Both the position numbers and the translations under genes were made by a program. This document shows positions 1 through 64,000 of a DNA stretch of 64,000 nt, one piece after another. Within the stretch, counting starts at the first letter, position 1. Each line of letters begins with the position of its first letter. This DNA comes from Corynebacterium freiburgense (lineage in GTDB: Bacteria; Actinomycetota; Actinomycetes; Mycobacteriales; Mycobacteriaceae), in the NCBI RefSeq assembly GCF_030408815.1, contig NZ_CP047355.1:1550001-1614000 (forward strand), given 5' to 3'. The notes beneath the pieces were generated by a model. That model made no database searches, was not told the DNA's origin, and was given only the letters and a program-made list of their open reading frames with translations.

Positions 1-826
1 CAACTAACATCGATTTTCTGTGACAACGAGACAACTTCTTGCGGAAAATTCCTTCTTTTTTCGCGGTATAAGTTGTAGGTCTCATCCATAGCCTTGACTG
101 ATGTGACACCAAATTCCGTAGGGAACGAAGAGAATCCACCCCCGCATAGAAACGACCTGCTGGAATGTTCATATCACTGGCAATCTTTCGCCAAATACGA
201 TCTTCATCCTTTATGGATTTATCGCAGCGTTGTATCAGTTTAACCAGCCGCCCAAGTGAAAAACTATCTACTACTGACCATAAAGCCAAGTCCTTCGACA
301 AATCTCTACATAGATCCCAATTATCAGAAGTCGATCGTTTCGGAACTTCACAATTCCGGGATTTACTAGCCTCTGCAAGCTGCTTTATGACAAAAGCTTC
401 ACTATATTCAAGAACATCATTCATTAAACCTCGACCTAAATGATCATTAGTGTACTCCCCACCCAAATCCAGATAGTTTTCAAAGTCAAGGAACGATTCA
501 TAAGGATCGAATTTCTGACAGTACTCCTGAACGAGAAAATGCCTCAGTAACCATTCTGCATTTCGTATTCCCGAATAAAGGATTTCGGAAACCTTAGCGT
601 CGACATCAATTAGCCTAAAAACTCTAGAGGGGGATTTTGTACCGACCAGTTTTCTATCTTTGCAGAGCCCTCTGAAATTCCTGGCATACCCGAGGAAATA
701 GTGAAAGTTCATAGAGCTAAGACGCTTTACATCATCTTCCGAAAAACTATTCTTTGAAAAATAGTCTTTAACATAAAGGTAGTTCACCCGTTCTTCGACA
801 GTAAGAAACGGGAGCCTATTCGCCAT
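1..826 (-). CDS. Abi_2 family (AbiD/AbiF-like) HEPN abortive infection protein, 3' end outside window
   Basis: Reading from an ATG at 826 down to the window edge gives 275 codons without a stop, so the gene is cut by the window. An AAGGAG ribosome site lies 8 bases before the ATG. Near residues 88-102 is IRNAEWLLRHFLVQEY and near 231-251 is LRNLVSHQSRLWMRPT. The RNxxxH core (R237, H242) followed by SRLW matches the HEPN ribonuclease signature at the C-terminus of Abi_2 proteins such as AbiD and AbiF. That family acts as phage-triggered or toxin-antitoxin ribonucleases. The gene is AT-rich compared with the core genes further on, which suggests transfer. The nearest upstream element is the stem-loop RNA candidate at 851-958. 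I am confident of the family; anti-phage activity is inferred. Confidence 0.82.
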   Translation of the reverse strand, partial: MANRLPFLTVEERVNYLYVKDYFSKNSFSEDDVKRLSSMNFHYFLGYARNFRGLCKDRKLVGTKSPSRVFRLIDVDAKVSEILYSGIRNAEWLLRHFLVQEYCQKFDPYESFLDFENYLDLGGEYTNDHLGRGLMNDVLEYSEAFVIKQLAEASKSRNCEVPKRSTSDNWDLCRDLSKDLALWSVVDSFSLGRLVKLIQRCDKSIKDEDRIWRKIASDMNIPAGRFYAGVDSLRSLRNLVSHQSRLWMRPTTYTAKKEGIFRKKLSRCHRKSMLV

Positions 827-850
827 ATTTTCAACTCCTTAAATACAGGA

Positions 851-883
851 CAAGCCCCAGAAACCTTTGGCTTCTGGGGCTTG
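851..883 (-). terminator. Strong GC-rich hairpin between the candidate RNA and the Abi_2 gene
   Basis: A perfect 12-bp stem with a 9-base loop. On the minus strand it is followed by TCCTGTATTT, which is only moderately T-rich. It would end a short transcript before the abi gene, or let some polymerase read through to it. Confidence 0.55.
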
Positions 884-958
884 TTAGGGCCACTACAGCA
901 GGACGCTTACCAAGAGAGGCGGCTGCGGGAACTATTGAGACTAATACTAGTCCTGCTG
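851..958 (-). ncRNA. Candidate structured small RNA upstream of the Abi_2 gene
   Basis: On the minus strand CAGCAGGAC (958-950) can pair perfectly with GTCCTGCTG (904-896), closing a loop of 45 bases. About 12 bases later a second perfect 12-bp stem follows, CAAGCCCCAGAA with TTCTGGGGCTTG (883-851). The whole unit ends 24 bases before the abi start codon. Small structured RNAs directly upstream of Abi_2 genes have been described as the abiF RNA motif, and the layout here (closed stem, then terminator-like hairpin, then gene) is of that kind. I cannot confirm that this is the same RNA class. It could instead be a leader that attenuates abi. Confidence 0.5.
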
Positions 959-1069
959 AAATCATCCCGCAATCCCACATCACCCCCGCCAGCTAGAAAT
1001 CACACGGCAAAGACCTTATTGAGGGTAGCTAGCACTCTATCCGACTCAATGCCGCTCGGAATGTCCAGT

Positions 1070-1672
1070 TTAAGTTATTGGGCGAAACAACAATCCCAAA
1101 CCGAGTCTTAGATCGGCGATTACCCGCTCTGCAGTAACATCCGGCGCATTTAAACTATCGAGAGTGAGACCGTCAACCAAAGCAGTAACCAGTCTTGCTG
1201 CTTGGGGAACTGTAACTTCTGAATTAAGAAGCCCTTGAGAATCGGCGTTCTCGAGCGCTGACTCAATCAACGTTCGAAAATATGCAAGCTGCTGATTGTA
1301 AATCGTTGCAAGCCAACTGCGAGTAGATGCCGCGGCACCGATAATCACCCAAACTGCAGCATCCTCACGTTGAGTAGGGCCGGTTGGTAAAAGCTCAGAT
1401 AATCGAATCACTAAGCTTTCATACAAACTCGGTGCCTGAAATTCTCTCATTGCACGTTTAAGCTGCCGTTGAATTGAACGGATAAATGCAATCGCAATAA
1501 TGTCATCGCGAGAGCCCATGTGGTACTGGACAGTACCTGGGGCAACCTTCGCTTCCGCTGCTACATGCCGGACACTTAATGCATCTAAACCCTGATGAAC
1601 CATGACGCGAATCGCGGCGTCAGCAATATTAGCAGCGGCTTCGCTTAGTACCATGTCTCGGTCAATCTTCAT
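1070..1672 (-). CDS. TetR/AcrR family transcriptional regulator
   Basis: A 200-residue protein with an N-terminal TetR-type helix-turn-helix (residues about 10-58, including GLDALSVRHVAAEAKVAPGT and VQYHMGSRDDI) and an all-helical ligand-binding C-terminal part. The ATG start is supported by GGAG five bases upstream. It faces the membrane protein gene at 1747, and the 74-bp space between them holds a 34-bp palindrome. By analogy with TetR systems it should repress itself and the membrane protein until a ligand binds. The ligand cannot be read from the sequence. Confidence 0.88.
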   Translation of the reverse strand: MKIDRDMVLSEAAANIADAAIRVMVHQGLDALSVRHVAAEAKVAPGTVQYHMGSRDDIIAIAFIRSIQRQLKRAMREFQAPSLYESLVIRLSELLPTGPTQREDAAVWVIIGAAASTRSWLATIYNQQLAYFRTLIESALENADSQGLLNSEVTVPQAARLVTALVDGLTLDSLNAPDVTAERVIADLRLGLGLLFRPIT

Positions 1673-1703
1673 TAGGTCTCCTTTTGTTCAAATCATCAAG
1701 TAA

Positions 1704-1737
1704 TCGTACAATCGTATTACGTCATACGAACGTACGA
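1704..1737. promoter_or_regulatory. Palindromic TetR operator
   Basis: An inverted repeat centred at 1720/1721. The outer arms TCGTAC and GTACGA and the inner arms TCGTAT and ATACGA share the same centre. It lies between the divergent starts of the TetR regulator and the GAP-family membrane protein, ending 9 bases before the ATG at 1747, where it could block both promoters. Confidence 0.7.
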
Positions 1738-1746
1738 GAGATTGAT

Positions 1747-2421
1747 ATGATCGATATACTTCCTTTAATTGGTTTGGCACTTGTAGATAGCCTCAGCATA
1801 GGCACACTCATTATTCCCATCGCGCTCATTGTCCTTTGGGGAAAAGTACACATCAGTCCAATCAGTATCTACCTTGGAACAGTACTCATCTGCTACTTTG
1901 CCCTGGGATTAGCACTGCTTTTCGGGCTCCAAACTTTTAATACACTCGGTGACCAAAGCTGGTTTCACTGGACGGTACTCATTATTGGCATCGGCCTCAC
2001 AGCTATTGGTTTTCTTTCCCCCACCCCAAAACGAAATAGTGCAACCGCCAGTGAAAAAGTACGCAAGACTAATTCAAAAAGCATGGCGGCGATGATTAGT
2101 CTAGCGCTTGGTGCTTCCGTTGTTGAAGCATTTACCATGTTGCCTTACCTTGCAGCGATGGGCATTATCCAAAGTTTTGAAATCTCATCTACCAGCAAAA
2201 TTGGGATAATCTTGTTGTACTGCATCATCATGATTCTTCCCGCAACACTCATCAGCGCCATCGCACTCAGCTCCACAAGCAAGAAATTTTTAAGCGCCAT
2301 TGAATCATGGATACCCCGCCTAGAATATGAAGCAAAAATCACACTACTGTGGGTCGCTGCCATCGCCGGTATATACATTGTGTTCACCAGAGCTACCGTT
2401 CTCGGACTAATTAGCAACTGA
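1747..2421 (+). CDS. GAP-family (Sap/LysE-superfamily-like) membrane protein
   Basis: A 224-residue protein of about six hydrophobic helices. The start MIDILPLIGLALVDSLSIGT resembles the N-terminus of GAP-family proteins, which in mycobacteria are linked to export of surface lipids and belong to the wider LysE-like transporters. The open frame extends back to 1684, but the extra 21 codons run across the palindrome at 1704-1737, so the ATG at 1747 is preferred. It is divergent from the TetR gene, which suggests an inducible exporter. The substrate is unknown. Confidence 0.72.
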   Translation: MIDILPLIGLALVDSLSIGTLIIPIALIVLWGKVHISPISIYLGTVLICYFALGLALLFGLQTFNTLGDQSWFHWTVLIIGIGLTAIGFLSPTPKRNSATASEKVRKTNSKSMAAMISLALGASVVEAFTMLPYLAAMGIIQSFEISSTSKIGIILLYCIIMILPATLISAIALSSTSKKFLSAIESWIPRLEYEAKITLLWVAAIAGIYIVFTRATVLGLISN

Positions 2422-2470
2422 CACACGGGACCCTATGAATGAAGCAGCGACATACGCCTCAAATTCCGAC

Positions 2471-2490
2471 AGCTTGCCAGATTAGAGCCA
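2471..2490 (+). repeat. 20-bp direct repeat, copy 1 (downstream of the NDT-like gene)
   Basis: AGCTTGCCAGATTAGAGCCA occurs here and again at 2737-2756, inside the neighbouring gene, in the same orientation. This copy lies just beyond that gene's stop codon. It looks like a trace of a partial duplication or recombination. Confidence 0.75.
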
Positions 2491-2499
2491 GTACCGGGG

Positions 2500-3363
2500 C
2501 TACACAATGTCATCATCAGCAGTGATTGTCCGTAACCGTCGAGTGACCATGTTCGCCATTGCTGCACGGCCTTCACTATTATTTAGGTACGTGAGTGCAC
2601 GAATTGCACGTAAATCAAACGGAACATCATCCATGGACTGAGCCAACAGGATGGTATCGCGACCGAGCGTGTGAGCTATGCCAGCTTCGTAAAAAACGTT
2701 CGGATTCTTGCCACTAAGGTCAGCAATGACAACGCGAGCTTGCCAGATTAGAGCCAAAATGTCGTTAATAATATGATCTATATTCCAAATGTCATCTGCA
2801 CGAAGACAGCGCATTCCAGCTGCTTCGACGCCAGCCTTCAGCGACTCATAAACGGGTTTAAAATTCGAACTAAAAGGCATCATCACCGCTACAAGATGAG
2901 GGTCAAACTCCCTTTCAGTGGGGAACTGGAAAATCTTAGGCTGAGACCTACATTCCGTAAATTGCTCATCCACAACCCGATAGAGATCAACCTCTTTCAC
3001 TGCCCAATGAGTGCGATGAAACTCCAATTTATTGATGATGCCCAATTGGCCAGCTGTCGACACAATCTTTTGCGAAGGTATGGGAGCGATCGCTTCGTTC
3101 GGAACAAAATTAAACGTGTAATAGGCCCCTGACCTTACCAAATTAGTTACATGCCCTACACACGCAACCTGACGTTCGTACTGAGAGCCTATCTCAGGCA
3201 TAAGTAGCGTTGGTAGATTCATCAACCGTTGGACATTCACTTCATCTTGAGTTTGCCCGCCAGCAAAGCCAACATACTGGCGCACATCGTCAGCTGTTCT
3301 TTCGAGGAGACGCCCATAATGCACCTCACCCCGGGTAAGCCCAATCAAAAGGTTGTACATCAC
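2500..3363 (-). CDS. Protein with C-terminal nucleoside 2-deoxyribosyltransferase-like domain
   Basis: 287 residues. I do not recognise the first 150 or so. From about residue 155 the sequence has the Rossmann-like pattern of nucleoside 2-deoxyribosyltransferase/SLOG-type domains: VAVMMPFSSNFKPVYESL, then ARVVIADLSGKNPNVFYEAG, then AHTLGRDTILLAQ. The YEAGIA block holds the glutamate typical of such nucleotide-handling folds, and related domains occur in TIR-like defence effectors as well as in ordinary uncharacterised proteins. The gene starts 30 bases after the stop of the WYL regulator on the same strand, so the two are probably cotranscribed. An internal 20-bp segment is repeated past its 3' end. 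A function in nucleotide sensing or degradation is inference. Confidence 0.6.
   Translation of the reverse strand: MMYNLLIGLTRGEVHYGRLLERTADDVRQYVGFAGGQTQDEVNVQRLMNLPTLLMPEIGSQYERQVACVGHVTNLVRSGAYYTFNFVPNEAIAPIPSQKIVSTAGQLGIINKLEFHRTHWAVKEVDLYRVVDEQFTECRSQPKIFQFPTEREFDPHLVAVMMPFSSNFKPVYESLKAGVEAAGMRCLRADDIWNIDHIINDILALIWQARVVIADLSGKNPNVFYEAGIAHTLGRDTILLAQSMDDVPFDLRAIRALTYLNNSEGRAAMANMVTRRLRTITADDDIV
2737..2756 (+). repeat. 20-bp direct repeat, copy 2 (inside the NDT-like gene)
   Basis: Same 20 bases as 2471-2490. In this position it encodes ALIWQA of the NDT-like domain on the minus strand. Confidence 0.75.
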
Positions 3364-3393
3364 AGCATCCTAACCAAATCGCACATTTGTACG

Positions 3394-4362
3394 CTAGACC
3401 TTAGGTGTACCTGCAGCACAGCTAAGCCGGTTGCCCCAGTCAGCGACTTCTGAAATAGCCTCGTCAGGGGCACATATTGTGAATGGCGCGTGGAGTGTTG
3501 CAAGGGCGAAAATGGTCCAGTCAAGGTCACCGACAGGGATATGAACCTCGCAAGTGCGTTCATCAATCGAGGTAACAGTGCCCCATTTCCCAAGGTGCTC
3601 TTGTGCCTTTGCTGCGGGAGTTTCCACCTTAGCCACCACCTCGTAACTCATCCCAGTGTTTTTAATACTGTCGCGTACATATTCTGCGGGGTCATCCACT
3701 GGCAGTGCTCTAGGCATAAAACTCTGCCTTGTGCATTGAGGATTCGCAGCGCGGTCAAGACGGAAGGTGCGCCAATCGCGACGAGTGAGATCGTATGCCA
3801 CCAGGTAAAGCCGCTGGTAAACAGAAACAATATTGTGTGGTTGAACGTGCCGGGTCGTCGCAACGCCCTGAGCATCGGTGTACTCAAACGTCAGTGTCTC
3901 GTGGTCTCGAGCCGCCAACGCAAACATAGTGAGTACCGCAGTATCAACCACAACACGGTTAGGGTACGAGCCAGGCAACATTGCCACTCGCTGCAGTGAG
4001 TCGATTCGGCGACGGATCTTACTCGGCAACACTTGCACAATCTTGGCTAGTGCCGTGATCGCTGAGCGCGATTCAATCATCTGATTGCTGGCGGCTGCTT
4101 CTTTCAGCGCAATCACCACCGCTATTGCTTCGTCTTCGTTGAGCACCAATGGTGGTAACGACCCACCGGGTGCGAGCTGATATCCACCGCCAATGCCACG
4201 CGTGGTGGTGATCGGGTAACCAAGGTCTTGCAGGCTTTTCACATCACGCCGCAGCGTTCGAGGACTGACCTCCAGGCGAGACGCAAGATCTTCACCGCCC
4301 CAATGTCTGCGGCTTTGCAGCAAGGTAAGAAGCTCCAACACGCGGGCACTAATTGTGGACAT
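3394..4362 (-). CDS. WYL-domain (YafY-type) transcriptional regulator
   Basis: 322 residues: an N-terminal winged helix-turn-helix of the HTH_11/DeoR type (SARVLELLTLLQSRRHW, then LEVSPRTLRRDVKSLQDLGY), a middle linker, and a C-terminal WYL domain (residues about 130-230) followed by a C-terminal extension. The ATG at 4362 has AAGG seven bases upstream; a TTG two codons earlier is possible. It is divergent from the ABC exporter at 4424 and is followed by the NDT-like gene. WYL regulators respond to nucleic acids or nucleotides in several defence loci and also control transporters. TTGTGGAC-type repeats in the shared promoter region are the likely operator. Confidence 0.85.
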   Translation of the reverse strand: MSTISARVLELLTLLQSRRHWGGEDLASRLEVSPRTLRRDVKSLQDLGYPITTTRGIGGGYQLAPGGSLPPLVLNEDEAIAVVIALKEAAASNQMIESRSAITALAKIVQVLPSKIRRRIDSLQRVAMLPGSYPNRVVVDTAVLTMFALAARDHETLTFEYTDAQGVATTRHVQPHNIVSVYQRLYLVAYDLTRRDWRTFRLDRAANPQCTRQSFMPRALPVDDPAEYVRDSIKNTGMSYEVVAKVETPAAKAQEHLGKWGTVTSIDERTCEVHIPVGDLDWTIFALATLHAPFTICAPDEAISEVADWGNRLSCAAGTPKV

Positions 4363-4404
4363 ACTCAAACCTTACGTGCATTTGTGGACGTATTGTGGCC
4401 ACAA
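4353..4404. promoter_or_regulatory. Candidate WYL operator: three TTGTGG(A/C)C repeats, one a perfect palindrome
   Basis: TTGTGGAC is at 4353-4360 and 4382-4389, and TTGTGGCCACAA, a perfect 12-bp palindrome, at 4393-4404. The last two start 11 bases apart, about one helical turn. They cover the start region of the WYL gene and the promoter of the divergent ABC transporter. Confidence 0.5.
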
Positions 4405-4423
4405 GTAGGTGTTGGCTAAGAGC

Positions 4424-5416
4424 ATGGTTCAAAAAACACACCACATAATCCAGGTCGACGCATTGCGACGCGTATTTCCTGGGCAGGACAGACAAGACGT
4501 GGTTGCCGTCCATAACATCTCAATGAACGTGCCACCCGGACAAACCCTGGCAATCCTGGGCCCTAACGGCGCAGGCAAAAGCACACTCCTACGAATGCTC
4601 ACCACACTGCTACCGCCGACATCCGGCACCGCACACATCGCAGGATTAAACGTTATCGAATGCGCTCACCAAATTCGCTCTCTCATCGGATACGTTGGAC
4701 AAGGTAACAGCGCCGGGCACTCCCAACGTGCGCTGGACGAGGTCATCAGCCAAGCCCGTATGTACGGCGCAAACCGTACTAACGCTGCTCACCGGGCCGC
4801 TGAATTATTCTCTGCGTTTGGCCTTACCGGTATGGAACAACGCAAAACCCAGGAAATGTCGGGTGGACAGCGACGTCGTCTAGATCTAGCAATGGGCTTG
4901 GTACACCACCCGCGCCTACTGTTTTTGGATGAGCCCACCACTGGACTCGACCCCCAGAACCGCGCAAACCTCTGGGAGCACATTCGGCAAATCCGAGAAG
5001 GCACCGGAATGACTGTTGTTCTAACCACCCACTACCTCGAAGAAGCGGACGCCGCTGCCGAACGAATCCTTATCATCGATCACGGACGCATCCTTGCTGA
5101 TGGCACCGCATACGATCTGAAACAAACCCACGTCGGAAGCCACGTCACACTAACCACACACACCGAAACCGATGCCCGCGCACTTGCCGCGCACATCCGC
5201 AAGCTTCCAGAAACGCTGAATAGTTCCGTCGAATCCCAAACCGTACAGATCCAAGTGCAAGACACACGAACCGCTCTACCACGACTAATAACTCACGCAG
5301 CGCAGCAAGGCATCACCATCACTCAGGCCAGCGCCCACGAACCAACGCTCGACGATGTCTTCCTTACCCTTACCGGCCGCAAACTACGCGATAACCCCTC
5401 CGAGGACAACAAATGA
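4424..5416 (+). CDS. ABC-2 type exporter ATP-binding protein (DrrA-like)
   Basis: 330 residues. An ABC ATPase domain with Walker A GPNGAGKST near residue 46, signature MSGGQRRR near 143 and Walker B LLFLDEPTTGLD near 165. It carries the extra C-terminal domain of DrrA-type drug or lipid exporters, ending with the EPTLDDVFLTLTG block typical of that group. The ATG at 4424 is used; a GTG at 4409 is also in frame. Its stop overlaps the permease start (ATGA), so the two are translationally coupled and form the two halves of one exporter. Divergence from the WYL regulator suggests control by it. The substrate is unknown. Confidence 0.9.
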   Translation: MVQKTHHIIQVDALRRVFPGQDRQDVVAVHNISMNVPPGQTLAILGPNGAGKSTLLRMLTTLLPPTSGTAHIAGLNVIECAHQIRSLIGYVGQGNSAGHSQRALDEVISQARMYGANRTNAAHRAAELFSAFGLTGMEQRKTQEMSGGQRRRLDLAMGLVHHPRLLFLDEPTTGLDPQNRANLWEHIRQIREGTGMTVVLTTHYLEEADAAAERILIIDHGRILADGTAYDLKQTHVGSHVTLTTHTETDARALAAHIRKLPETLNSSVESQTVQIQVQDTRTALPRLITHAAQQGITITQASAHEPTLDDVFLTLTGRKLRDNPSEDNK

Positions 5417-6177
5417 CCACCACAACCACCAAACGAAACCTTGTCCGCGATACGCTGCTGACCACTCAGCGCGAACTGAAGCCCCTGTTCAACGACCCGT
5501 TCTATTTTATGTTCGGACTGGTGCAACCACTCTTTTTCCTCCTGTTGTTTGGACCAATTGTCAACGCAGAAACCGGCGCCTCACTGTCCTGGTTCGTACC
5601 TGGAATCCTCGTCATGATTGTCTTATTCGGCACATCCACCGCAGGTTCCAGCCTCCACACAGACATGATCGATGGGAGTTTCGAACGCCTTCTTGTCACA
5701 CCTCTCTGCCGACCAGCACTATTCCTAGGAAAATCCCTAAAAGAATTCTTCCCAATAGTCATCCAAGCAATAATGATCACGCTTGTAGCGTTACTGTTCG
5801 GTTTCCGCCCCGACCCGCTCGGCTTCATCATTGGGTTGCTCCTGCTGGGAATCATAGGGATTGGTATCGGCGCATTCAGTTATGCGCTAGCACTGGCAAC
5901 GCGCAAACAAGACTGGATGTTTTGGACGCTGCAACAAACATTGCTATTTCCTATAATGATCCTCTCCGACGTCCTTCTCCCACTTGAAGGCGCGCCGGCG
6001 TGGATGCGTCTGCTCGCCAGTGCAAACCCACTCACCCACATTGTCAACGCCCAGCGCGACCTACTCGGCGGCGACATCCTCACCAACAACGTGGGTTGGG
6101 GTTTCCTCGCCGCAATCATTACAGCAGTCCTCAGCGTACTCATCGGCCTACGCGGCCTTGCGGTAAGCAATCAATAG
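5413..6177 (+). CDS. ABC-2 type exporter permease (DrrB-like)
   Basis: 254 residues with six predicted membrane helices and the ABC2_membrane pattern. A cytoplasmic N-terminus (TLLTTQRELKPLFNDPF) is followed by a first helix, the coupling region ERLLVTPLCRPALFLGKSL, and the conserved segment ending in NPLTHIVNAQRDLLGGD. It overlaps the ATPase gene by four bases and completes an exporter of the daunorubicin-resistance type. The remnant of a VOC gene lies immediately after it on the other strand. Confidence 0.9.
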   Translation: MTTTTTKRNLVRDTLLTTQRELKPLFNDPFYFMFGLVQPLFFLLLFGPIVNAETGASLSWFVPGILVMIVLFGTSTAGSSLHTDMIDGSFERLLVTPLCRPALFLGKSLKEFFPIVIQAIMITLVALLFGFRPDPLGFIIGLLLLGIIGIGIGAFSYALALATRKQDWMFWTLQQTLLFPIMILSDVLLPLEGAPAWMRLLASANPLTHIVNAQRDLLGGDILTNNVGWGFLAAIITAVLSVLIGLRGLAVSNQ

Positions 6178-6257
6178 TCGCCTGTCGACGCCGTGCAAAA
6201 CGTAAGGCTCCGCGCCAAGTCCTTGACGATAAGGTTGATCTGAAGTGCGCTAGACAT
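6171..6257 (-). pseudogene. Truncated glyoxalase/VOC gene start
   Basis: The minus strand encodes MSSALQINLIVKDLARSLTF and then a few unrelated residues before a stop. INLxVKDLARSxxF is the usual first strand and helix of VOC proteins, where YTALGF should follow. The frame is lost at the junction with the permease 3' end. The downstream part of the gene is absent, so this is a deletion remnant. Confidence 0.5.
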
Positions 6258-6397
6258 GACGCCAGAGTATGGAGTGGGATCAGGACATCTCTTGCAGAAC
6301 CTGCAATACGTAAGATTGCGCACAACCACGACGATTCCAACCTTCGTGTCAGAAGCATCTACCTTTCTGCCCATCTGCAGGATCGACTGTGAAAATG

Positions 6398-6913
6398 TTA
6401 GTTCCAAGCAACGTGTGCGGTTCGACGGTGGTACCAGTGGCCCCACGAGGATGCGATAACCAACGGTCCCCACAGCAGGATTGGTAGATAGCACCAGACC
6501 ATGATGACCAGTGGCCAACCCGCAACATGACCAGCGTCGGGCCGGCTACCTTGAGCAATGGCAGACACCATCGAGATGTTGAAAATCCAGGTGACTGCTA
6601 ACCCGCCTGCGGTACCCAACGCGAGCGGAAGAGTTGGTGGAACGCGCCTCCCGAAGAGCGTTATGCCCCACGGCCGCACCAGCCCAACGGCGAGATAGCC
6701 AGTCGCAAGTTGCACAAGCGAGATGCCAAAGACGTAGGCATAGCCGAGCGCCGGATTTCCCGCAAGCTCGAAATCACGCAACTCAGCCGTCCCCGGAAGT
6801 AGCCCGACGATCATCAGCACCCGCCACAACGCGGAGGGAATTACCGCTGCGAACGCACCGTAGGCACACAACCGGAGCCAGCTCGGATATAGAGATGATT
6901 CTCTAGATGACAT
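6398..6913 (-). CDS. Uncharacterised membrane protein
   Basis: 171 residues from the ATG at 6913 (a TTG at 6949 would add 12). Four hydrophobic helices are visible (around RLCAYGAFAAVIPSALW, ALGYAYVFGISLVQLATGY, LALGTAGGLAVTWIF and PLVIMVWCYLPILLWGP). I recognise no family motif. It stands alone, with no clear operon partner. The base composition is more GC-rich than the Abi region. Confidence 0.6.
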   Translation of the reverse strand: MSSRESSLYPSWLRLCAYGAFAAVIPSALWRVLMIVGLLPGTAELRDFELAGNPALGYAYVFGISLVQLATGYLAVGLVRPWGITLFGRRVPPTLPLALGTAGGLAVTWIFNISMVSAIAQGSRPDAGHVAGWPLVIMVWCYLPILLWGPLVIASSWGHWYHRRTAHVAWN

Positions 6914-7165
6914 GCTCCAATCATGGGCGATACCGTTGAAGGATGACAAGAAGGAAGTAAAAACGCAACCGATGAACTGTTCTACCTCGTCTCAGCAGAA
7001 CACCCGACTAATCTAGCCAACATTAAGGACGGCGTCGATGTTGCTCTTCACGAGTTCATCGCACGAAGGTTTGGAGTCAACATGCCTTTCCGCTCCGCGA
7101 CCCAAACACAGGCGAAGCATTCATACTTTGGAAAGACATTCACGCTGTTAGTTAGAATAAACGCT
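6914..7165. other. Intergenic stretch with an open-frame remnant
   Basis: Plus-strand codons from about 6949 to 7080 read without a stop (including DELFYLVSAEHPTN and DGVDVALHEFIARRF) directly into the lipoprotein frame, but with no start codon or ribosome site. This looks like the tail of a lost gene. I cannot assign it. Confidence 0.35.
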
Positions 7166-8092
7166 ATGGTCAATGTGCCTAGTGGTTTGGTTTATCTTGG
7201 GCTTTCCCTGAGCATCACACTGGTGTTGGCAAGCTGCGTGCAACCAGCTACTTCCCCTACGACATCAGCAACATCGATCACTTCAGTTACTTCAAGCAGT
7301 GCCGTTATGCCGTCCGCGCTAGACGGGGTTTTGGTGTCCAATCTGGTGGATGAGGCTAGCAAAACTGAGGTTCGTACGGCACTGCTCACCGCGGGCGTTC
7401 CTGCTGAAAGTGCCGATCGATTTTTCGCCCAGGTTGATTTGTATAACCAGACTGTCACTAAGGATTCATTATTACCAGATGGTTTCCACACGTATTCTGA
7501 TGACTATCCCCTAGATAAACTTTCAAATTTGTGGAATACACGTTTCCCAGAGTTTATTGGCACAAATTGCCGCATTAATACTTTTTTACTCGCCGAGGAT
7601 CTTGTTACCACTAGTCCGCAACAATCGGATGCGGATACTTCCCTATTGTTTATGGATGAAGATGCCATCGCGCACTCCCCCAATCCTTTACTTAGCGAAT
7701 CTGAAAAAGAAGCTTTTACACAAATCTTCGGGCGGATTAAAACCACCAGTGAGCATAATGCAAACCAGCATATTGCCGATATTAAACGCTATTTCCATGA
7801 CCTAGGAATTACGTTTACTAATCCAGACATTAAAATAGTAAGCGTTTTTATTCACGATACCCTAGACAAACCCGCACATTTATTCATTGGCCATATTGGG
7901 CTTGCTGTCCCGCACGAAAACGGCATTATGTTTATTGAAAAGCTCGCGTTCGACAAACCATACCAGGCACTAAAATTCCGCGACTATAACCAGCTCAATG
8001 ACTACCTGCGTTCCCTTTACGACGACGGCCCTGACCAGGAATATTCCCAACCCATCATATTTAGCAATCACGAAGTATTGTCTACGCCCTAG
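7166..8092 (+). CDS. DUF4300-type secreted lipoprotein
   Basis: 308 residues. The ATG at 7166 is chosen because it opens a signal peptide (GLVYLGLSLSITLVLASC) with a lipobox ending LASC at residues 21-24; the frame also runs back to 7082. After a Ser/Thr-rich linker the mature part has SNLVDEASKTEVRTALLTAG, DLYNQTVTKDSLLPDGF and FPEFIGTNCRINTFLLAEDL, which matches my memory of DUF4300 proteins of Gram-positive bacteria. It should be anchored on the outer face of the membrane. The function of the family is unknown. Confidence 0.72.
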   Translation: MVNVPSGLVYLGLSLSITLVLASCVQPATSPTTSATSITSVTSSSAVMPSALDGVLVSNLVDEASKTEVRTALLTAGVPAESADRFFAQVDLYNQTVTKDSLLPDGFHTYSDDYPLDKLSNLWNTRFPEFIGTNCRINTFLLAEDLVTTSPQQSDADTSLLFMDEDAIAHSPNPLLSESEKEAFTQIFGRIKTTSEHNANQHIADIKRYFHDLGITFTNPDIKIVSVFIHDTLDKPAHLFIGHIGLAVPHENGIMFIEKLAFDKPYQALKFRDYNQLNDYLRSLYDDGPDQEYSQPIIFSNHEVLSTP

Positions 8093-8443
8093 CAATTCCC
8101 TTAGTAAAACACGCACCAATCAGTTGCCCACAAATAATTACAACTAATCCCACGCCACCCATTAAAACGCTTATCGACGCCCCGACCATGATGCACAAAA
8201 CTCCACCCTATATATTCGCACCCGACGTTGATATTTTCAGCCTTAATGAGTCTTGGCGACACACAAGATAACGTTCCGCAGTTTCACTTATAAGTGCAAC
8301 ATGGATGCAATGGGCGGCACCTCGGCAGGAAATAACGAGGTTCTTACACAGAAAGGAATCGGCAAAAGTGAGCACGACCACCACGCAGAAAGGCCATTCC
8401 GTCAGGCTCTCCAATAAAAGAGCGCGCATCAATTGTTCATTTC
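8093..8443. other. 350-bp gap between the lipoprotein and the antitoxin-like gene
   Basis: No complete gene is visible. From about 8369 a GTG preceded by AGAAAGGA opens a 33-codon frame (VSTTTTQKGHSVRLSNKRAR and so on) that overlaps the next gene. It may be a remnant. Nothing else can be supported. Confidence 0.3.
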
Positions 8444-8794
8444 ATGGAAACTGTCGGAGCAGACGTTAGTGTCTTCACCGCCAATCGCATTCCAGAAATG
8501 CCAAAGGAATTGAGGGAACTACTCAACGCAGTACTTCAAGCGGTCAAAAATGAACAATCAATTTCTATATCTATGCTGCCGAAAGAAGTCACCACAACCA
8601 CCGAAGCTGCGATGCTTGATGTCTCCAGGCCCACCGTAATGAAGTACATCCGAAATGGTCGATTATCTGCACGCAAGGTAGGAACCCACCATCGCCTAAA
8701 GTCCGTAGAAGTACTCGCGCTACTTGAAGAACTCAAACAACAACAGCGTGATGCAATCTTCGAACTTATGGATTTCGAGGACTCACTCAGCTAA
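8444..8794 (+). CDS. Excisionase-type helix-turn-helix protein, antitoxin-like
   Basis: 116 residues. The C-terminal half has a MerR/excisionase-type helix-turn-helix (LDVSRPTVMKYIRNGRLSAR, then KVGTHHRLKSVEVLALLEEL). The N-terminal half is a short helical region beginning after about residue 16. This layout is common for antitoxins that precede PIN-domain toxins in actinobacteria. The DNA just downstream looks like the broken start of such a toxin. No good ribosome site precedes the ATG, so the exact start is uncertain. Confidence 0.68.
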   Translation: METVGADVSVFTANRIPEMPKELRELLNAVLQAVKNEQSISISMLPKEVTTTTEAAMLDVSRPTVMKYIRNGRLSARKVGTHHRLKSVEVLALLEELKQQQRDAIFELMDFEDSLS

Positions 8795-8800
8795 CAACCA

Positions 8801-8940
8801 ATCAAACATTCGTGTTTCCCAAACTCTTCACAGTTGGATAGGTCTGATCGCTTGAAGTTTGCACTACGGATGAATCCCTGATGCTGGTCACCGATTACGT
8901 CTGCAACCGATGGAGCGTTCGTCCTACAAGGGTCCTTCAG
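8801..8940 (+). pseudogene. Frameshifted remnant of a PIN-domain toxin
   Basis: After the antitoxin-like stop, one frame reads NIRVSQTLHSWIGLIA and then a stop. A second frame continues at about 8850 with VCTTDESLMLVTDYVCNRW. Intact PIN toxins of this type begin with DANVLxSRTLxxWLxLL and then (V/L)(C/Y)TTxDxLxE, so the two pieces fit a toxin N-terminus with a frameshift and a deletion. The catalytic DAN and the rest of the PIN domain are missing. This rests on pattern memory only. Confidence 0.4.
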
Positions 8941-8992
8941 ATCGCTTAACAAGGAACTTCCCCCACCCATACCGCCCATTACCATTCCTAGT

Positions 8993-10162
8993 GTGACTAA
9001 GTTTTCGTTGCCTGAGGCACGTAGGATTGCGCTTACAGCGCAAGGGTTTCTGGATCCACAACCTGAGCGAGTAACACGCAGGCATATTCACCGGGTGATG
9101 GACAGGGTTGGTGTGGTACAGGTTGATTCGGTGAATGTGCTGGCGCGCGCCCACTACCTGCCATTTTTCTCCCGCCTCGGCGGCTACGACACCACACTGC
9201 TCGACGATATGCGCGATGAACGCCCATGGCCGCTGGTCGAATCTTGGGCGCATATGGCGAGTCTAATCCCCTCATCACGGTGGCCACTATTTGAATTCCG
9301 GCAAGCAAAAGCCAAACCCGAAACCTGGGGTCGGCTTGGCGAGGTCCTACGACAACATCCTGACATCATTGACACAATCTTGGCTGAATACGACCAACGC
9401 GGACCACTAACTTCCCGCGAATGCGAGGCCGGATTAAACATTAAGGAAACTAAGCGCAGAGACCAATGGGGTTGGAACTGGAACTCCACCAAATTAACAA
9501 TCGAATACCTATTTAGGGCGGGCGTTTTGGCCCCTACAGGGCGAAACAAGCAGTTTGAGCGTGTTTTTGACCTCGTCGAACGCGTCATCCCGGATGAAGC
9601 GTATGCTCAACTAGGTACTATCCCCTTCACCGAAGCATACATTGAGCTTGTGCGAACAGCGGCCAAGGCACTGGGCGTCGCTACGCGGGCAAGCCTGCGG
9701 GACTATTTCCGAATGACCGCCCAAGAAACAGACCCCGCGATCAAATATCTGCTTGGCACCGGAGAATTAGAATCCGTGGAAGTAGCGGATCACGGTGAGC
9801 ATTTTCTGTGGACGGCGGCGCGCAGGCCACGGAAAGCGGAGGTCGTCACTCTCGTGAGCCCGTTCGATTCGTTGATTTGGCACCGCGAACGTACACAACA
9901 ATTGTTTGGAATGCACTATCGAATTGGGATTTACACTCCAAAAGCGCAACGTACTCACGGTTACTACGTATTGCCATTTGTGTTCGGCGATGAACTCGTC
10001 GGCCGAGTAGACCTAAAAGCCGACCGCGCAGCTGGTACCCTGCGCGTCCAACAACTCACCTGGGAGCCCAACGCCCCACGGACAGCGCCATCAGCTTTAG
10101 ATCAAACACTCAAAACCATGGCTGATTGGTTGGGTCTTAGTAGCGTCACTTTTTCATCGTAA
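8993..10162 (+). CDS. YcaQ/AlkZ-like winged-helix DNA glycosylase (HTH_42)
   Basis: 389 residues, the usual length for the YcaQ family. The N-terminus SLPEARRIALTAQGF is typical, and near residues 41-58 is VVQVDSVNVLARAHYLPFFS, which contains the QVD motif at the catalytic Q-hydrophobic-(D/Q) site of AlkZ/YcaQ enzymes. Winged-helix repeats fill the centre, and the C-terminus has the VTLVSPFDSLIWHRERTQQL and GRVDLKADRAAGTLRV blocks. Family members unhook interstrand crosslinks and excise bulky alkyl lesions. The start is a GTG at 8993 without a strong ribosome site. Confidence 0.85.
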   Translation: MTKFSLPEARRIALTAQGFLDPQPERVTRRHIHRVMDRVGVVQVDSVNVLARAHYLPFFSRLGGYDTTLLDDMRDERPWPLVESWAHMASLIPSSRWPLFEFRQAKAKPETWGRLGEVLRQHPDIIDTILAEYDQRGPLTSRECEAGLNIKETKRRDQWGWNWNSTKLTIEYLFRAGVLAPTGRNKQFERVFDLVERVIPDEAYAQLGTIPFTEAYIELVRTAAKALGVATRASLRDYFRMTAQETDPAIKYLLGTGELESVEVADHGEHFLWTAARRPRKAEVVTLVSPFDSLIWHRERTQQLFGMHYRIGIYTPKAQRTHGYYVLPFVFGDELVGRVDLKADRAAGTLRVQQLTWEPNAPRTAPSALDQTLKTMADWLGLSSVTFSS

Positions 10163-10231
10163 GTATTCGTGATACACAAGCCTGCCAATCGAGTAGTAAC
10201 ACGGTAATCTTTGCCAGCTTTCAAGCCGTTT

Positions 10232-10275
10232 TCTAACGCCATGCACTCTAGCGCCATGCACTCTAACGCCCAGCC
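10232..10275 (+). repeat. 15-bp tandem repeat, about 2.9 copies
   Basis: The unit TCTAACGCCATGCAC at 10232 is followed by a copy with one change at 10247 and a partial copy at 10262. It lies upstream of the 1463-residue gene, about 120 bases before its start. Confidence 0.8.
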
Positions 10276-10397
10276 TCATGTATGCTCCCGCTGATAGCAT
10301 GGCCATCAATAAGTTCTGTATGGGCGAACACCTTAAACAGGCACGTTAAATACGAGGCATTTCACACGCTAGGGGAAACCACGCACAAAGGGGCAGC

Positions 10398-13300
10398 ATG
10401 TCGATCACACCATTTATTAGTAGCACTCAAAATGATAACACCATGGTTTTGGTGGCACGTAGATATCAGGCAGCCGGCACCGAAGTATTAGTGCGCCTGA
10501 TACCGCAAGAGCTAGTACCTGCCGAGGACTTGGCGCTGGCCACGCTGGGCCTCGATCCAACAACCCTTGAGCCAAACCCCATCGGCTTTATACCATCGCG
10601 TGCTGTGGGGTTTCCTGCTTGGCCTATCTTGACTGACCCTGATAATGCGCAACACGCTTTGAACCTGGTATCCGATATTGAGTGGATCCGAAAGAATGCT
10701 CGGGCGCAGGTGAAGTTGGTAAAGAAGCGCGTCGATAAGCTAACAAACCAGTTGCAGGCTTCCGCACCACATTTCGTACCAACCTTTCTGGAGGAAATCG
10801 CGCGGGTTCACCTTGAAGCGGATCATGCTAGTTATGCCAAGCAGTATTTCAACAAGGCGCGGGAAGTTGAACGCAACCATAGCCTGCCAGTAGATATACA
10901 GCGACACCAGCTAGCTTTCCGGGAGTTCACAGCGCTTGGCGTGGTTAGCGGTCGGGAGATGACGGCCGAAGCCCACAACGCCGCTATTCACCTTGAGCCG
11001 AAAGCTGCTTACCAATACTTTTTGGAGCTGTTGCTCACCTGCGCTCACGCTGATGTCGCGCTTTATAATCATGCGCTGCGTGATCTGCGTCGGCTTGGCA
11101 AAACTGCGGGGAGAACCCATTACGAAGTGGATGTAGAGTTTGCCTCTCAATATGTGCTGAGCCGTGGTTTCGCAACGTTTCCTGAAGCAACATTACAGGT
11201 ATTACGCCCCATGCTACAGACAAAACGTGAAGCTCCAGCAACAATGAAAAAGCAGTTTCTCAGCGGCAACCCCAGTGCATGGAAGGTCGCCGAATACGTC
11301 GATGTACTGCAAAAACTCGATATATGGGAGGCACTGACCACTAATTCTGAGGCTTTTACTCCTTGGTTAATCAAACTATTTCATCAAAAAAGCCACAGCG
11401 GATTTTTCGCCATCCCGAAAGAGGAAATGCTGGCTGCTATCACAGGCAATACCCGATCGCTGACTGATCGCACCGTCAAAATCAAGGTTAAGGGCAATAT
11501 TTCTTTCAATCTTGAGTATCTCGACGCACTGGTAGCAGCTGGTGCAACAGTAGAATTCGATACTGACAGCCGCTTTGATATGGAGTCATTGTGGAACAGT
11601 TGGTTTACCCATGGTAACCGTGATTTAACTGCATTAGTAGACGACGCAAAATCCAGTGAACTCTTACTACAACACCTAACAGCAGAGACCGTACACAATC
11701 ATTTAGACAAATTACTATCCACTAGGTCTACAACAGAACTAACTTCCCGATGGCTAGACATATTTGCCAATGAAATTAAAAACAACGTTAACAGCCACTC
11801 TTGGCAGTTTGAAAGGCTCAAAGAGCAACGCTTCCTCCTCACCGATCCACGCCTTAAAGAACTAAACCCACAGGCGATTAACATGATCTTCCATGCAGAA
11901 GTTGCGGTCAACCTGGCAAAACGTCTGAATGAAGGGACCTTCGCGGAATATACGTGGACTACTTTTGAGGAGGCCTGCGAAAAGCTGACTGATAGTGAAA
12001 ACGCAAAGATTCTTTCTTGCTACCCATACGTCATTTTGGCGGAGGAAAATCAGGTTATCTTGGTTAATGGCCAGCACTTAGAAACCGTGCAATTACCTGC
12101 CCCGGCTAATGTCATACGCGTATATAAGGTGGTTGACCACGTGGTGGTGTTTTATCGGGATAAGCAAACTGATAACTACTACTATTTCTGGTCACATGAA
12201 AATGTGCCACACCTATTAGCAAATGGTCGTGAACTGCCCGAATCTATGGGTTTCGTGCAGCAGATTGATGGCGGTTTGCAGGTTGGCCCAACTCGGATCA
12301 CACCCGGCATGGCTTTTAATGAGATACCCAGTGGATTCACTTTTGGCTCTGGGCCTTATTATGTTGGCACAGATAACCCGACAGAGCTGCTTCAAATTCC
12401 AGGAAACAAGACTATTTCACTGCAGGAGTTTCATGATGGCGCGGTAGCAGGAAATCTGCCTGGCTTGGATACCTCATCACTGCAGCCTATCTGGGGTATG
12501 GAGGATACAGCCAATTTAAAAATAAACTACAGCTGGTACCTTCCAGCGACAGAATCGACTAAAAACTCTCTCTTAGGCGTAACCAATGGCTACCTCATGG
12601 GCTTTTCCTTCGAAGGAATTGCCAATAATTGGTACCACTGGTTTTCCCCAGTGGAAGCATTTAGTGCTCGCAGCGCTGTGCCGCTGTGGGTAGTGGAACG
12701 CCCTGGATGGGAAGATGATCCTCAATTGCGCGACACTTGGTATCACAATGGACAAGGATTGATTGATGATCTGCTGGCGGGGCCGCTGCCCGAATCCCTA
12801 GATTGCCACGGTAAACCTTTAGTGCTGAATAGCCTTCCCGTCATTGGCTTTCATCAGCTCAAAGTACGCAATAAGGATGTCAGTATTGCTATGCGCAAGT
12901 GCTCCGAAAATGAAGCACTGGAGCTAGTTATAGCACCGCAGCTCATTCTTGATTTCGCACAGGGCAATGAGGTCTTAGCGGCTGCAATCGCTGGCATGCT
13001 CGCCCAGGTTTATCAATCACAGTTGGAAACCGATAACCCGCCTATGGTGCCAAAGCTTACGGCTGTACCTCAGTATCTAAAGTATCTTGCGGAAGTAATC
13101 TCCGACGCCACCGCAGAGCAGAATGTTGAAATTTTCCCAAATGTGAGCATTAGAGCTTTTCACTACCTTGGAGAACTTACTGGAGCTCAGTGCTTCGGCA
13201 ATCAACTTGCATACGAACACTGCCGGGAAATAGCGACAAAGATTTCCACATCACAATCGGGCTTTTACGACACCAGTACCGATTATTTGAAACTACTAGG

Positions 13301-14789
13301 CCAAGAAAAACTTATCCTCGCCCGTTTGTCTGGTCCAGGCATTCCGATTGACGAGTTCCATGAACTTATTGAATTATTCCGCTGGCTAGCGCATATCGGA
13401 ATTCTAGGATCAATGGTAAGAGTTGAAACTGATAAAAGTAGCCTCGATCGGCTACTAGCAGACGATCCAGATTTACTGGTATATAACGGCCGAAATATCA
13501 ACACAGTTTTTGTCCTGTGGCGGCCTGAAATTACCACCCCGACTCGCGAGTGGTTATTGGCAAATAATAATCACGCTCCTTGGGCGTTTTTGCCGCGCGA
13601 CAAATTCCTGGAAAAATTAGAAGAACTTCTCAATTGGCGCGACTCACTTACCGACGTCCAACGCGCCAGCCGCATCGCTACCTTGGGCGAATCCGCTAAG
13701 AAATTAGCTAACGTAACCATGCTTCCGCCATCAGTGTGGCACTTAATTTTATCAGGAGTGCTATATAACTATGATCCCTTGGGTTACCGCGCTCAAGATG
13801 CAAAGCTCCTAGGGAAAACACCCACCGCAGTCGATGATCTCAGTAAATTCTTGATTACCTCAAATCTGGGTTACAGAGAACTCGTCACAGCTGGGTGGCA
13901 CGACGACTATCTTTCAGGTGAACCGAATATTGAATCAGTAGCCGAGCAATGGCAAAAACAACGAGGGACCCCATGGATTCACTTAGATGACAGCATTATT
14001 AAACCGGTAGCCAAGTATATGGATAATGCCTGGCTCCCTCCTGAGCCTTTTATGGCCAAGGCTGAACTCCCAACACAACGGGAAGAAGCTGCATTCTTGT
14101 TTTACGTTATGTTAATGCAGATAACCCAACCCCGGTCTGCTGCTGCGTGTGAGCTCGCGTCTAGGTTAGAACAGTTTCGGGCGTGGACTCCACCCAGTAA
14201 ACCACGTGTTTTTGGTAGCAGCTATCAGCAAGAAGCAGATCAATATGCACCCCAACTAGTATCACAAGGCTACCTAGATCAGTGGCTGGAATTTCTGGTA
14301 TCGGGCACTGCTTATAACGGGACACCCGAAGATCCACGGGTTTCAGCCATGTTAGTAGTCGCCGAAGTGCAGGCCGAACTTGGATTATCCACAAATGCCG
14401 CCTGTTATTTCCTGCAAATACTTAGTCTTGCCACGCCTACCGATACGCTGGTAAAACGATGGAACGGTTGGAACAAGAAACAACTAGATACTGCTGCATC
14501 CGAACTGTTAGAACGTGGCCTATTGGTAACGGGCAAACGAGCGAGCTCCGGCCGAAGCGTGTTCTTAGCTGGCGGATGGTTAGGCAAATCAACCACCGGC
14601 CCCGCCATAGAAATGTGGAAAGCGCCACATTACCTACTGTGGGAAGCCAGCGTAAGCAGACCAGTACTTCCCGGCTGTCCAGCCTTAGTGCCACACGGAG
14701 AACTCTTCGCCCAGACCTGGCAGCGCTACCAAAGCGGAGATGTGCCAGGCTATGAAGAACTTCGTACGGCGCCGTATCGACGTCGCTAG
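10398..14789 (+). CDS. Very large uncharacterised protein (1463 residues)
   Basis: The ATG has AGGGG five bases upstream. There is no signal peptide or membrane segment, so it should be cytoplasmic. Residues about 1-480 are mainly amphipathic helices and may form a TPR/HEAT-like solenoid (for example YAKQYFNKAREVERNHSLPV). Residues about 540-740 are rich in short strands with aromatic residues (VIRVYKVVDHVVVFYRDKQT, YYYFWSHENVPHLLANGREL), suggesting a beta-propeller-like or beta-sandwich module. The remainder is helical again. I see no Walker, nuclease or protease motif. Similar giant proteins of unknown role occur in actinobacteria. No partner gene is adjacent. Codon use does not look foreign. 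Confidence 0.75.
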   Translation: MSITPFISSTQNDNTMVLVARRYQAAGTEVLVRLIPQELVPAEDLALATLGLDPTTLEPNPIGFIPSRAVGFPAWPILTDPDNAQHALNLVSDIEWIRKNARAQVKLVKKRVDKLTNQLQASAPHFVPTFLEEIARVHLEADHASYAKQYFNKAREVERNHSLPVDIQRHQLAFREFTALGVVSGREMTAEAHNAAIHLEPKAAYQYFLELLLTCAHADVALYNHALRDLRRLGKTAGRTHYEVDVEFASQYVLSRGFATFPEATLQVLRPMLQTKREAPATMKKQFLSGNPSAWKVAEYVDVLQKLDIWEALTTNSEAFTPWLIKLFHQKSHSGFFAIPKEEMLAAITGNTRSLTDRTVKIKVKGNISFNLEYLDALVAAGATVEFDTDSRFDMESLWNSWFTHGNRDLTALVDDAKSSELLLQHLTAETVHNHLDKLLSTRSTTELTSRWLDIFANEIKNNVNSHSWQFERLKEQRFLLTDPRLKELNPQAINMIFHAEVAVNLAKRLNEGTFAEYTWTTFEEACEKLTDSENAKILSCYPYVILAEENQVILVNGQHLETVQLPAPANVIRVYKVVDHVVVFYRDKQTDNYYYFWSHENVPHLLANGRELPESMGFVQQIDGGLQVGPTRITPGMAFNEIPSGFTFGSGPYYVGTDNPTELLQIPGNKTISLQEFHDGAVAGNLPGLDTSSLQPIWGMEDTANLKINYSWYLPATESTKNSLLGVTNGYLMGFSFEGIANNWYHWFSPVEAFSARSAVPLWVVERPGWEDDPQLRDTWYHNGQGLIDDLLAGPLPESLDCHGKPLVLNSLPVIGFHQLKVRNKDVSIAMRKCSENEALELVIAPQLILDFAQGNEVLAAAIAGMLAQVYQSQLETDNPPMVPKLTAVPQYLKYLAEVISDATAEQNVEIFPNVSIRAFHYLGELTGAQCFGNQLAYEHCREIATKISTSQSGFYDTSTDYLKLLGQEKLILARLSGPGIPIDEFHELIELFRWLAHIGILGSMVRVETDKSSLDRLLADDPDLLVYNGRNINTVFVLWRPEITTPTREWLLANNNHAPWAFLPRDKFLEKLEELLNWRDSLTDVQRASRIATLGESAKKLANVTMLPPSVWHLILSGVLYNYDPLGYRAQDAKLLGKTPTAVDDLSKFLITSNLGYRELVTAGWHDDYLSGEPNIESVAEQWQKQRGTPWIHLDDSIIKPVAKYMDNAWLPPEPFMAKAELPTQREEAAFLFYVMLMQITQPRSAAACELASRLEQFRAWTPPSKPRVFGSSYQQEADQYAPQLVSQGYLDQWLEFLVSGTAYNGTPEDPRVSAMLVVAEVQAELGLSTNAACYFLQILSLATPTDTLVKRWNGWNKKQLDTAASELLERGLLVTGKRASSGRSVFLAGGWLGKSTTGPAIEMWKAPHYLLWEASVSRPVLPGCPALVPHGELFAQTWQRYQSGDVPGYEELRTAPYRRR

Positions 14790-14896
14790 CGTTGGTGTGG
14801 AGTGTTTCCAATACCTCGTTGCAAAGAAAGCGATGGGCTTTTCTAACCCGCTCCCATAAGCCAAACTCCCGTATGGCGGCCAGGTGATTCAGCCGA

Positions 14897-15021
14897 GTGC
14901 GCACTGCTCATGATGCGGGGTTGAGCTGGCAGAAAATCGGCCAGCATCTTGGAATCTCTCGTCAAGCAGCATCACATGCGTTTCGACGGCCACCCACGCG
15001 AGGTCCGCAGAGTCTCCCTGC
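14897..15021 (+). pseudogene. Fragment of a small helix-turn-helix protein
   Basis: Codons from a GTG at 14897 read RTAHDAGLSWQKIGQHLGIS and then RQAASHAFRRP, a clear sigma-like helix-turn-helix. The usual coding context upstream is missing, stops lie in frame before it, and the rest of the frame after about 15000 is low-complexity and unlike protein. Probably a decayed regulator. Confidence 0.4.
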
Positions 15022-15141
15022 TATCCCTTACCCGCCTACCCGGCGAAGAGTCCGGCTGGCAAGCCGCCACCATCCGTTTCCCTGATGCTTTTTATATACG
15101 GGAATTAGGCGGTGATCTATAAACTTTAAAAGCGGAGGTAC

Positions 15142-15651
15142 TCACCGCTGCAGTGCTTTTGCCACCACTGCGTGCACGCTAAACAGTAGTGGCAGGACAG
15201 ATATAGCAGCGCTGATGGAAGCTGCATCATTGTCTTTCAGGCCATGTTCGCGAAGTACGCGGCGCGCATGCAGCCAGTACGGGATGACGATCACCGGGGA
15301 GGTAGCCACACCGGAGGTATATCCTCGCATGGCGATTGCTGAAGCGATATGAGTAAACCCGTGCACACCGAAAACCAGTACCGATCCCCGGAAGAGGGGT
15401 GACCGCCCTTGGGTGCGCACTCCTTCGGCCGAGGCGGCTGCAACGAGGACTGCCATAACTGCTAATGCAGTATTGACATGTTTCTGCGACATTCCTTCGT
15501 TGCGAATCTGTTTGGCCGCCGGTATCGGCACCCAGCGTGGCAATTGTGGCAGAAGCCTCTGTGTATTTTTTGACATCGTGAGTAATTCTTCTGCATCGTG
15601 CAGCGCCCATGCGGCGAATAGTCCGAGGCTCAACCGTGTCATAGGTTTCAT
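15142..15651 (-). CDS. HXXEE-domain membrane protein
   Basis: 169 residues. The ATG at 15651 has GGAGG five bases before it; a GTG at 15663 is less likely. The segment ALHDAEELLTM carries the H-x-x-E-E motif (HDAEE) that names the family, and a second conserved His occurs in GVHGFTHIASAIAMRGYTSG. Four or five hydrophobic helices are predicted. The motif residues may bind a metal within the membrane, but the family has no known function. Confidence 0.75.
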   Translation of the reverse strand: MKPMTRLSLGLFAAWALHDAEELLTMSKNTQRLLPQLPRWVPIPAAKQIRNEGMSQKHVNTALAVMAVLVAAASAEGVRTQGRSPLFRGSVLVFGVHGFTHIASAIAMRGYTSGVATSPVIVIPYWLHARRVLREHGLKDNDAASISAAISVLPLLFSVHAVVAKALQR

Positions 15652-15715
15652 TTCTGCCTCCACTTAGAATTTCGAGGACGAACAATCGTACCCCCGCGAG
15701 CGTTACGCAAGGTGT

Positions 15716-16069
15716 TTATTCTTCTTCACCAACACAAAACAGATTCCCCTCCGGGTCGGCCATTACGGTCCAAGTAAAACTGCCATCCGGTAGGGTTTCC
15801 ACAGATTGGACTGTAGCGCCGAGTTCTTCTAGGCGTTTCACTGCGGCTTCGCGATCTTTAGAACGGAAATCAATATGAATGCGGTTCTTGCCCGGCGTTG
15901 GGTCAGCTACTAGCTGGAACCCCAGCGTAGGGACGGTATCAATCATCACGAAAAACCCATCGAAATCAGCGGAAATTGGTGCACCGGTTGCTTGAGACCA
16001 GAAGTTCGCCAAAGCCCTGGCATCCAAACAATCCGTGGTAATCATCCCAGGTGTGATTGTAGCGCTCAT
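15716..16069 (-). CDS. VOC (glyoxalase/bleomycin-resistance) family protein
   Basis: 117 residues with the paired beta-alpha-beta-beta-beta modules of the VOC fold. ITTDCLDARALANFWSQATG opens module 1, RIHIDFRSKDREAAVKRLEE opens module 2, and the end VMADPEGNLFCV has the metal-ligand glutamate (E in DPEGN). The His in HIDF may be another ligand. It could act as a dioxygenase-like or resistance protein; the substrate is not predictable. The gene stands alone downstream of the HXXEE gene's promoter region. Confidence 0.85.
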   Translation of the reverse strand: MSATITPGMITTDCLDARALANFWSQATGAPISADFDGFFVMIDTVPTLGFQLVADPTPGKNRIHIDFRSKDREAAVKRLEELGATVQSVETLPDGSFTWTVMADPEGNLFCVGEEE

Positions 16070-16391
16070 AAACCCATGTTAGCACTATACTTTGATGCTC
16101 CTCTTCCCCAAAACATCAAGATCAATATCTGCTGGTTTAGTTGATTATTGCCGTGGTTTCCATCATTCGAGGTATGAAATATGGAAATCGTACTAGAAAT
16201 AGCTCCGCCGTTGTACAACCGCAATAATCAGGCAGATTTTACATTGCCCACCACTCAACAGCACGTTTCCCTAGGTCACACCCCTAGCCCGATAGTACCC
16301 AATGCAAATCTGCCTTTATTCATATACGCACAACCCTTGCCATTGGCCTATTTCCTCATATCCGATCACGCTTGGCCCACCACAGGAATAT
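16070..16391. other. 320-bp gap without a gene
   Basis: No coding frame with a ribosome site and plausible protein is visible. A 70-codon frame at 16181 has no family features. The only structure is the secG terminator at the right end. Confidence 0.5.
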
Positions 16392-16430
16392 AAAAAACGG
16401 CTGGCCTTTTGTTTATTGTTGGCCAGCCGT
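16392..16430 (-). terminator. Rho-independent terminator of secG
   Basis: On the minus strand ACGGCTGGCC, a 14-base loop and GGCCAGCCGT are followed by TTTTTATATT. A perfect 10-bp stem with a T tail, starting 16 bases beyond the secG stop. Confidence 0.9.
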
Positions 16431-16445
16431 GGTGGTTTGGAGCTG

Positions 16446-16682
16446 TTAGCTCGCGTACACCTGGATTAAGTTCAAACCGATAATACAAACCACCCAGATG
16501 ATTGCCATAATAATGGTGAGGCGGTTGAGGTTTTTTTCCACTACGGTGGATCCGGAGAGGTTGGATTGGACGCCGCCGCCGAATAGGCTGGAAAGTCCTC
16601 CGCCCTTGCCTTTGTGGAGTAGGACAAACATCGTCATCAGCAGGCATGACAGCACGAGGACGATTTGTAGGGCAAGTACCAT
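16446..16682 (-). CDS. secG: Preprotein translocase subunit SecG
   Basis: 78 residues, the usual size. Two membrane helices (residues about 2-22 and 54-74) flank the conserved cytoplasmic loop KGKGGGLSSLFGGGVQSNLS. SecG binds SecYE and assists SecA-driven translocation across the membrane. It lies 48 bases after ppc on the same strand, as in other corynebacteria, and ends at a strong terminator. Confidence 0.96.
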   Translation of the reverse strand: MVLALQIVLVLSCLLMTMFVLLHKGKGGGLSSLFGGGVQSNLSGSTVVEKNLNRLTIIMAIIWVVCIIGLNLIQVYAS

Positions 16683-16730
16683 TGTGTTCCTCTAAGATCT
16701 ACAAACGATTACAACTTGGCTAAGTATACA

Positions 16731-19445
16731 CTAGCCGGAGTTCCGTAGTGCAGTTGATAGTCCGTTCATGGTGAGCTGAATTCCTCGTGAGACTACTTCC
16801 CTGGCATCGCCTGCACGGTATCGTCGCATGAGTTCAAGCTGAATAATATTCAGCGGCACTAGATATGGGAATCGGCTTTTTACGCTTCGTTCCAGTTTCG
16901 GATTGTCGGCCAGCAAACTATCAGCCCCGGTAATTTTTAAATACATTGCTAGGGTGAGTTCGTATTCCGCTGTAATGGTTTCGGCAATGCGTTCGGCAAC
17001 ATCGCTGTTATCCAGCAGATTTGCGTAGAGGCGGGCAAGGTTGAGGTCGGCTTTGCTCATCACCTGCGCCATATTCGAAAGCACAGACGTAAAGAACGGC
17101 CATGTCCGGTATAGTTCCTGAAGTTCGGCGAGGCGTGTTTCGTCGTCTCCGATCCATTGTTTGAGTGCCGAGCCCACACCAAACCAACCGGGCAACATGA
17201 CACGCGATTGGGACCAGGATAATACCCATGGGATGGCGCGGAGGTCGGAAATGGTTTTGGTTTGTTTTCGGCTTGCAGGACGCGAGCCGATATTGAGGGC
17301 ACCAATTTCATGGAGTGGTGTTGATGCTGTGAAGTACTCAATAAAACCTGGTTCATTATGCACAAGTGACGAGTATTTTTCTTGGCTCAATGTTGCGATT
17401 TCACGCATGACATCATAAGCGCGGTTAGGGTCGGCGAGCTCTTCGACGTCGAGTAGCGACGCCTCGACCGTCGCCGCCACGAGTGCTTCCAGGTTGCGTC
17501 GTGCTGACGCTGGGCTTCCGTATTTCGCGGAGATAATTTCACCTTGTTCCGTAATGCGTACAGCCCCTTGTACTGCACCATTGGGTTGTGCCAGGATTGC
17601 ATCGTAGGAGGGGCCGCCACCTCGGCCTACGGTGCCACCGCGACCATGGAAGAATCGCAAGGTGATTCCATTTTCGCGACAAGCTCGAACAATGTCGAGT
17701 TCGGCATCGTATAAAGCCCAGTTTGCGGCGAAATACCCGCCGTCTTTATTCGAGTCCGAATACCCCAACATCACTTCTTGAACATTGTCTCGTTGTTTGA
17801 GGTAGTTTCGGTACAACGGAACCTGCCAGAGTTCCCGCAGGATTCCCGCGCCTGCCTGGAGATCCCCAATGGTTTCAAACAATGGGATCACATCGACCGT
17901 TCCCGTCGGCATATCGCCATTGGCGTGGATAAGGCCGAATTCTTTTAGCAGAATCATCGGTTCAAGCACGTCGCTCACGGAGGTCGCCATAGAAATAATG
18001 CAGTGCGGAATCATGCGCGCACCGAATTGTTCAACGGCGCGCGCTGCTTGGGCGAAATATTCGAGCTCTCGTTGGGTTGCTTCGCTAAATTTCGCGGCGC
18101 GAGCAGGGATAATCGGCCTCGGTGATGCGAGTTCGGTAATAAGCAATTCACGCTTTTCCTGCTCATTCAATGCAGCATAGTTCGGGTGGATTCGTGCGGC
18201 ACGGAAGACTTCAGTAAGGATTTCTTCATATGATTCGGAGTTCTGCCGAATATCCATTGAGTACAAATGGAATCCGAAACTTTCTACTGCCGCCCGAAGC
18301 ATGCTTAAGCGATCATCGGCAATAATATCGTCGTGGGAATGCCGCAATGAGGCATCAATAATTTCCAGGTCCGCCGCGAATTCTTCTGGAGTTGCGTATG
18401 GTTCATGGACTTTAAACCAAGTGCCTTCCACCGCATCTTCGCTTACCAGTGTTGCCATAGTGGACATCATCCGGCCGCGAAGCCCATGGACCGCACGCCT
18501 ATACGGTTCATCCACACGGCTAGGAACATCATTGTGTCCTTTGGACGCCAATGCAACAAGTTCTACGGTTACTTCGCTTAACCGGTCTGAGAGGCTGAGT
18601 TCATGCTCCAAAGCATGTAATTGTTTAATGTAGTAGCGCAGCACGGTTTCTGCTGCACGGGTTGTGGCATAGTTCAAGGTGGCTGCGGTGACATATGGAT
18701 TGCCATCGTGGTCACCACCGATCCATGATCCTGGTTTCAGCATGGCAACCTGCGGGATTTCATCACCGAATCTGGATTTCAGTTCAGTAATCACATCATG
18801 GTTAATCGCCGGTATTTCTTGCAGCAAGCTTAATGAGTAATACCGCAACCCTACTTCGATTTCATCTTCGATCCGCGGCCGCACTGCACGAATCAAAGCG
18901 GTCTGCCAAAGCATAGTGATTCGCCGAGTAATATCCCGCTCAATCCCCGCAAGTCGTTTTGAATTCGGGCGGTTTTCCAGTAGGTTTCGACGTTCCTTCA
19001 TCAACTCCGTAATGTGCTTCTGAGCATCGAATACTGTACGGCGACGCGTCTCCGTTGGGTGGGCGGTAAGCACTGGCGCAACTTCTGCAAAGCGGAGCAT
19101 GCGCTGGACGTCGTGAAGCTGAACGTTGGCCTGCGAAAGTTTTTCCCAGGTTGCTTCTAATGTGGAGTCGATTGCATAGTCGCGCGCCTCGATTGCGGCC
19201 TCATCGTGGAGGTCTTCCGCGAGATTCGCCAGGAGCGCAAAATGGCTAAACGCACGTACCACGGGGGTGAGTTTTGCGGGTTCGCCATTCCGGAAAAGCT
19301 CAACAAGCGCATCGATTTCACCGGCAATTGACATTCGTCTGGCAGTCTCAACACGATCAAATGTTTCAACACCCTCCTGTTCACGAATAACGTTTCCAAG
19401 GATTCTTCCCAGGTAACGGATGTCATCCCGGAGGTTATCTATCAC
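16731..19445 (-). CDS. ppc: Phosphoenolpyruvate carboxylase
   Basis: 904 residues from a GTG at 19445, with AAGGA eight bases upstream. The open frame extends 18 codons further, but homologues begin at (V/T)(I/D)(N/F)LRDDIRYLG. It adds bicarbonate to phosphoenolpyruvate to make oxaloacetate, the main anaplerotic step from glycolysis in this genus. Motifs seen are VLTAHPTETRRRT (catalytic His), FHGRGGTVGRGGGPSYDAI (phosphate-binding loop) and GYSDSNKDGG. The C-terminus ends in STALRNSG, the usual RNTG-like end. Placed after the glycolytic genes, as in C. glutamicum. Confidence 0.97.
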   Translation of the reverse strand: MIDNLRDDIRYLGRILGNVIREQEGVETFDRVETARRMSIAGEIDALVELFRNGEPAKLTPVVRAFSHFALLANLAEDLHDEAAIEARDYAIDSTLEATWEKLSQANVQLHDVQRMLRFAEVAPVLTAHPTETRRRTVFDAQKHITELMKERRNLLENRPNSKRLAGIERDITRRITMLWQTALIRAVRPRIEDEIEVGLRYYSLSLLQEIPAINHDVITELKSRFGDEIPQVAMLKPGSWIGGDHDGNPYVTAATLNYATTRAAETVLRYYIKQLHALEHELSLSDRLSEVTVELVALASKGHNDVPSRVDEPYRRAVHGLRGRMMSTMATLVSEDAVEGTWFKVHEPYATPEEFAADLEIIDASLRHSHDDIIADDRLSMLRAAVESFGFHLYSMDIRQNSESYEEILTEVFRAARIHPNYAALNEQEKRELLITELASPRPIIPARAAKFSEATQRELEYFAQAARAVEQFGARMIPHCIISMATSVSDVLEPMILLKEFGLIHANGDMPTGTVDVIPLFETIGDLQAGAGILRELWQVPLYRNYLKQRDNVQEVMLGYSDSNKDGGYFAANWALYDAELDIVRACRENGITLRFFHGRGGTVGRGGGPSYDAILAQPNGAVQGAVRITEQGEIISAKYGSPASARRNLEALVAATVEASLLDVEELADPNRAYDVMREIATLSQEKYSSLVHNEPGFIEYFTASTPLHEIGALNIGSRPASRKQTKTISDLRAIPWVLSWSQSRVMLPGWFGVGSALKQWIGDDETRLAELQELYRTWPFFTSVLSNMAQVMSKADLNLARLYANLLDNSDVAERIAETITAEYELTLAMYLKITGADSLLADNPKLERSVKSRFPYLVPLNIIQLELMRRYRAGDAREVVSRGIQLTMNGLSTALRNSG

Positions 19446-19473
19446 TGTTGAATTCCTTTCATACAAGCGCAGA

Positions 19474-19507
19474 AACGCACGGTGATTCGAAACACGCACC
19501 GTGCGTT
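19474..19507 (-). terminator. Hairpin after the VWA gene
   Basis: AACGCACGGTG (19474-19484) pairs perfectly with CACCGTGCGTT (19497-19507) around a 12-base loop. It lies 41 bases past the VWA stop and ahead of the ppc start. Its stem is the same as that of the tpiA terminator. Confidence 0.7.
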
Positions 19508-19548
19508 CGTTGTCTACGTGAGCTCGTTGCAGGTTGAAGCGTACCAGC

Positions 19549-21480
19549 TTAGCGCCGCTTATATGATCGGAAGATCACAACAAGTATCAGAGCAAGTAGT
19601 GCTGCGATACCAGCAACAATACCGATAGGCATCAGCATCAAACGTGATGCATCATCACCCGTTGTGGCTGGACTCTCAGACGTGGCGGTATCACTTGTGG
19701 AGGCGGGGGCGTCGACAAACTTCGGGGAAGTTTCCTCATCACCCTGAGTACCAATTACAATTTCCAAGCCAACCGGATTGGACTGTGTGTTCTGGTCAGC
19801 CTCGCGGAAGAAGGAATCATAACGAATACCCACATACTGCTCGCCAGAAACAAATGCACCAGAGTCTAACTGTTCAATGTTCTTCCAACGGACTGGCTTG
19901 CTCACAGTGGCAACTTCTGCCCCGCCGTCCTCCTCCATTTCTAACACTGGTTCGCTCTCGTCCTCACTCGGTGCACCCACCTTCCCCATGCCAAGCGGCT
20001 GCAGCGTAGGTGAAAATGCGGCAATATGCACCTTGCGTCCAATACCAGAAGTTACGGAATCAGGATCCTCGACCTGGTAAGGCAAATTCTTTGCTGATAC
20101 TTGCAAGCGTTGGCCTTCCTTTACCGAGACTTTCAACCATTGCATCTCCCCAGGAACAATTGATGTTGTGTAGGTTCCTGGCTGCACTGTTGGAGCCTCG
20201 TCTAATCCCAAAGCGTAAGGTAAATCGCCCTGCGGAGTACCGATCTCAACGCCACTGGCAGTTGGTTGATCCGACGCCGGAGCTAAAGTGTCAGCATTTT
20301 CTACTGCGGGGATCTTCCACACCATAAACTCAAACGGCAATTCACGATCGTTCAATATTCCTGGTTCGCGTTCTATGAATACGTCATATGTGCCAGGCTC
20401 GCACTTCCCCGATTCGCCATCGTGAGCGGCAGGATCAGTGACTCCCCACGGAGCGAGCGGAGTTTCAAAAGAGTTCGCTTGATAGTCGTAGCCCATGGTG
20501 AAGTCCGGAAAACAAAGATCCCCATTGGTATCAGTGGCTTGTATCTTTGCTTTCATTACGGCTCCGATGTCCTCGCCAGACGACGGCGGTGGTGGAACCA
20601 GTGCACTCAGCATGAGCCGTTCGCCCTCACTGACGTTGATTTTCCAATGAACTTCCCCCTGTTTCGGCAGAACATCCTGGTAGTGCTTTGGCACAGGTTT
20701 GCCATCAACCACACCACCCGCCTGAATCAACGGTGCGTCGTTCCCGGTTGGGGTGCCTTCAACTTTCTCACCACTGATCACACCTGCATTCAGAGTGCGG
20801 GTCGATTTCTGCACGAGTTGAAGCTTTAAGGAGTCCGCATCCCCCGCATCGGCATAACTGCCCCCACCTTCTTTCGCAATGCACTCCAACTCGGCGCGGG
20901 CCTGCGCATCCACATTCAGCCCAATGACATTAATCACCACATCGACGCCGCGCTGCTTGATTTCCTTAGCAACTTCACACACCGGCGGCGGTGCACAGGT
21001 GTCGATCCCATCAGACACCAGCACTATCTGGCGAGCGCCCTGTGTTGGTAGTTCCCGTTCCGCCTGCAGTAGCGACGCCCCGATTGGCGTATAGCCACGC
21101 GGGTTTAGTCTTTTCACCTCATCCACCATTGCTTGGCGTTCCCCACCAAGCGGCACCAATGTGCGAACATCCTTACATCCTGCTTCTTTCTCCTCATCAC
21201 CGCTGCCGGTTTCCGTACCATATGTCAACAGCGCAAGCTTCTGCTGTTGTGGAAGTTCATTGAGCAGCCCCTCTGTTGCTTGTTTTGCTGCATCCATGCG
21301 CGTTTGACCACCAGCATCAGCAGCCAACATCGATCCCGAGGCGTCGATAATCACTGCGGTTGCAGGCTGCTCCTGAGCGGATGCCTCAGGAGCCTTCACG
21401 GAAACCCCCAACCCAATCAGCAGAAGCGCTGGAACAATAGCACCTAAAAACTGGCGTGCACAATGTAAGAGTAAAGGCAT
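19549..21480 (-). CDS. Secreted, membrane-anchored von Willebrand factor A domain protein
   Basis: 643 residues. An N-terminal signal peptide (about residues 1-35, ending PEASAQ) is followed by a VWA domain, in which TAVIIDASGSMLA holds the DxSxS part of the metal-ion adhesion site and IVLVSDGIDTC a later ligand aspartate. A long beta-rich extracellular part follows, then a Ser/Thr/Ala-rich stalk, one membrane helix (LMPIGIVAGIAALLALILVV) and a basic tail RSYKRR. No LPxTG sorting signal is seen. It may bind surface ligands or assemble envelope complexes. It lies between tpiA and ppc but has no metabolic link; two look-alike hairpins bracket it. Confidence 0.82.
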   Translation of the reverse strand: MPLLLHCARQFLGAIVPALLLIGLGVSVKAPEASAQEQPATAVIIDASGSMLAADAGGQTRMDAAKQATEGLLNELPQQQKLALLTYGTETGSGDEEKEAGCKDVRTLVPLGGERQAMVDEVKRLNPRGYTPIGASLLQAERELPTQGARQIVLVSDGIDTCAPPPVCEVAKEIKQRGVDVVINVIGLNVDAQARAELECIAKEGGGSYADAGDADSLKLQLVQKSTRTLNAGVISGEKVEGTPTGNDAPLIQAGGVVDGKPVPKHYQDVLPKQGEVHWKINVSEGERLMLSALVPPPPSSGEDIGAVMKAKIQATDTNGDLCFPDFTMGYDYQANSFETPLAPWGVTDPAAHDGESGKCEPGTYDVFIEREPGILNDRELPFEFMVWKIPAVENADTLAPASDQPTASGVEIGTPQGDLPYALGLDEAPTVQPGTYTTSIVPGEMQWLKVSVKEGQRLQVSAKNLPYQVEDPDSVTSGIGRKVHIAAFSPTLQPLGMGKVGAPSEDESEPVLEMEEDGGAEVATVSKPVRWKNIEQLDSGAFVSGEQYVGIRYDSFFREADQNTQSNPVGLEIVIGTQGDEETSPKFVDAPASTSDTATSESPATTGDDASRLMLMPIGIVAGIAALLALILVVIFRSYKRR

Positions 21481-21601
21481 GCTTTCAGCTATACCCCCAT
21501 ATGTGCCTTAAATACGTAAATCCAGGAACCTTTCATGGAAATTTATAGGATTATTAAATCAATTCTATGTTTGATATTTATACACCACTCATACAGCTAC
21601 A

Positions 21602-21636
21602 AAAACGCACGGTGTTTGTGTTCACCGTGCGTTTTC
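21602..21636 (-). terminator. Rho-independent terminator of tpiA
   Basis: AAAACGCACGGTG pairs perfectly with CACCGTGCGTTTT around an 8-base loop, with TTTTTG on the minus-strand exit. It ends 16 bases past the tpiA stop and shares its stem with the hairpin at 19474-19507. Confidence 0.88.
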
Positions 21637-21651
21637 AGGTATTGGGGCGTT

Positions 21652-22425
21652 TTACGCTACTGCGTTCGCGCAAAGCTTAGCGAATGCCTCACCATCAAGC
21701 GAAGCACCACCCACAAGGCCACCATCTACATCTGGTTGGCCCACGATTTCTCCAACGGAATCTTCCTTAACGGAACCGCCGTAGAGGATCCGCATATTAT
21801 CGGCGATTTCATCATTGGCAAGTTCACGGATAGTCTTTCGAATGGCAGCGCATACTTCTTGTGCGTCTGCTGCGGAGGCAACTTTGCCAGTGCCAATTGC
21901 CCACACTGGTTCGTATGCAATAACGGTTTGGGCGAGTTCTTCATTGGAAAGCCCAGCCAGTGAAGCGCGGGTTTGTTCTACAACAAATTCCACATGGTTT
22001 CCGGCTTCGCGGACTTCAAGCGCTTCACCAACACATACGATTGGGCTAATACCTTTACCCAGTGCAGCTTTGGCTTTCGCGGCTACGAGTGCATCATCTT
22101 CACCGTGGTATTCGCGGCGTTCAGAGTGCCCAACAACAACCCAGGTGCAACCAAGTTTTGCCAGCATTTCTGCAGAGATCTCACCGGTATATGCACCGGC
22201 TTCATGGCGGGAAACATCCTGTGCACCATAGGTGATTTTTAGTCTGTCACCTTCAATCAAGGTTTGTACGGAGCGAATATCGGTAAATGGTACCGTGACC
22301 GCTACATCTACCTTGTCGTAGTATTCCTTTGGCAGTGCGAATGCGAGTTTCTGCACGGTCGCGGTGGCCTCAAGGTGGTTGAGGTTCATTTTCCAGTTGC
22401 CAGCAATCAGTGGCTTGCGTGCCAT
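21652..22425 (-). CDS. tpiA: Triosephosphate isomerase
   Basis: 257 residues. Interconverts dihydroxyacetone phosphate and glyceraldehyde 3-phosphate in the cytoplasm. Seen are the N-terminal NWKMN with the catalytic lysine, [10 protein letters not shown] with the catalytic His, [12 protein letters not shown] with the catalytic Glu and the mobile loop, and the phosphate-binding ILYGGSV and GGLVGGASL. It is the last gene of gap-pgk-tpiA, 38 bases after pgk. Confidence 0.98.
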
Positions 22426-22463
22426 AGGGACACGTCCTTTCGATTCAACGTGAGTTTGTGTGC

Positions 22464-23675
22464 TTAGTCATTCAGGATTGCGACGCCCGGGAGCTCCTTG
22501 CCTTCAAGGAATTCAAGGGAGGCGCCACCACCGGTTGAAATATGGGAGAACCCATCTTCATCGAGGCCAAGGACACGTACTGAGGCTGCGGAGTCACCAC
22601 CGCCAACTACTGAGAAACAACCAGTCTTGGTTGCATTAATAATGGCTTGTGCTACACCACGGGTACCGTCTGAGAATGCCTTCATTTCAAAAACACCCAT
22701 TGGGCCATTCCAGAACACTGTTTTAGCTTCTGCGAGTGTTTCGGCAAACTTCTTTACACTCTCTGGTCCGATATCCAGGCTCATCCAGCCTTCTGGAATA
22801 CCGTCAAGGCCAACAATCTTCTTTTCTGCATTGGCATCAAATTCAGAGGCAGCTACCAGGTCTACTGGCAATACAATGCTATCGCCATAGCGTTCCAGCA
22901 AGCTCTTGCAGGTATCGATCATTTCTTCCTGCAATAGTGACTTTTGCACGTTGTAGCCTTGAGCCGCCAGGAATGTGTAGCACATTCCGCCGCCAATAAT
23001 TAGAGCATCGGTTTTTGGTGCGAGTGCTTCGATTACGCCGAGTTTATCGGATACTTTGGAGCCACCGAGCACCACAACATATGGCTTTGCTGGGTTTTCT
23101 GCGATTTTCTCCAAAACCTTAATTTCGGTTTCAACGAGGCCACCTGCATAGTGCGGGAGCCGCTTTGCCACGTCATAAACGGAGGTTTGAGCACGGTGAA
23201 CTACACCGAAACCGTCGGAAACAAATGCCCCGCCTGGTGCGAGTGCTACAAGTTGGTCAGCAAATTCGCCGCGTTCCGCTTCATCTTTGGAGGTTTCGCG
23301 AGGATCAAAACGTACGTTCTCCAGCAGCAGGATATCGCCCTCGGTAAGGCCATTAGCACGCTCGTGAGCGTCTTCGCCTACTACATCAGCTGCAAGTGCT
23401 ACATATTGACCAAGTTCTTCGGATAGTGCTTCCGCAACAGGCGCAAGGGAGAATTTCTCATTAACTTCGCCTTTTGGACGGCCAAGGTGAGCCATCACAA
23501 TAACTTTGGCTCCAGCTTCGGTCAATGCTTTAAGTGTTGGTAACGATGCTTTAATGCGTCCGGCATCAGTAATTTCGCGATTGTCATTGAGCGGAACATT
23601 AAAGTCTGAACGGACAAGCACATAGCGTCCATCAACACCCTCAGCGAGAAGGTCTTGGAGGTTCTTTACGGTCAT
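22464..23675 (-). CDS. pgk: Phosphoglycerate kinase
   Basis: 403 residues from the ATG at 23675, with GGAG five bases upstream; the open frame runs back through the upstream hairpin and is not coding there. Transfers the acyl phosphate of 1,3-bisphosphoglycerate to ADP. Motifs: [11 protein letters not shown] near the start, AHLGRPKG, the hinge and nucleotide site [10 protein letters not shown], and GGGDSAASV. It is the second gene of the glycolytic cluster and is separated from gap by a strong hairpin. Confidence 0.98.
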
Positions 23676-23704
23676 TGATTCTCCTATTGGTTTTGTGTAA
23701 TAAA

Positions 23705-23746
23705 AACCAGTCCGGGGTGTGCCCGGTGGCACACCCCGGACTGGTT
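23705..23746 (-). terminator. Long hairpin between gap and pgk
   Basis: A perfect 17-bp stem, AACCAGTCCGGGGTGTG with its complement, and an 8-base loop. The minus-strand exit is TTTTTATTAC. It follows the gap stop by 23 bases and precedes pgk by about 30. It can terminate part of the gap message or protect its 3' end, which would make gap expression higher than pgk-tpiA. Confidence 0.88.
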
Positions 23747-23769
23747 ATATATTGGGGATGCGTATGTGC

Positions 23770-24861
<1,092 letters not shown>

Positions 24862-24895
24862 TCAGACCTGCAGGGGTAATACACCCGACCAAGTG

Positions 24896-25046
24896 CCCGA
24901 TCGGACATCAGACATGTCCGATCGGGGGTGGTCACGGTCGAAGGTATATTCGCACTTTCGTGCGTTTAACTGCCCCGATAGCCCACAATACCCCCAGGTG
25001 AGGGTCACCTGATGCACTTTAGGGACACCATCACCTTAAATGGTGA
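24896..25046. promoter_or_regulatory. Three palindromes upstream of gap
   Basis: 24896-24926: a 13-bp perfect arm pair (CCCGATCGGACAT with its complement) and a 5-base spacer. 24995-25011: CAGGTGA, three bases, TCACCTG. 25031-25046: TCACC, six bases, GGTGA. All lie in the 284-bp space between whiA and gap. The first and third could end the whiA transcript, but none has a T tail. In corynebacteria gap is controlled by several sugar-responsive regulators, so operator roles are equally possible. Confidence 0.5.
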
Positions 25047-25058
25047 CATTTGCCACAG

Positions 25059-26045
25059 TTAGGCTTCCTCTTCGAGTAGTTCATCCGTAACTGCTGAATG
25101 TGTATCAGGAACTCCCAGCTCTTCTGCCTGTTTATCGGCCATAGACAATAGGCGGCGGATTCGTCCAGCCACCGCATCTTTGGTGATTTGGGGATCCGCT
25201 AATCTGCCCAATTCCTCAAGAGAAGCTTGCCGGTGTTGAACCCGCAAATTGCCAGCTTCAGCGAGGTGTTCGGGGACGTCGTCACCCAAAATTTCCAACG
25301 CCCGTTCGACGCGAGCTGCTGCTGCCACCGCTGCCCGGGCGGAACGCCGTAAATTGGCATCGTCAAAATTAGCCAACCGGTTTGCTGTAGCACGCACTTC
25401 TCGCCGCATGCGTTGTTCTTCCCATTCCAACCGCACTTGCTGGGCGCCCATACGAGTAAGCAGTGCACCAATCGCTTCTCCATCGCGAATAACAACTCGG
25501 TCACTACCGCGGGTTTCTTTTGTCTTCGCAGCAATACCAAGCCGACGCGCACACCCAACCAATGCCAATGCAGCTTCCGGACACGGGCAAGTGACCTCCA
25601 GGGAAGACGAACGCCCCGGTTCCGTCAATGAACCATGCGCTAAAAACGCACCCCGCCACGCAGCCTCAGCATCAACCACCGTTCCGGAAACAACCTGTGG
25701 CGGCAACCCCCACACCGGATGACCGGAACGAGTAACCAGTCCAAGCCTGCGAATAATATCTTCAGTATTTTCAACAACCCGCAAAACATACCGGGTGGAT
25801 TTTCTAATGCCGCCTGGACTTATTGTGTGAATCGCCACCTCACAATGGAATAACTCAATTAATTCTTGGCGCAGCCTACGAGCCACCACGGCCGAATCCA
25901 ATTCAGCCTCAATAATGAGTTTGCCAGCAACAAGATGGAATCCACCCGCAAAGCGCAAAAGGGAAGCAACCTCAGCCATGCGGGCACTTTGCTTTGTTAC
26001 TGTGACCCGAGCCAGTTCATCTTTGACCTTTGTAGTTAAAGCCAC
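25059..26045 (-). CDS. whiA: Sporulation-type DNA-binding regulator WhiA
   Basis: 328 residues, the usual length. An N-terminal LAGLIDADG-like domain without nuclease activity (residues about 20-215; for example [20 protein letters not shown]) is followed by a C-terminal helix-turn-helix ([20 protein letters not shown] and [17 protein letters not shown]). WhiA works with WhiB proteins to control cell division and is conserved in Gram-positive bacteria. It ends the yvcK-whiA pair, which are separated by 9 bases. Confidence 0.97.
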
Positions 26046-26054
26046 CAGGAAGAG

Positions 26055-27005
26055 TTATCCTTTCTCGCACTCAGATACGAGTGCGGCTGCAAGTTTTGCG
26101 GGATCGTGCCTATGCGAATTGCCCTCTTGCACATCATGAAAGGCAACTTCTGCACCCAATGATGCTGCAGCACGCGCTAATTGTGCACGTTCCCGCTGCG
26201 TAGGAATGGTAGCAGCATCTACGATAATCCGATCAACTTGAAGTAATGGCGCGTGTTGGGAAAGCATATGGATATGCCGCTCAGCGGAAAAACCGGCGGT
26301 CTCCCCCGGCTCCGCAGTAAGGTTAAGCACCACGATTTTCTTCGCTGATGTATTCGCAAGTGCATCAACTATGCCCGGCACTAAAAGATTTGGAATCACG
26401 CTAGTAAACCAGGAACCCGGGCCCAGGGTCACTACATCTGCATGAAGAATAGCTTGTACAGCGGCCCGGCAAGCCTCTGGCTTATCCGGAATAAGCCGTA
26501 CCCGGCGAACACTGCCAGGAGTAGTAGCCACCGAAACTTGGCCACGCACCGGGGACATAATGCGTGGATCATTATCCAAACCGGAAACATCGGCTTCAAT
26601 ATCTAATGGCTGCTCACACACCGGAAGGACTCGCCCTCGACAATTTGCCATTTTAGCCACAAAATCAAGTGCCTGTACTTGATTTCCAAAGTATTCTGTA
26701 AGGCCGGAAAGCATTAGGTTTCCTAGTGCATGGCCCGCTAACGCGCCGGTGCCTCCAAAACGATGTTGCAATACTCCTTCCCACTGCTGCCCTTCCGAAT
26801 CGGCGCGAGTCAGTGCCGCAAGTGCCATACGGAGATCTCCCGGTGGTGATTGCCCAAGTTCCCTTCGGATCCGACCTGAGGAACCACCATCATCAGCCAC
26901 AGTTACCACTGCGGTTATAAACTCAATATCAAGCGCACGCGCGGAACGTAGTGTTTGAAACAGCCCATGCCCACCGCCAAGGGCTGTCATGCTGCGGATT
27001 TTCAT
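26055..27005 (-). CDS. yvcK: YvcK/CofD-like gluconeogenesis factor
   Basis: 316 residues. Starts with the CofD-fold loop ALGGGHGLFQTLRSA, then AVVTVADDGGSSGRIRRELG and PPGDLRMALAAL, which are the hallmarks of the family. It binds UDP-sugars in homologues and adjusts the balance between central carbon use and cell-wall synthesis. It sits in the conserved rapZ-yvcK-whiA run. Confidence 0.96.
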   Translation of the reverse strand: MKIRSMTALGGGHGLFQTLRSARALDIEFITAVVTVADDGGSSGRIRRELGQSPPGDLRMALAALTRADSEGQQWEGVLQHRFGGTGALAGHALGNLMLSGLTEYFGNQVQALDFVAKMANCRGRVLPVCEQPLDIEADVSGLDNDPRIMSPVRGQVSVATTPGSVRRVRLIPDKPEACRAAVQAILHADVVTLGPGSWFTSVIPNLLVPGIVDALANTSAKKIVVLNLTAEPGETAGFSAERHIHMLSQHAPLLQVDRIIVDAATIPTQRERAQLARAAASLGAEVAFHDVQEGNSHRHDPAKLAAALVSECEKG

Positions 27006-27025
27006 TACAAAAACGCCTTTTAGGT

Positions 27026-27907
27026 TTAACCGCGGTTAATATCACGGTGGTTTACAGAAACATCAAGTCCTTCGAATTCCCCGAGCCTACGGGCTATTTC
27101 TTCGGATACTGCAACCGAGCGATGATGCCCACCCGTACAGCCAACACCAACCGTAATAAAGCTCTTTCCTTCCCGGCGATACCCGGCTGTCATAGAGGCA
27201 AACATTTCCACAAAATTATCTATAAATGACCCCGCCGCAGGTTCGGAAAGCACATAATCACTGACTGGTTTATCAGTGCCCCGGAATGGCCGTAGTTCCG
27301 GCACCCAAAAAGGGTTTGGCAGGAAGCGAACATCCACCACAATATCTGCATCTTGCGGTGCACCGTGCTTAAACCCAAACGATTGCACAGTAACGTGTTG
27401 GCGCTTTTTCGCAATAGTGGCAAAACTTGTTTCAATTGCCCGGCGCAGGTCATGGATTGAAAGGTCCGAAGTATCAATAACAATATCGGCCATTTCCTTA
27501 ATAGCTGATAGCACTACGCGTTCACGTTCGATACCGATTTGCAGTGTGCCACTGCCCTGCAGCGGATGAGTGCGCCGAACCGTATCAAAGCGCTTAATCA
27601 GCACATCATCACGGGCTTCCATAAAAAGCACTGTTGGGTTGATATCGTGATGATCCCTGAGCACGGAAATAACTTCCGGCAAGCTACCACAAAATTCTCG
27701 GGAGCGAACATCGGACACTACGGCGATCTTATCCACCGGGGAGTTTTTAGATTCACACAGTTCAACAAAACTAATAATGAGCTCTGGGGGCAGGTTGTGG
27801 GCTACATACCAACCTAAATCTTCGAGTACGCGGGCAGCAGTACTTAACCCAGCTCCTGACATACCGGTAATTAATACCGGTGCTGTTTCAATTGAACGCT
27901 CACTCAT
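27026..27907 (-). CDS. rapZ: RapZ-type nucleotide-binding protein
   Basis: 293 residues from the ATG at 27907 (a start three codons earlier is possible). The N-terminal P-loop NTPase domain reads [20 protein letters not shown]; the usual P-loop lysine (GxGKS) is a leucine here. The C-terminal domain has [20 protein letters not shown], the conserved RapZ motif. In Enterobacteria RapZ guides RNase E to GlmZ and senses glucosamine-6-phosphate; in actinobacteria the role is unclear. It follows uvrC by 16 bases. Confidence 0.95.
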
Positions 27908-27923
27908 AGGCCCCATAATAACG

Positions 27924-29888
27924 TCATGTTTTAGAATGCAGTGCCGTATAAACAGATTGCGCTAATTTTGGTCCGAATCCTTTTACCGCTGCAATCTCTT
28001 CAACAGTGGCTTCAGAAATCTTTGCCACTGAGCCAAAGTGTTTCACTAGTTCTTGGCGGCGTACCGCTCCAAGCCCTTGAATCGAATCAAGCACCGAACT
28101 ACGCATCCTTTGAGAACGCTGCTGCCTGTGAAAACTAATTGCGAATCTATGGGCCTCATCACGGATTTGTTGGAGCAAAAACAGCGCTTGTGAGGTACGC
28201 GGCAAAATCAATGGGTCTTCTTCCCCTGGCAACCAGACTTCTTCAAGGCGTTTTGCCAATCCTATAAGTGCAATATCGTTAATGCCTAGTTCTTCAAAAA
28301 CTTCTTGCGCTGCATTTACTTGAGGCAGGCCGCCATCAACGATAAATACCTGAGGCGGGTAGGCGAATCGTTTTTGCACGGGCTCATCGCTAAATTCCGT
28401 TGTAGATGGAACAATGCGTTTATCTTCGTGATACCGCTGGAATCGTCGCCGCACTATTTCTGCAATTGAAGCCACATCATTCGAATGCCCGTCCCCTGCG
28501 GCTTCCTGGATTTTATAGCGGCGATAGTCTGCTTTTTTCGGTAGCCCATCTTCAAATACCACCAATGAAGCCACTACATCGGTGCCTTGAATATGCGACA
28601 CATCCGTACATTCGATTCTTAGTACTGGTTCATCAAGGAAGAGCGCTTGTTGTAGCTCTTGGAGCGCGGCAGACCTGGCGGTAAGGTCACCAACACGTTT
28701 GAGTTTGTGTTGTTTTAGGGCTTCTTGAGCATTGCGTTCTACGGTTTCCATAAGCACTCGTTTATCACCGCGTTGAGGTACTCGAAGTTCCACTTTGCTT
28801 CCGCGGAGTTGGCTAAGCCACGTTTCGCTATTCGCGGCGTCATCAGGCATAACTTGGACGAGTACTTCTCGCGGAATTGGGCTTTGGCCAGCTGTTTGCG
28901 CATCAGCGTCCCATCCGGCCCCGGTTTGCGCTGCATTTGCAGCTTCGGCGTGCTCGGCAGCATCCCCATAGAATTGCACAAGAAATTCCTGCAATACTTG
29001 GGAGATTGAGCCATTGTTTTCTACCACCCACCCGCGCTGACCACGGATTCTTCCACCTCGAATATGAAAGATATGGAGAGCGGTTTCTAGTTCGTCGCTG
29101 GCTGTTGCAATAATATCGGCGTCGGTGCCATCGCCAAGGACTACGGCCTGACGTTCCATTACTTTAGTGATTGCTTCGAGGTCGTCACGTAATCTTGCGG
29201 CGCGCTCAAAATCCAATTGTTCGGCAGCCTTGTGCATTTCTGCAGTGAGTTTTTTAGTCACCGGATCGGTGTGCCCAGCCATAAAACTACAAAAGGCCGC
29301 AACAAGCTCTTTATGCTCTTCTGCCGTAACATTCCCTACGCAAGGGGCGCAACATTTTTCAATATACCCTAGAAGACAGGGGCGTCCGAGTTTGGAATGC
29401 CTATTAAATACGCCCTGTGAACAGGTCCTAATTGGAAAGACTCGGGTAAGCAGATCCAGGGTTTCTCTAATCGCCCATGCATGAGAATACGGCCCGAAAT
29501 AGCGGACTCCTTTTCGGCGCGGGCCACGATATACAAAAGCACGTGGGTATTCATTGCCGGTGGATACTGCAAGCATTGGATATGACTTATCGTCCCGATA
29601 TTTCACATTAAAGCGCGGGTCGAATCGCTTAATCCAGGTGTATTCCAATTGCAGGGCTTCCACCTCGCTGGACACTACGGTCCAATCCACACGGTTCGCC
29701 GTAGTAACCATGGTGCGAGTTCGCGGGTGGAGCTGACTCACATCTTGGAAATAGTTGGAAAGCCGTGCCCGGAGGTTTTTGGCTTTTCCAACATAGATAA
29801 CGCGCCCATCTGCGTCTTTGAATGTATAAACACCCGGCTCCACGGGAATGGTTCCGGGTGCTGGGCGATATGTGGCAGGGTCTGCCAT
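27924..29888 (-). CDS. uvrC: Excinuclease ABC subunit C
   Basis: 654 residues. It makes the 3' and 5' incisions of nucleotide excision repair with UvrB. Seen are an N-terminal GIY-YIG nuclease ([20 protein letters not shown]), a UVR motif ([14 protein letters not shown]), an RNase H-like nuclease with [20 protein letters not shown] and [13 protein letters not shown], and C-terminal tandem helix-hairpin-helix motifs ([20 protein letters not shown]). It follows the PH-domain gene by 4 bases. Confidence 0.98.
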
Positions 29889-29892
29889 ATGA

Positions 29893-30420
29893 TTAGTCCT
29901 CCGGCATATAGCGGTCTTCCAATTCGCGGAATTTCGCTACAGCCTGTACTACTGCTTCACCGTCTGCTGATTGGAATGCCCACATCGGCACAAATTCAAA
30001 TTCTGGGAGTTCCAGACGTGCCCAACGATCAGACTTTGGGAATGAAAGCCCATAGATAACTGACCATGGGTAAAAGCGGGTACCAATAAAGTTCCGTACT
30101 TCTACCCCATCACCATTTGCGCGTACGCGGGGGCGTTGTAATCCCAGCGCGGCAATGGCAAAAATAAGCCCTACGCCCACAAATGCCCACTGGTCTATTG
30201 TGGTTACCGCCGCTCCGGTGTCTCCTACTGCAACAACCATTGCCATAAAAATATGGAGACCGAGCACGCCTATCGCCGAGGCATAGGCAATAAGCTTCAT
30301 ACGTTTTGAAGTCACCACGAGTTCCCATGGCTGTGAGGTTGTAGTGGCGGCATCGGCGGCGACGAGTCGTTCCGTAATGCCTTCAGTTTCTGATGCAGGC
30401 TGCGAAGCATTCACGGCCAT
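29893..30420 (-). CDS. PH-domain-like membrane protein
   Basis: 175 residues. A disordered N-terminus (about 45) is followed by two membrane helices ([20 protein letters not shown] and [17 protein letters not shown]). A cytoplasmic bacterial PH-like domain follows, with [20 protein letters not shown] and [20 protein letters not shown]. Its start shares a base with the ribH stop (TAATG), so it is coupled to riboflavin genes, as in other corynebacteria. Role unknown. Confidence 0.8.
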
Positions 30421-30890
30421 TAGTCTAGCCCTTTTCGAATCCTCGCAAGTACACAGGCCGTATGCAGTGCCGCAATCATCGCATCCGCCCCCTTGTCCTC
30501 ATATTCACCAGTTCTTTCGATTGCTTGTTCCTGGTTCAATGTAGTGAGCACACCATTTCCAATAGGTGTAGACGTATCCAGCGCAATACGCGTTAAACCC
30601 TGAGTCACAGAATCGCACACGTAGTCGAAGTGGGGAGTGCTGCCACGCACAACGCAACCTAGGGCCACCACGGCGTCGAAACGCGGAGCAAGCTCCTGCA
30701 CAACCACTGGCAACTCTAAGGCACCCACCACCCGAAATTCGCTTATCGACGCCCCACAATGTTCAGCTTTTGCAATGGCACTTGTACGGAGCCGTTCACA
30801 AATCTCTGCATTCCATGTAGAAGTAACAATCGCTACTCGAAGGCCTGTTGCATCAATATGATCAATATCTGGTAAGCCTGCCGCACTCAT
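30420..30890 (-). CDS. ribH: 6,7-dimethyl-8-ribityllumazine synthase
   Basis: 156 residues. Condenses 5-amino-6-ribitylamino-uracil with dihydroxybutanone phosphate. The substrate-binding blocks [28 protein letters not shown] and [16 protein letters not shown] are present, the catalytic His being in the last. Its ATG overlaps the ribBA stop by four bases. Confidence 0.97.
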
Positions 30891-32152
30891 GAATCAACCT
30901 CTGTATCAGTCTCAAATTCCGCAACCTCAGGCAAATCATGGCCCATGCGATCCCGTTTAGTACGCAAATAATTCAGGTTATCTGGATAGACTTTGACGGG
31001 AACCGCAGTTCTGCCAACAATGCTAATACCGTGGCCGTTTAAACCATGACGCTTTGTTGGATTATTACTAATCAAATTCAATGATGTGATACCTAAATCC
31101 CTAAGGATCTGGGCACCAGTACCAAATTCGCGCGCGTCCGCAGGGTATCCAAGGGCAAGGTTAGCGTCTACAGTATCCACACCACTATCTTGCAATTGAT
31201 AGGCCTTGAGCTTGGCCAATAACCCAATGCCGCGACCTTCATGGCCCCGCATATAGAGCACTACTCCCCGGCCTTCTTGCTGGATATGGCGTAGCGAATA
31301 GTGCAATTGTTGCCCACAATCGCAGCGCCGAGACCCAAAAACATCACCAGTAAGACATTCGGAATGCACCCGCACGGGCACACCTTCGCCGGTAATATCC
31401 CCAACCACCACGGCCATGTGTTCGACACCATCAACACGGTTGCGGTAACCAAATGCTTGAAACTCACCAAAATCTGTTGGCAACCGAGTTTCAGTAACTC
31501 GTTCTACTAAAACCTCATGCTGGCGCCGCCACGCAATCAACCCTGCAATCGAAATCATTTTCAAGTCATGCTTGTCCGCAAAGCGGCGCAGCTCCGGTGC
31601 TCGCGCCATATCCGTGGGATCGTCTTCACTCACAATTTCACACAGCACACCAGCTGGTGAAAGCCCTGCTGCACGGGCTAAATCCACAGCGGCTTCCGTA
31701 TGCCCAGCACGTACCAATACGCCACCATCACGAGCCCGCAATGGCACAATATGACCTGGTCGAGTAAAGTCACTCGGCCCAAAATCAGGTGACGCCAGCC
31801 GGCGCAATGTCTCCGCCCTATTTGCCGCCGAAATCCCGGTAGAGCCAGTCGCAGCATCCACGGTCACTGTATAGGCAGTCGCACGAATATCCTGGTTAAT
31901 AGCGGACATTGGCGGCAAACCCAACCGGTCACATTCCTCCGCTGTAAGTGCCGCGCAAATATAGCCAGACGTATGCCGCACCATAAAAGCGACTAATTCC
32001 GGGGTTGCTTTTTCTGCCGCAAAGATAAGGTCGCCTTCGTTTTCACGATCTTCATCATCAACAACAACAATTGGCTTACCTGCGTGTATATCAGCTATTG
32101 CAGAATCAACGCTATCAAAACGCACGCTATTTACCTGATGGTTTTCTTCCAC
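30887..32152 (-). CDS. ribBA: Bifunctional 3,4-dihydroxy-2-butanone-4-phosphate synthase / GTP cyclohydrolase II
   Basis: 421 residues. The N-terminal RibB half (about 1-205) has [19 protein letters not shown] and [17 protein letters not shown]. The C-terminal RibA half (about 215-400) has the zinc cysteines in [20 protein letters not shown] and the [16 protein letters not shown] site. It therefore supplies both riboflavin precursors. The GTG start lacks a strong ribosome site, so it may depend on coupling or on its own leader; 105 bases separate it from ribE. Confidence 0.97.
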
Positions 32153-32257
32153 AGAACTCTGACCTGTCTAATCCAAAAAGGATTTGTATATATCATGTCA
32201 ACAATACCGAGAAAATACTCAAAAAATTACGCAATACAATATGCAGCACCTACCACC

Positions 32258-32854
32258 CTATGATTCCTGGTTCCCAAGTAAACGTTCAACATATTTAGCT
32301 AATACATCCACTTCTAGATTCACAGCATCCCCAACCTGCAGTTCCCCCAACACAGTATCCCGCAGAGTCATCGGGATAAGTGAAACTTCAAAATAGTTTT
32401 CACGCAGTGCACTTACCGTCAGTGAAGTGCCGTGTACAGTAATTGAACCTTTTTCCACAACATACCGGGCTAGTGCTTCCGGCAAGGAAATCCGTAGTAC
32501 ATCCCAGTTGCTAGAGTGCTCGCGACTTAATAATTCTCCAACGCCATCGACATGGCCTTGCACAATATGACCGCCGAATCGACCCTGCACCGACATTGCC
32601 CGTTCAAGATTCACATTGCTACCTACACGCAGCGTTCCAAGGCTCGAGCGAGTAAGCGTTTCTTGCATACAGTCTGCTTGGAAAAAATCTCCATTGCGGT
32701 CCGCCACTGTTAAGCACACACCACTAACAGAGATAGAATCTCCAAGGCGAGCATCTTCTAAAACCTTCGGCGCCTTAATGGTGATCCGCACAGAATCGCC
32801 CAGGTCTACAATATCTGTAACCTGTCCAATTTCTTCAATGATTCCGGTAAACAT
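32258..32854 (-). CDS. ribE: Riboflavin synthase alpha chain
   Basis: 198 residues made of two homologous lumazine-binding barrels (repeat 1 with MFTGIIEEIGQV and ISVSGVCLTVADRNGDFFQA, repeat 2 with GHIVQGHVDGVGELL and ITVHGTSLTVSAL). Dismutates two lumazines into riboflavin and the pyrimidine precursor. The first barrel motif MFTGIIEE is intact. It abuts ribD without spacing. Confidence 0.97.
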   Translation of the reverse strand: MFTGIIEEIGQVTDIVDLGDSVRITIKAPKVLEDARLGDSISVSGVCLTVADRNGDFFQADCMQETLTRSSLGTLRVGSNVNLERAMSVQGRFGGHIVQGHVDGVGELLSREHSSNWDVLRISLPEALARYVVEKGSITVHGTSLTVSALRENYFEVSLIPMTLRDTVLGELQVGDAVNLEVDVLAKYVERLLGNQES

Positions 32855-33814
32855 TTATTTTCCTAAATCCAGTAATACGTCGTTTCCTAATTGCACTACC
32901 CGCCGCATATGATAACGCTCGGCTTGTTGAATTGTTGTTGCAATTGGAGCCGTTAATACGCCCCTGCCATCTCCCAATATTGCCGGTGCAATATAAGCGT
33001 GTATTGCATCGATATAGCCTTGTTGCATAAACGACGTAGCCAGTCCAGCACCACCCTCTAGGAGTACATTCCGCGCACCAAGCTTCCAGAGTTCCAATAA
33101 ACATTCGCTTGGAGAACTGTAGTGGAGAAAATCCCCTGGTACTTCCCTGCTACCAATAACTACTCGTAATGGTTGGTGCTTATATAGTGAGCCATCTGGT
33201 TTACGCGCGGTAAGTTTCGGCCGATCCACTAATGCGGTTTGCGTGCCAATGATTATTGCGTCGCGCTGCGCTCGATCAGCATGGGCGTATTCACGAGCTT
33301 GTTCGCCTGTAATCCATTGGCTTGTTCCATCAAGTGCCGCGGTAAAACCGTCCAATGTATGTGCGGTTTTCCAAGTAACGTGCGGGCGCCCTAAACGAGT
33401 CGCCGCAAGCCAAGGCTCAAGGGGTGTGACCTGCGCTGAAACCTGCTCGACAATAATGCCGTGTGCTCGCAGAAAATCCGCGCCACCCGAAGCGATTGGA
33501 TTGGGATCCGAATGAACGTACACCACTTTACGAATTCCTGCAGCGACCAGGGCCGCGGCACATGGGCCAGTGCGCCCAGTATGGTTGCATGGTTCTAAAG
33601 TAACCACAGCGGTACCGCCGTGGGCTTGAGCACCGGCCGCCTGCAATGCCATAACCTCAGCATGCGCGCCTCCCGGTGGTTGTGTGGCACCCACCCCAAC
33701 CAGGTTTCCATCGGAAGAAAGAATTGCCGCGCCCACCGGCGGATTCGGGCTGGTGGTTCCCACTACCTCGGCGGAAGCGTCAATTGCTCGTTGCAGAGCT
33801 TCTACAATCTCCAT
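32855..33814 (-). CDS. ribD: Bifunctional diaminohydroxyphosphoribosylaminopyrimidine deaminase / 5-amino-6-uracil reductase
   Basis: 319 residues from the ATG at 33814; the open frame extends upstream into rpe and is not used there. The N-terminal deaminase zinc site is GGAHAEVMALQAAG with LEPCNHTGRTGPCAAAL. The C-terminal reductase domain contains DGFTAALDGTSQWITGEQAR. The end of the protein, VLEGGAG at about residue 252, belongs to the reductase NADPH site. Ten bases separate it from rpe. Confidence 0.95.
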   Translation of the reverse strand: MEIVEALQRAIDASAEVVGTTSPNPPVGAAILSSDGNLVGVGATQPPGGAHAEVMALQAAGAQAHGGTAVVTLEPCNHTGRTGPCAAALVAAGIRKVVYVHSDPNPIASGGADFLRAHGIIVEQVSAQVTPLEPWLAATRLGRPHVTWKTAHTLDGFTAALDGTSQWITGEQAREYAHADRAQRDAIIIGTQTALVDRPKLTARKPDGSLYKHQPLRVVIGSREVPGDFLHYSSPSECLLELWKLGARNVLLEGGAGLATSFMQQGYIDAIHAYIAPAILGDGRGVLTAPIATTIQQAERYHMRRVVQLGNDVLLDLGK

Positions 33815-33824
33815 GAACGCATTC

Positions 33825-34487
33825 TTAGCGACGCCGCGCCAGCTCCGCAAGTTTGCGAACTTCAGCATCCGGGTCCTCAGCACCAAACACTGCTGAACCA
33901 GCAACATAGGCATCACAGCCAGCATCCGCAGCGGCACCTATTGTGCTTTCAGAAATTCCCCCGTCGATTTCAATAATCACGTCAAGATTCCGGGAATCAA
34001 TTTCACTGCGCAGTGTGCGAACTTTGTCTAATTGGTCGGGCATAAAGGATTGCCCACCAAAACCTGGTTCAACGCTCATAACAAGCACGAGGCCAAAATG
34101 CTCAAGATCCGGCAAATATGGTTCAATCGGGGTTTTGGGGCGCAATGAGAAACCTGGACGGATTCCTTTGCTCCGAAGATATTTTGCAAGTGCTACGTGG
34201 TCATCGGTGGCTTCCACATGAAACGTAATACCAGTAGCACCTGCCTTAATATAGTCATCAACCCAACGTTCCGGGTTTTCAATCATAAGGTGGACATCTA
34301 GTGGCTTTGTTGTCACCGCATTTACGTCGGCAGTAATACCAGCACCAAAGGAAAGATTTGGCACAAAGTGGCCATCCATAATGTCCACATGGATCCAATC
34401 AGCACTCTGAACACGCTGGATATCTTCACCTAATCGAGCAAAATTTGCGGCAAGAATAGAGGGAGCAATGATCGGTTTGTTCGACAT
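33825..34487 (-). CDS. rpe: Ribulose-phosphate 3-epimerase
   Basis: 220 residues, a TIM barrel interconverting ribulose 5-phosphate and xylulose 5-phosphate. Seen are APSILAANFARLGEDI, the metal/catalytic block WIHVDIMDGHFVPNLSFG, HLMIENPERWVDDYIKAG, MSVEPGFGGQSFMP, and the second catalytic aspartate in EIDGGISESTIGAAADAG. It feeds ribulose 5-phosphate into the riboflavin genes downstream. Confidence 0.97.
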   Translation of the reverse strand: MSNKPIIAPSILAANFARLGEDIQRVQSADWIHVDIMDGHFVPNLSFGAGITADVNAVTTKPLDVHLMIENPERWVDDYIKAGATGITFHVEATDDHVALAKYLRSKGIRPGFSLRPKTPIEPYLPDLEHFGLVLVMSVEPGFGGQSFMPDQLDKVRTLRSEIDSRNLDVIIEIDGGISESTIGAAADAGCDAYVAGSAVFGAEDPDAEVRKLAELARRR

Positions 34488-34520
34488 AAACCCATCATAA
34501 CCCTCCCATTACATACTGCA

Positions 34521-35993
34521 TCAAAGCTCATCAGCGGGCTTTCGCAAAACAGCAAAGAACATGGCGTCTGTACCGTGACGATGCGGCCACATTTGTACAG
34601 AGCGCTCCGAACCAACATTTTCCATACCTGGAACTAAACTCTTTGCATCAAGTTCTTCCGCCCCAAGTTCAGCGACTGCTTTATCCACAATTTCTCGAGT
34701 TTCACGTAAATCCGGAGAACAAGTCGAATACACCACCACTCCACCTGGGCGCACTAAGCCATATGCAGCGTGCAAAAGGTCATATTGCAATACGCTGAGC
34801 CCAGCAATATCGGATTCTTGCTTCCGCCATCGCGCTTCCGGCCGGCGACGTAATGCACCAAGACCAGAACACGGCGCATCAACTAAAACTCGATCAAAAC
34901 CGGGTTCCAAATCTGGAGTACGACCATCACCAATATGTACATCCACCGGCAAACCAATAGTAAGTTTTTCTACTAATTGTGCGCGGTGCGGAGCGATTTC
35001 AACAGCGTCGACGCGCGCGCCGTCGATACGCGCAAGTGCACCCATTAATGCAGCCTTGCCACCAGGGCCAGCACAAAGATCCAGCCAGCGGCCAGTGTCT
35101 ACACCTAGTAATGGGGCTTCAGTAACTGCTCGGGCAATAAGCTGGCTACCTTCATCCTGCACCGCAGCAAAACCTTGACGCACCGCCGCAATATCGCCAG
35201 GATTACCGCCATCTAAATACACTGCATATGGCGAGTACTTCCCCTCCTCCCCGCCAGTAATAAGTGCAAGCTCCTCCGCACTCATCTCACCTGGGCGAGC
35301 AGCCAAATGTACTTTCGGACGTTGGGAATCACCTTCGAGCGCCGCGCCAAGCTCCTCAACTCCGATCGTGCGTGCGAAACTCTCGGCAATCCACGTTGGG
35401 TGTGCATATTTGAACGCTAATGCAGGAATCTCCTCTTTTGGCGTAAGCCGCGCAAACCATGTACTGCGGCGCGAACGCGTAATAGCCCGCATGACTGCAT
35501 TTGCAAACCCTTTTAGTTTTTCCACCGTTAGCCGAACGGTTGTATCAACAGCCGCATGAGGCTCTACACGGGTATACAACAATTGATATGTGCCAAGCCG
35601 CAGTGCATCCAATAAATCGGGATCAATTTGATCCACCGGTCGTGTCGAGGCAGCATCGATTACCGCATCTAAGACACCTAAATTACGCAATGTGCCATAG
35701 GTAATTTCGGTGGCAAATGCCGCATCGCGGCCCGTAATTTCCCGTTCACGCAACATATTCGGCAATACGAGATTGGCATACGCGTCTTGCTCCCGAACCT
35801 GCCGGAGCACATCCATTGCAGCAATTCGGGGCGGATCCACAGCCAATGCAACTGCCCTATCACGGTGCTGATCCCGCTGAGAAGCACCCTGATCAGTATG
35901 CTTTTTAGCTGCTTTACGTGCACGAGCCGCCTCAGCTTCTTTTTGTCGCTGAGATGTGCCTCGGGCACGCGATCGAAAACCACTCATTGCCAC
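34521..35993 (-). CDS. rsmB: 16S rRNA (cytosine-5-)-methyltransferase RsmB
   Basis: 490 residues. The N-terminal NusB-like RNA-binding domain (residues about 60-195) follows a basic tail. The methyltransferase domain has the SAM site WLDLCAGPGGKAALMGAL and the two catalytic cysteines in LVDAPCSGLGALRRRPEARW and VYSTCSPDLRETREIVD. It overlaps the fmt 3' end by 10 bases; an ATG two codons later is equally possible. Confidence 0.94.
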   Translation of the reverse strand: MAMSGFRSRARGTSQRQKEAEAARARKAAKKHTDQGASQRDQHRDRAVALAVDPPRIAAMDVLRQVREQDAYANLVLPNMLREREITGRDAAFATEITYGTLRNLGVLDAVIDAASTRPVDQIDPDLLDALRLGTYQLLYTRVEPHAAVDTTVRLTVEKLKGFANAVMRAITRSRRSTWFARLTPKEEIPALAFKYAHPTWIAESFARTIGVEELGAALEGDSQRPKVHLAARPGEMSAEELALITGGEEGKYSPYAVYLDGGNPGDIAAVRQGFAAVQDEGSQLIARAVTEAPLLGVDTGRWLDLCAGPGGKAALMGALARIDGARVDAVEIAPHRAQLVEKLTIGLPVDVHIGDGRTPDLEPGFDRVLVDAPCSGLGALRRRPEARWRKQESDIAGLSVLQYDLLHAAYGLVRPGGVVVYSTCSPDLRETREIVDKAVAELGAEELDAKSLVPGMENVGSERSVQMWPHRHGTDAMFFAVLRKPADEL

Positions 35994-36919
35994 ACCAATC
36001 CTTTAGTATTTTGCAAACCACGCGCCCAATCGACTGCAGGCATCATTTTCTTTCCCGGAGGTTGCAACATTGACAGTTGCACCACCTGAGAACCAGTACC
36101 AATAAACACACCAGATTTTTCGATACTTACTTCGCCAGGACGTAAATCATTGCGTTCCGTACAAATCACAGGACGAACCTTTATTCGATCGCCATTATAT
36201 TCGGTCCAAGCGCCGGGGCCAGGCGTATAGGCTCGAATATTGCGATCGATCTGATCCGCGGGCAAAGACCAATCGATGCGCGCATCCTCCTTGGTAATTT
36301 TTGCCGCATACGTCGCTTCGCCCGACTGCGGCACCGCTTTCAATGTGCCGGCCTGTAAACCATCCATGGTTTCTACCAGCAAATCCCCGCCTAAGTACGC
36401 CAAACGGGTAAGCAAATCATCGGTCGTATCTTCGGGCAGAATTTCAGTAGTTATAGTGGCTAACACTGGGCCGGTGTCCAAGCCTTGTTCAATCCGAAAC
36501 GTTGACGCCCCAGTGATGGCATCACCAGCACGAATCGCTGCTTGTACCGGAGCAGCACCTCGCCACATTGGCAAGAGTGAAAAATGCAGGTTCACCCAAC
36601 CATGCGGAGCGATGTTAAGAAGATCTTCGGTTACTAGATTTCCGTAAGCCACAACTGGAATGCAGTCTGGGGCGAGCTCCGCTATGCGCGCCCTAATGGC
36701 CTGCCCATCAGTAGTATCTGGTTTTAATGTTGCGGGTTTTAAAACCTCAATATCATGCTGCTGAGCCAATGCAGCAACCGGTGATGGATGCAAAGTACGA
36801 CCACGGCCCTTTTTTGCATCTGGCCGAGTAAGCACAGCAATAACTTCATGTTGCGAGGCCAAAAGTTTTTCCAAAGCAACTACGGCAGGTTCAGGAGTGC
36901 CAGCAAAAATTACACGCAT
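35984..36919 (-). CDS. fmt: Methionyl-tRNA formyltransferase
   Basis: 311 residues. Formylates initiator Met-tRNA. The N-terminal Rossmann formyltransferase domain has MRVIFAGTPEPAVVALEKLL, HFSLLPMWRGAAPVQAAIRA (catalytic region) and DTGPVLA. The C-terminal tRNA-binding OB domain ends near LQPPGKKMMPAVDWARG. It follows def by 18 bases, the standard def-fmt pair. Confidence 0.97.
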   Translation of the reverse strand: MRVIFAGTPEPAVVALEKLLASQHEVIAVLTRPDAKKGRGRTLHPSPVAALAQQHDIEVLKPATLKPDTTDGQAIRARIAELAPDCIPVVAYGNLVTEDLLNIAPHGWVNLHFSLLPMWRGAAPVQAAIRAGDAITGASTFRIEQGLDTGPVLATITTEILPEDTTDDLLTRLAYLGGDLLVETMDGLQAGTLKAVPQSGEATYAAKITKEDARIDWSLPADQIDRNIRAYTPGPGAWTEYNGDRIKVRPVICTERNDLRPGEVSIEKSGVFIGTGSQVVQLSMLQPPGKKMMPAVDWARGLQNTKGLVWQ

Positions 36920-36937
36920 GGGAATGTACGACCTTCT

Positions 36938-37447
36938 TTACTTTTGGAACCAGTCCGAGACACGAATTTCCGCCATCGCTTCTTTCCTCAATTCAGGGGA
37001 AAGTCGTTTAATAAAAAGCACGCCATCAAGGTGATCAGTCTCGTGTTGAATACAGCGAGCAAGAAGACCTTCGGCTTCAAAGCTGACTGGCTGACCGTCT
37101 TTATCTTGGCCAGTCACCTTTACCTTGGCGTATCGCTGTGTATCTTTATGGATCCCTGGGATAGATAAACAACCCTCACTATCAGTTATTGTTTCTTCCC
37201 CGATTGCTTCCCATACGGGATTAATAATGTGTCCACGCATTTCAGGGAATTGGTGGGAGCAGTCATACACAAAAACGCGTCGTGTTACCCCAATTTGATT
37301 AGCAGCCAGCCCAACACCCTCATAATGATCCATTGTTTCCAACATGTCATCCACGAGTTTTGCAATGCCAGCATCAAATTCCGTAACAGGATCAGCCCGG
37401 GAAATCAATACCGGATCACCAAACAATCGAACTTCGCGGATGGCCAT
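36938..37447 (-). CDS. def: Peptide deformylase
   Basis: 169 residues. Removes the formyl group from new proteins. The three classic motifs are present: GVGLAANQIG, EGCLSIPG with the metal Cys, and CIQHETDHLDGVLFI with the two metal His and catalytic Glu. Paired with fmt. Confidence 0.97.
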   Translation of the reverse strand: MAIREVRLFGDPVLISRADPVTEFDAGIAKLVDDMLETMDHYEGVGLAANQIGVTRRVFVYDCSHQFPEMRGHIINPVWEAIGEETITDSEGCLSIPGIHKDTQRYAKVKVTGQDKDGQPVSFEAEGLLARCIQHETDHLDGVLFIKRLSPELRKEAMAEIRVSDWFQK

Positions 37448-37564
37448 AATACGAATCGCTCCTTAGTAGTAATGCATCTTTAAAAAAACATTGGTATGGC
37501 ATTTATCCTAACCGCGAATGCAATAAATCCAATGTTGTCGAGTCGCCGGGCTCTGCATGAGGTA

Positions 37565-39565
37565 TTAGCCAATATGTAGTGGGTCTATTTGCACTCGCAG
37601 TGGAAGCGTGTCTTTGCGTGTTGCCCGAGCCACTTGTGCGGCCCGCAGTGCTTTACCGAGTTTCATACCGTGTACCACTGGCACACGTACCAATACGCGC
37701 TGCGGAAAACCGAACTTTTGTTCGTCATACTCGCCGGGCAGGTGTACACCAAGCGGCAAATCCACCGGGCCCAAAATCTCTCCACCTTCGGGTAATTCTA
37801 TAAGTTCAAGAAAGTGATCGAGCGTTTTTCCCGGCGCATCAATAGCTGCCATTCGAACAGCTGGTGGAAAATCCACTTCACGGCGTTCCGCAAGTTCAAA
37901 AGCTGCAGCCTGCACCATATCCCAACGAATCAGCGATTGCACAACACTTAAGCCAGGATTTGCCATAATAACCACATCCCCGCCACGATGTACCAGAGTG
38001 GCCGCTGCTGCCCATTTGGCCAGGGTATCCTCTGTTGCTCGAAGATCTTGTCTGCCCAATAGTGCCCATGTATCCAGTAACAATAAGGCGCCATAGCGCC
38101 CCTTGGGCTCCGCACCCGGAGTGGCAACAACGAGCTGTGGGCCGTCGCCAATTGAATCGATAATATGTGCACCTCCAGAGGTAACTACTTTTACCCCGGG
38201 AAACGCTCTTCCTAATTCTTCGGCCGTGCGCCCGGCACCTAATACAACAGCGCGTAGTTTTACCGAGCCACATTCCCCACAGCGGTGCCGTAACGAAGGG
38301 CGCCCGCACCAGCGACACGTTGGTACTGCAGCTTCCCCACCAGTAGGTAAACCAAGTGGCCCATTGCAGTGTCTACACCTAGCCGGGGCTCTACAATTTC
38401 CGCAAGCTAAGGTAGGCACATACCCTTTACGCGGAACCTGAACGAGAACTGGCTCGCCTCTACCGAAAGCCTCGCGAACCGCCTGGAAAGCAATTTGCGG
38501 CAAGCGAGCACTACCAGCGCGCGGGTCACGCTCCAATGCAAAGTCCGAATCACCCGCCGCACGAATATGCGGCATACGTGTTCGAATCACATCGCGAGGT
38601 GCCACCAAATTATGCAACCAGCCCTGCTCAACCATTAATTGAGTCTCTGCGGTGCGGGAATGTCCACCAATAATCAATGCGCATTGCTGTTTAGCACTAC
38701 GCATTGTAAGCACTTCGCGCGCATGTACATACGGCGCACGGGGATCGCATAGGTTTTCGTCCCCATCGTGCAGCACCACAGCCAACCGAAGATTCTGCAC
38801 AGGGGCAAATGCAGCACTACGCGTGCCAATGACCAATCGGCCTTGCCCATGCAATACAGAAAGGAATCTGCGATACCGAGCCTGCGGCCCCAATGCAGAC
38901 CCTAAAACGGTAATCTGCTTGGCGGAAACCCATTGTTTACATGCTGTTTCTAGAGCATCAACATCCCGTTGATCCGGGACCACAATCAATGCGCCGCCAC
39001 CATCAATCACCGTTTTTATTGCAAGCGCCGCTAATGCCGTAGCCCAATCCTCACCGGGCGCTATTTGCCAAGCCGCACGTGCCTTTGCCCCAGCGAGCAC
39101 GGCGTCGACAAATGACTGTCCGAATGCATACGAAGACCACTGCGAAAGGTCTGGCTCTTCTGCCTCACCCAACTCTGCCCACGGTGTCCGCGTATCCGCA
39201 TGCTCAGCCTGTGCATGGCGAGCTGGAATAGCAGAACGAATTAAATCACTACGCACCCCCGCATATCGTTCACATAACGCATCAATTAATTCACGTGTTT
39301 GGAGGGGATACACAACATCTGGAGAAATCACCCGCTCGATCCAGGATAATTTTCCATCATGCTCTGAATAAGATGAGCGAGACACCACTAATGCATCCAC
39401 AAGCCGTCCACCAAATCGAATACGCACACGAACACCCGGTTGCACCTCGTCATGATGCTTGGCGTCGATTTGATAATCAAAGTAGCGATCAAGCTGCGGC
39501 AACCCCAACAGCGGCAAAACCTGCGCGATTGGCACTTCAGGCGCAAGGACCCGGGCAGTCGACAT
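37565..39565 (-). CDS. priA: Primosomal protein N' (PriA), actinobacterial type lacking helicase motifs
   Basis: 666 residues from the ATG at 39565; the open frame extends 33 codons upstream without support. The 3'-DNA-binding and winged-helix N-terminus (FDYQIDAKHHDEVQPGVRVR, IRFGGRLVDALVV) and the two zinc-binding cysteine clusters (LACGNCRAPARCRHCNGP, CRWCGRPSLRHRCGEC) are kept. Where other PriA proteins have the Walker A GxTGSGKT, the sequence is IAPGEDWATALAALAIKTV, and DEEH is replaced by HDGDENL. It is therefore likely to load the replisome without ATP-driven unwinding, as suggested for other actinobacteria. Confidence 0.9.
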   Translation of the reverse strand: MSTARVLAPEVPIAQVLPLLGLPQLDRYFDYQIDAKHHDEVQPGVRVRIRFGGRLVDALVVSRSSYSEHDGKLSWIERVISPDVVYPLQTRELIDALCERYAGVRSDLIRSAIPARHAQAEHADTRTPWAELGEAEEPDLSQWSSYAFGQSFVDAVLAGAKARAAWQIAPGEDWATALAALAIKTVIDGGGALIVVPDQRDVDALETACKQWVSAKQITVLGSALGPQARYRRFLSVLHGQGRLVIGTRSAAFAPVQNLRLAVVLHDGDENLCDPRAPYVHAREVLTMRSAKQQCALIIGGHSRTAETQLMVEQGWLHNLVAPRDVIRTRMPHIRAAGDSDFALERDPRAGSARLPQIAFQAVREAFGRGEPVLVQVPRKGYVPTLACGNCRAPARCRHCNGPLGLPTGGEAAVPTCRWCGRPSLRHRCGECGSVKLRAVVLGAGRTAEELGRAFPGVKVVTSGGAHIIDSIGDGPQLVVATPGAEPKGRYGALLLLDTWALLGRQDLRATEDTLAKWAAAATLVHRGGDVVIMANPGLSVVQSLIRWDMVQAAAFELAERREVDFPPAVRMAAIDAPGKTLDHFLELIELPEGGEILGPVDLPLGVHLPGEYDEQKFGFPQRVLVRVPVVHGMKLGKALRAAQVARATRKDTLPLRVQIDPLHIG

Positions 39566-39906
39566 ACTGGTGAATTCTACAGATGAAGCCGAGCAAGCGC
39601 CCGCGTACACAACCCAGATCAATGCCCAAAAGTAACCGATGATTCCGCAATGCCCGCAGCGCAATCATCGAAATCATTCTCGTGGCAAAATAAATCGCAA
39701 TAAATTATCCCGAGCAAGTATTTGCTTTCCAATATCGCCACAGTCACGACAACCGACGCTGGCAACCATGCAAAACTCGATACCTACACTTCAGCTCCAA
39801 AATATTTTCGATGTGATAATTTGGCTGGAAACCCCGCCCTAGCAAGACACAAAAGAAAAAGCTATCGATGCTCTGAAAATAAGTAGAATTTTAAATGGAG
39901 TTAACA
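39566..39906. other. 340-bp boundary between priA and the island
   Basis: It holds the promoter region of priA on the minus strand and the leader of the dehydrogenase gene on the plus strand. No gene is seen. Sequence becomes AT-rich from about 39650 onward. Confidence 0.45.
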
Positions 39907-40689
39907 ATGGATTTGCAGTTAGCGAATAAGCATTTTGTAATAAGCGGCATATCAAAAGGTATTGGGCGGAGTGTCGCATTCGAAATAATGCAAGAGGGTG
40001 GCTTTGCACACGGAATTTCGCGCAATGAAGATGATCTTAAGAAATTCGGCATGGAATGCGAATCTTTATTTGCTAGAACTCAGTATCTCAGCAGTGCGGA
40101 TATACGGGACCGGGCAAGTTTAAAAGAATCACTAGATTACATTGGTGATTTGAGTGGCGGAATTCATGGAATAGTTCATTGCGCAGGATTTGGTAGTCGA
40201 GGTAGGATTTTGGATTTTTCAATAAAAGATTGGGAAGAACAATTCCAAGTAAAAGTTTTAGGCCTCTTGAATATGTTAGAGTTTTCGTTGCCCTGGTTTA
40301 AAGAAGATTCGATTGGCAAGGTAGTAATCTTAAACGGTATCACCGCCAATAAGCCAGAGTTTGAGATGGCTGCTGTAAGTGCATGTCGTGCTAGTGTATC
40401 TAACCTCGCCAAGTCTTTAGCGCATGATTTAGCACCAAAGGCAACTGTTAACGTAATTAACCTAGGGCCGATAATAACAAGCAGGCAACTTGACCAATGG
40501 AAACGTTCTGGTTCTAAAATACCCTTTGAAGATTGGCTATCATGGGAGACTAAACGACGGGGAGTTCTACTTAATCGCTTTGGGCGTCCCGAAGAAGTTG
40601 CTGCGCTCGCTGCTTATTTGTTATCTCCACTAAGTAATTATATGACTGGAAGCTTTATTAGTTTTGATGGGGGGATTAGTGTTTCGTAA
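39907..40689 (+). CDS. Atypical short-chain dehydrogenase/reductase without the YxxxK pair
   Basis: 260 residues from the second ATG at 39907, which has GGAG six bases upstream; an ATG at 39895 is in frame. The nucleotide-binding motif SGISKGIGRSVAFEI and the HCAG motif in GIVHCAGFGSRG are intact. At the catalytic site, where most relatives have AAYSASKAAV, this protein reads AAVSACRASV, so Tyr is Val and Lys is Arg. The serine region reads LNGITANKPEF, also unlike the normal ISS. The late PG motif is LGPIITSRQLD and the end is GSFISFDGG. It may bind NAD(P) without normal chemistry, or belong to a divergent group. The AT-rich composition differs from its neighbours. Confidence 0.8.
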   Translation: MDLQLANKHFVISGISKGIGRSVAFEIMQEGGFAHGISRNEDDLKKFGMECESLFARTQYLSSADIRDRASLKESLDYIGDLSGGIHGIVHCAGFGSRGRILDFSIKDWEEQFQVKVLGLLNMLEFSLPWFKEDSIGKVVILNGITANKPEFEMAAVSACRASVSNLAKSLAHDLAPKATVNVINLGPIITSRQLDQWKRSGSKIPFEDWLSWETKRRGVLLNRFGRPEEVAALAAYLLSPLSNYMTGSFISFDGGISVS

Positions 40690-40923
40690 TCAGTGTAGTA
40701 CTTTTATTTGCGCAAAATAGATCAAAAGAAGAGCATTCAGGCTTCCAGCGAAGCACAACTGAGGGTGAAACTAAAAATATTTTCCTGGTGAGTATCGTCT
40801 TTGGAATTTCGAGCAAATTAGAGGATAAATTCGCGTGAAGGTTTAGATGCCGTAAGGTCACGCGTTCTCGTTTCTTATCCGCCTTTTAATGAATTACATT
40901 TACCTTAGGGAACTTTTATAATT

Positions 40924-41117
40924 CTGGAATAGCAGACCGAATTAAGTCACTACGCACCCTGCATATCGCTGGCATAACGTATCCACAAGCCGTCCACCAA
41001 ATCGAATACGCACACGAACACCCGGTTGCACCTCGTCATGGCTTGGCGTCGATTTGATAATCAAAGTGGCGATCAAGCTGTGGCACCCCCAAAGCGGCGA
41101 AACCTGCACGATTGACA
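40924..41117 (-). pseudogene. Degenerate partial copy of the priA 5' region
   Basis: This stretch matches priA 39223-39533 in the same orientation. 40924-40978 aligns with 39223-39279, and 40981-41112 with 39395-39533, so about 110 bases are missing in between. About 59 bases around 40981-41039 are identical. The frame still reads HDEVQPGVRVRIRFGGRLVD but has no start or proper ends. Small indels show it is not under selection. Confidence 0.9.
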
Positions 41118-41140
41118 CATTCACTTTGCAGCCATAGACT

Positions 41141-41169
41141 GTGAATGAATAAAAGAAATATTCATTCAC
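41141..41169. promoter_or_regulatory. Perfect 29-bp palindromic TetR operator
   Basis: GTGAATGAAT, a 9-base spacer and ATTCATTCAC. It ends 21 bases before the GTG of the cytochrome-b5-like gene, over the expected promoter. TGAATGAAT half-sites with this geometry suit the TetR protein encoded two genes on. Confidence 0.85.
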
Positions 41170-41190
41170 GACGGATCGGAGAAAGGCACA

Positions 41191-41583
41191 GTGAAGAAAA
41201 TGCTGTTTTGGGTCATTGCAATCACAGTTGCACTCGTTGTACTCATTGGAGGATTTTTCCTGCTAGCACCGATGCTTTCACCTGGTGAACACGTTGGAGA
41301 CAGAACAAAATTAGAGCGAGTGTTCAATGATGATGAGCAACGAATCATCGCCTCAAACAAGCTCACTAGCGATGAACTCGCTGAATATAATGGAGAGGAT
41401 GGAAAACCAGCTTATGTAGCGATAGATAGCGTGGTCTATGACGTATCAAATATCCCTTCCTGGGCACGCGGAAAACATCATGGAGTGCCAGCCGGCACCG
41501 ATGCCACAGAAAAATTCGTACAATCGAACCACCAAAAGCAAACACTGCAAAATATGAAGGTAGTGGGCTCTATTGACCCGTAG
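41191..41583 (+). CDS. Membrane-anchored cytochrome b5-like heme-binding domain protein
   Basis: 130 residues from a GTG with AAAGG five bases upstream. An N-terminal membrane helix (about residues 4-27) is followed by a linker and, from about residue 57, a cytochrome-b5-type domain: LTSDELAEYNGEDGKPAYVA, then DSVVYDVSNIPSWARGKHHG and AGTDATEKF, ending LQNMKVVG. The His in GKHHGV and a second in SNHQKQ could be heme ligands. The domain probably faces outward. It shares an operon with the TetR gene 4 bases later. Confidence 0.82.
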   Translation: MKKMLFWVIAITVALVVLIGGFFLLAPMLSPGEHVGDRTKLERVFNDDEQRIIASNKLTSDELAEYNGEDGKPAYVAIDSVVYDVSNIPSWARGKHHGVPAGTDATEKFVQSNHQKQTLQNMKVVGSIDP

Positions 41584-41587
41584 TACG

Positions 41588-42148
41588 ATGATTCGCATGG
41601 CGGACGCAAAACAAAATCTGCTAGATGCAGCACGATCTGTGTTTTTACTCCATGGTTATAAGAAAACCTCAGTAGCCGACATCGCTGCCGCAGCAAACCT
41701 TGCTGTAGGCAGCGTCTACAAATTCTACCCATCCAAAAAAGAGCTTTTTATAGACGTCTACCTTGCCGAAAATGCCAAAATAAAACGCGAGCTCATCCAG
41801 TCCATCAATTGGGAAAATCCTCGGCACAGCTTTCCAGAATTTTTACAACAAATCACCAAGATAACTACACAAAATAAAATCCTCCAAGCCTGGAATGAAC
41901 CAAATTTCGGCCCGGAACTTCATGAAAAGTGCGCCCAACAACTACAAACCTCGGAATTCGGACAGTTCCTACGCCTACAAACCGACATTTGGCGGCAGCA
42001 AGGACTCCTCCCCGAGCAATACTCAGTCGATTTTTTGGAACGTGTGCTCGATGCTGCCCACCAAATCGATTTTACTTTTCAGATCGATACAGAAATGAAG
42101 TCTTTCATTCTAGCCGCAATTATAGAGAAGCTATTTACAGAAAATTAG
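41588..42148 (+). CDS. TetR/AcrR family transcriptional regulator
   Basis: 186 residues from the ATG at 41588 (41597 also possible; no clear ribosome site, so translation may be coupled to the preceding gene). The helix-turn-helix spans about residues 8-52: AARSVFLLHGYKKTSVADIA and AAANLAVGSVYKFYPSKKEL. The C-terminal part is helical and ligand-binding. It likely represses the two-gene operon from the palindrome at 41141-41169. Confidence 0.9.
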   Translation: MIRMADAKQNLLDAARSVFLLHGYKKTSVADIAAAANLAVGSVYKFYPSKKELFIDVYLAENAKIKRELIQSINWENPRHSFPEFLQQITKITTQNKILQAWNEPNFGPELHEKCAQQLQTSEFGQFLRLQTDIWRQQGLLPEQYSVDFLERVLDAAHQIDFTFQIDTEMKSFILAAIIEKLFTEN

Positions 42149-42158
42149 CGGCTTGGCG

Positions 42159-42425
42159 CTATGTTTTGAAAGCGAATTTGTGGTTCTGCATTGCACGAAG
42201 CGTTGTTATAGAAATCGCCAATGCCACAATACATACTGAAGTGACCAGCCCGAGCAGATTTTTATTTTCCACCACAGCCATAAGTATTGCAAACCCAATA
42301 ACAGTAACCGTTACCAGTACTGATACCACTAAACCTCGCAATAGTCTGTGATCTATCCGCGCCACTAGGAACGGCATAATAAACGACAGTGAAATGGCGG
42401 GCATGAGCAACAATAACGCGAGCAT
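42159..42425 (-). CDS. Small uncharacterised membrane protein
   Basis: 88 residues from the ATG at 42425, with GGAGAG five bases before it. A longer frame back to 42572 has no ribosome site and crosses an inverted repeat. Three hydrophobic helices are visible (LALLLLMPAISLSFIMPFLV, LVVSVLVTVTVIGFAILMAV, LLGLVTSVCIVALAISI). Convergent with the TetR gene. No family recognised. Confidence 0.55.
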   Translation of the reverse strand: MLALLLLMPAISLSFIMPFLVARIDHRLLRGLVVSVLVTVTVIGFAILMAVVENKNLLGLVTSVCIVALAISITTLRAMQNHKFAFKT

Positions 42426-42539
42426 ACCGGCTCTCCAATCCAGGCAAGCATAGAACCTATATTGGAAGCCACCTAGAGTATGCGCAATTTGTTTCACCGC
42501 GCCTAGTTCGCAGGGCACATCTCTAGGTGGACAAAATAA

Positions 42540-42644
42540 GTATGTGACGCAAACTAGGCACCAAATGCCCACTGTAGCAATACCAAATAGGAAAAGCTAT
42601 GGACGAGTTAAAACTCATAGGGAAAACCTGATTGCGTCACATAC
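42540..42644. repeat. 105-bp segment flanked by perfect 13-bp inverted repeats
   Basis: GTATGTGACGCAA (42540-42552) and TTGCGTCACATAC (42632-42644) bracket 79 bases. Inside is a smaller hairpin, CTATG..AGTT aa AACTCATAG, at about 42597-42620. It lies between the small membrane protein and the aminotransferase 3' end. No target-site duplication is seen. Confidence 0.75.
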
Positions 42645-42659
42645 ACACCCTTGCAGGCA

Positions 42660-43991
42660 CTAGCCAAGCGTAGCTTCAATTGCCGCTTCGATAATATCCA
42701 ATCCTTCCTCCAACTCGGCTTCGCTGATATTTAAAGGAGGAACCACATGCATACGATTGAAGTGGGTAAACGGCCACAACCCACGCTCTTTACATCCAGC
42801 AGCTAATGCCAGCATTGGCGCATTTTCCTCAGCACTTGGGTTAAATGGCACAAGCGGCTCACGTGTTGCCTTGTTTTTTACAAATTCAATGGCCCAGAAC
42901 ATGCCAACCCCACGCACTTCACCCACGCAATCAAACTTATCGGCGAGCGCTTCTAGGCGTGGTTTGATAATGCGATCCGCCAAATCATTTACATGCGCCA
43001 GCGTTTGTTCCTCTTCAAAGATCTTTAGGGTTTCAACGCCCGGTGCACATGCCAGTGAATGTCCCGAATACGTCAACCCACCGGGGAATGCCCGTGTGCC
43101 AAACGTGGCACGAATCGCATGCGAAATCACCACACCGCCAAGCGGCACATATCCAGAATTCACCCCTTTTGCGAAGGTAATCAAGTCCGGAACCACATTA
43201 AAGTGCTGATATGCAAAGAACGCTCCTGTGCGACCAAATCCAGCCATCACCTCATCAGCGATATACATAATGCCGTGGGCATCACAGAGTTTGCGCACAC
43301 CCTCTAAATACCCAGGTGGCGGAACCAAAATACCATTTGTTCCCACTACACTTTCAATAATAATTGCAGCAATAGTTTCCGGTCCTTCCAGCAGGATTTG
43401 CTGCTCTAGGTGTTTTAGTGCACGTTCGGATTCTTCCTCAGGTGTATTCGCGTAGAACATACTGCGATACAAATATGGCCCAAAGAAGTGCACCACGGAA
43501 GTGTCGCTAGGTTCATTGGCCCAGCGCCGTGGATCGCCGGTAAGGCTAATCGCAGTTGCGGTGGCACCGTGATAGGAGCGGTACATTGACATTACTTTTC
43601 GACGCCCCGTATGCAACCGCGCCATTCGCACAGCATGTTCAACCGCATCGGTGCCGCCATTGGTGAAAAACACATTGGCAAAATACTCATTTCCTACAGC
43701 ATCGATAATCCCCTGCGCAAGCTTTGATCGGGTTTCCTCGGCAAAACTTGGGGCTACTGTAGCCAGGCGATCAGCCTGGTCCTTTATCGCTTGAATCAGC
43801 CGCGGGTGCTGGTGCCCTAAATTTAGGTTCACCAATTGGGACGTAAAGTCAAGGTATTTATTGCCTTCATAATCCCAAAAGTAGCTACCCTCCCCTGACT
43901 GTACCGGCAGCGGCGCTATAAGATCCTGGGCCGACCATGAATGAAAAACATACGACCGATCCAGGTCTTGAATATCTGCATTTGTTGTCAT
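42660..43991 (-). CDS. Class III omega-aminotransferase, likely beta-alanine/beta-aminoisobutyrate aminotransferase
   Basis: 443 residues from the ATG at 43991 (a TTG at 44009 is possible). PLP enzyme of fold type I: NLGHQHPRLIQAIKDQAD, VFFTNGGTDAVEHAVRMARL, MYRSYHGATATA, the PLP aspartate in IADEVMAGFGRTG and the catalytic Lys in TFAKGVNSGYVPLGG. It would remove the amino group from beta-alanine or beta-aminoisobutyrate to give a semialdehyde. The dehydrogenase gene 21 bases upstream takes that product, which fixes the likely substrate. Confidence 0.88.
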   Translation of the reverse strand: MTTNADIQDLDRSYVFHSWSAQDLIAPLPVQSGEGSYFWDYEGNKYLDFTSQLVNLNLGHQHPRLIQAIKDQADRLATVAPSFAEETRSKLAQGIIDAVGNEYFANVFFTNGGTDAVEHAVRMARLHTGRRKVMSMYRSYHGATATAISLTGDPRRWANEPSDTSVVHFFGPYLYRSMFYANTPEEESERALKHLEQQILLEGPETIAAIIIESVVGTNGILVPPPGYLEGVRKLCDAHGIMYIADEVMAGFGRTGAFFAYQHFNVVPDLITFAKGVNSGYVPLGGVVISHAIRATFGTRAFPGGLTYSGHSLACAPGVETLKIFEEEQTLAHVNDLADRIIKPRLEALADKFDCVGEVRGVGMFWAIEFVKNKATREPLVPFNPSAEENAPMLALAAGCKERGLWPFTHFNRMHVVPPLNISEAELEEGLDIIEAAIEATLG

Positions 43992-44012
43992 ACTGTCCAA
44001 CTTTCTCAACGG

Positions 44013-45494
44013 TTAATGTGTGGGGAAACCCAGGTTTATTTGGGATTCATCTGGCAGCGGCCACCGGCTGGTCACCACTTTTCTGCGGGTATAAAAATTG
44101 AATGATTCGGGGCCATACATATGTGTGTCTCCAAATAATGAATTTTTCCAACCGCCAAATGAAAAGGCTCCAATTGGTACCGGTATCGGCACATTGATTC
44201 CGACCATACCCACTTCGATATTAAATTCGAATTCCCGAGCAGTTCGTCCATCACGAGTGAAAATCGCAGTCCCATTGGCATATGGATTTGCATTAATGAG
44301 TGACACAGCTTCATCGTAGGAATCAACGCGTACAATGGCCAGGACTGGACCGAAGATTTCTTCGTCATAACACGGCATGCCCGGCTTTACATGGTCAATG
44401 ATCGAAGGGCCAATAAAAAATCCCTGCGAATCACCAAAATCCCATGTACGTCCATCAATAAGTAACTTTCCGCCATGCTGTTCGGCTTCTGCAACAAACT
44501 TTGTAATTCGATCCAATGAATCCTTGGTAATTACCGGTCCCATTTCGGCATCTGGATCATTGAAAGCACCAACCCTAAGCTTGTGCGTTCGGGATACAAT
44601 CTTTTCCACTAACTCATCTGCAATATTTCCCACCGCCACAACTACGGAAATTGCCATGCATCGTTCGCCTGCGGATCCATAACCCGCAGAAACAGCGGCG
44701 TCTGCCGCGGCGTCGAGATCCGCATCCGGCATAACAACCATATGATTCTTTGCCCCGCCGAGTGCCTGTACGCGCTTTCCTTGTGCCGCAGCGCGCGTAT
44801 AGATCGCACGAGCTACAGGTGTAGAGCCAACAAAACTCACGGCACGAATTCGAGGTGAGTCTAAAAGTTGATCCACTGCCGCTTTGTCTCCGTGAACAAC
44901 ATTGAGCACACCAGGTGGCAAACCAGCTTCATGGAATGCCTCCGCAATCCAGTTTGCCGCCGAAGGATCACGTTCGCTGGGCTTTAAAATCACGGTATTC
45001 CCTGCAGCGATAGCGGTAGTAATCATCCATAGCGGCACCATTGCCGGAAAATTAAACGGCGTTATACATGCAACCACCCCGAGTGGTTGGCGGGTTTGGT
45101 GGACATCGATACCATGAGCAGCCTGCTCTAAGAATTCACCTTTCATATGGTGAAGCAGCCCCGCGCAAAACTCTACATTTTCTAGTCCACGGGTGATCTC
45201 TCCGGCAGCATCAGACAGCACTTTGCCATGCTCTTGCGAAATAACGGCAGCGAGTTCATCGGCTCGGGAGGTAATAATTTCACGAAGCCGAAACATAATA
45301 TTCGCGCGTTTAGCCATTCCGGTCGCTCGCCATGCTGGAAATGCTTGTTCTGCAGCATCAATGGCTTTTTCAAGTGTGCTTTCGCTGGCAAACCCAACAC
45401 GGCCAGTCTCCTCGCCCGTTGATGGATTCATTACCGTTCCGAATCGAGCGGAATCATCGACTGCTACTCCCCCAATAAAATGCGATACCAGCAT
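44013..45494 (-). CDS. mmsA: CoA-acylating methylmalonate/malonate-semialdehyde dehydrogenase
   Basis: 493 residues. The ATG has AAGGAGG seven bases upstream. Aldehyde dehydrogenase fold with ITPFNFPAMVPLWMITTAIA, ILKPSERDPSA, VSFVGSTPVARAIY and the catalytic Cys in GSAGERCMAISVVVAVG near residue 279. These are the signatures of the MmsA group, which uses CoA and releases CO2. It makes acetyl-CoA or propionyl-CoA from malonate or methylmalonate semialdehyde. It forms an operon with the aminotransferase and is divergent from the PucR gene. Confidence 0.93.
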   Translation of the reverse strand: MLVSHFIGGVAVDDSARFGTVMNPSTGEETGRVGFASESTLEKAIDAAEQAFPAWRATGMAKRANIMFRLREIITSRADELAAVISQEHGKVLSDAAGEITRGLENVEFCAGLLHHMKGEFLEQAAHGIDVHQTRQPLGVVACITPFNFPAMVPLWMITTAIAAGNTVILKPSERDPSAANWIAEAFHEAGLPPGVLNVVHGDKAAVDQLLDSPRIRAVSFVGSTPVARAIYTRAAAQGKRVQALGGAKNHMVVMPDADLDAAADAAVSAGYGSAGERCMAISVVVAVGNIADELVEKIVSRTHKLRVGAFNDPDAEMGPVITKDSLDRITKFVAEAEQHGGKLLIDGRTWDFGDSQGFFIGPSIIDHVKPGMPCYDEEIFGPVLAIVRVDSYDEAVSLINANPYANGTAIFTRDGRTAREFEFNIEVGMVGINVPIPVPIGAFSFGGWKNSLFGDTHMYGPESFNFYTRRKVVTSRWPLPDESQINLGFPTH

Positions 45495-45665
45495 ATGGAA
45501 ACCTCCTTAAACGCGGTGTTTATACCTCATCAATGCTAGGTCTCGTACTCAGGCAACAATAGGCGCGTTGTGTCGCTCAGCTTATGGAAAGTGGACATAG
45601 TGTTAACCAACCTTCCTGGTAGTCTGGTGGCCAGCAATCGTTCTACGGCTAAGGAGGATTGATCT

Positions 45666-47441
45666 GTGACTTCGAATTCCGTAAATGATGCCTGGCAATA
45701 CGGCCACTACCTCACTATTCGCGATGTGCTTGAATCCCCCACCTTGGCCCATGCACGCGTAGAAACTTTTTGCCCACCCGAGGCACTCGATCGTCCGGTA
45801 CGTTGGGTGCATGTTGCCGACGCCGTACGCGCAGGGGCACTCTTACAAGGCAGCGAACTGCTGCTCACCACGGGAATTGCCTGGAGCGATCGCGCAGACG
45901 AGCGAATAGCGATGATCGATACCTTTGCACAACGTTCTGTTGCAGCGCTGGTACTTGAACTTGGATCCCATTGGCGGCAAGTACCAGCCGATGTGGTCAA
46001 GGCATGCAAACACTACGATATTCCACTTATTGTTATCCACGATGAAGTTAAATACGTAGAACTAACGGAATACATTCATACGCTACTTTTGGAGCATAAA
46101 GTACAACAGGTTATGGCGATCCATGAAGTGACGGAGTCTTTTACGTCCCTTATGGTCAATGGCGCGCCAACCACACAAATCCTGGCACATGCCAGCAGGC
46201 TATTACAGTGCCCAGTGGTGCTCGAAGATTTATCCCATCAGGTCGTTTGCTATGCCGAAGGCCATATGCTGCCCAGTACATTGCTGAATAATTGGAGCGA
46301 AAAATCCCGCAGATGGTCAGCCGTAATTAGTAATTACGGCACACTTACGCAATGTGTCACTGTTGATTCCGAAAATGCCATTGGAGCGCGCGCCATCGTA
46401 CGCGCATTAACAAGCGGGTCTATAAAAGATAAGCGCCACGAACCTGAGCTTTGGACCATGATTGATGTGCAGGCTCGAGGCTTAGCCTGGGGACGATTGT
46501 TTTACTATGGTCGGAGCCTTAGCGTCGCTGGTGGGGACCATATTTTAAGCCAAGCAGCGATTACTTTGGCAATGGAACGACTAGGGTCTACGAATCCGTA
46601 TTCATGGGTCGATCTTATTGAAAAAACCGCTATCGAACGACTTGTTGATAATAAGTACACAACCGTTCAAGGAGTGCAGGAAGTACTCTCTGCGTCTGGT
46701 TTCCGCATGGAAGGCCGACACCTCTTCGCACTCCTTTTAGAACACCACGGTAGCTATATTGAACCAACAGTATTCCGCAAACAAATCCGCAAAACATTCA
46801 ACGATGCTGATTTCCTTGCTACCCCACTCGAATCTGATCCGCGCCTGGTAATCGCCGCTCTTTCTATACCAGCAAATTCGCAATATCACGATATTGTTGA
46901 ACCTTTGCACGCAATGGCCAAAAATATAAGCGATCAATATAGCACTAAAATACGGATTATTTGCTCCAATGCAAGTGAAACTACATTGGAGCTTTCTGCA
47001 CTGATACGGCAACTTTCGCATGCAACTCCCACACCAATGCCACGCGCAAAAGTCACGGTGCTACCGCTAAGCCGAACGCCATTAGAAAATTTACTACTCA
47101 CGTTACGTGATGATGTTCGTGTCCAACATTATGTAAATTCAACACTAGACCCACTGATTCTCTACGATAAGAATCATCATGGTGACCTGCTCGAAACATT
47201 AGCTGCGGTATTAGCAAATCCAACATCGCGAAAAGCTGCAGCAGACCAACTACATCTTTCTCGTACCGCACTCTACGGGCGAATCGCCACCATTGAACGG
47301 CTTCTTCATATGGATCTCAGTGATGGTGAAACTATATTCAGTTTGTCGCTTGCGCTAAAAAGCATGCGCAATGGTGTAGATACTTCACCGTTGAAACACA
47401 ACGTTGCCGTTCAGGGCGTCGACAAGCGCACGACCAGATGA
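45666..47441 (+). CDS. PucR-family transcriptional regulator
   Basis: 591 residues from a GTG with AAGGAGG seven bases upstream. The N-terminal PucR domain (about 15-140) reads LTIRDVLESPTLAHARV and LLQGSELLLTTGIAW. A central variable region follows, then the C-terminal HTH_30 domain (about 515-575): DLLETLAAVLANPTSRKAAA, DQLHLSRTALYGRIATIERL. PucR proteins control purine or related nitrogen-ring catabolism in response to pathway metabolites. It is divergent from mmsA and next to all the pathway genes, so it is the likely activator. Confidence 0.9.
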   Translation: MTSNSVNDAWQYGHYLTIRDVLESPTLAHARVETFCPPEALDRPVRWVHVADAVRAGALLQGSELLLTTGIAWSDRADERIAMIDTFAQRSVAALVLELGSHWRQVPADVVKACKHYDIPLIVIHDEVKYVELTEYIHTLLLEHKVQQVMAIHEVTESFTSLMVNGAPTTQILAHASRLLQCPVVLEDLSHQVVCYAEGHMLPSTLLNNWSEKSRRWSAVISNYGTLTQCVTVDSENAIGARAIVRALTSGSIKDKRHEPELWTMIDVQARGLAWGRLFYYGRSLSVAGGDHILSQAAITLAMERLGSTNPYSWVDLIEKTAIERLVDNKYTTVQGVQEVLSASGFRMEGRHLFALLLEHHGSYIEPTVFRKQIRKTFNDADFLATPLESDPRLVIAALSIPANSQYHDIVEPLHAMAKNISDQYSTKIRIICSNASETTLELSALIRQLSHATPTPMPRAKVTVLPLSRTPLENLLLTLRDDVRVQHYVNSTLDPLILYDKNHHGDLLETLAAVLANPTSRKAAADQLHLSRTALYGRIATIERLLHMDLSDGETIFSLSLALKSMRNGVDTSPLKHNVAVQGVDKRTTR

Positions 47442-47933
47442 GGTTTGCAGCAACCAATTTGGTTTCCATAATGGCCAAATAACCTCAATGCATTGCAATT
47501 CAAATTGAGAAGCGAGTTTGAATTTTCGCAGCAATTGTGTAACCAGTGCCCGGCGTGCAATGTTAATCGATGCTTGTTTAGTAATCCGCAATTGAAGCTG
47601 TTCCGGCGATGTTTGATACACCTCAGCTACTTCAGTTTTATTCAATGTGGGAATATTTGGTAGCAATTCCCTAGAGTCCCAATGAGTTAACAATGGTGTA
47701 GCCGAGCACCGATCAACCACCACATGGTACTGCTGCCCGCGGAAAAGCTTTGCTGGTCCGGCAAATCTTGCACTTGTATGAAGTTCAAATACCACACCCA
47801 AAAGCGGAAAATATGTAAGCGTGCGATCATGGCATACCATTGATCTCCGCCACGCCCGCTGCACAATCAATTCAGCCTCGGCAAGGGCAATGCGCACTGG
47901 TAAGACTGCTGAATTCTGCCCAGTATGCTGCAT
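47385..47933 (-). CDS. Uncharacterised protein coupled to the symporter
   Basis: 182 residues. Its ATG overlaps the symporter stop (TAATG), so it should be translated with it. The 3' end runs 57 bases into the oppositely directed PucR gene. No membrane segment is seen. The sequence is a mixture of strands and helices (VVFELHTSARFAGPAKLFRG, ELLPNIPTLNKTEVAEVY). No family recognised. It may be a companion of the transporter or an enzyme of the pathway. Confidence 0.6.
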   Translation of the reverse strand: MQHTGQNSAVLPVRIALAEAELIVQRAWRRSMVCHDRTLTYFPLLGVVFELHTSARFAGPAKLFRGQQYHVVVDRCSATPLLTHWDSRELLPNIPTLNKTEVAEVYQTSPEQLQLRITKQASINIARRALVTQLLRKFKLASQFELQCIEVIWPLWKPNWLLQTSSGRALVDALNGNVVFQR

Positions 47934-49480
47934 TATCGCATACTCGTTTCTGGTGGGAATTGATTAATAAGCATCGGATCTGTTGAAGAATCAGCAGCAT
48001 AATGCCGCGGTGTTAACCGTGCAGCCTCAGAAATCGCAACTTGAACTTTGGCGGATACCGGATACGAACGCTGAGTAGCTAATGATCCAATAATCATTGC
48101 GAGCGTAGAAGCCACTAATCCCGAAAGGAGTGGGTCTAGGCCGGTACGTTCCGTCAACCCACTTTGCACCCACAACACCACAACGATCGTGCCAGCAAGT
48201 ATAGAAGCGACTGCGCCAACCGCATTAGCCTTCTTCCACCACACCGCACACACATACGCCGGGACAAAAGCGCCACCAAGGATGGACGTTGCAAACACTA
48301 CGAGACTAAATACAGCTGGTGGTTGCCAAAACGCCAATGTAATCCCACCGAATGCAAGAACAAATACTGCGAGCCGTGAGATCCACACTGCTTGACGTTC
48401 GCTCATATCGGAAATAAAAAACCTTGCAACAATATCTCGAGCTGCAATTGTGGAAGCCTGCAATAAGAGTGCGTCCGCCGTCGACATAATTGCTGCCATG
48501 ACTGCGGCCATAACAATGCCAACACCTGCGCTGGGTAACACAACTTTGGCGACCTCAAAGATCGCTTGTTGCGGGTCATCTAAAGTTGGCAAGATAAATA
48601 ACGCAAAGACGCCGATAATATATGGTGCTGGAATAAATAAAAGATTAAACGCTGTGGAATATACGCCAGCGGTGCGCGCTACCGAGGGTTGTTTCATTGC
48701 CATATGTGATACCACAACATGAGGCCAACCCATATACCCAATGGAGAACAACAGTAGCGCGCCAAGAATTACTCCCCACTGATCTTGATAGCTTAAATCT
48801 GCGCCCCACATGGTAAGTAAATTCGGATTTATTTCCCCCACCGCTTTATTACCTTGGGTAAATCCACCTACGTATTGCAATGTGGCTATAAAAATCCACA
48901 CCATACCAATAAGCATGACAATCGCTTGAATAAAATCAGTGTAGGCAACCGCTAAATATCCCCCAAGGAATGTATACAACACAATTACGCCTACTGCGAT
49001 ACATAGCGAAATTTCAAAGCTTAAACCCGTTACAGCGGCAAGGCCAGAACCTCCGGCAATAAATTGCGATAATACATAAATAAATAAACACACAAGCGCT
49101 ACAGGTGCGGCAACAATACGCACCCATTTGCTCTCATAGCGATGTTCAAGGTACTCAATTGAGGTAAGGGAACCAAGTTTTTGGGAAAGCTTACGCATTC
49201 GGCGCCCAAGCACCGAAAGATTAATAATGCCACCACCAATATCACCCAATGCGTACCACATACCGAAATATCCTTGCGTATATGCCAGTGAACCAGCACC
49301 AAGGAACATATAGCCAGACATAGAGGATGATTGCAGCCTTAAGGCAGTCACCGCAGGCCCAAGGGAACGATCGCCTAATAAATAGCTTTCGGAGTCACTG
49401 GAAGAACGGTTTGCCGTCCACACCCCAATACCGGCCATAGCCACAAAATAGATAATGAGGAATATTAGTGCGATATTCAT
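47933..49480 (-). CDS. Sodium:solute symporter (SSS family)
   Basis: 515 residues with about 13 membrane helices. The SSS signatures are seen in YLLGDRSLGPAVTALRLQSS near the start, SIGYMGWPHVVVSHMAM in the centre and GIVMAAVMAAIMSTADALLL near helix 9. It resembles pantothenate/proline-type members. In this cluster it most likely imports a pyrimidine-derived compound (dihydropyrimidine, ureidopropionate or beta-alanine). Its start overlaps the stop of a 45-residue one-helix gene, and its stop overlaps the next gene. Confidence 0.9.
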   Translation of the reverse strand: MNIALIFLIIYFVAMAGIGVWTANRSSSDSESYLLGDRSLGPAVTALRLQSSSMSGYMFLGAGSLAYTQGYFGMWYALGDIGGGIINLSVLGRRMRKLSQKLGSLTSIEYLEHRYESKWVRIVAAPVALVCLFIYVLSQFIAGGSGLAAVTGLSFEISLCIAVGVIVLYTFLGGYLAVAYTDFIQAIVMLIGMVWIFIATLQYVGGFTQGNKAVGEINPNLLTMWGADLSYQDQWGVILGALLLFSIGYMGWPHVVVSHMAMKQPSVARTAGVYSTAFNLLFIPAPYIIGVFALFILPTLDDPQQAIFEVAKVVLPSAGVGIVMAAVMAAIMSTADALLLQASTIAARDIVARFFISDMSERQAVWISRLAVFVLAFGGITLAFWQPPAVFSLVVFATSILGGAFVPAYVCAVWWKKANAVGAVASILAGTIVVVLWVQSGLTERTGLDPLLSGLVASTLAMIIGSLATQRSYPVSAKVQVAISEAARLTPRHYAADSSTDPMLINQFPPETSMR

Positions 49481-49614
49481 ACTGGTTCACCTTCTTTAAT
49501 TTCATCGGCAAGGTGCCAGTTTTTGCTCATTGCCCAAAAGACTGCCGTATAACAAATCCAGAAAGCACAAACACTTCCAATAACAACAACCGTAAATATT
49601 GGTAGGCCGAACAT
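49477..49614 (-). CDS. Small single-helix accessory protein of the symporter
   Basis: 45 residues from the ATG at 49614. GGGGATG lies a few bases upstream. One membrane helix (IFTVVVIGSVCAFWICYTAV) is followed by a charged tail (NWHLADEIKEGEPV). Its TGA overlaps the symporter ATG (ATGA). Several SSS symporters have a small one-helix partner encoded just upstream, and this gene fits that pattern. Confidence 0.75.
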   Translation of the reverse strand: MFGLPIFTVVVIGSVCAFWICYTAVFWAMSKNWHLADEIKEGEPV

Positions 49615-49804
49615 GGCATCATCCCCTAGTGTCTGCATAAGCACTACGCTTATGTCCTAGATCACACTCAATCATTAATGTCCCACGGTTGGTAGCTGCA
49701 TTCTGTCCTGCAAAACCCCACAATGTTGACACTCTGTACCTTGTCCGGCATGTTCGACGCGCGGTTCAATAAAGGTAACCATTCCCCGAACAGAGGAAAT
49801 TCTT

Positions 49805-51085
49805 ATGGCTACCGACGTTTTTAATACCTCAACCTTTCTTGAAGACTTTCACTACACAAGCACATTCGGAGCTACTGAGGCAGGTGGTGTTGACCGTCAA
49901 GCGGGCAGCAAAGAGCACGGGGAAATCCGAGATTGGTTTATCCAACGGGCGCGGGAACTGGGATTTGATATTAAGGTCGATGGGATAGGTAATGTTTTCG
50001 CCTCATTAGAGTTTGTTCCGGGTACGGACCATGTCTACATTGGATCTCACCTTGATAGTCAACCATTAGGTGGCCGCTTTGACGGTACTTATGGGGTAAT
50101 GGCCGCACTATACGCCGCCGCACGTGTTAAGGCACTTGTCGACGCCGGGGAGGTCACTCCCACACACAACCTTACGGTTGTTGATTGGTTTAATGAGGAA
50201 GGTTCACGCTTTGTACCTTCACTTATGGGATCGAATGTTTTTGCAGGTTTTTGGGATAAGGAAGCAACGCTGGCAACCCAGGATCCGAAAGGCATCACAG
50301 TCCGGCAAGCACTGGAAGCAACTGGATATTTAGGTAACGATACTCCCCCACCGATCGGAAGCTATGCAGAGCTGCATATTGAACAAGGGCGCGTGCTTGA
50401 ACGTGAAGGGATCACTATTGGCGCGGTAGATCAATCCTGGTATACCCAAAAACTCGTGGTCAAAGTTCTTGGCGAACAATCGCACACCGGGGCTACGATT
50501 ATGTCCGATCGGCGGGACGCCTTGGTAGCTGCTGCTGAGATTGTGCTTTTAGCAGAAGCGGTAGTGGATAATTTTGAACCTGAGCAGATTGTCACCTCGG
50601 TGGGCAAATTCGACGTCTTACCAAATTCCCCTATCGTGGTGCCACGCCAAGTTGACCTGGTCATTGATATTCGGGCTGATCTACAACAGGATGTGGAGCG
50701 GGCGCGTGACCTGCTACGTAACCAAATCGCTGAGGTTGCGCGGCGTCGTAAACTCACTATTGAAGCTCAAGACTTTGATATTCGGGGTATTCAGCATTAT
50801 CCGATTGAGGGCATGGAACTTACGGAAAAAGCCTGCGCAGATGTGGGAGCATCGTGTCGCCGCATGCGCACTATGGCTGGCCACGACTCAGTAGTAATGA
50901 ACCGTATCGTCCCGGCCGTAATGGTTTTTATTCCTTCTATTGGTGGCGTTTCCCACTGCGAATGCGAGTTCACTACCGATAAGGACATGGTCACCGGTGT
51001 TGATGTTTTGACTGGCATCGCCATTCGCATGGTTACTGGGTTGCTCGACGATGTTGCGCCTGGTGAACCTCACACGAATAACTAA
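49805..51085 (+). CDS. M20-type amidase: N-carbamoyl-beta-alanine amidohydrolase (ureidopropionase) or related carbamoylase
   Basis: 426 residues. Zinc-dependent amidohydrolase of the hydantoinase/carbamoylase group: YIGSHLDSQPLGGRFDGTYG with metal His near residue 82 and a bridging Asp, DWFNEEGSRF with the catalytic and metal glutamates, ELHIEQGRVLE, and the later dimerisation/oxyanion region (SHTGATIMSDRRDAL). It would split N-carbamoyl-beta-alanine to beta-alanine, CO2 and ammonia. Allantoate or N-carbamoyl-amino-acid activity is possible from the family alone; the neighbours favour beta-alanine. It is the first gene of an operon with dihydropyrimidinase. Confidence 0.87.
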   Translation: MATDVFNTSTFLEDFHYTSTFGATEAGGVDRQAGSKEHGEIRDWFIQRARELGFDIKVDGIGNVFASLEFVPGTDHVYIGSHLDSQPLGGRFDGTYGVMAALYAAARVKALVDAGEVTPTHNLTVVDWFNEEGSRFVPSLMGSNVFAGFWDKEATLATQDPKGITVRQALEATGYLGNDTPPPIGSYAELHIEQGRVLEREGITIGAVDQSWYTQKLVVKVLGEQSHTGATIMSDRRDALVAAAEIVLLAEAVVDNFEPEQIVTSVGKFDVLPNSPIVVPRQVDLVIDIRADLQQDVERARDLLRNQIAEVARRRKLTIEAQDFDIRGIQHYPIEGMELTEKACADVGASCRRMRTMAGHDSVVMNRIVPAVMVFIPSIGGVSHCECEFTTDKDMVTGVDVLTGIAIRMVTGLLDDVAPGEPHTNN

Positions 51086-51132
51086 CCCACTGCCCGCACC
51101 TACGCTAACCCATCCTCAAGGAGGATTTCACC

Positions 51133-52554
51133 ATGTCGACCACATTGATTCACGGTGGAATTGTCGTTACCGCCACCGGACAGCACCACGCAGACGTACT
51201 TATAGATGGCGAAACCATTGCCGCCGTCCTCGACCCACAATCAACACTTTTGGGCCATAACCTTAAAGAAACCGTTGATAATACTCTCGACGCCACTGGA
51301 AAATACGTGGTCCCAGGCGGTATTGATGCCCACACCCATATGGAAATGCCGTTTGGCGGCACTACCGCCTCTGACACATTTGAAACGGGCACCCGAGCTG
51401 CGGCATGGGGTGGCACCACAACCATTATTGATTTTGCAATTCAACGCTTTGGCGAACGTGTTTTTGACGGTCTGGAAGCCTGGCACAAAAAAGCAACTGG
51501 CGAGTGCGCTATTGATTATGGATTCCATCAGATTATCGGAGAGGTAAATACCGACTCGCTGCGAGCAATGGAACGCCTACCCGATGAAGGCGTATCCAGC
51601 TACAAAATGTTTATGGCATACCCTGGTGTGTTTTACAGTGACGACGCCCAGATCTACCAAGCAATGCGAAAAGCTGCAGACACCGGACTGCTCACTATGA
51701 TGCATGCTGAAAACGGACCCGCCATCGACGCCATGGTTGCCGAGCTGCTGGCAGAAGGCAAAACAGACCCGTACTACCATGGTGTCGCCCGCGCATGGCA
51801 AATGGAAGAAGAAGCCACACACCGAGCCATTATGCTCTCAAACCTTACCGGTGCCCCACTATATGTTGTGCATGTTTCCGCTAAACAAGCCGTACAGCAA
51901 TTGGCTATGGCCCGCAATGATGGCTACAACGTGTTCGGCGAAACCTGCCCACAGTACCTGTATCTTTCATTAGAGGATCAACTAGGCGCACCGGGATTTG
52001 AAGGCGCAAAATGGGTTTGTTCAACGCCACTTCGTTCCAAACACGAGCACCACCAAGAACACATGTGGCAAGCATTGCGCACCAATGATATTCAAATGGT
52101 CTCTACAGACCACTGCCCATTCTGCTTTAAAGAGCAAAAAGAATTAGGTCTTGGGGATTTTTCTAAAATTCCGAATGGCATTGGTTCAGTGGAACACCGA
52201 ATGGACTTAATGTACCAAGGTGTAGTCAATGGCAATATCTCACTTGAACGATGGGTGGAAATCACCTCTACAACCCCCGCTCGGATGTTTGGTTTATATG
52301 GCAAGAAGGGGGTAATCGCACCAGGCGCCGACGCCGATATTGTGCTCTATAATCCCGACGGTCACACCAAGATTGGCATTAACGACACCCACCATATGAA
52401 TATGGATCATTCTGCCTGGGAAGGCTTTGAAATCCAAGGCCATGTGGATACCGTGCTCTCCCGCGGGCGAACCATAATTCACAATAACGAATACCTTGGT
52501 TCCAAAGGCCACGGGAACTATCTGCACCGCGGCGCCTGCCAGTATTTGATCTAG
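51133..52554 (+). CDS. Dihydropyrimidinase / D-hydantoinase
   Basis: 473 residues. AAGGAGG lies a few bases upstream of the ATG. Amidohydrolase barrel with the two-metal site: [15 protein letters not shown] (H67, H69), the carboxylated lysine in [11 protein letters not shown] (K158), HAENG (H191), HVSAKQAV (H247) and STDHCPF (D326). Opens the ring of dihydrouracil, dihydrothymine or hydantoins. The cytoplasmic enzyme forms tetramers in homologues. Its stop codon overlaps that of metK in one CTAG. Confidence 0.93.
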
Positions 52555-53771
52555 TCACTCAGCCCAACCGCAGACCGTAACTCCGCTACCCGGTTTGTTT
52601 GCTCCCAAGGCAAATCAAGATCGGTACGGCCAAAATGGCCATAGGCTGCGGTCTGAGCGTACATTGGCCTGCGTAAATCAAGTTCGCGGATAATTGCTGC
52701 TGGCCGTAGATCAAACACTTCGGTGACTGCGGCTTGGATTTGCTCATCGGCTAACCCATGGTTTGCTGTGCCAAAAGTCTCTACATATAAACCAACAGGC
52801 TTCGCACGACCAATTGCATAAGCCACTTGCACTTCAACACGATCTGCAAGGCCAGCTGCCACAACGTTTTTTGCTACCCAACGCATTGCATAAGCCGCCG
52901 ATCGATCGACTTTGCTTGGGTCTTTTCCAGAAAACGCACCGCCACCATGACGGGCCATGCCACCGTACGTATCCACAATGATTTTGCGTCCAGTCAGTCC
53001 GGCGTCGCCCATTGGGCCGCCAAGAATAAACGAGCCGGAGGGGTTTACCAAGAGTTTTAGGTCAGCCCCGGTGAAAGTATGCAGATTGGCGTCTTTAATC
53101 ACCCAATCTAAAACATGCTCGCGAAGTTGCTGCTCCAACCATCCTTGAGTGACCTCGGGATCGTGTTGAGTTGAGATAACTACCGTGTCTAAGTGGCTCG
53201 GTGTGTTATCAGCGCTATAGGCAAAGGTAACTTGTGTCTTTCCATCTGGACGCAAATGTGGAACGATACCTTCTTTGCGCACTTGCGTTAACCTGCGCGC
53301 CAGCCGGTGCGCAACAGATATTGGCAATGGCATATACTCTTCAGTTTCATTTGTGGCATAACCAAACATAAGCCCTTGGTCACCAGCGCCATTACGATCT
53401 TCTTCTTCAACTTCTAGACCAGAGCGCACTTCTTGGGACTGATCCACACCAGCCCCGATTTCCAAGCTTTGTTCGCCGATTGCTACGGTCACGCCACAGG
53501 TAGTGCCGTCAAACCCCACTTCTGATGATGTAAACCCAATGTCCCGAAGTTTATTTCGAACAAGTTGTGGAATTTCTACGTAACCATCACAACGAACTTC
53601 ACCGACTACGTGTACGAGACCAGTAGTAACGACTGTTTCAACCGCCACGCGCGAATTTGGATCAACCCGCAACATTGCATCCAAAATAGTGTCAGAGATT
53701 GCGTCGCAGATCTTGTCTGGGTGTCCTTCGGTAACGGACTCCGAAGTAAAAAGACGGACTGAGGTGCCCAA
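52551..53771 (-). CDS. metK: S-adenosylmethionine synthetase
   Basis: 406 residues from a TTG at 53771 with AAGGA seven bases upstream. Makes S-adenosylmethionine from ATP and methionine. Seen are [20 protein letters not shown] (methionine/ATP site), [11 protein letters not shown] and the phosphate loop [20 protein letters not shown]. Its 3' end touches the dihydropyrimidinase stop. In other corynebacteria priA follows directly; here the 13-kb island lies between. Confidence 0.97.
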
Positions 53772-53843
53772 TGAAGTTTCCTTTTATATGAGGGTTATTT
53801 CAACTCCACTCAATCTAGACTAAGCTGTCTAAAAAGGCAATAC

Positions 53844-55061
53844 TTACTCACGGACCTGCTCAATCACATCCCAGATTTGCGCCGCGACCTCAAATTTTGA
53901 ACCATGTGACACTTCAATCACATCCCCTGTTTTGGTGAGCAGCCAACCCATATTTGTGGCTTGTCCAAAGACTTTTCCTTTGCCAACTTCATTGCACATC
54001 AATACATCACAACCTTTGCGTTGCAATTTCGCCTTGGCATGCTCTAATACTGAATGCTGCGCATCACCAGTTTCAGCGGCAAAACCCATAATAATTTGGT
54101 CAGCCCGCTTATCCGCCACAAGTCCAGCAAGGATATCTGGGTTTTCTACCAACTGCAGCTGTGTGAGTTGATCGGCGTTTTTTCCTTTTTTAAGCTTGAC
54201 ATCCGCAGCAACTTCGGGCCGAAAATCGGCAACTGCAGCAGCCATAATCACAATGTCCGCATCGGGTGATTCCTCTTGGATTGCCTCATGCATCTCCACG
54301 GCCGAACCGACACGAATAAGCCGCGCACCCGGTGGCGTCGGCAAGCTATCCGTACTCGCCGCAATCAGCGTTACATCCGCGCCACGGTGGACCGCAATCT
54401 CTGCCAGCGCAAAGCCCTGTCGACCAGATGAGCGGTTACCTAGGAAGCGGACCGGATCAAGATCTTCTTGTGTCCCACCCGCGCTAATAACGACCTTTTT
54501 GCCCTCCAACGTACGTTTGAAGCTTGCACCAGCCAGTGCAGCAAGCGCCACCACCCCAATCTGCTCAGGTTCCGGTAATCTGCCCGGCCCGGTATCTTTT
54601 CCGGTAAGCCGACCGTGGGCCGGTTCAAGCACAATAACTCCCCGCTCTCGTAGCGTTTCGACGTTCGCGCGGGTCGCTGGGTGGTGCCACATTTCGGTAT
54701 GCATAGCTGGAGCCACCACCACTGGACAGGTGGCCACTAAATACGTTGCTGTAAGCAAGTCATCGGCACGCCCTGCAACCATGCGTGCGAGAATATCTGC
54801 GGTGGCAGGAGCAATAACAATCAGATCAGCTTGCTTCCCTATATTCACGTGGCGAACTTCGTCAACAGCATCGAAAACACTTGTAGATACTGGGTTGCCT
54901 GAGAGCGCTTCAAAGGTCGCTGCACCAATGAAATTCAATGCAGAAGCCGTTGGAACAACCCGAACATAATGGCCGAGTTCCGTAAAATACCTGACCAAGT
55001 GACACGCCTTATACGCGGCAATTCCACCAGCAACACCGATAACTACATTTTTACTCACCAC
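53844..55061 (-). CDS. coaBC: Bifunctional phosphopantothenoylcysteine decarboxylase / phosphopantothenate-cysteine ligase
   Basis: 405 residues. The N-terminal flavin decarboxylase (about 1-185) has VIGVAGGIAAYKACHLVRYF and the substrate motif PAMHTEMWHHPAT. The C-terminal ligase (about 190-400) has ISAGGTQEDLDPVRFLGNRS and MAAAVADFRPE, followed by LVENPDILAGL. Two steps of coenzyme A synthesis. It lies between rpoZ and metK, as usual. Confidence 0.97.
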   Translation of the reverse strand: MVSKNVVIGVAGGIAAYKACHLVRYFTELGHYVRVVPTASALNFIGAATFEALSGNPVSTSVFDAVDEVRHVNIGKQADLIVIAPATADILARMVAGRADDLLTATYLVATCPVVVAPAMHTEMWHHPATRANVETLRERGVIVLEPAHGRLTGKDTGPGRLPEPEQIGVVALAALAGASFKRTLEGKKVVISAGGTQEDLDPVRFLGNRSSGRQGFALAEIAVHRGADVTLIAASTDSLPTPPGARLIRVGSAVEMHEAIQEESPDADIVIMAAAVADFRPEVAADVKLKKGKNADQLTQLQLVENPDILAGLVADKRADQIIMGFAAETGDAQHSVLEHAKAKLQRKGCDVLMCNEVGKGKVFGQATNMGWLLTKTGDVIEVSHGSKFEVAAQIWDVIEQVRE

Positions 55062-55100
55062 AAATACCAGTATCCCTTATTACAAATATGGAAACGACAA

Positions 55101-55140
55101 TAGGGTCCTCAGCCTCCATAGTTTGGAGAAGAAGACCCTA
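55101..55140 (-). terminator. Hairpin after rpoZ
   Basis: TAGGGTC (minus strand entry, 55140-55134) pairs with GACCCTA (55107-55101). A second pairing, CTCC with GGAG, lies inside. The exit lacks a long T run. It could attenuate transcription from the gmk-rpoZ group into coaBC. Confidence 0.5.
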
Positions 55141-55159
55141 ATATTTATAGAGCTTAGTG

Positions 55160-55438
55160 TTAGCCCTCGGTATGGTCCAACAAACGACCATTGATCTCAC
55201 GTAGTGCGATAGACAATGGTTTTTCTTGCGGATTTGGGTTTACCAAGGGGCCGACGAATTCAAAAACACCCTCGTCTGCCTGCTGGTAGTAGCTATTAAT
55301 TTGTCGTGCGCGTTTCGCGGCAAAAATCACCAAGGCATATTTGGACGATACTTTATCCAAAAGATCATCAATTGGTGGAGCAGTAATGCCGATCGGCGTA
55401 TCGAAAACGTCCCTATTATTGGCAGTCACGTTGGTCAC
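55160..55438 (-). CDS. rpoZ: RNA polymerase omega subunit
   Basis: 92 residues from a GTG at 55438, with AAAGG five bases upstream; an ATG two codons earlier is too close to that site. [19 protein letters not shown] and [20 protein letters not shown] are the conserved omega core. [15 protein letters not shown] is the typical end. Omega helps assemble the beta-prime subunit. Confidence 0.95.
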
Positions 55439-55472
55439 ATGCACCTTTTCAGCGTTATATGGATAGTAAAAC

Positions 55473-56045
55473 TTATGAACTCAGCAGAATCGCGCGAATC
55501 GTTGCGACCGCTTGTTCAATATTGTCATTGACCACAATATGATCAAATTCGTCTTGCGCTGCCAACTCGCCTCGGGCGGTTTCTAAACGGCGTGCAATGA
55601 CATCTTCAGGCTCAGTACCGCGACCAGTCAGCCGCTCCACTAAAACCTCCCACGATGGTGGGGCTAAAAACACGGAATGCGCTTCGGGCATTTCGCGAAC
55701 TACATTACGAGCCCCAACAAGGTCGACCTCAACTAGTACGGGCCGACCTTGTTGAAGAGCTTTTCGAACTGGGCTAGCTGGTGTACCGGAACGCTGTAAT
55801 CCACCGTGGATATCTGCCCATTCAAGCATTTCACCACGATCAATCTTTTCCTGAAATTCCTCCGCTGACACGAAGAAATAATCACGACCATCAACCTCAC
55901 CAGGCCGAGGCTGGCGAGTAGTCATGGAAACACTAAAATACAGATCCGGAATTTCATCGCGTAACCGGGCAACGACCGTGGATTTCCCCACGGCGGAAGG
56001 GCCGACCAATACTACTAGACGACCCATCGAACTAGCTGTAGACAA
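55473..56045 (-). CDS. gmk: Guanylate kinase
   Basis: 190 residues from a TTG at 56045, or 184 from the ATG at 56027. Phosphorylates GMP to GDP. P-loop [20 protein letters not shown] site [20 protein letters not shown]; then LEWADIHG. The lid region carries [17 protein letters not shown]. It follows mihF by 7 bases. Confidence 0.95.
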
Positions 56046-56052
56046 TTTCGTC

Positions 56053-56379
56053 TTAGTCCTCGTCGCTAAAGCCGAAGCGCTCTAGCAGCGCACGACGCTG
56101 ACGATCACCTAGGCCGCGAAGACGACGAGTCTGGGCAATTTCCAACTCATCCATAATCTCCTTAGCCTTCACTTTGCCTACCTTCGGCATTGCCTCAAGC
56201 AAAGCCGAAACCTTGGTTTTACCGATGATTTCGTCGGTTTGAGCCTGGGCCAGGACCTCCTTAAGGTTCGTGCCACCGCGCTTGAGCTTCTCCTTTAGCT
56301 CTGCACGTGCCTTGCGGGCCTCAGCGGCCTTCGCAAGGGCTTCCTTGCGCTGCTCGTCGGTCAACTTGGGAAGGGCCAC
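56053..56379 (-). CDS. mihF: Actinobacterial integration host factor (MihF)
   Basis: 108 residues from a GTG at 56379 with GGAGG five bases upstream; the open frame extends 10 further codons. The conserved start [20 protein letters not shown] and a long helix are followed by [20 protein letters not shown] and [16 protein letters not shown], an H2TH-like DNA-binding region. It is a nucleoid-associated protein of actinobacteria, unrelated to E. coli IHF. Confidence 0.95.
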
Positions 56380-56495
56380 GGGGTTCCTCCGATTCAAATA
56401 AACGGTCAATGTTCTTGGGGTAATGTCTACCAGATTTCGGCGGCCTACAGAACACCTGCAGACAACCGAGCCGGGATCAGCATAGCACTATCTCG

Positions 56496-56557
56496 GAAAA
56501 GTCAAAGGTGGCGCTCCCGAAATCCCATGTCAATGAGATCCCGGAAGGCGACTTTTC
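56496..56557 (-). promoter_or_regulatory. Long imperfect hairpin between pyrF and mihF
   Basis: On the minus strand GAAAAGTC and GACTTTTC close a 62-base structure. Inside, TTCCGGGATCTCAT pairs with ATGGGATTTCGGGAG, including G-U pairs, around a 4-base loop. It starts 10 bases past the pyrF stop. It may end the pyr operon transcript, or shape the 5' leader of mihF. Confidence 0.5.
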
Positions 56558-56566
56558 TACCAGAAT

Positions 56567-57391
56567 TTACCTGGGAAAACCTGGAAAGTTCTGCGCTTCG
56601 AATGCAATGCGTTTCCGCAGGTCAGCCACATTCGGGCCGTCCAATAAAATGCCTCGAGACATATTCGGAAAGACTAAATGTTCGATGCCTTGAGCGAGTT
56701 CGCTCACATCTTTTGCACTGGCGCCTTGAGCACCAACACCAGGCATCAATATTGGTCCACGTAAATTTTTGAGCTCGGGCGTGTCGGAAAGAGTCGCACC
56801 AATTACAACACCGATATTGCCAGCAATCTGGTGTTGAGCATTATCAGCAGCTACCGCATCCACAATCTGTTGGCTGATCGTTGCGCCTTGGGTATTGATA
56901 CACGACTGGATAGCTTGCCCTTCGGGATTGGAAGTCGCAGCTAATACAAAGACTCCCCTGCTGTTTTTTTCAGCTAATTCCAATGCGGGCGCCAATGAAC
57001 CATAGCCCAAAAACGGTGAAACTGTGACAGCGTCCGCACACAATGGGGAATCACTTTCCAACCAAGCCGCAGCATATGCGGCCATAGTAGAACCAATGTC
57101 TCCGCGTTTGGCATCTGCAACAATAAGTGCTCCCTGAGCACGCAAGGCTGCCATCATATGTTCCAGGATCGCAAAACCTGCCGAGCCAAATACCTCATAA
57201 AATGCGACCTGAGGTTTTATTAAGGCAACCGTATCGGCGAAAGCCTCAGTACAGATTTTGGAAAATTCTTCCAAGCCCGCCACCGAAACCGGCAACCCCC
57301 ATGCAGTGAGCAACGACGGGTGTGGATCGATGCCCGCGCATAGTCGACCACGGGTGGACGCGACGTCGAGAAGTTGTTCGCCGAATGTCAT
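56567..57391 (-). CDS. pyrF: Orotidine-5'-phosphate decarboxylase (type 2)
   Basis: 274 residues from the ATG at 57391, which overlaps the carB stop (ATGA). Makes UMP. The catalytic region is [19 protein letters not shown] (D-x-K-x-x-D). [13 protein letters not shown] is the N-terminal strand, and [17 protein letters not shown] holds the phosphate site. The length and [10 protein letters not shown] motif fit the longer type 2 enzymes found in actinobacteria. Confidence 0.97.
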
Positions 57392-60300
57392 GAATAATCC
57401 AGCTCCTGCAAAGGGCACACCGTAAGTTCACCAGCACGCAATGCTTCAATTCCCTGAACTGCAGCAGTAACTCCCTGCACCGTTGTCACCAGTGGAATCC
57501 CCATATTTACGGCGGCAGCACGAATATCGTAGCCATCATGGCGGGCTCCAGAAGAGCCGGCAGGAGTATTCAGGATCAAATCCACTTCGCCATTGTTAAT
57601 CTGATCAACGATCGAAACTCCATCCGAGCCCGCTTTAACATCAGATTGTTTTAATACGGTTTCACACGCGACACCATTTCGACGCAGCATACCGGCAGTA
57701 CCAGCAGTTGCCAGCATTTTAAAACCAAGCGAAGCTAGGCGCTGGATCGGGAAAATCAATGTGCGCTTATCGCGATTCGCCACAGATACAAAGACGGTGC
57801 CTTGTGTAGGAAGTGCCCCAAAGGCACCAGCCTCAGCTTTTGCATACGCTGCGCCGAAATTATCTGCTAAGCCCATAACTTCGCCTGTAGATTTCATTTC
57901 TGGGCTTAGCAAAGAATCCAGCATAGTGCCGTCTGGTCGCCGGAAACGATTAAATGGCAGGACTGCTTCTTTGACCGCAATTGGGGCGTCAAGAGGCAGT
58001 GAACCGCCATCGTGGTCGGTTGGAATCATGCCTTCTGCGCGTAATTCAGCCAAGGTAGCGCCAAGCATAATGCGGGAAGCGGCTTTCGCCAGCGGAGTAC
58101 CCGTAGCTTTCGATACAAAAGGAACAGTGCGGGAAGCCCGGGGATTCGCTTCAATGACATATAAAATGTCGTCTTTAAGTGCGAATTGCACATTCATAAG
58201 TCCACGCACACCAATACCATGCGCGAGCGCCTCGGTGGAACGACGGACTTTTTCAATATCCTCTACACCAAGGGTCATTGGTGGTAATGCACATGCTGAG
58301 TCACCGGAGTGAATACCAGCTTCCTCAATATGCTCCATAACGCCCGCGAGATAAACATCTGTTCCATCACATAGGGCGTCAACATCGATTTCAATTGCAT
58401 TATCTAGGAAACGATCTACAAGCACGGGATGATCACTGGTGATCTCCGTTGCACGTTCGATATAGGACTGCAACGAAGTCTCATCATAAACAATCTCCAT
58501 ACCGCGACCGCCCAAGACATAGGAAGGGCGCACCAAAACTGGATAACCAATCTTCGCGGCTACACGCCGAGCCTCATCAAAGCTGGTTGCAGTACCAAAA
58601 GCAGGTGCAGGAAGATTAGCTTTACGCAGTACTTCACCAAATTCGCCGCGATCTTCAGCAAGGTTAATTGCCTCTGGCGTAGTGCCCACAACAGGAACCC
58701 CGGCATCACGCAAACGTTCGGCCAATCCGAGTGGTGTTTGACCACCTAATTGCACAATCACACCAGCAACAGTTCCGGATTGCGCTTCAGCATGGTAGAC
58801 CTCCAATACGTCTTCGAATGTAAGTGGTTCGAAGTAGAGGCGGTCTGCGGTGTCATAGTCGGTGGACACAGTTTCTGGGTTGCAATTGACCATTACGGTT
58901 TCATATCCAACCCTTGAGAGCTCGAGTGCAGCATGCACACAGGAGTAATCGAACTCAATGCCCTGGCCAATGCGGTTGGGCCCAGAGCCCAAAATAATGA
59001 CCTTTTCTTTTTCCGTTTGAGGAGCAACCTCAGACTCTGCAGCAGGGTCCAATTCATATGCGGAATAGTGGTATGGAGTCTTTGCCTCAAATTCTGCGGC
59101 ACAGGTATCCACGGTTTTAAATACCGGACGAATGCCCAAGGACCAACGCAACCGACGGACACCATCTTCACCGGCAAATTCAGGTCGCAACACTGCGATT
59201 TGGCGATCTGAAAGGCCGAAGAACTTGGCACGGCGCAATAATGTTTCAGTAAGCACTGGTGCATCAACCAGTTCGGCGCGGAAATCTACAAGTGCCTGCA
59301 ATTCTGCCAAAAACCAGGGGTCGATCTGCGATGCTTGATATACCTCATCAATGCTTGCACCTAGGCGCAATGCGAGCTCAGCGTCGTATAAGCGACCTTC
59401 GGTTGGGCGCTTAAGATCCTCCAAAATGGCTCGAACATTTGTAGCGTTGTCTCCGGCGAATGCAGTATCAGGGACGGTCCAGAACCCCGCTTGCTTATTT
59501 TCCAAAGAACGCATGACCTTGCCAAGCGCAGCAATGTAATTGCGCCCCAGGGACATCGCTTCACCTACCGACTTCATAGTGGTGGTAAGCGTGTCATCCG
59601 CGCCAGTGAATTTTTCAAATGCAAAGCGCGGCGCTTTTACTACTACATAGTCCAATGTAGGTTCGAATGCTGCAGGGGTAACACCGGTGATGTCGTTGGT
59701 GATTTCATCCAGGGTATAGCCAATAGCCAGTTTTGCCGCGATCTTTGCAATTGGGAACCCAGTGGCTTTTGATGCAAGCGCCGAGGAACGCGAAACCCGC
59801 GGATTCATTTCAATGGTAATAATCCGGCCATCCCGGGGGTTAATAGCAAATTGAATATTACAGCCGCCGGTATCTACGCCGACCTCTCGCAGAATCGCAA
59901 TTCCTTGCGCACGGAGTTTTTGGAACTCACGGTCGGTAAGCGTCATAGCCGGAGCAACCGTTACGGAATCGCCTGTATGTACCCCCAGAGCGTCGACATT
60001 CTCAATCGAACACACCACAACAACATTGTCTTTGCCGTCGCGCATGAGTTCGAGTTCGAATTCTTTCCAACCAAGGATTGATTCCTCGATAAGCACATTC
60101 GCTTCTGGCGACGCCGCGAGCCCGCCACCGGCAATACGTTCAAGGTCTTCATCAGTAAATGCCAGGCCAGAACCCAAGCCACCCATAGTAAATGAGGGCC
60201 GAACTACTACTGGAAGCCCGAGTTCAGCTACGGTTTCGCGGACTTCATCCATATTGTGGCACACACGTGAACGAGCGGATTCCCCGCCCACTTTCGCCAC

Positions 60301-60720
60301 AATATCTTTAAATTTTTGGCGATCTTCACCCCGCTCAATTGCGTCAATATCAGCGCCAATAAGCTCCACATTGTATTTTTTCAGCGCCCCGCGCCGATCC
60401 AAAGCAATTGCGGTATTCAGGGCAGTTTGGCCACCGAGTGTTGCTAGTACTGCATCGATTGGGTGACCTGCAGCAATTTCTGCTTCGAAAATCTTTTCAA
60501 TATATTCCGGCTGGATCGGCTCAACATAGGTGTGATCCGCAAACTCCGGATCCGTCATAATCGTAGCCGGGTTCGAGTTAATAAGTGTAACTCGCATGCC
60601 TTCTTCTTTAAGTACACGGCATGCTTGGGTTCCGGAATAGTCGAATTCGCAGGCCTGGCCAATCACAATTGGTCCCGAACCAATTACCAGGACGTGCTTA
60701 ATATCTGTACGTTTCGGCAT
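57388..60720 (-). CDS. carB: Carbamoyl-phosphate synthase large subunit
   Basis: 1110 residues. Makes carbamoyl phosphate for pyrimidines and arginine. Two homologous ATP-grasp halves are seen: [20 protein letters not shown] at the start, [19 protein letters not shown] in half 1, [20 protein letters not shown] and [19 protein letters not shown] in half 2. A C-terminal methylglyoxal-synthase-like regulatory domain follows (from about residue 955; [20 protein letters not shown]), where allosteric effectors bind. It follows carA by 21 bases. Confidence 0.98.
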
Positions 60721-60741
60721 AGTTATGTAGTTCTTTCCTGG

Positions 60742-61911
60742 TTATGCTTGGTTCGTTTCAGCAGTTGATCGGCCGGTGTGCGCAGCCATAAGGTCAATAA
60801 AGCGATCAAATAGCGGATTCGCATCATGCGGACCGGCGGCAGCCTCTGGATGATACTGCACTGAATACGCCTGACCGTTTTCCAATGCAACGCCTTCTAC
60901 AACCTCATCGTTCAGGCACACGTGTGTGACTTTCGCCGGACCAAAATCAGTGTCAAATTCCTGACCTCGTTTGCCTTCCAATGCAAAACCATGATTTTGG
61001 GATGTGATTTCCACTTTGCCTTTTGCTAAATCGAGCACTGGCACATTAATTCCGCGGTGACCGAATTTCATTTTATACGTGGATAATCCAAGCGCCCGAC
61101 CAAGAATTTGATTGCCAAAGCAAATTCCAAAGAATGGGATCTTTGCCGCCAAAATATCACGAACAATAGCGACCATTTCATTTGCGGTTGCTGGGTCACC
61201 CGGACCATTAGAAACAAACACACCGTCTGGGTTGTATTGGGTGATTTCTTGTAGTGGTGTGTTTGCCGGAACCACGATACAACGCACTCCTCGTGCCCGG
61301 AGATTCCGCAACGAATTAAGTTTTACCCCCATATCATAGGTCACTACGGTAAAGCGTTCTTCGCCTTCAGCTGGGACTTCATAAACTTCATCTGTGGTGA
61401 CTTCCCCTGCCAAGTCTGCACCAGCCATTGATGGCTGCGCTTGGACCTCAGCAAGTAAATCTTCAATTGGTCGCTGAGCTGCTTCACCGGAGAAAATACC
61501 AGCCGCAATCGATCCATGATCGCGGAGGTGACGAACCAAGGCACGGGTATCTATGCCACGAATGCCCACAATGTTTTGGGCGATCATTTCATCAACCAAT
61601 GTGCGCTTCGCCCGCCAATTGGAAACTTGGTGTGAAAGATCCCGAATAACTACCCCGGCGACCCAAATCTGGTCACCACGAGATTCATTATCTTCATCGT
61701 TCCAACCAGTATTGCCAATATGTGGCGCGGTAAACACAACGAGTTGGCGGTGGAAGGACGGATCCGTCATAGTTTCTTGGTAGCCGGTCATAGCCGTGGT
61801 AAACACTGCTTCACCCAAGCGAGTACCTATTGCGCCGAAAGCTTCGCCACGGAACACGCGGCCGTCAGCAAGCACCAGTAGTGCTGGCTGATGATCGGTG
61901 GATTGGGTCAC
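60742..61911 (-). CDS. carA: Carbamoyl-phosphate synthase small subunit (glutaminase)
   Basis: 389 residues from a GTG at 61911 with AAAGG seven bases upstream; an ATG at 61938 would add nine residues. The N-terminal CPSase_sm domain begins LVLADGRVFRGEAFGAIG. The class I glutaminase half (about from 195) has the nucleophile in IPFFGICFGNQILG and the His-Glu pair in QYHPEAAAGPHD. Supplies ammonia to CarB. It follows pyrC closely. Confidence 0.96.
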   Translation of the reverse strand: MTQSTDHQPALLVLADGRVFRGEAFGAIGTRLGEAVFTTAMTGYQETMTDPSFHRQLVVFTAPHIGNTGWNDEDNESRGDQIWVAGVVIRDLSHQVSNWRAKRTLVDEMIAQNIVGIRGIDTRALVRHLRDHGSIAAGIFSGEAAQRPIEDLLAEVQAQPSMAGADLAGEVTTDEVYEVPAEGEERFTVVTYDMGVKLNSLRNLRARGVRCIVVPANTPLQEITQYNPDGVFVSNGPGDPATANEMVAIVRDILAAKIPFFGICFGNQILGRALGLSTYKMKFGHRGINVPVLDLAKGKVEITSQNHGFALEGKRGQEFDTDFGPAKVTHVCLNDEVVEGVALENGQAYSVQYHPEAAAGPHDANPLFDRFIDLMAAHTGRSTAETNQA

Positions 61912-61944
61912 AGTATCACCTTTCAATGTATGTGTCATGATGTA

Positions 61945-63291
61945 TTACGCCTCGCCCCTGGGATCAGCAACGATTCCGTTTTCGCAGGTCACTCGGCCAC
62001 GTAAAACGGTGTGAGTGACTTTGGTATGGAATTCCATACCTTCATATGGAGTGTTTTCGGATTTTGATGCCATATCTTCCCCATGGGCAGTCCATGTATG
62101 TTCTGGGTCTATCACGGTGAGATTTGCGGGTTCCCCAACTGCAATTGGACGCCCATGCCCAGGCAAACGCACAATTTCGCATGGGCGTTCACTCATTACT
62201 TTGGCGACCCAACGCCAATCTGCAAGTCCGGTACGCACAAAAGTATCGGCAATAATTGCCAGTGACGTTTCCAAACCGAGCATTCCGGGGCGAGCGTGCT
62301 CAAATTCGCAGCATTTTTCTTCGGAACCGTGTGGTGCATGATCCGTAGCAACGCAATCGATAACGCCATCGAGAAGCGCTTGGCGTAGTGCGAGCGTATC
62401 GTGCTCTTCTCGTAGAGGCGGGTTAACCCGATTTACGCCGTCATAGGTGTGCAACCGTTCATCGGTAAGTATCAGGTGGTGTGGTGTTACTTCTGCAGTC
62501 AATGGAATGCCTTTTTCTTTTGCCCAGGTTACAAGTTCCACTGATCCAACGGTAGAAGCATGGCAAATATGTACCCGGCCACCGTAGTCGCGTGCAAGTA
62601 AAGCGTCACGCGCAACAATGGATTCCTCGGCGGCGCGTGGCCAACCACGTAAGCCAAGTTTCGCCGCATTGGCCCCTTCATGGGCGACGGCACCTTCGGT
62701 AAGTCGAGGTTCTTCGCAGTGCTGTGCAAGAAGCACATCTTGTCCACGCGAGTATTCGATTGCCCGGCGCATAATCAGCGGGTTGTCTACGCATTTACCG
62801 TCATCGGAAAACATCCGCACTTTTGCTGCGGATTGTGCCATCATGCCAAATTCCGTGAGTTCTTTACCTTCTAGGCCTTTGGTAATGGAGCCTACTGGGT
62901 GAACATCACATAGACCTAGAGCTTGCCCCTTGTACCATACGGATTCCGCGATTACCGGCTGGTCCATTACTGGTTGGGTATTTGCCATAGTAAATACTGC
63001 GGTAAATCCGCCTTTAGCAGCTGCGGCGGAACCGGTGGCAATGGTTTCGGTATCTTCCCTGCCGGGTTCACGAAGATGTACGTGGATATCCACAAGTCCT
63101 GGCAGAAGAATATTTCCGTGGCATTCTATTATGCGATCGGCGGGCTGGTCTTCGGCATCTAGGGAGACGATTACGCCGTTTTCAATGCGGATATGAACTG
63201 GCTCGCCTTCACCGTAGGGGCGAACGTTTCGGAGAAGTAGGGTGCCGGATTCTGGTGCGGAAAGTTCACCAGTTGCTGGGTATTCGGTCAT
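61945..63291 (-). CDS. pyrC: Dihydroorotase
   Basis: 448 residues, class I type. Closes N-carbamoyl-aspartate to dihydroorotate. The zinc site is [18 protein letters not shown]. Also present are [34 protein letters not shown] and [15 protein letters not shown] with the catalytic Asp. Its ATG has GGGAAAA nearby. It lies 28 bases after pyrB. Confidence 0.97.
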
Positions 63292-63319
63292 GGTTTTCCC
63301 TTTGTGTGTTTCTTAAGCT

Positions 63320-64000
63320 TTACAGTGCGGGGGAACCGGCACCGATAATTAAATTAAATAGAACTGCCATTCGCACATGCACACCATTGGAAACCTGCTG
63401 CAAAATAGCGGTTTGTGGGGCGTCGGCTACGGCATAGTTAATTTCCATACCTCGTAGCATTGGTCCCGGGTGCATAACGATTGCATGTTCAGGGATTTTG
63501 GCCAGGCGTTGTTTAGACAAACCATAAAGCGTTGCGTATTCACGGTGGGATGGGAAAAAGCCGCCATGCATGCGTTCTTGTTGCACTCGAAGCATCATAA
63601 CTACATCGGCATCGGCGAGTTCAGAGTCCATATCATAGGCGGTTCGCACTGGCCAGGTTTCGACGCCCATCGGCAATAAGGTTGGCGGGGCGACCAAGAC
63701 GACTTCAGCACCCAATGTCGATAACAAATCCACATTCGATCGGACGACTCGAGAATGCAAACAGTCGCCGACAATAACTATTTTTCGCCCAGTGATATTT
63801 CCAAGCCGCTGACGCATTGTCACGGCGTCAAGAAGCGCTTGGGTGGGGTGCTGATGCGAACCGTCACCAGCATTAATAATTGCTGGACCATCTAACCATC
63901 CGGCGACTTGTTGAGCAGCCCCTGAAGACGGGTGGCGCATTACAATTGCATCGGCACCAATTGCGTGCAATGTGGCAGCGGTATCTTGCAGTGATTCGCC
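63320..64000 (-). CDS. pyrB: Aspartate carbamoyltransferase catalytic subunit, 5' end outside window
   Basis: The last 226 codons are present, and the frame runs open to the window edge. Carries [20 protein letters not shown] (carbamoyl/aspartate site), [37 protein letters not shown] and [20 protein letters not shown]. Condenses carbamoyl phosphate with aspartate, the first committed pyrimidine step. It is the farthest upstream gene of the pyrBC-carAB-pyrF operon seen here. Confidence 0.97.

Follow-up and report, generated by a model that had tools for sequence, protein, structure and literature searches.

Directly in front of the Abi_2 gene that runs across one edge of the window (the whole 64-kb stretch of Corynebacterium freiburgense DNA analyzed here) lies a structured RNA of the abiF type. 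The stretch from about 936 to 850 on the minus strand appears to encode an RNA of ~85 nt that serves as antitoxin to the toxin encoded by this Abi_2 gene, a reading whose probability is put at roughly 0.8. The initial annotation, made from this sequence alone, had proposed a structured RNA at this place, and its conservation, covariation and position bear that out (Table 1).

Table 1. Positions of the RNA, its toxin gene and its toxin-less copies (L118 to L122 are other loci)
Feature	Position	Strand	Basis or context
Abi_2 (AbiD/AbiF) gene, 5' part	1..826	-	continues past window edge; ATG begins at 826
Likely ribosome-binding site of abi, AAGGAG	835..840	-	sequence, 8 nt upstream of ATG
Second hairpin, 16 bp, 3-nt loop	850..884	-	terminator-like, weak U tract; present in 8/8 near-type RNAs
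abiF-type RNA core	885..934	-	R2 match, RNAalifold consensus of 8 near-type RNAs, MFE of 844-937, covariation
Putative -10 box of the RNA promoter, TAGTAT	944..949	-	TANNNT recurrence across loci
5' arm of 9-bp stem	950..958	-	promoter spacer, judged outside RNA
Possible weak -35 box, TTGCGG	967..972	-	by eye, 17 nt before -10
Orphan canonical abiF-type RNA	L118:1316-1364	+	no adjacent Abi_2
Complete near-type RNA with second hairpin	L119:4131-4218	+	before leuS; no Abi_2 piece in 8-8.5 kb
Complete near-type RNA with second hairpin	L120:3706-3793	+	before MFS transporter; no Abi_2 piece in 8-8.5 kb
Complete near-type RNA with second hairpin	L121:3897-3984	+	before rtcB C-terminal fragment; no Abi_2 piece in 8-8.5 kb
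Orphan canonical abiF-type RNA	L122:3227-3275	+	about 800 nt behind ApeA-type HEPN gene; no adjacent Abi_2

The RNA core and its toxin gene

In the core, positions 934-932 pair with 887-885, 929-928 with 891-890, 927 with 893 and 926-922 with 899-895, and 921-919 form an inner stem with 906-904; the loop at 918-907 is CUCUCUUGGUAA and the 3' spacer at 903-900 is UCCU. The core ends 58 nt upstream of the abi ATG. A common element of this kind, with an outer stem, an NGC/GCN inner stem, a loop starting with CUCUC and a 3' spacer of 4-5 nt, stands before many Abi_2 genes of Corynebacterium and related genera, and GCCUCUC, G-A and GC of the loop and inner stem are invariant across 12 alignment rows. 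Six loci with RNAs close to that of the window (near-type) are 80-92% identical in pairs over the 88-nt RNA; the values are 34-49% for the 88 nt upstream and 36-65% for the 88 nt downstream, where the highest identities belong to pairs that both have the abi gene. The window RNA is 81-86% identical to its relatives. The MFE fold of 844-937 is the same as the comparative (RNAalifold) fold. Since shuffled sequences are no less stable than the core alone (z +0.82), the case for the RNA stands on comparison, not on energy.

Covariance model R1, from 15 rows outside Corynebacterium (several of them identical), missed the window RNA and matched some Corynebacterium RNAs (L011 at E 9e-6, L012 and L013 at 0.002). 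Model R2 was made from 12 sequences, including the relatives L002, L006 and L008 and excluding the window; L007 was left out because MAFFT misaligned its loop. Its search of the 64-kb window gave a single match, at 886-934 on the minus strand (42.7 bits, E 7e-12). Among 70 loci it gave 23 matches, including the non-seeds L007, L009, L010 and L012-L015. (One of the 23, in L073, is located downstream of the gene and is seemingly a chance match.)

The R2 alignment unites window-like and Rfam-like RNAs. In it, 95.8% of cells are paired, as opposed to 37.5-54.2% for slid versions of the structure, and 6 of 10 pairs show a change on both sides. The 25 both-side-changed cells and the score of 0.591 were matched by none of 500 shuffles, a control that ignores relatedness; two of five measures did not rise above the shuffles, namely the number of pairs that change in both partners (equalled by 132 of 500) and further pair types (by 213 of 500). 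Compensatory change in homologous loci, which the initial annotation had named as the check on its RNA, is thus seen. Variation in the core is slight among the eight near-type RNAs: 97.3% of cells are paired and both partners change in 2 pairs, a number that 57 of 500 shuffles reach. For core plus hairpin in five sequences, 98.7% are paired and 3 pairs have changes in both partners, which 17 of 500 shuffles reach.

The gene behind the RNA is an Abi_2 gene whose full ORF has 321 aa (L001:1360-2325, minus). The 275-aa part within the window matches Pfam Abi_2 at 65 bits (curated cut-off 25.6), and PADLOC assigns the protein to AbiD. It has the HEPN RxxxxH motif (R237-N-L-V-S-H242), of which R237 and H242 are invariant in all 23 alignment rows, and its fold matches AbiF in PDB 8vz6, the PbAbiF-AbiFr complex, although that protein is far from it in sequence. 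The proposed AbiF-type HEPN protein is therefore supported by domain, motif and fold. By analogy, it is probably a phage-defence toxin that cuts RNA. Neither the protein nor the RNA was matched in the plasmid and phage collections. Among viral contigs, 64 stretches fit a peptide pattern, none of which is a relative, and there was no match to a DNA pattern; in a viral structure library, none of the best 50 of 172 matches at E ≤10 reached E ≤0.001. A 287-aa ORF at 2500-3363 (minus), 1.7 kb from abi, matches a PADLOC TIR effector over residues 109-263 (37.4 bits) without a Pfam match, and is a possible second defence gene.

RNAs beyond the window

Abi_2 relatives (E ≤0.001) occur in 27 of 242 genomes of the genus. 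R2 matches at E ≤0.05 occur in 43 of the 242, the weak ones being probably mostly chance; at a score of at least 30 bits there are 19 matches in 17 genomes, that of the window included. Fourteen of these 19 immediately precede an Abi_2 gene or what is left of one (with the seeds G189, G200, G158 and G206 among them), and five have no adjacent Abi_2: four are in stretches of 6.5-8.5 kb with no Abi_2 piece at E 1, and in G025 the nearest Abi_2 is about 4 kb away. The gene just upstream of the orphan RNA in L118 is presumably ychF. The RNA is intact before Abi_2 genes with stops or breaks in L002/L004 (G189), L006 (G200) and L098/L118 (G025).

Model R3, made from five near-type RNAs with their hairpin, gave eight near-type RNAs in the 242 genomes. 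Its remaining matches are hairpin only (those in L133-L136, plain hairpins without the core, were left out of the count), and matches to the reverse strand of those hairpins were excluded too. The abi gene behind the near-type RNA is open in G000 (the genome of the window), G041 and G158, broken in G189 (an assembly only 53% complete) and G200, and absent in G108, G051 and G166, where the RNA stands upstream of leuS, an rtcB C-terminal fragment and an MFS transporter. G051 and G166 have no Abi_2 match in the 242-genome survey. In five of eight cases the toxin gene is broken or gone and the RNA persists, which agrees better with an antitoxin than with a simple leader, although recent loss or spread could be the cause instead.

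Other Abi_2 genes have other conserved, terminator-like hairpins shortly upstream: type B (GACCGGUUCCGC..GUCCAGGGCCGGUC) at 8 distinct loci (L056, L058, L060, L071, L073, L089, L092, L093), type C (GAUCAGCCCGU..GCGGGCUGAUU) at 8 (L054, L062, L063, L069, L085, L086, L090, L091) and type D at 3 (L072, L075, L078). Rfam gave no match at those scanned (6 of 8 B, 3 of 8 C and 3 of 3 D loci). By RNAalifold, 2 pairs are changed on both sides in type B (8 sequences) and 0 in type C (7 sequences), whose hairpin shows almost no variation. Two more Abi_2 genes lie in the genome of the window, at L080 (G000:C1:2136808-2137500, minus) and L086 (972646-972879, minus). A longer-looped abiF-like RNA is seen by eye upstream of the former, which the R2 search did not report, and a type C hairpin lies upstream of the latter. 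With a different RNA before each gene, one genome would thus hold three toxins and three RNAs.

What would the orphan RNAs be for? A tentative picture, with the odds against it, has two parts taken together: the complete Corynebacterium copies that stand, hairpin included, at unrelated genomic places would act as antidotes by themselves, neutralizing Abi toxins that enter the cell (anti-addiction or counter-defence), and the Abi_2 toxins of Actinomycetes would have recruited several antidote RNAs, three of them in this genome, each toxin answering only to its own. The divergent Corynebacterium form, the toxin-less copies and the other hairpin types suggest the extent to which the RNA partner may diverge with the HEPN toxin kept, and divergent RNAs are natural material for the study of toxin-RNA specificity.

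Expression and alternative readings

In 20 of 21 loci (all but L011) a TANNNT box lies 5-10 nt upstream of the RNA core, where 2.2 are expected from shuffles. This recurrence points to a promoter at 944-949, weak by consensus and not reported by a general promoter consensus scan, from which the RNA would probably start at about 935-937. The candidate -35 box fits three of the six consensus positions. A word containing GGGGGT (often CGGGGGTAA or CGGGGGTGA) is seen by eye at varying distance upstream of the RNA in L001, L006, L007, L009, L010, L012 and L013.

The perfect 12-bp hairpin of the initial annotation exists (850-861 pairs with 873-884), and on the transcribed minus strand it extends via one G-U pair to its full length in Table 1. 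From its end at 850 to the ATG at 826 there are 23 bases, not the 24 first given. Among 1000 dinucleotide-shuffled versions of 840-970, none had a perfect 12-bp hairpin with a 3-15 nt loop. In all eight near-type RNAs the core is followed by a hairpin of 10-16 bp, with one A-C mismatch, in L107; the post-core hairpin is quite different in sequence in L006-L008. Its U tract (CCUGUAUUU) is weak, so that leaky termination and processing are both possible, and it is probably a leaky attenuator, the 3' end of the RNA, or both.

How might such a system work? In the C. difficile RCd22-abiF system (PMC12373285), a SigA promoter gives an RNA of 98-132 nt, a terminator precedes the toxin, read-through yields the mRNA, and RCd22 neutralizes AbiF in cis and in trans by binding it. 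Because the layout in the window equals this one, the same working is proposed. A single promoter, with its -10 box at 949-944, would drive both the RNA and abi. Most transcripts would end at the 850-884 hairpin or be trimmed near it, giving free RNA, and read-through by a minority would give the toxin mRNA. The core, with its outer stem, 3-bp CGC/GCG inner stem, CUCUC loop and 4-nt spacer, would bind an AbiF-like HEPN dimer and block the RNase site. If phage infection or loss of transcription upset the ratio of RNA to protein, the freed RNase would cut RNA and growth would stop. Transcription, binding, neutralization, RNase activity and the phage trigger are all carried over from relatives and would hold here by analogy.

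It is unlikely that the RNA is purely a leader acting in cis, that is, an attenuator or terminator that limits abi transcription or ends upstream transcripts without binding the protein. The second hairpin does resemble other AAGCCCC..GGGGCTT terminator-like hairpins of the genus, and several other relatives have a U run directly behind the core stem. However, a terminator has no need of the loop and inner-stem sequence that is conserved over the 12 rows, the core is kept in copies with no abi nearby, and the C. difficile AbiF RNA acts in trans (PMC12373285).

The initial annotation had also drawn the RNA with a perfect 9-bp stem around a 45-nt loop. The stem is present in the DNA (CAGCAGGAC at 958-950 pairs with GTCCTGCTG at 904-896, minus strand, with the loop at 949-905), but as a part of the RNA it had to be given up, since it is not conserved in near relatives and its 5' arm falls outside the likely transcript. 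In seven near relatives the best pairing at the equivalent place (±3 nt) covers 5-8 of the 9 positions, G-U counted, and 7-8 when any place in the upstream 60 nt is allowed. The 5' arm adjoins the -10-like box that recurs across loci and thus belongs to the promoter DNA. Fold energy compared with shuffles gives z -5.3 for 840-970 and z -4.9 for 844-937, which leaves the 5' arm out. Because the 3' arm shares positions with the conserved core, only one of the two folds can form at a time, and the stem, which is contained in the MFE fold of 840-970, might work, in this genome alone, as a switch that opposes the core fold. With the stem not kept in seven of seven near relatives, its 5' arm next to the putative -10 box, and a comparable stem (perfect 9 bp, 20-60 nt loop) in 13 of 1000 dinucleotide shuffles of 840-970, such a switch is very improbable.

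Harder still to credit is an RNA that works in the manner of an early Cas13 guide and takes the HEPN protein to targets. AbiF is reported as a Cas13 ancestor (review PMC12737573), but there is no variable spacer, loop and 3' spacer being nearly alike among relatives, and no repeat array over the RNA (window 1-3000, direct repeats of at least 18 nt within 600 nt). Leader-peptide attenuation via a 20-codon frame that opens with a GTG at 893 and crosses the hairpin (it forms the last part of the 831-983 minus-strand ORF) was rejected, since the GTG is missing in L007 and L008 and the hairpin changes preserve pairing.

Relation to known systems

Closest to the window RNA are the abiF RNAs, which Rfam covers with one short model (RF03085) and which are discussed as forerunners of Cas13 guides. 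The RNA shares with RF03085 the outer stem, a 3-bp inner stem ending in GC, the CUCUC-type loop, the short 3' spacer and the place just upstream of an Abi_2 gene. It differs in its 12-nt loop, in an outer stem split by internal loops, and in a separate second hairpin in place of a direct U run. The suggested abiF motif thus holds for the architecture and the R2 match, but not for Rfam itself: the proposed Infernal search with RF03085 gave no match to the window RNA at gathering (37 bits) or permissive thresholds. Over the whole genome, the best among the 150 scored of 1293 candidates had 17.9 bits and lay away from the window RNA, and the orphan RNAs L103 and L109 had no RF03085 match. At the homologous place, 3 of 13 congener loci scanned gave sub-threshold matches (33.4, 33.3 and 26.5 bits vs 37). 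RF03085 could be widened with the alignments made here.

In type III toxin-antitoxin systems of the ToxIN class, the ToxI-like RNA consists of tandem repeats. The window system shares with this class an RNA upstream of a probable RNase toxin, but its toxin is HEPN and its RNA is without tandem repeats, there being one R2 match in the window and no direct repeat over the RNA. By analogy with RCd22 (PMC12373285), the window RNA would neutralize its toxin by binding, as in type III systems.

An RNA-controlled HEPN ribonuclease had been expected to be a little-studied system. For Corynebacterium this holds in the literature searched, where its Abi_2 and abiF RNAs were not found (the Cell 2025 AbiF-Cas13 paper may already hold part); the mechanism itself has been shown for C. 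difficile AbiF/RCd22 (PMC12373285), and an RNA-antitoxin mechanism is also reported for PbAbiF (review PMC12737573). With the C. difficile system the window shares the order of promoter, ~100-nt abiF-motif RNA, terminator hairpin and toxin, and the HEPN R..H motif. RCd22, on the other hand, carries a pair of abiF motifs, with four U behind its terminator, whereas the window RNA has one motif; and AbiF/RCd22 lies within a prophage lysis module, whereas the window Abi protein is without a match in the phage collection. An AbiF toxin with an RNA antitoxin is thus already known, and the Corynebacterium RNA is a divergent form of it.
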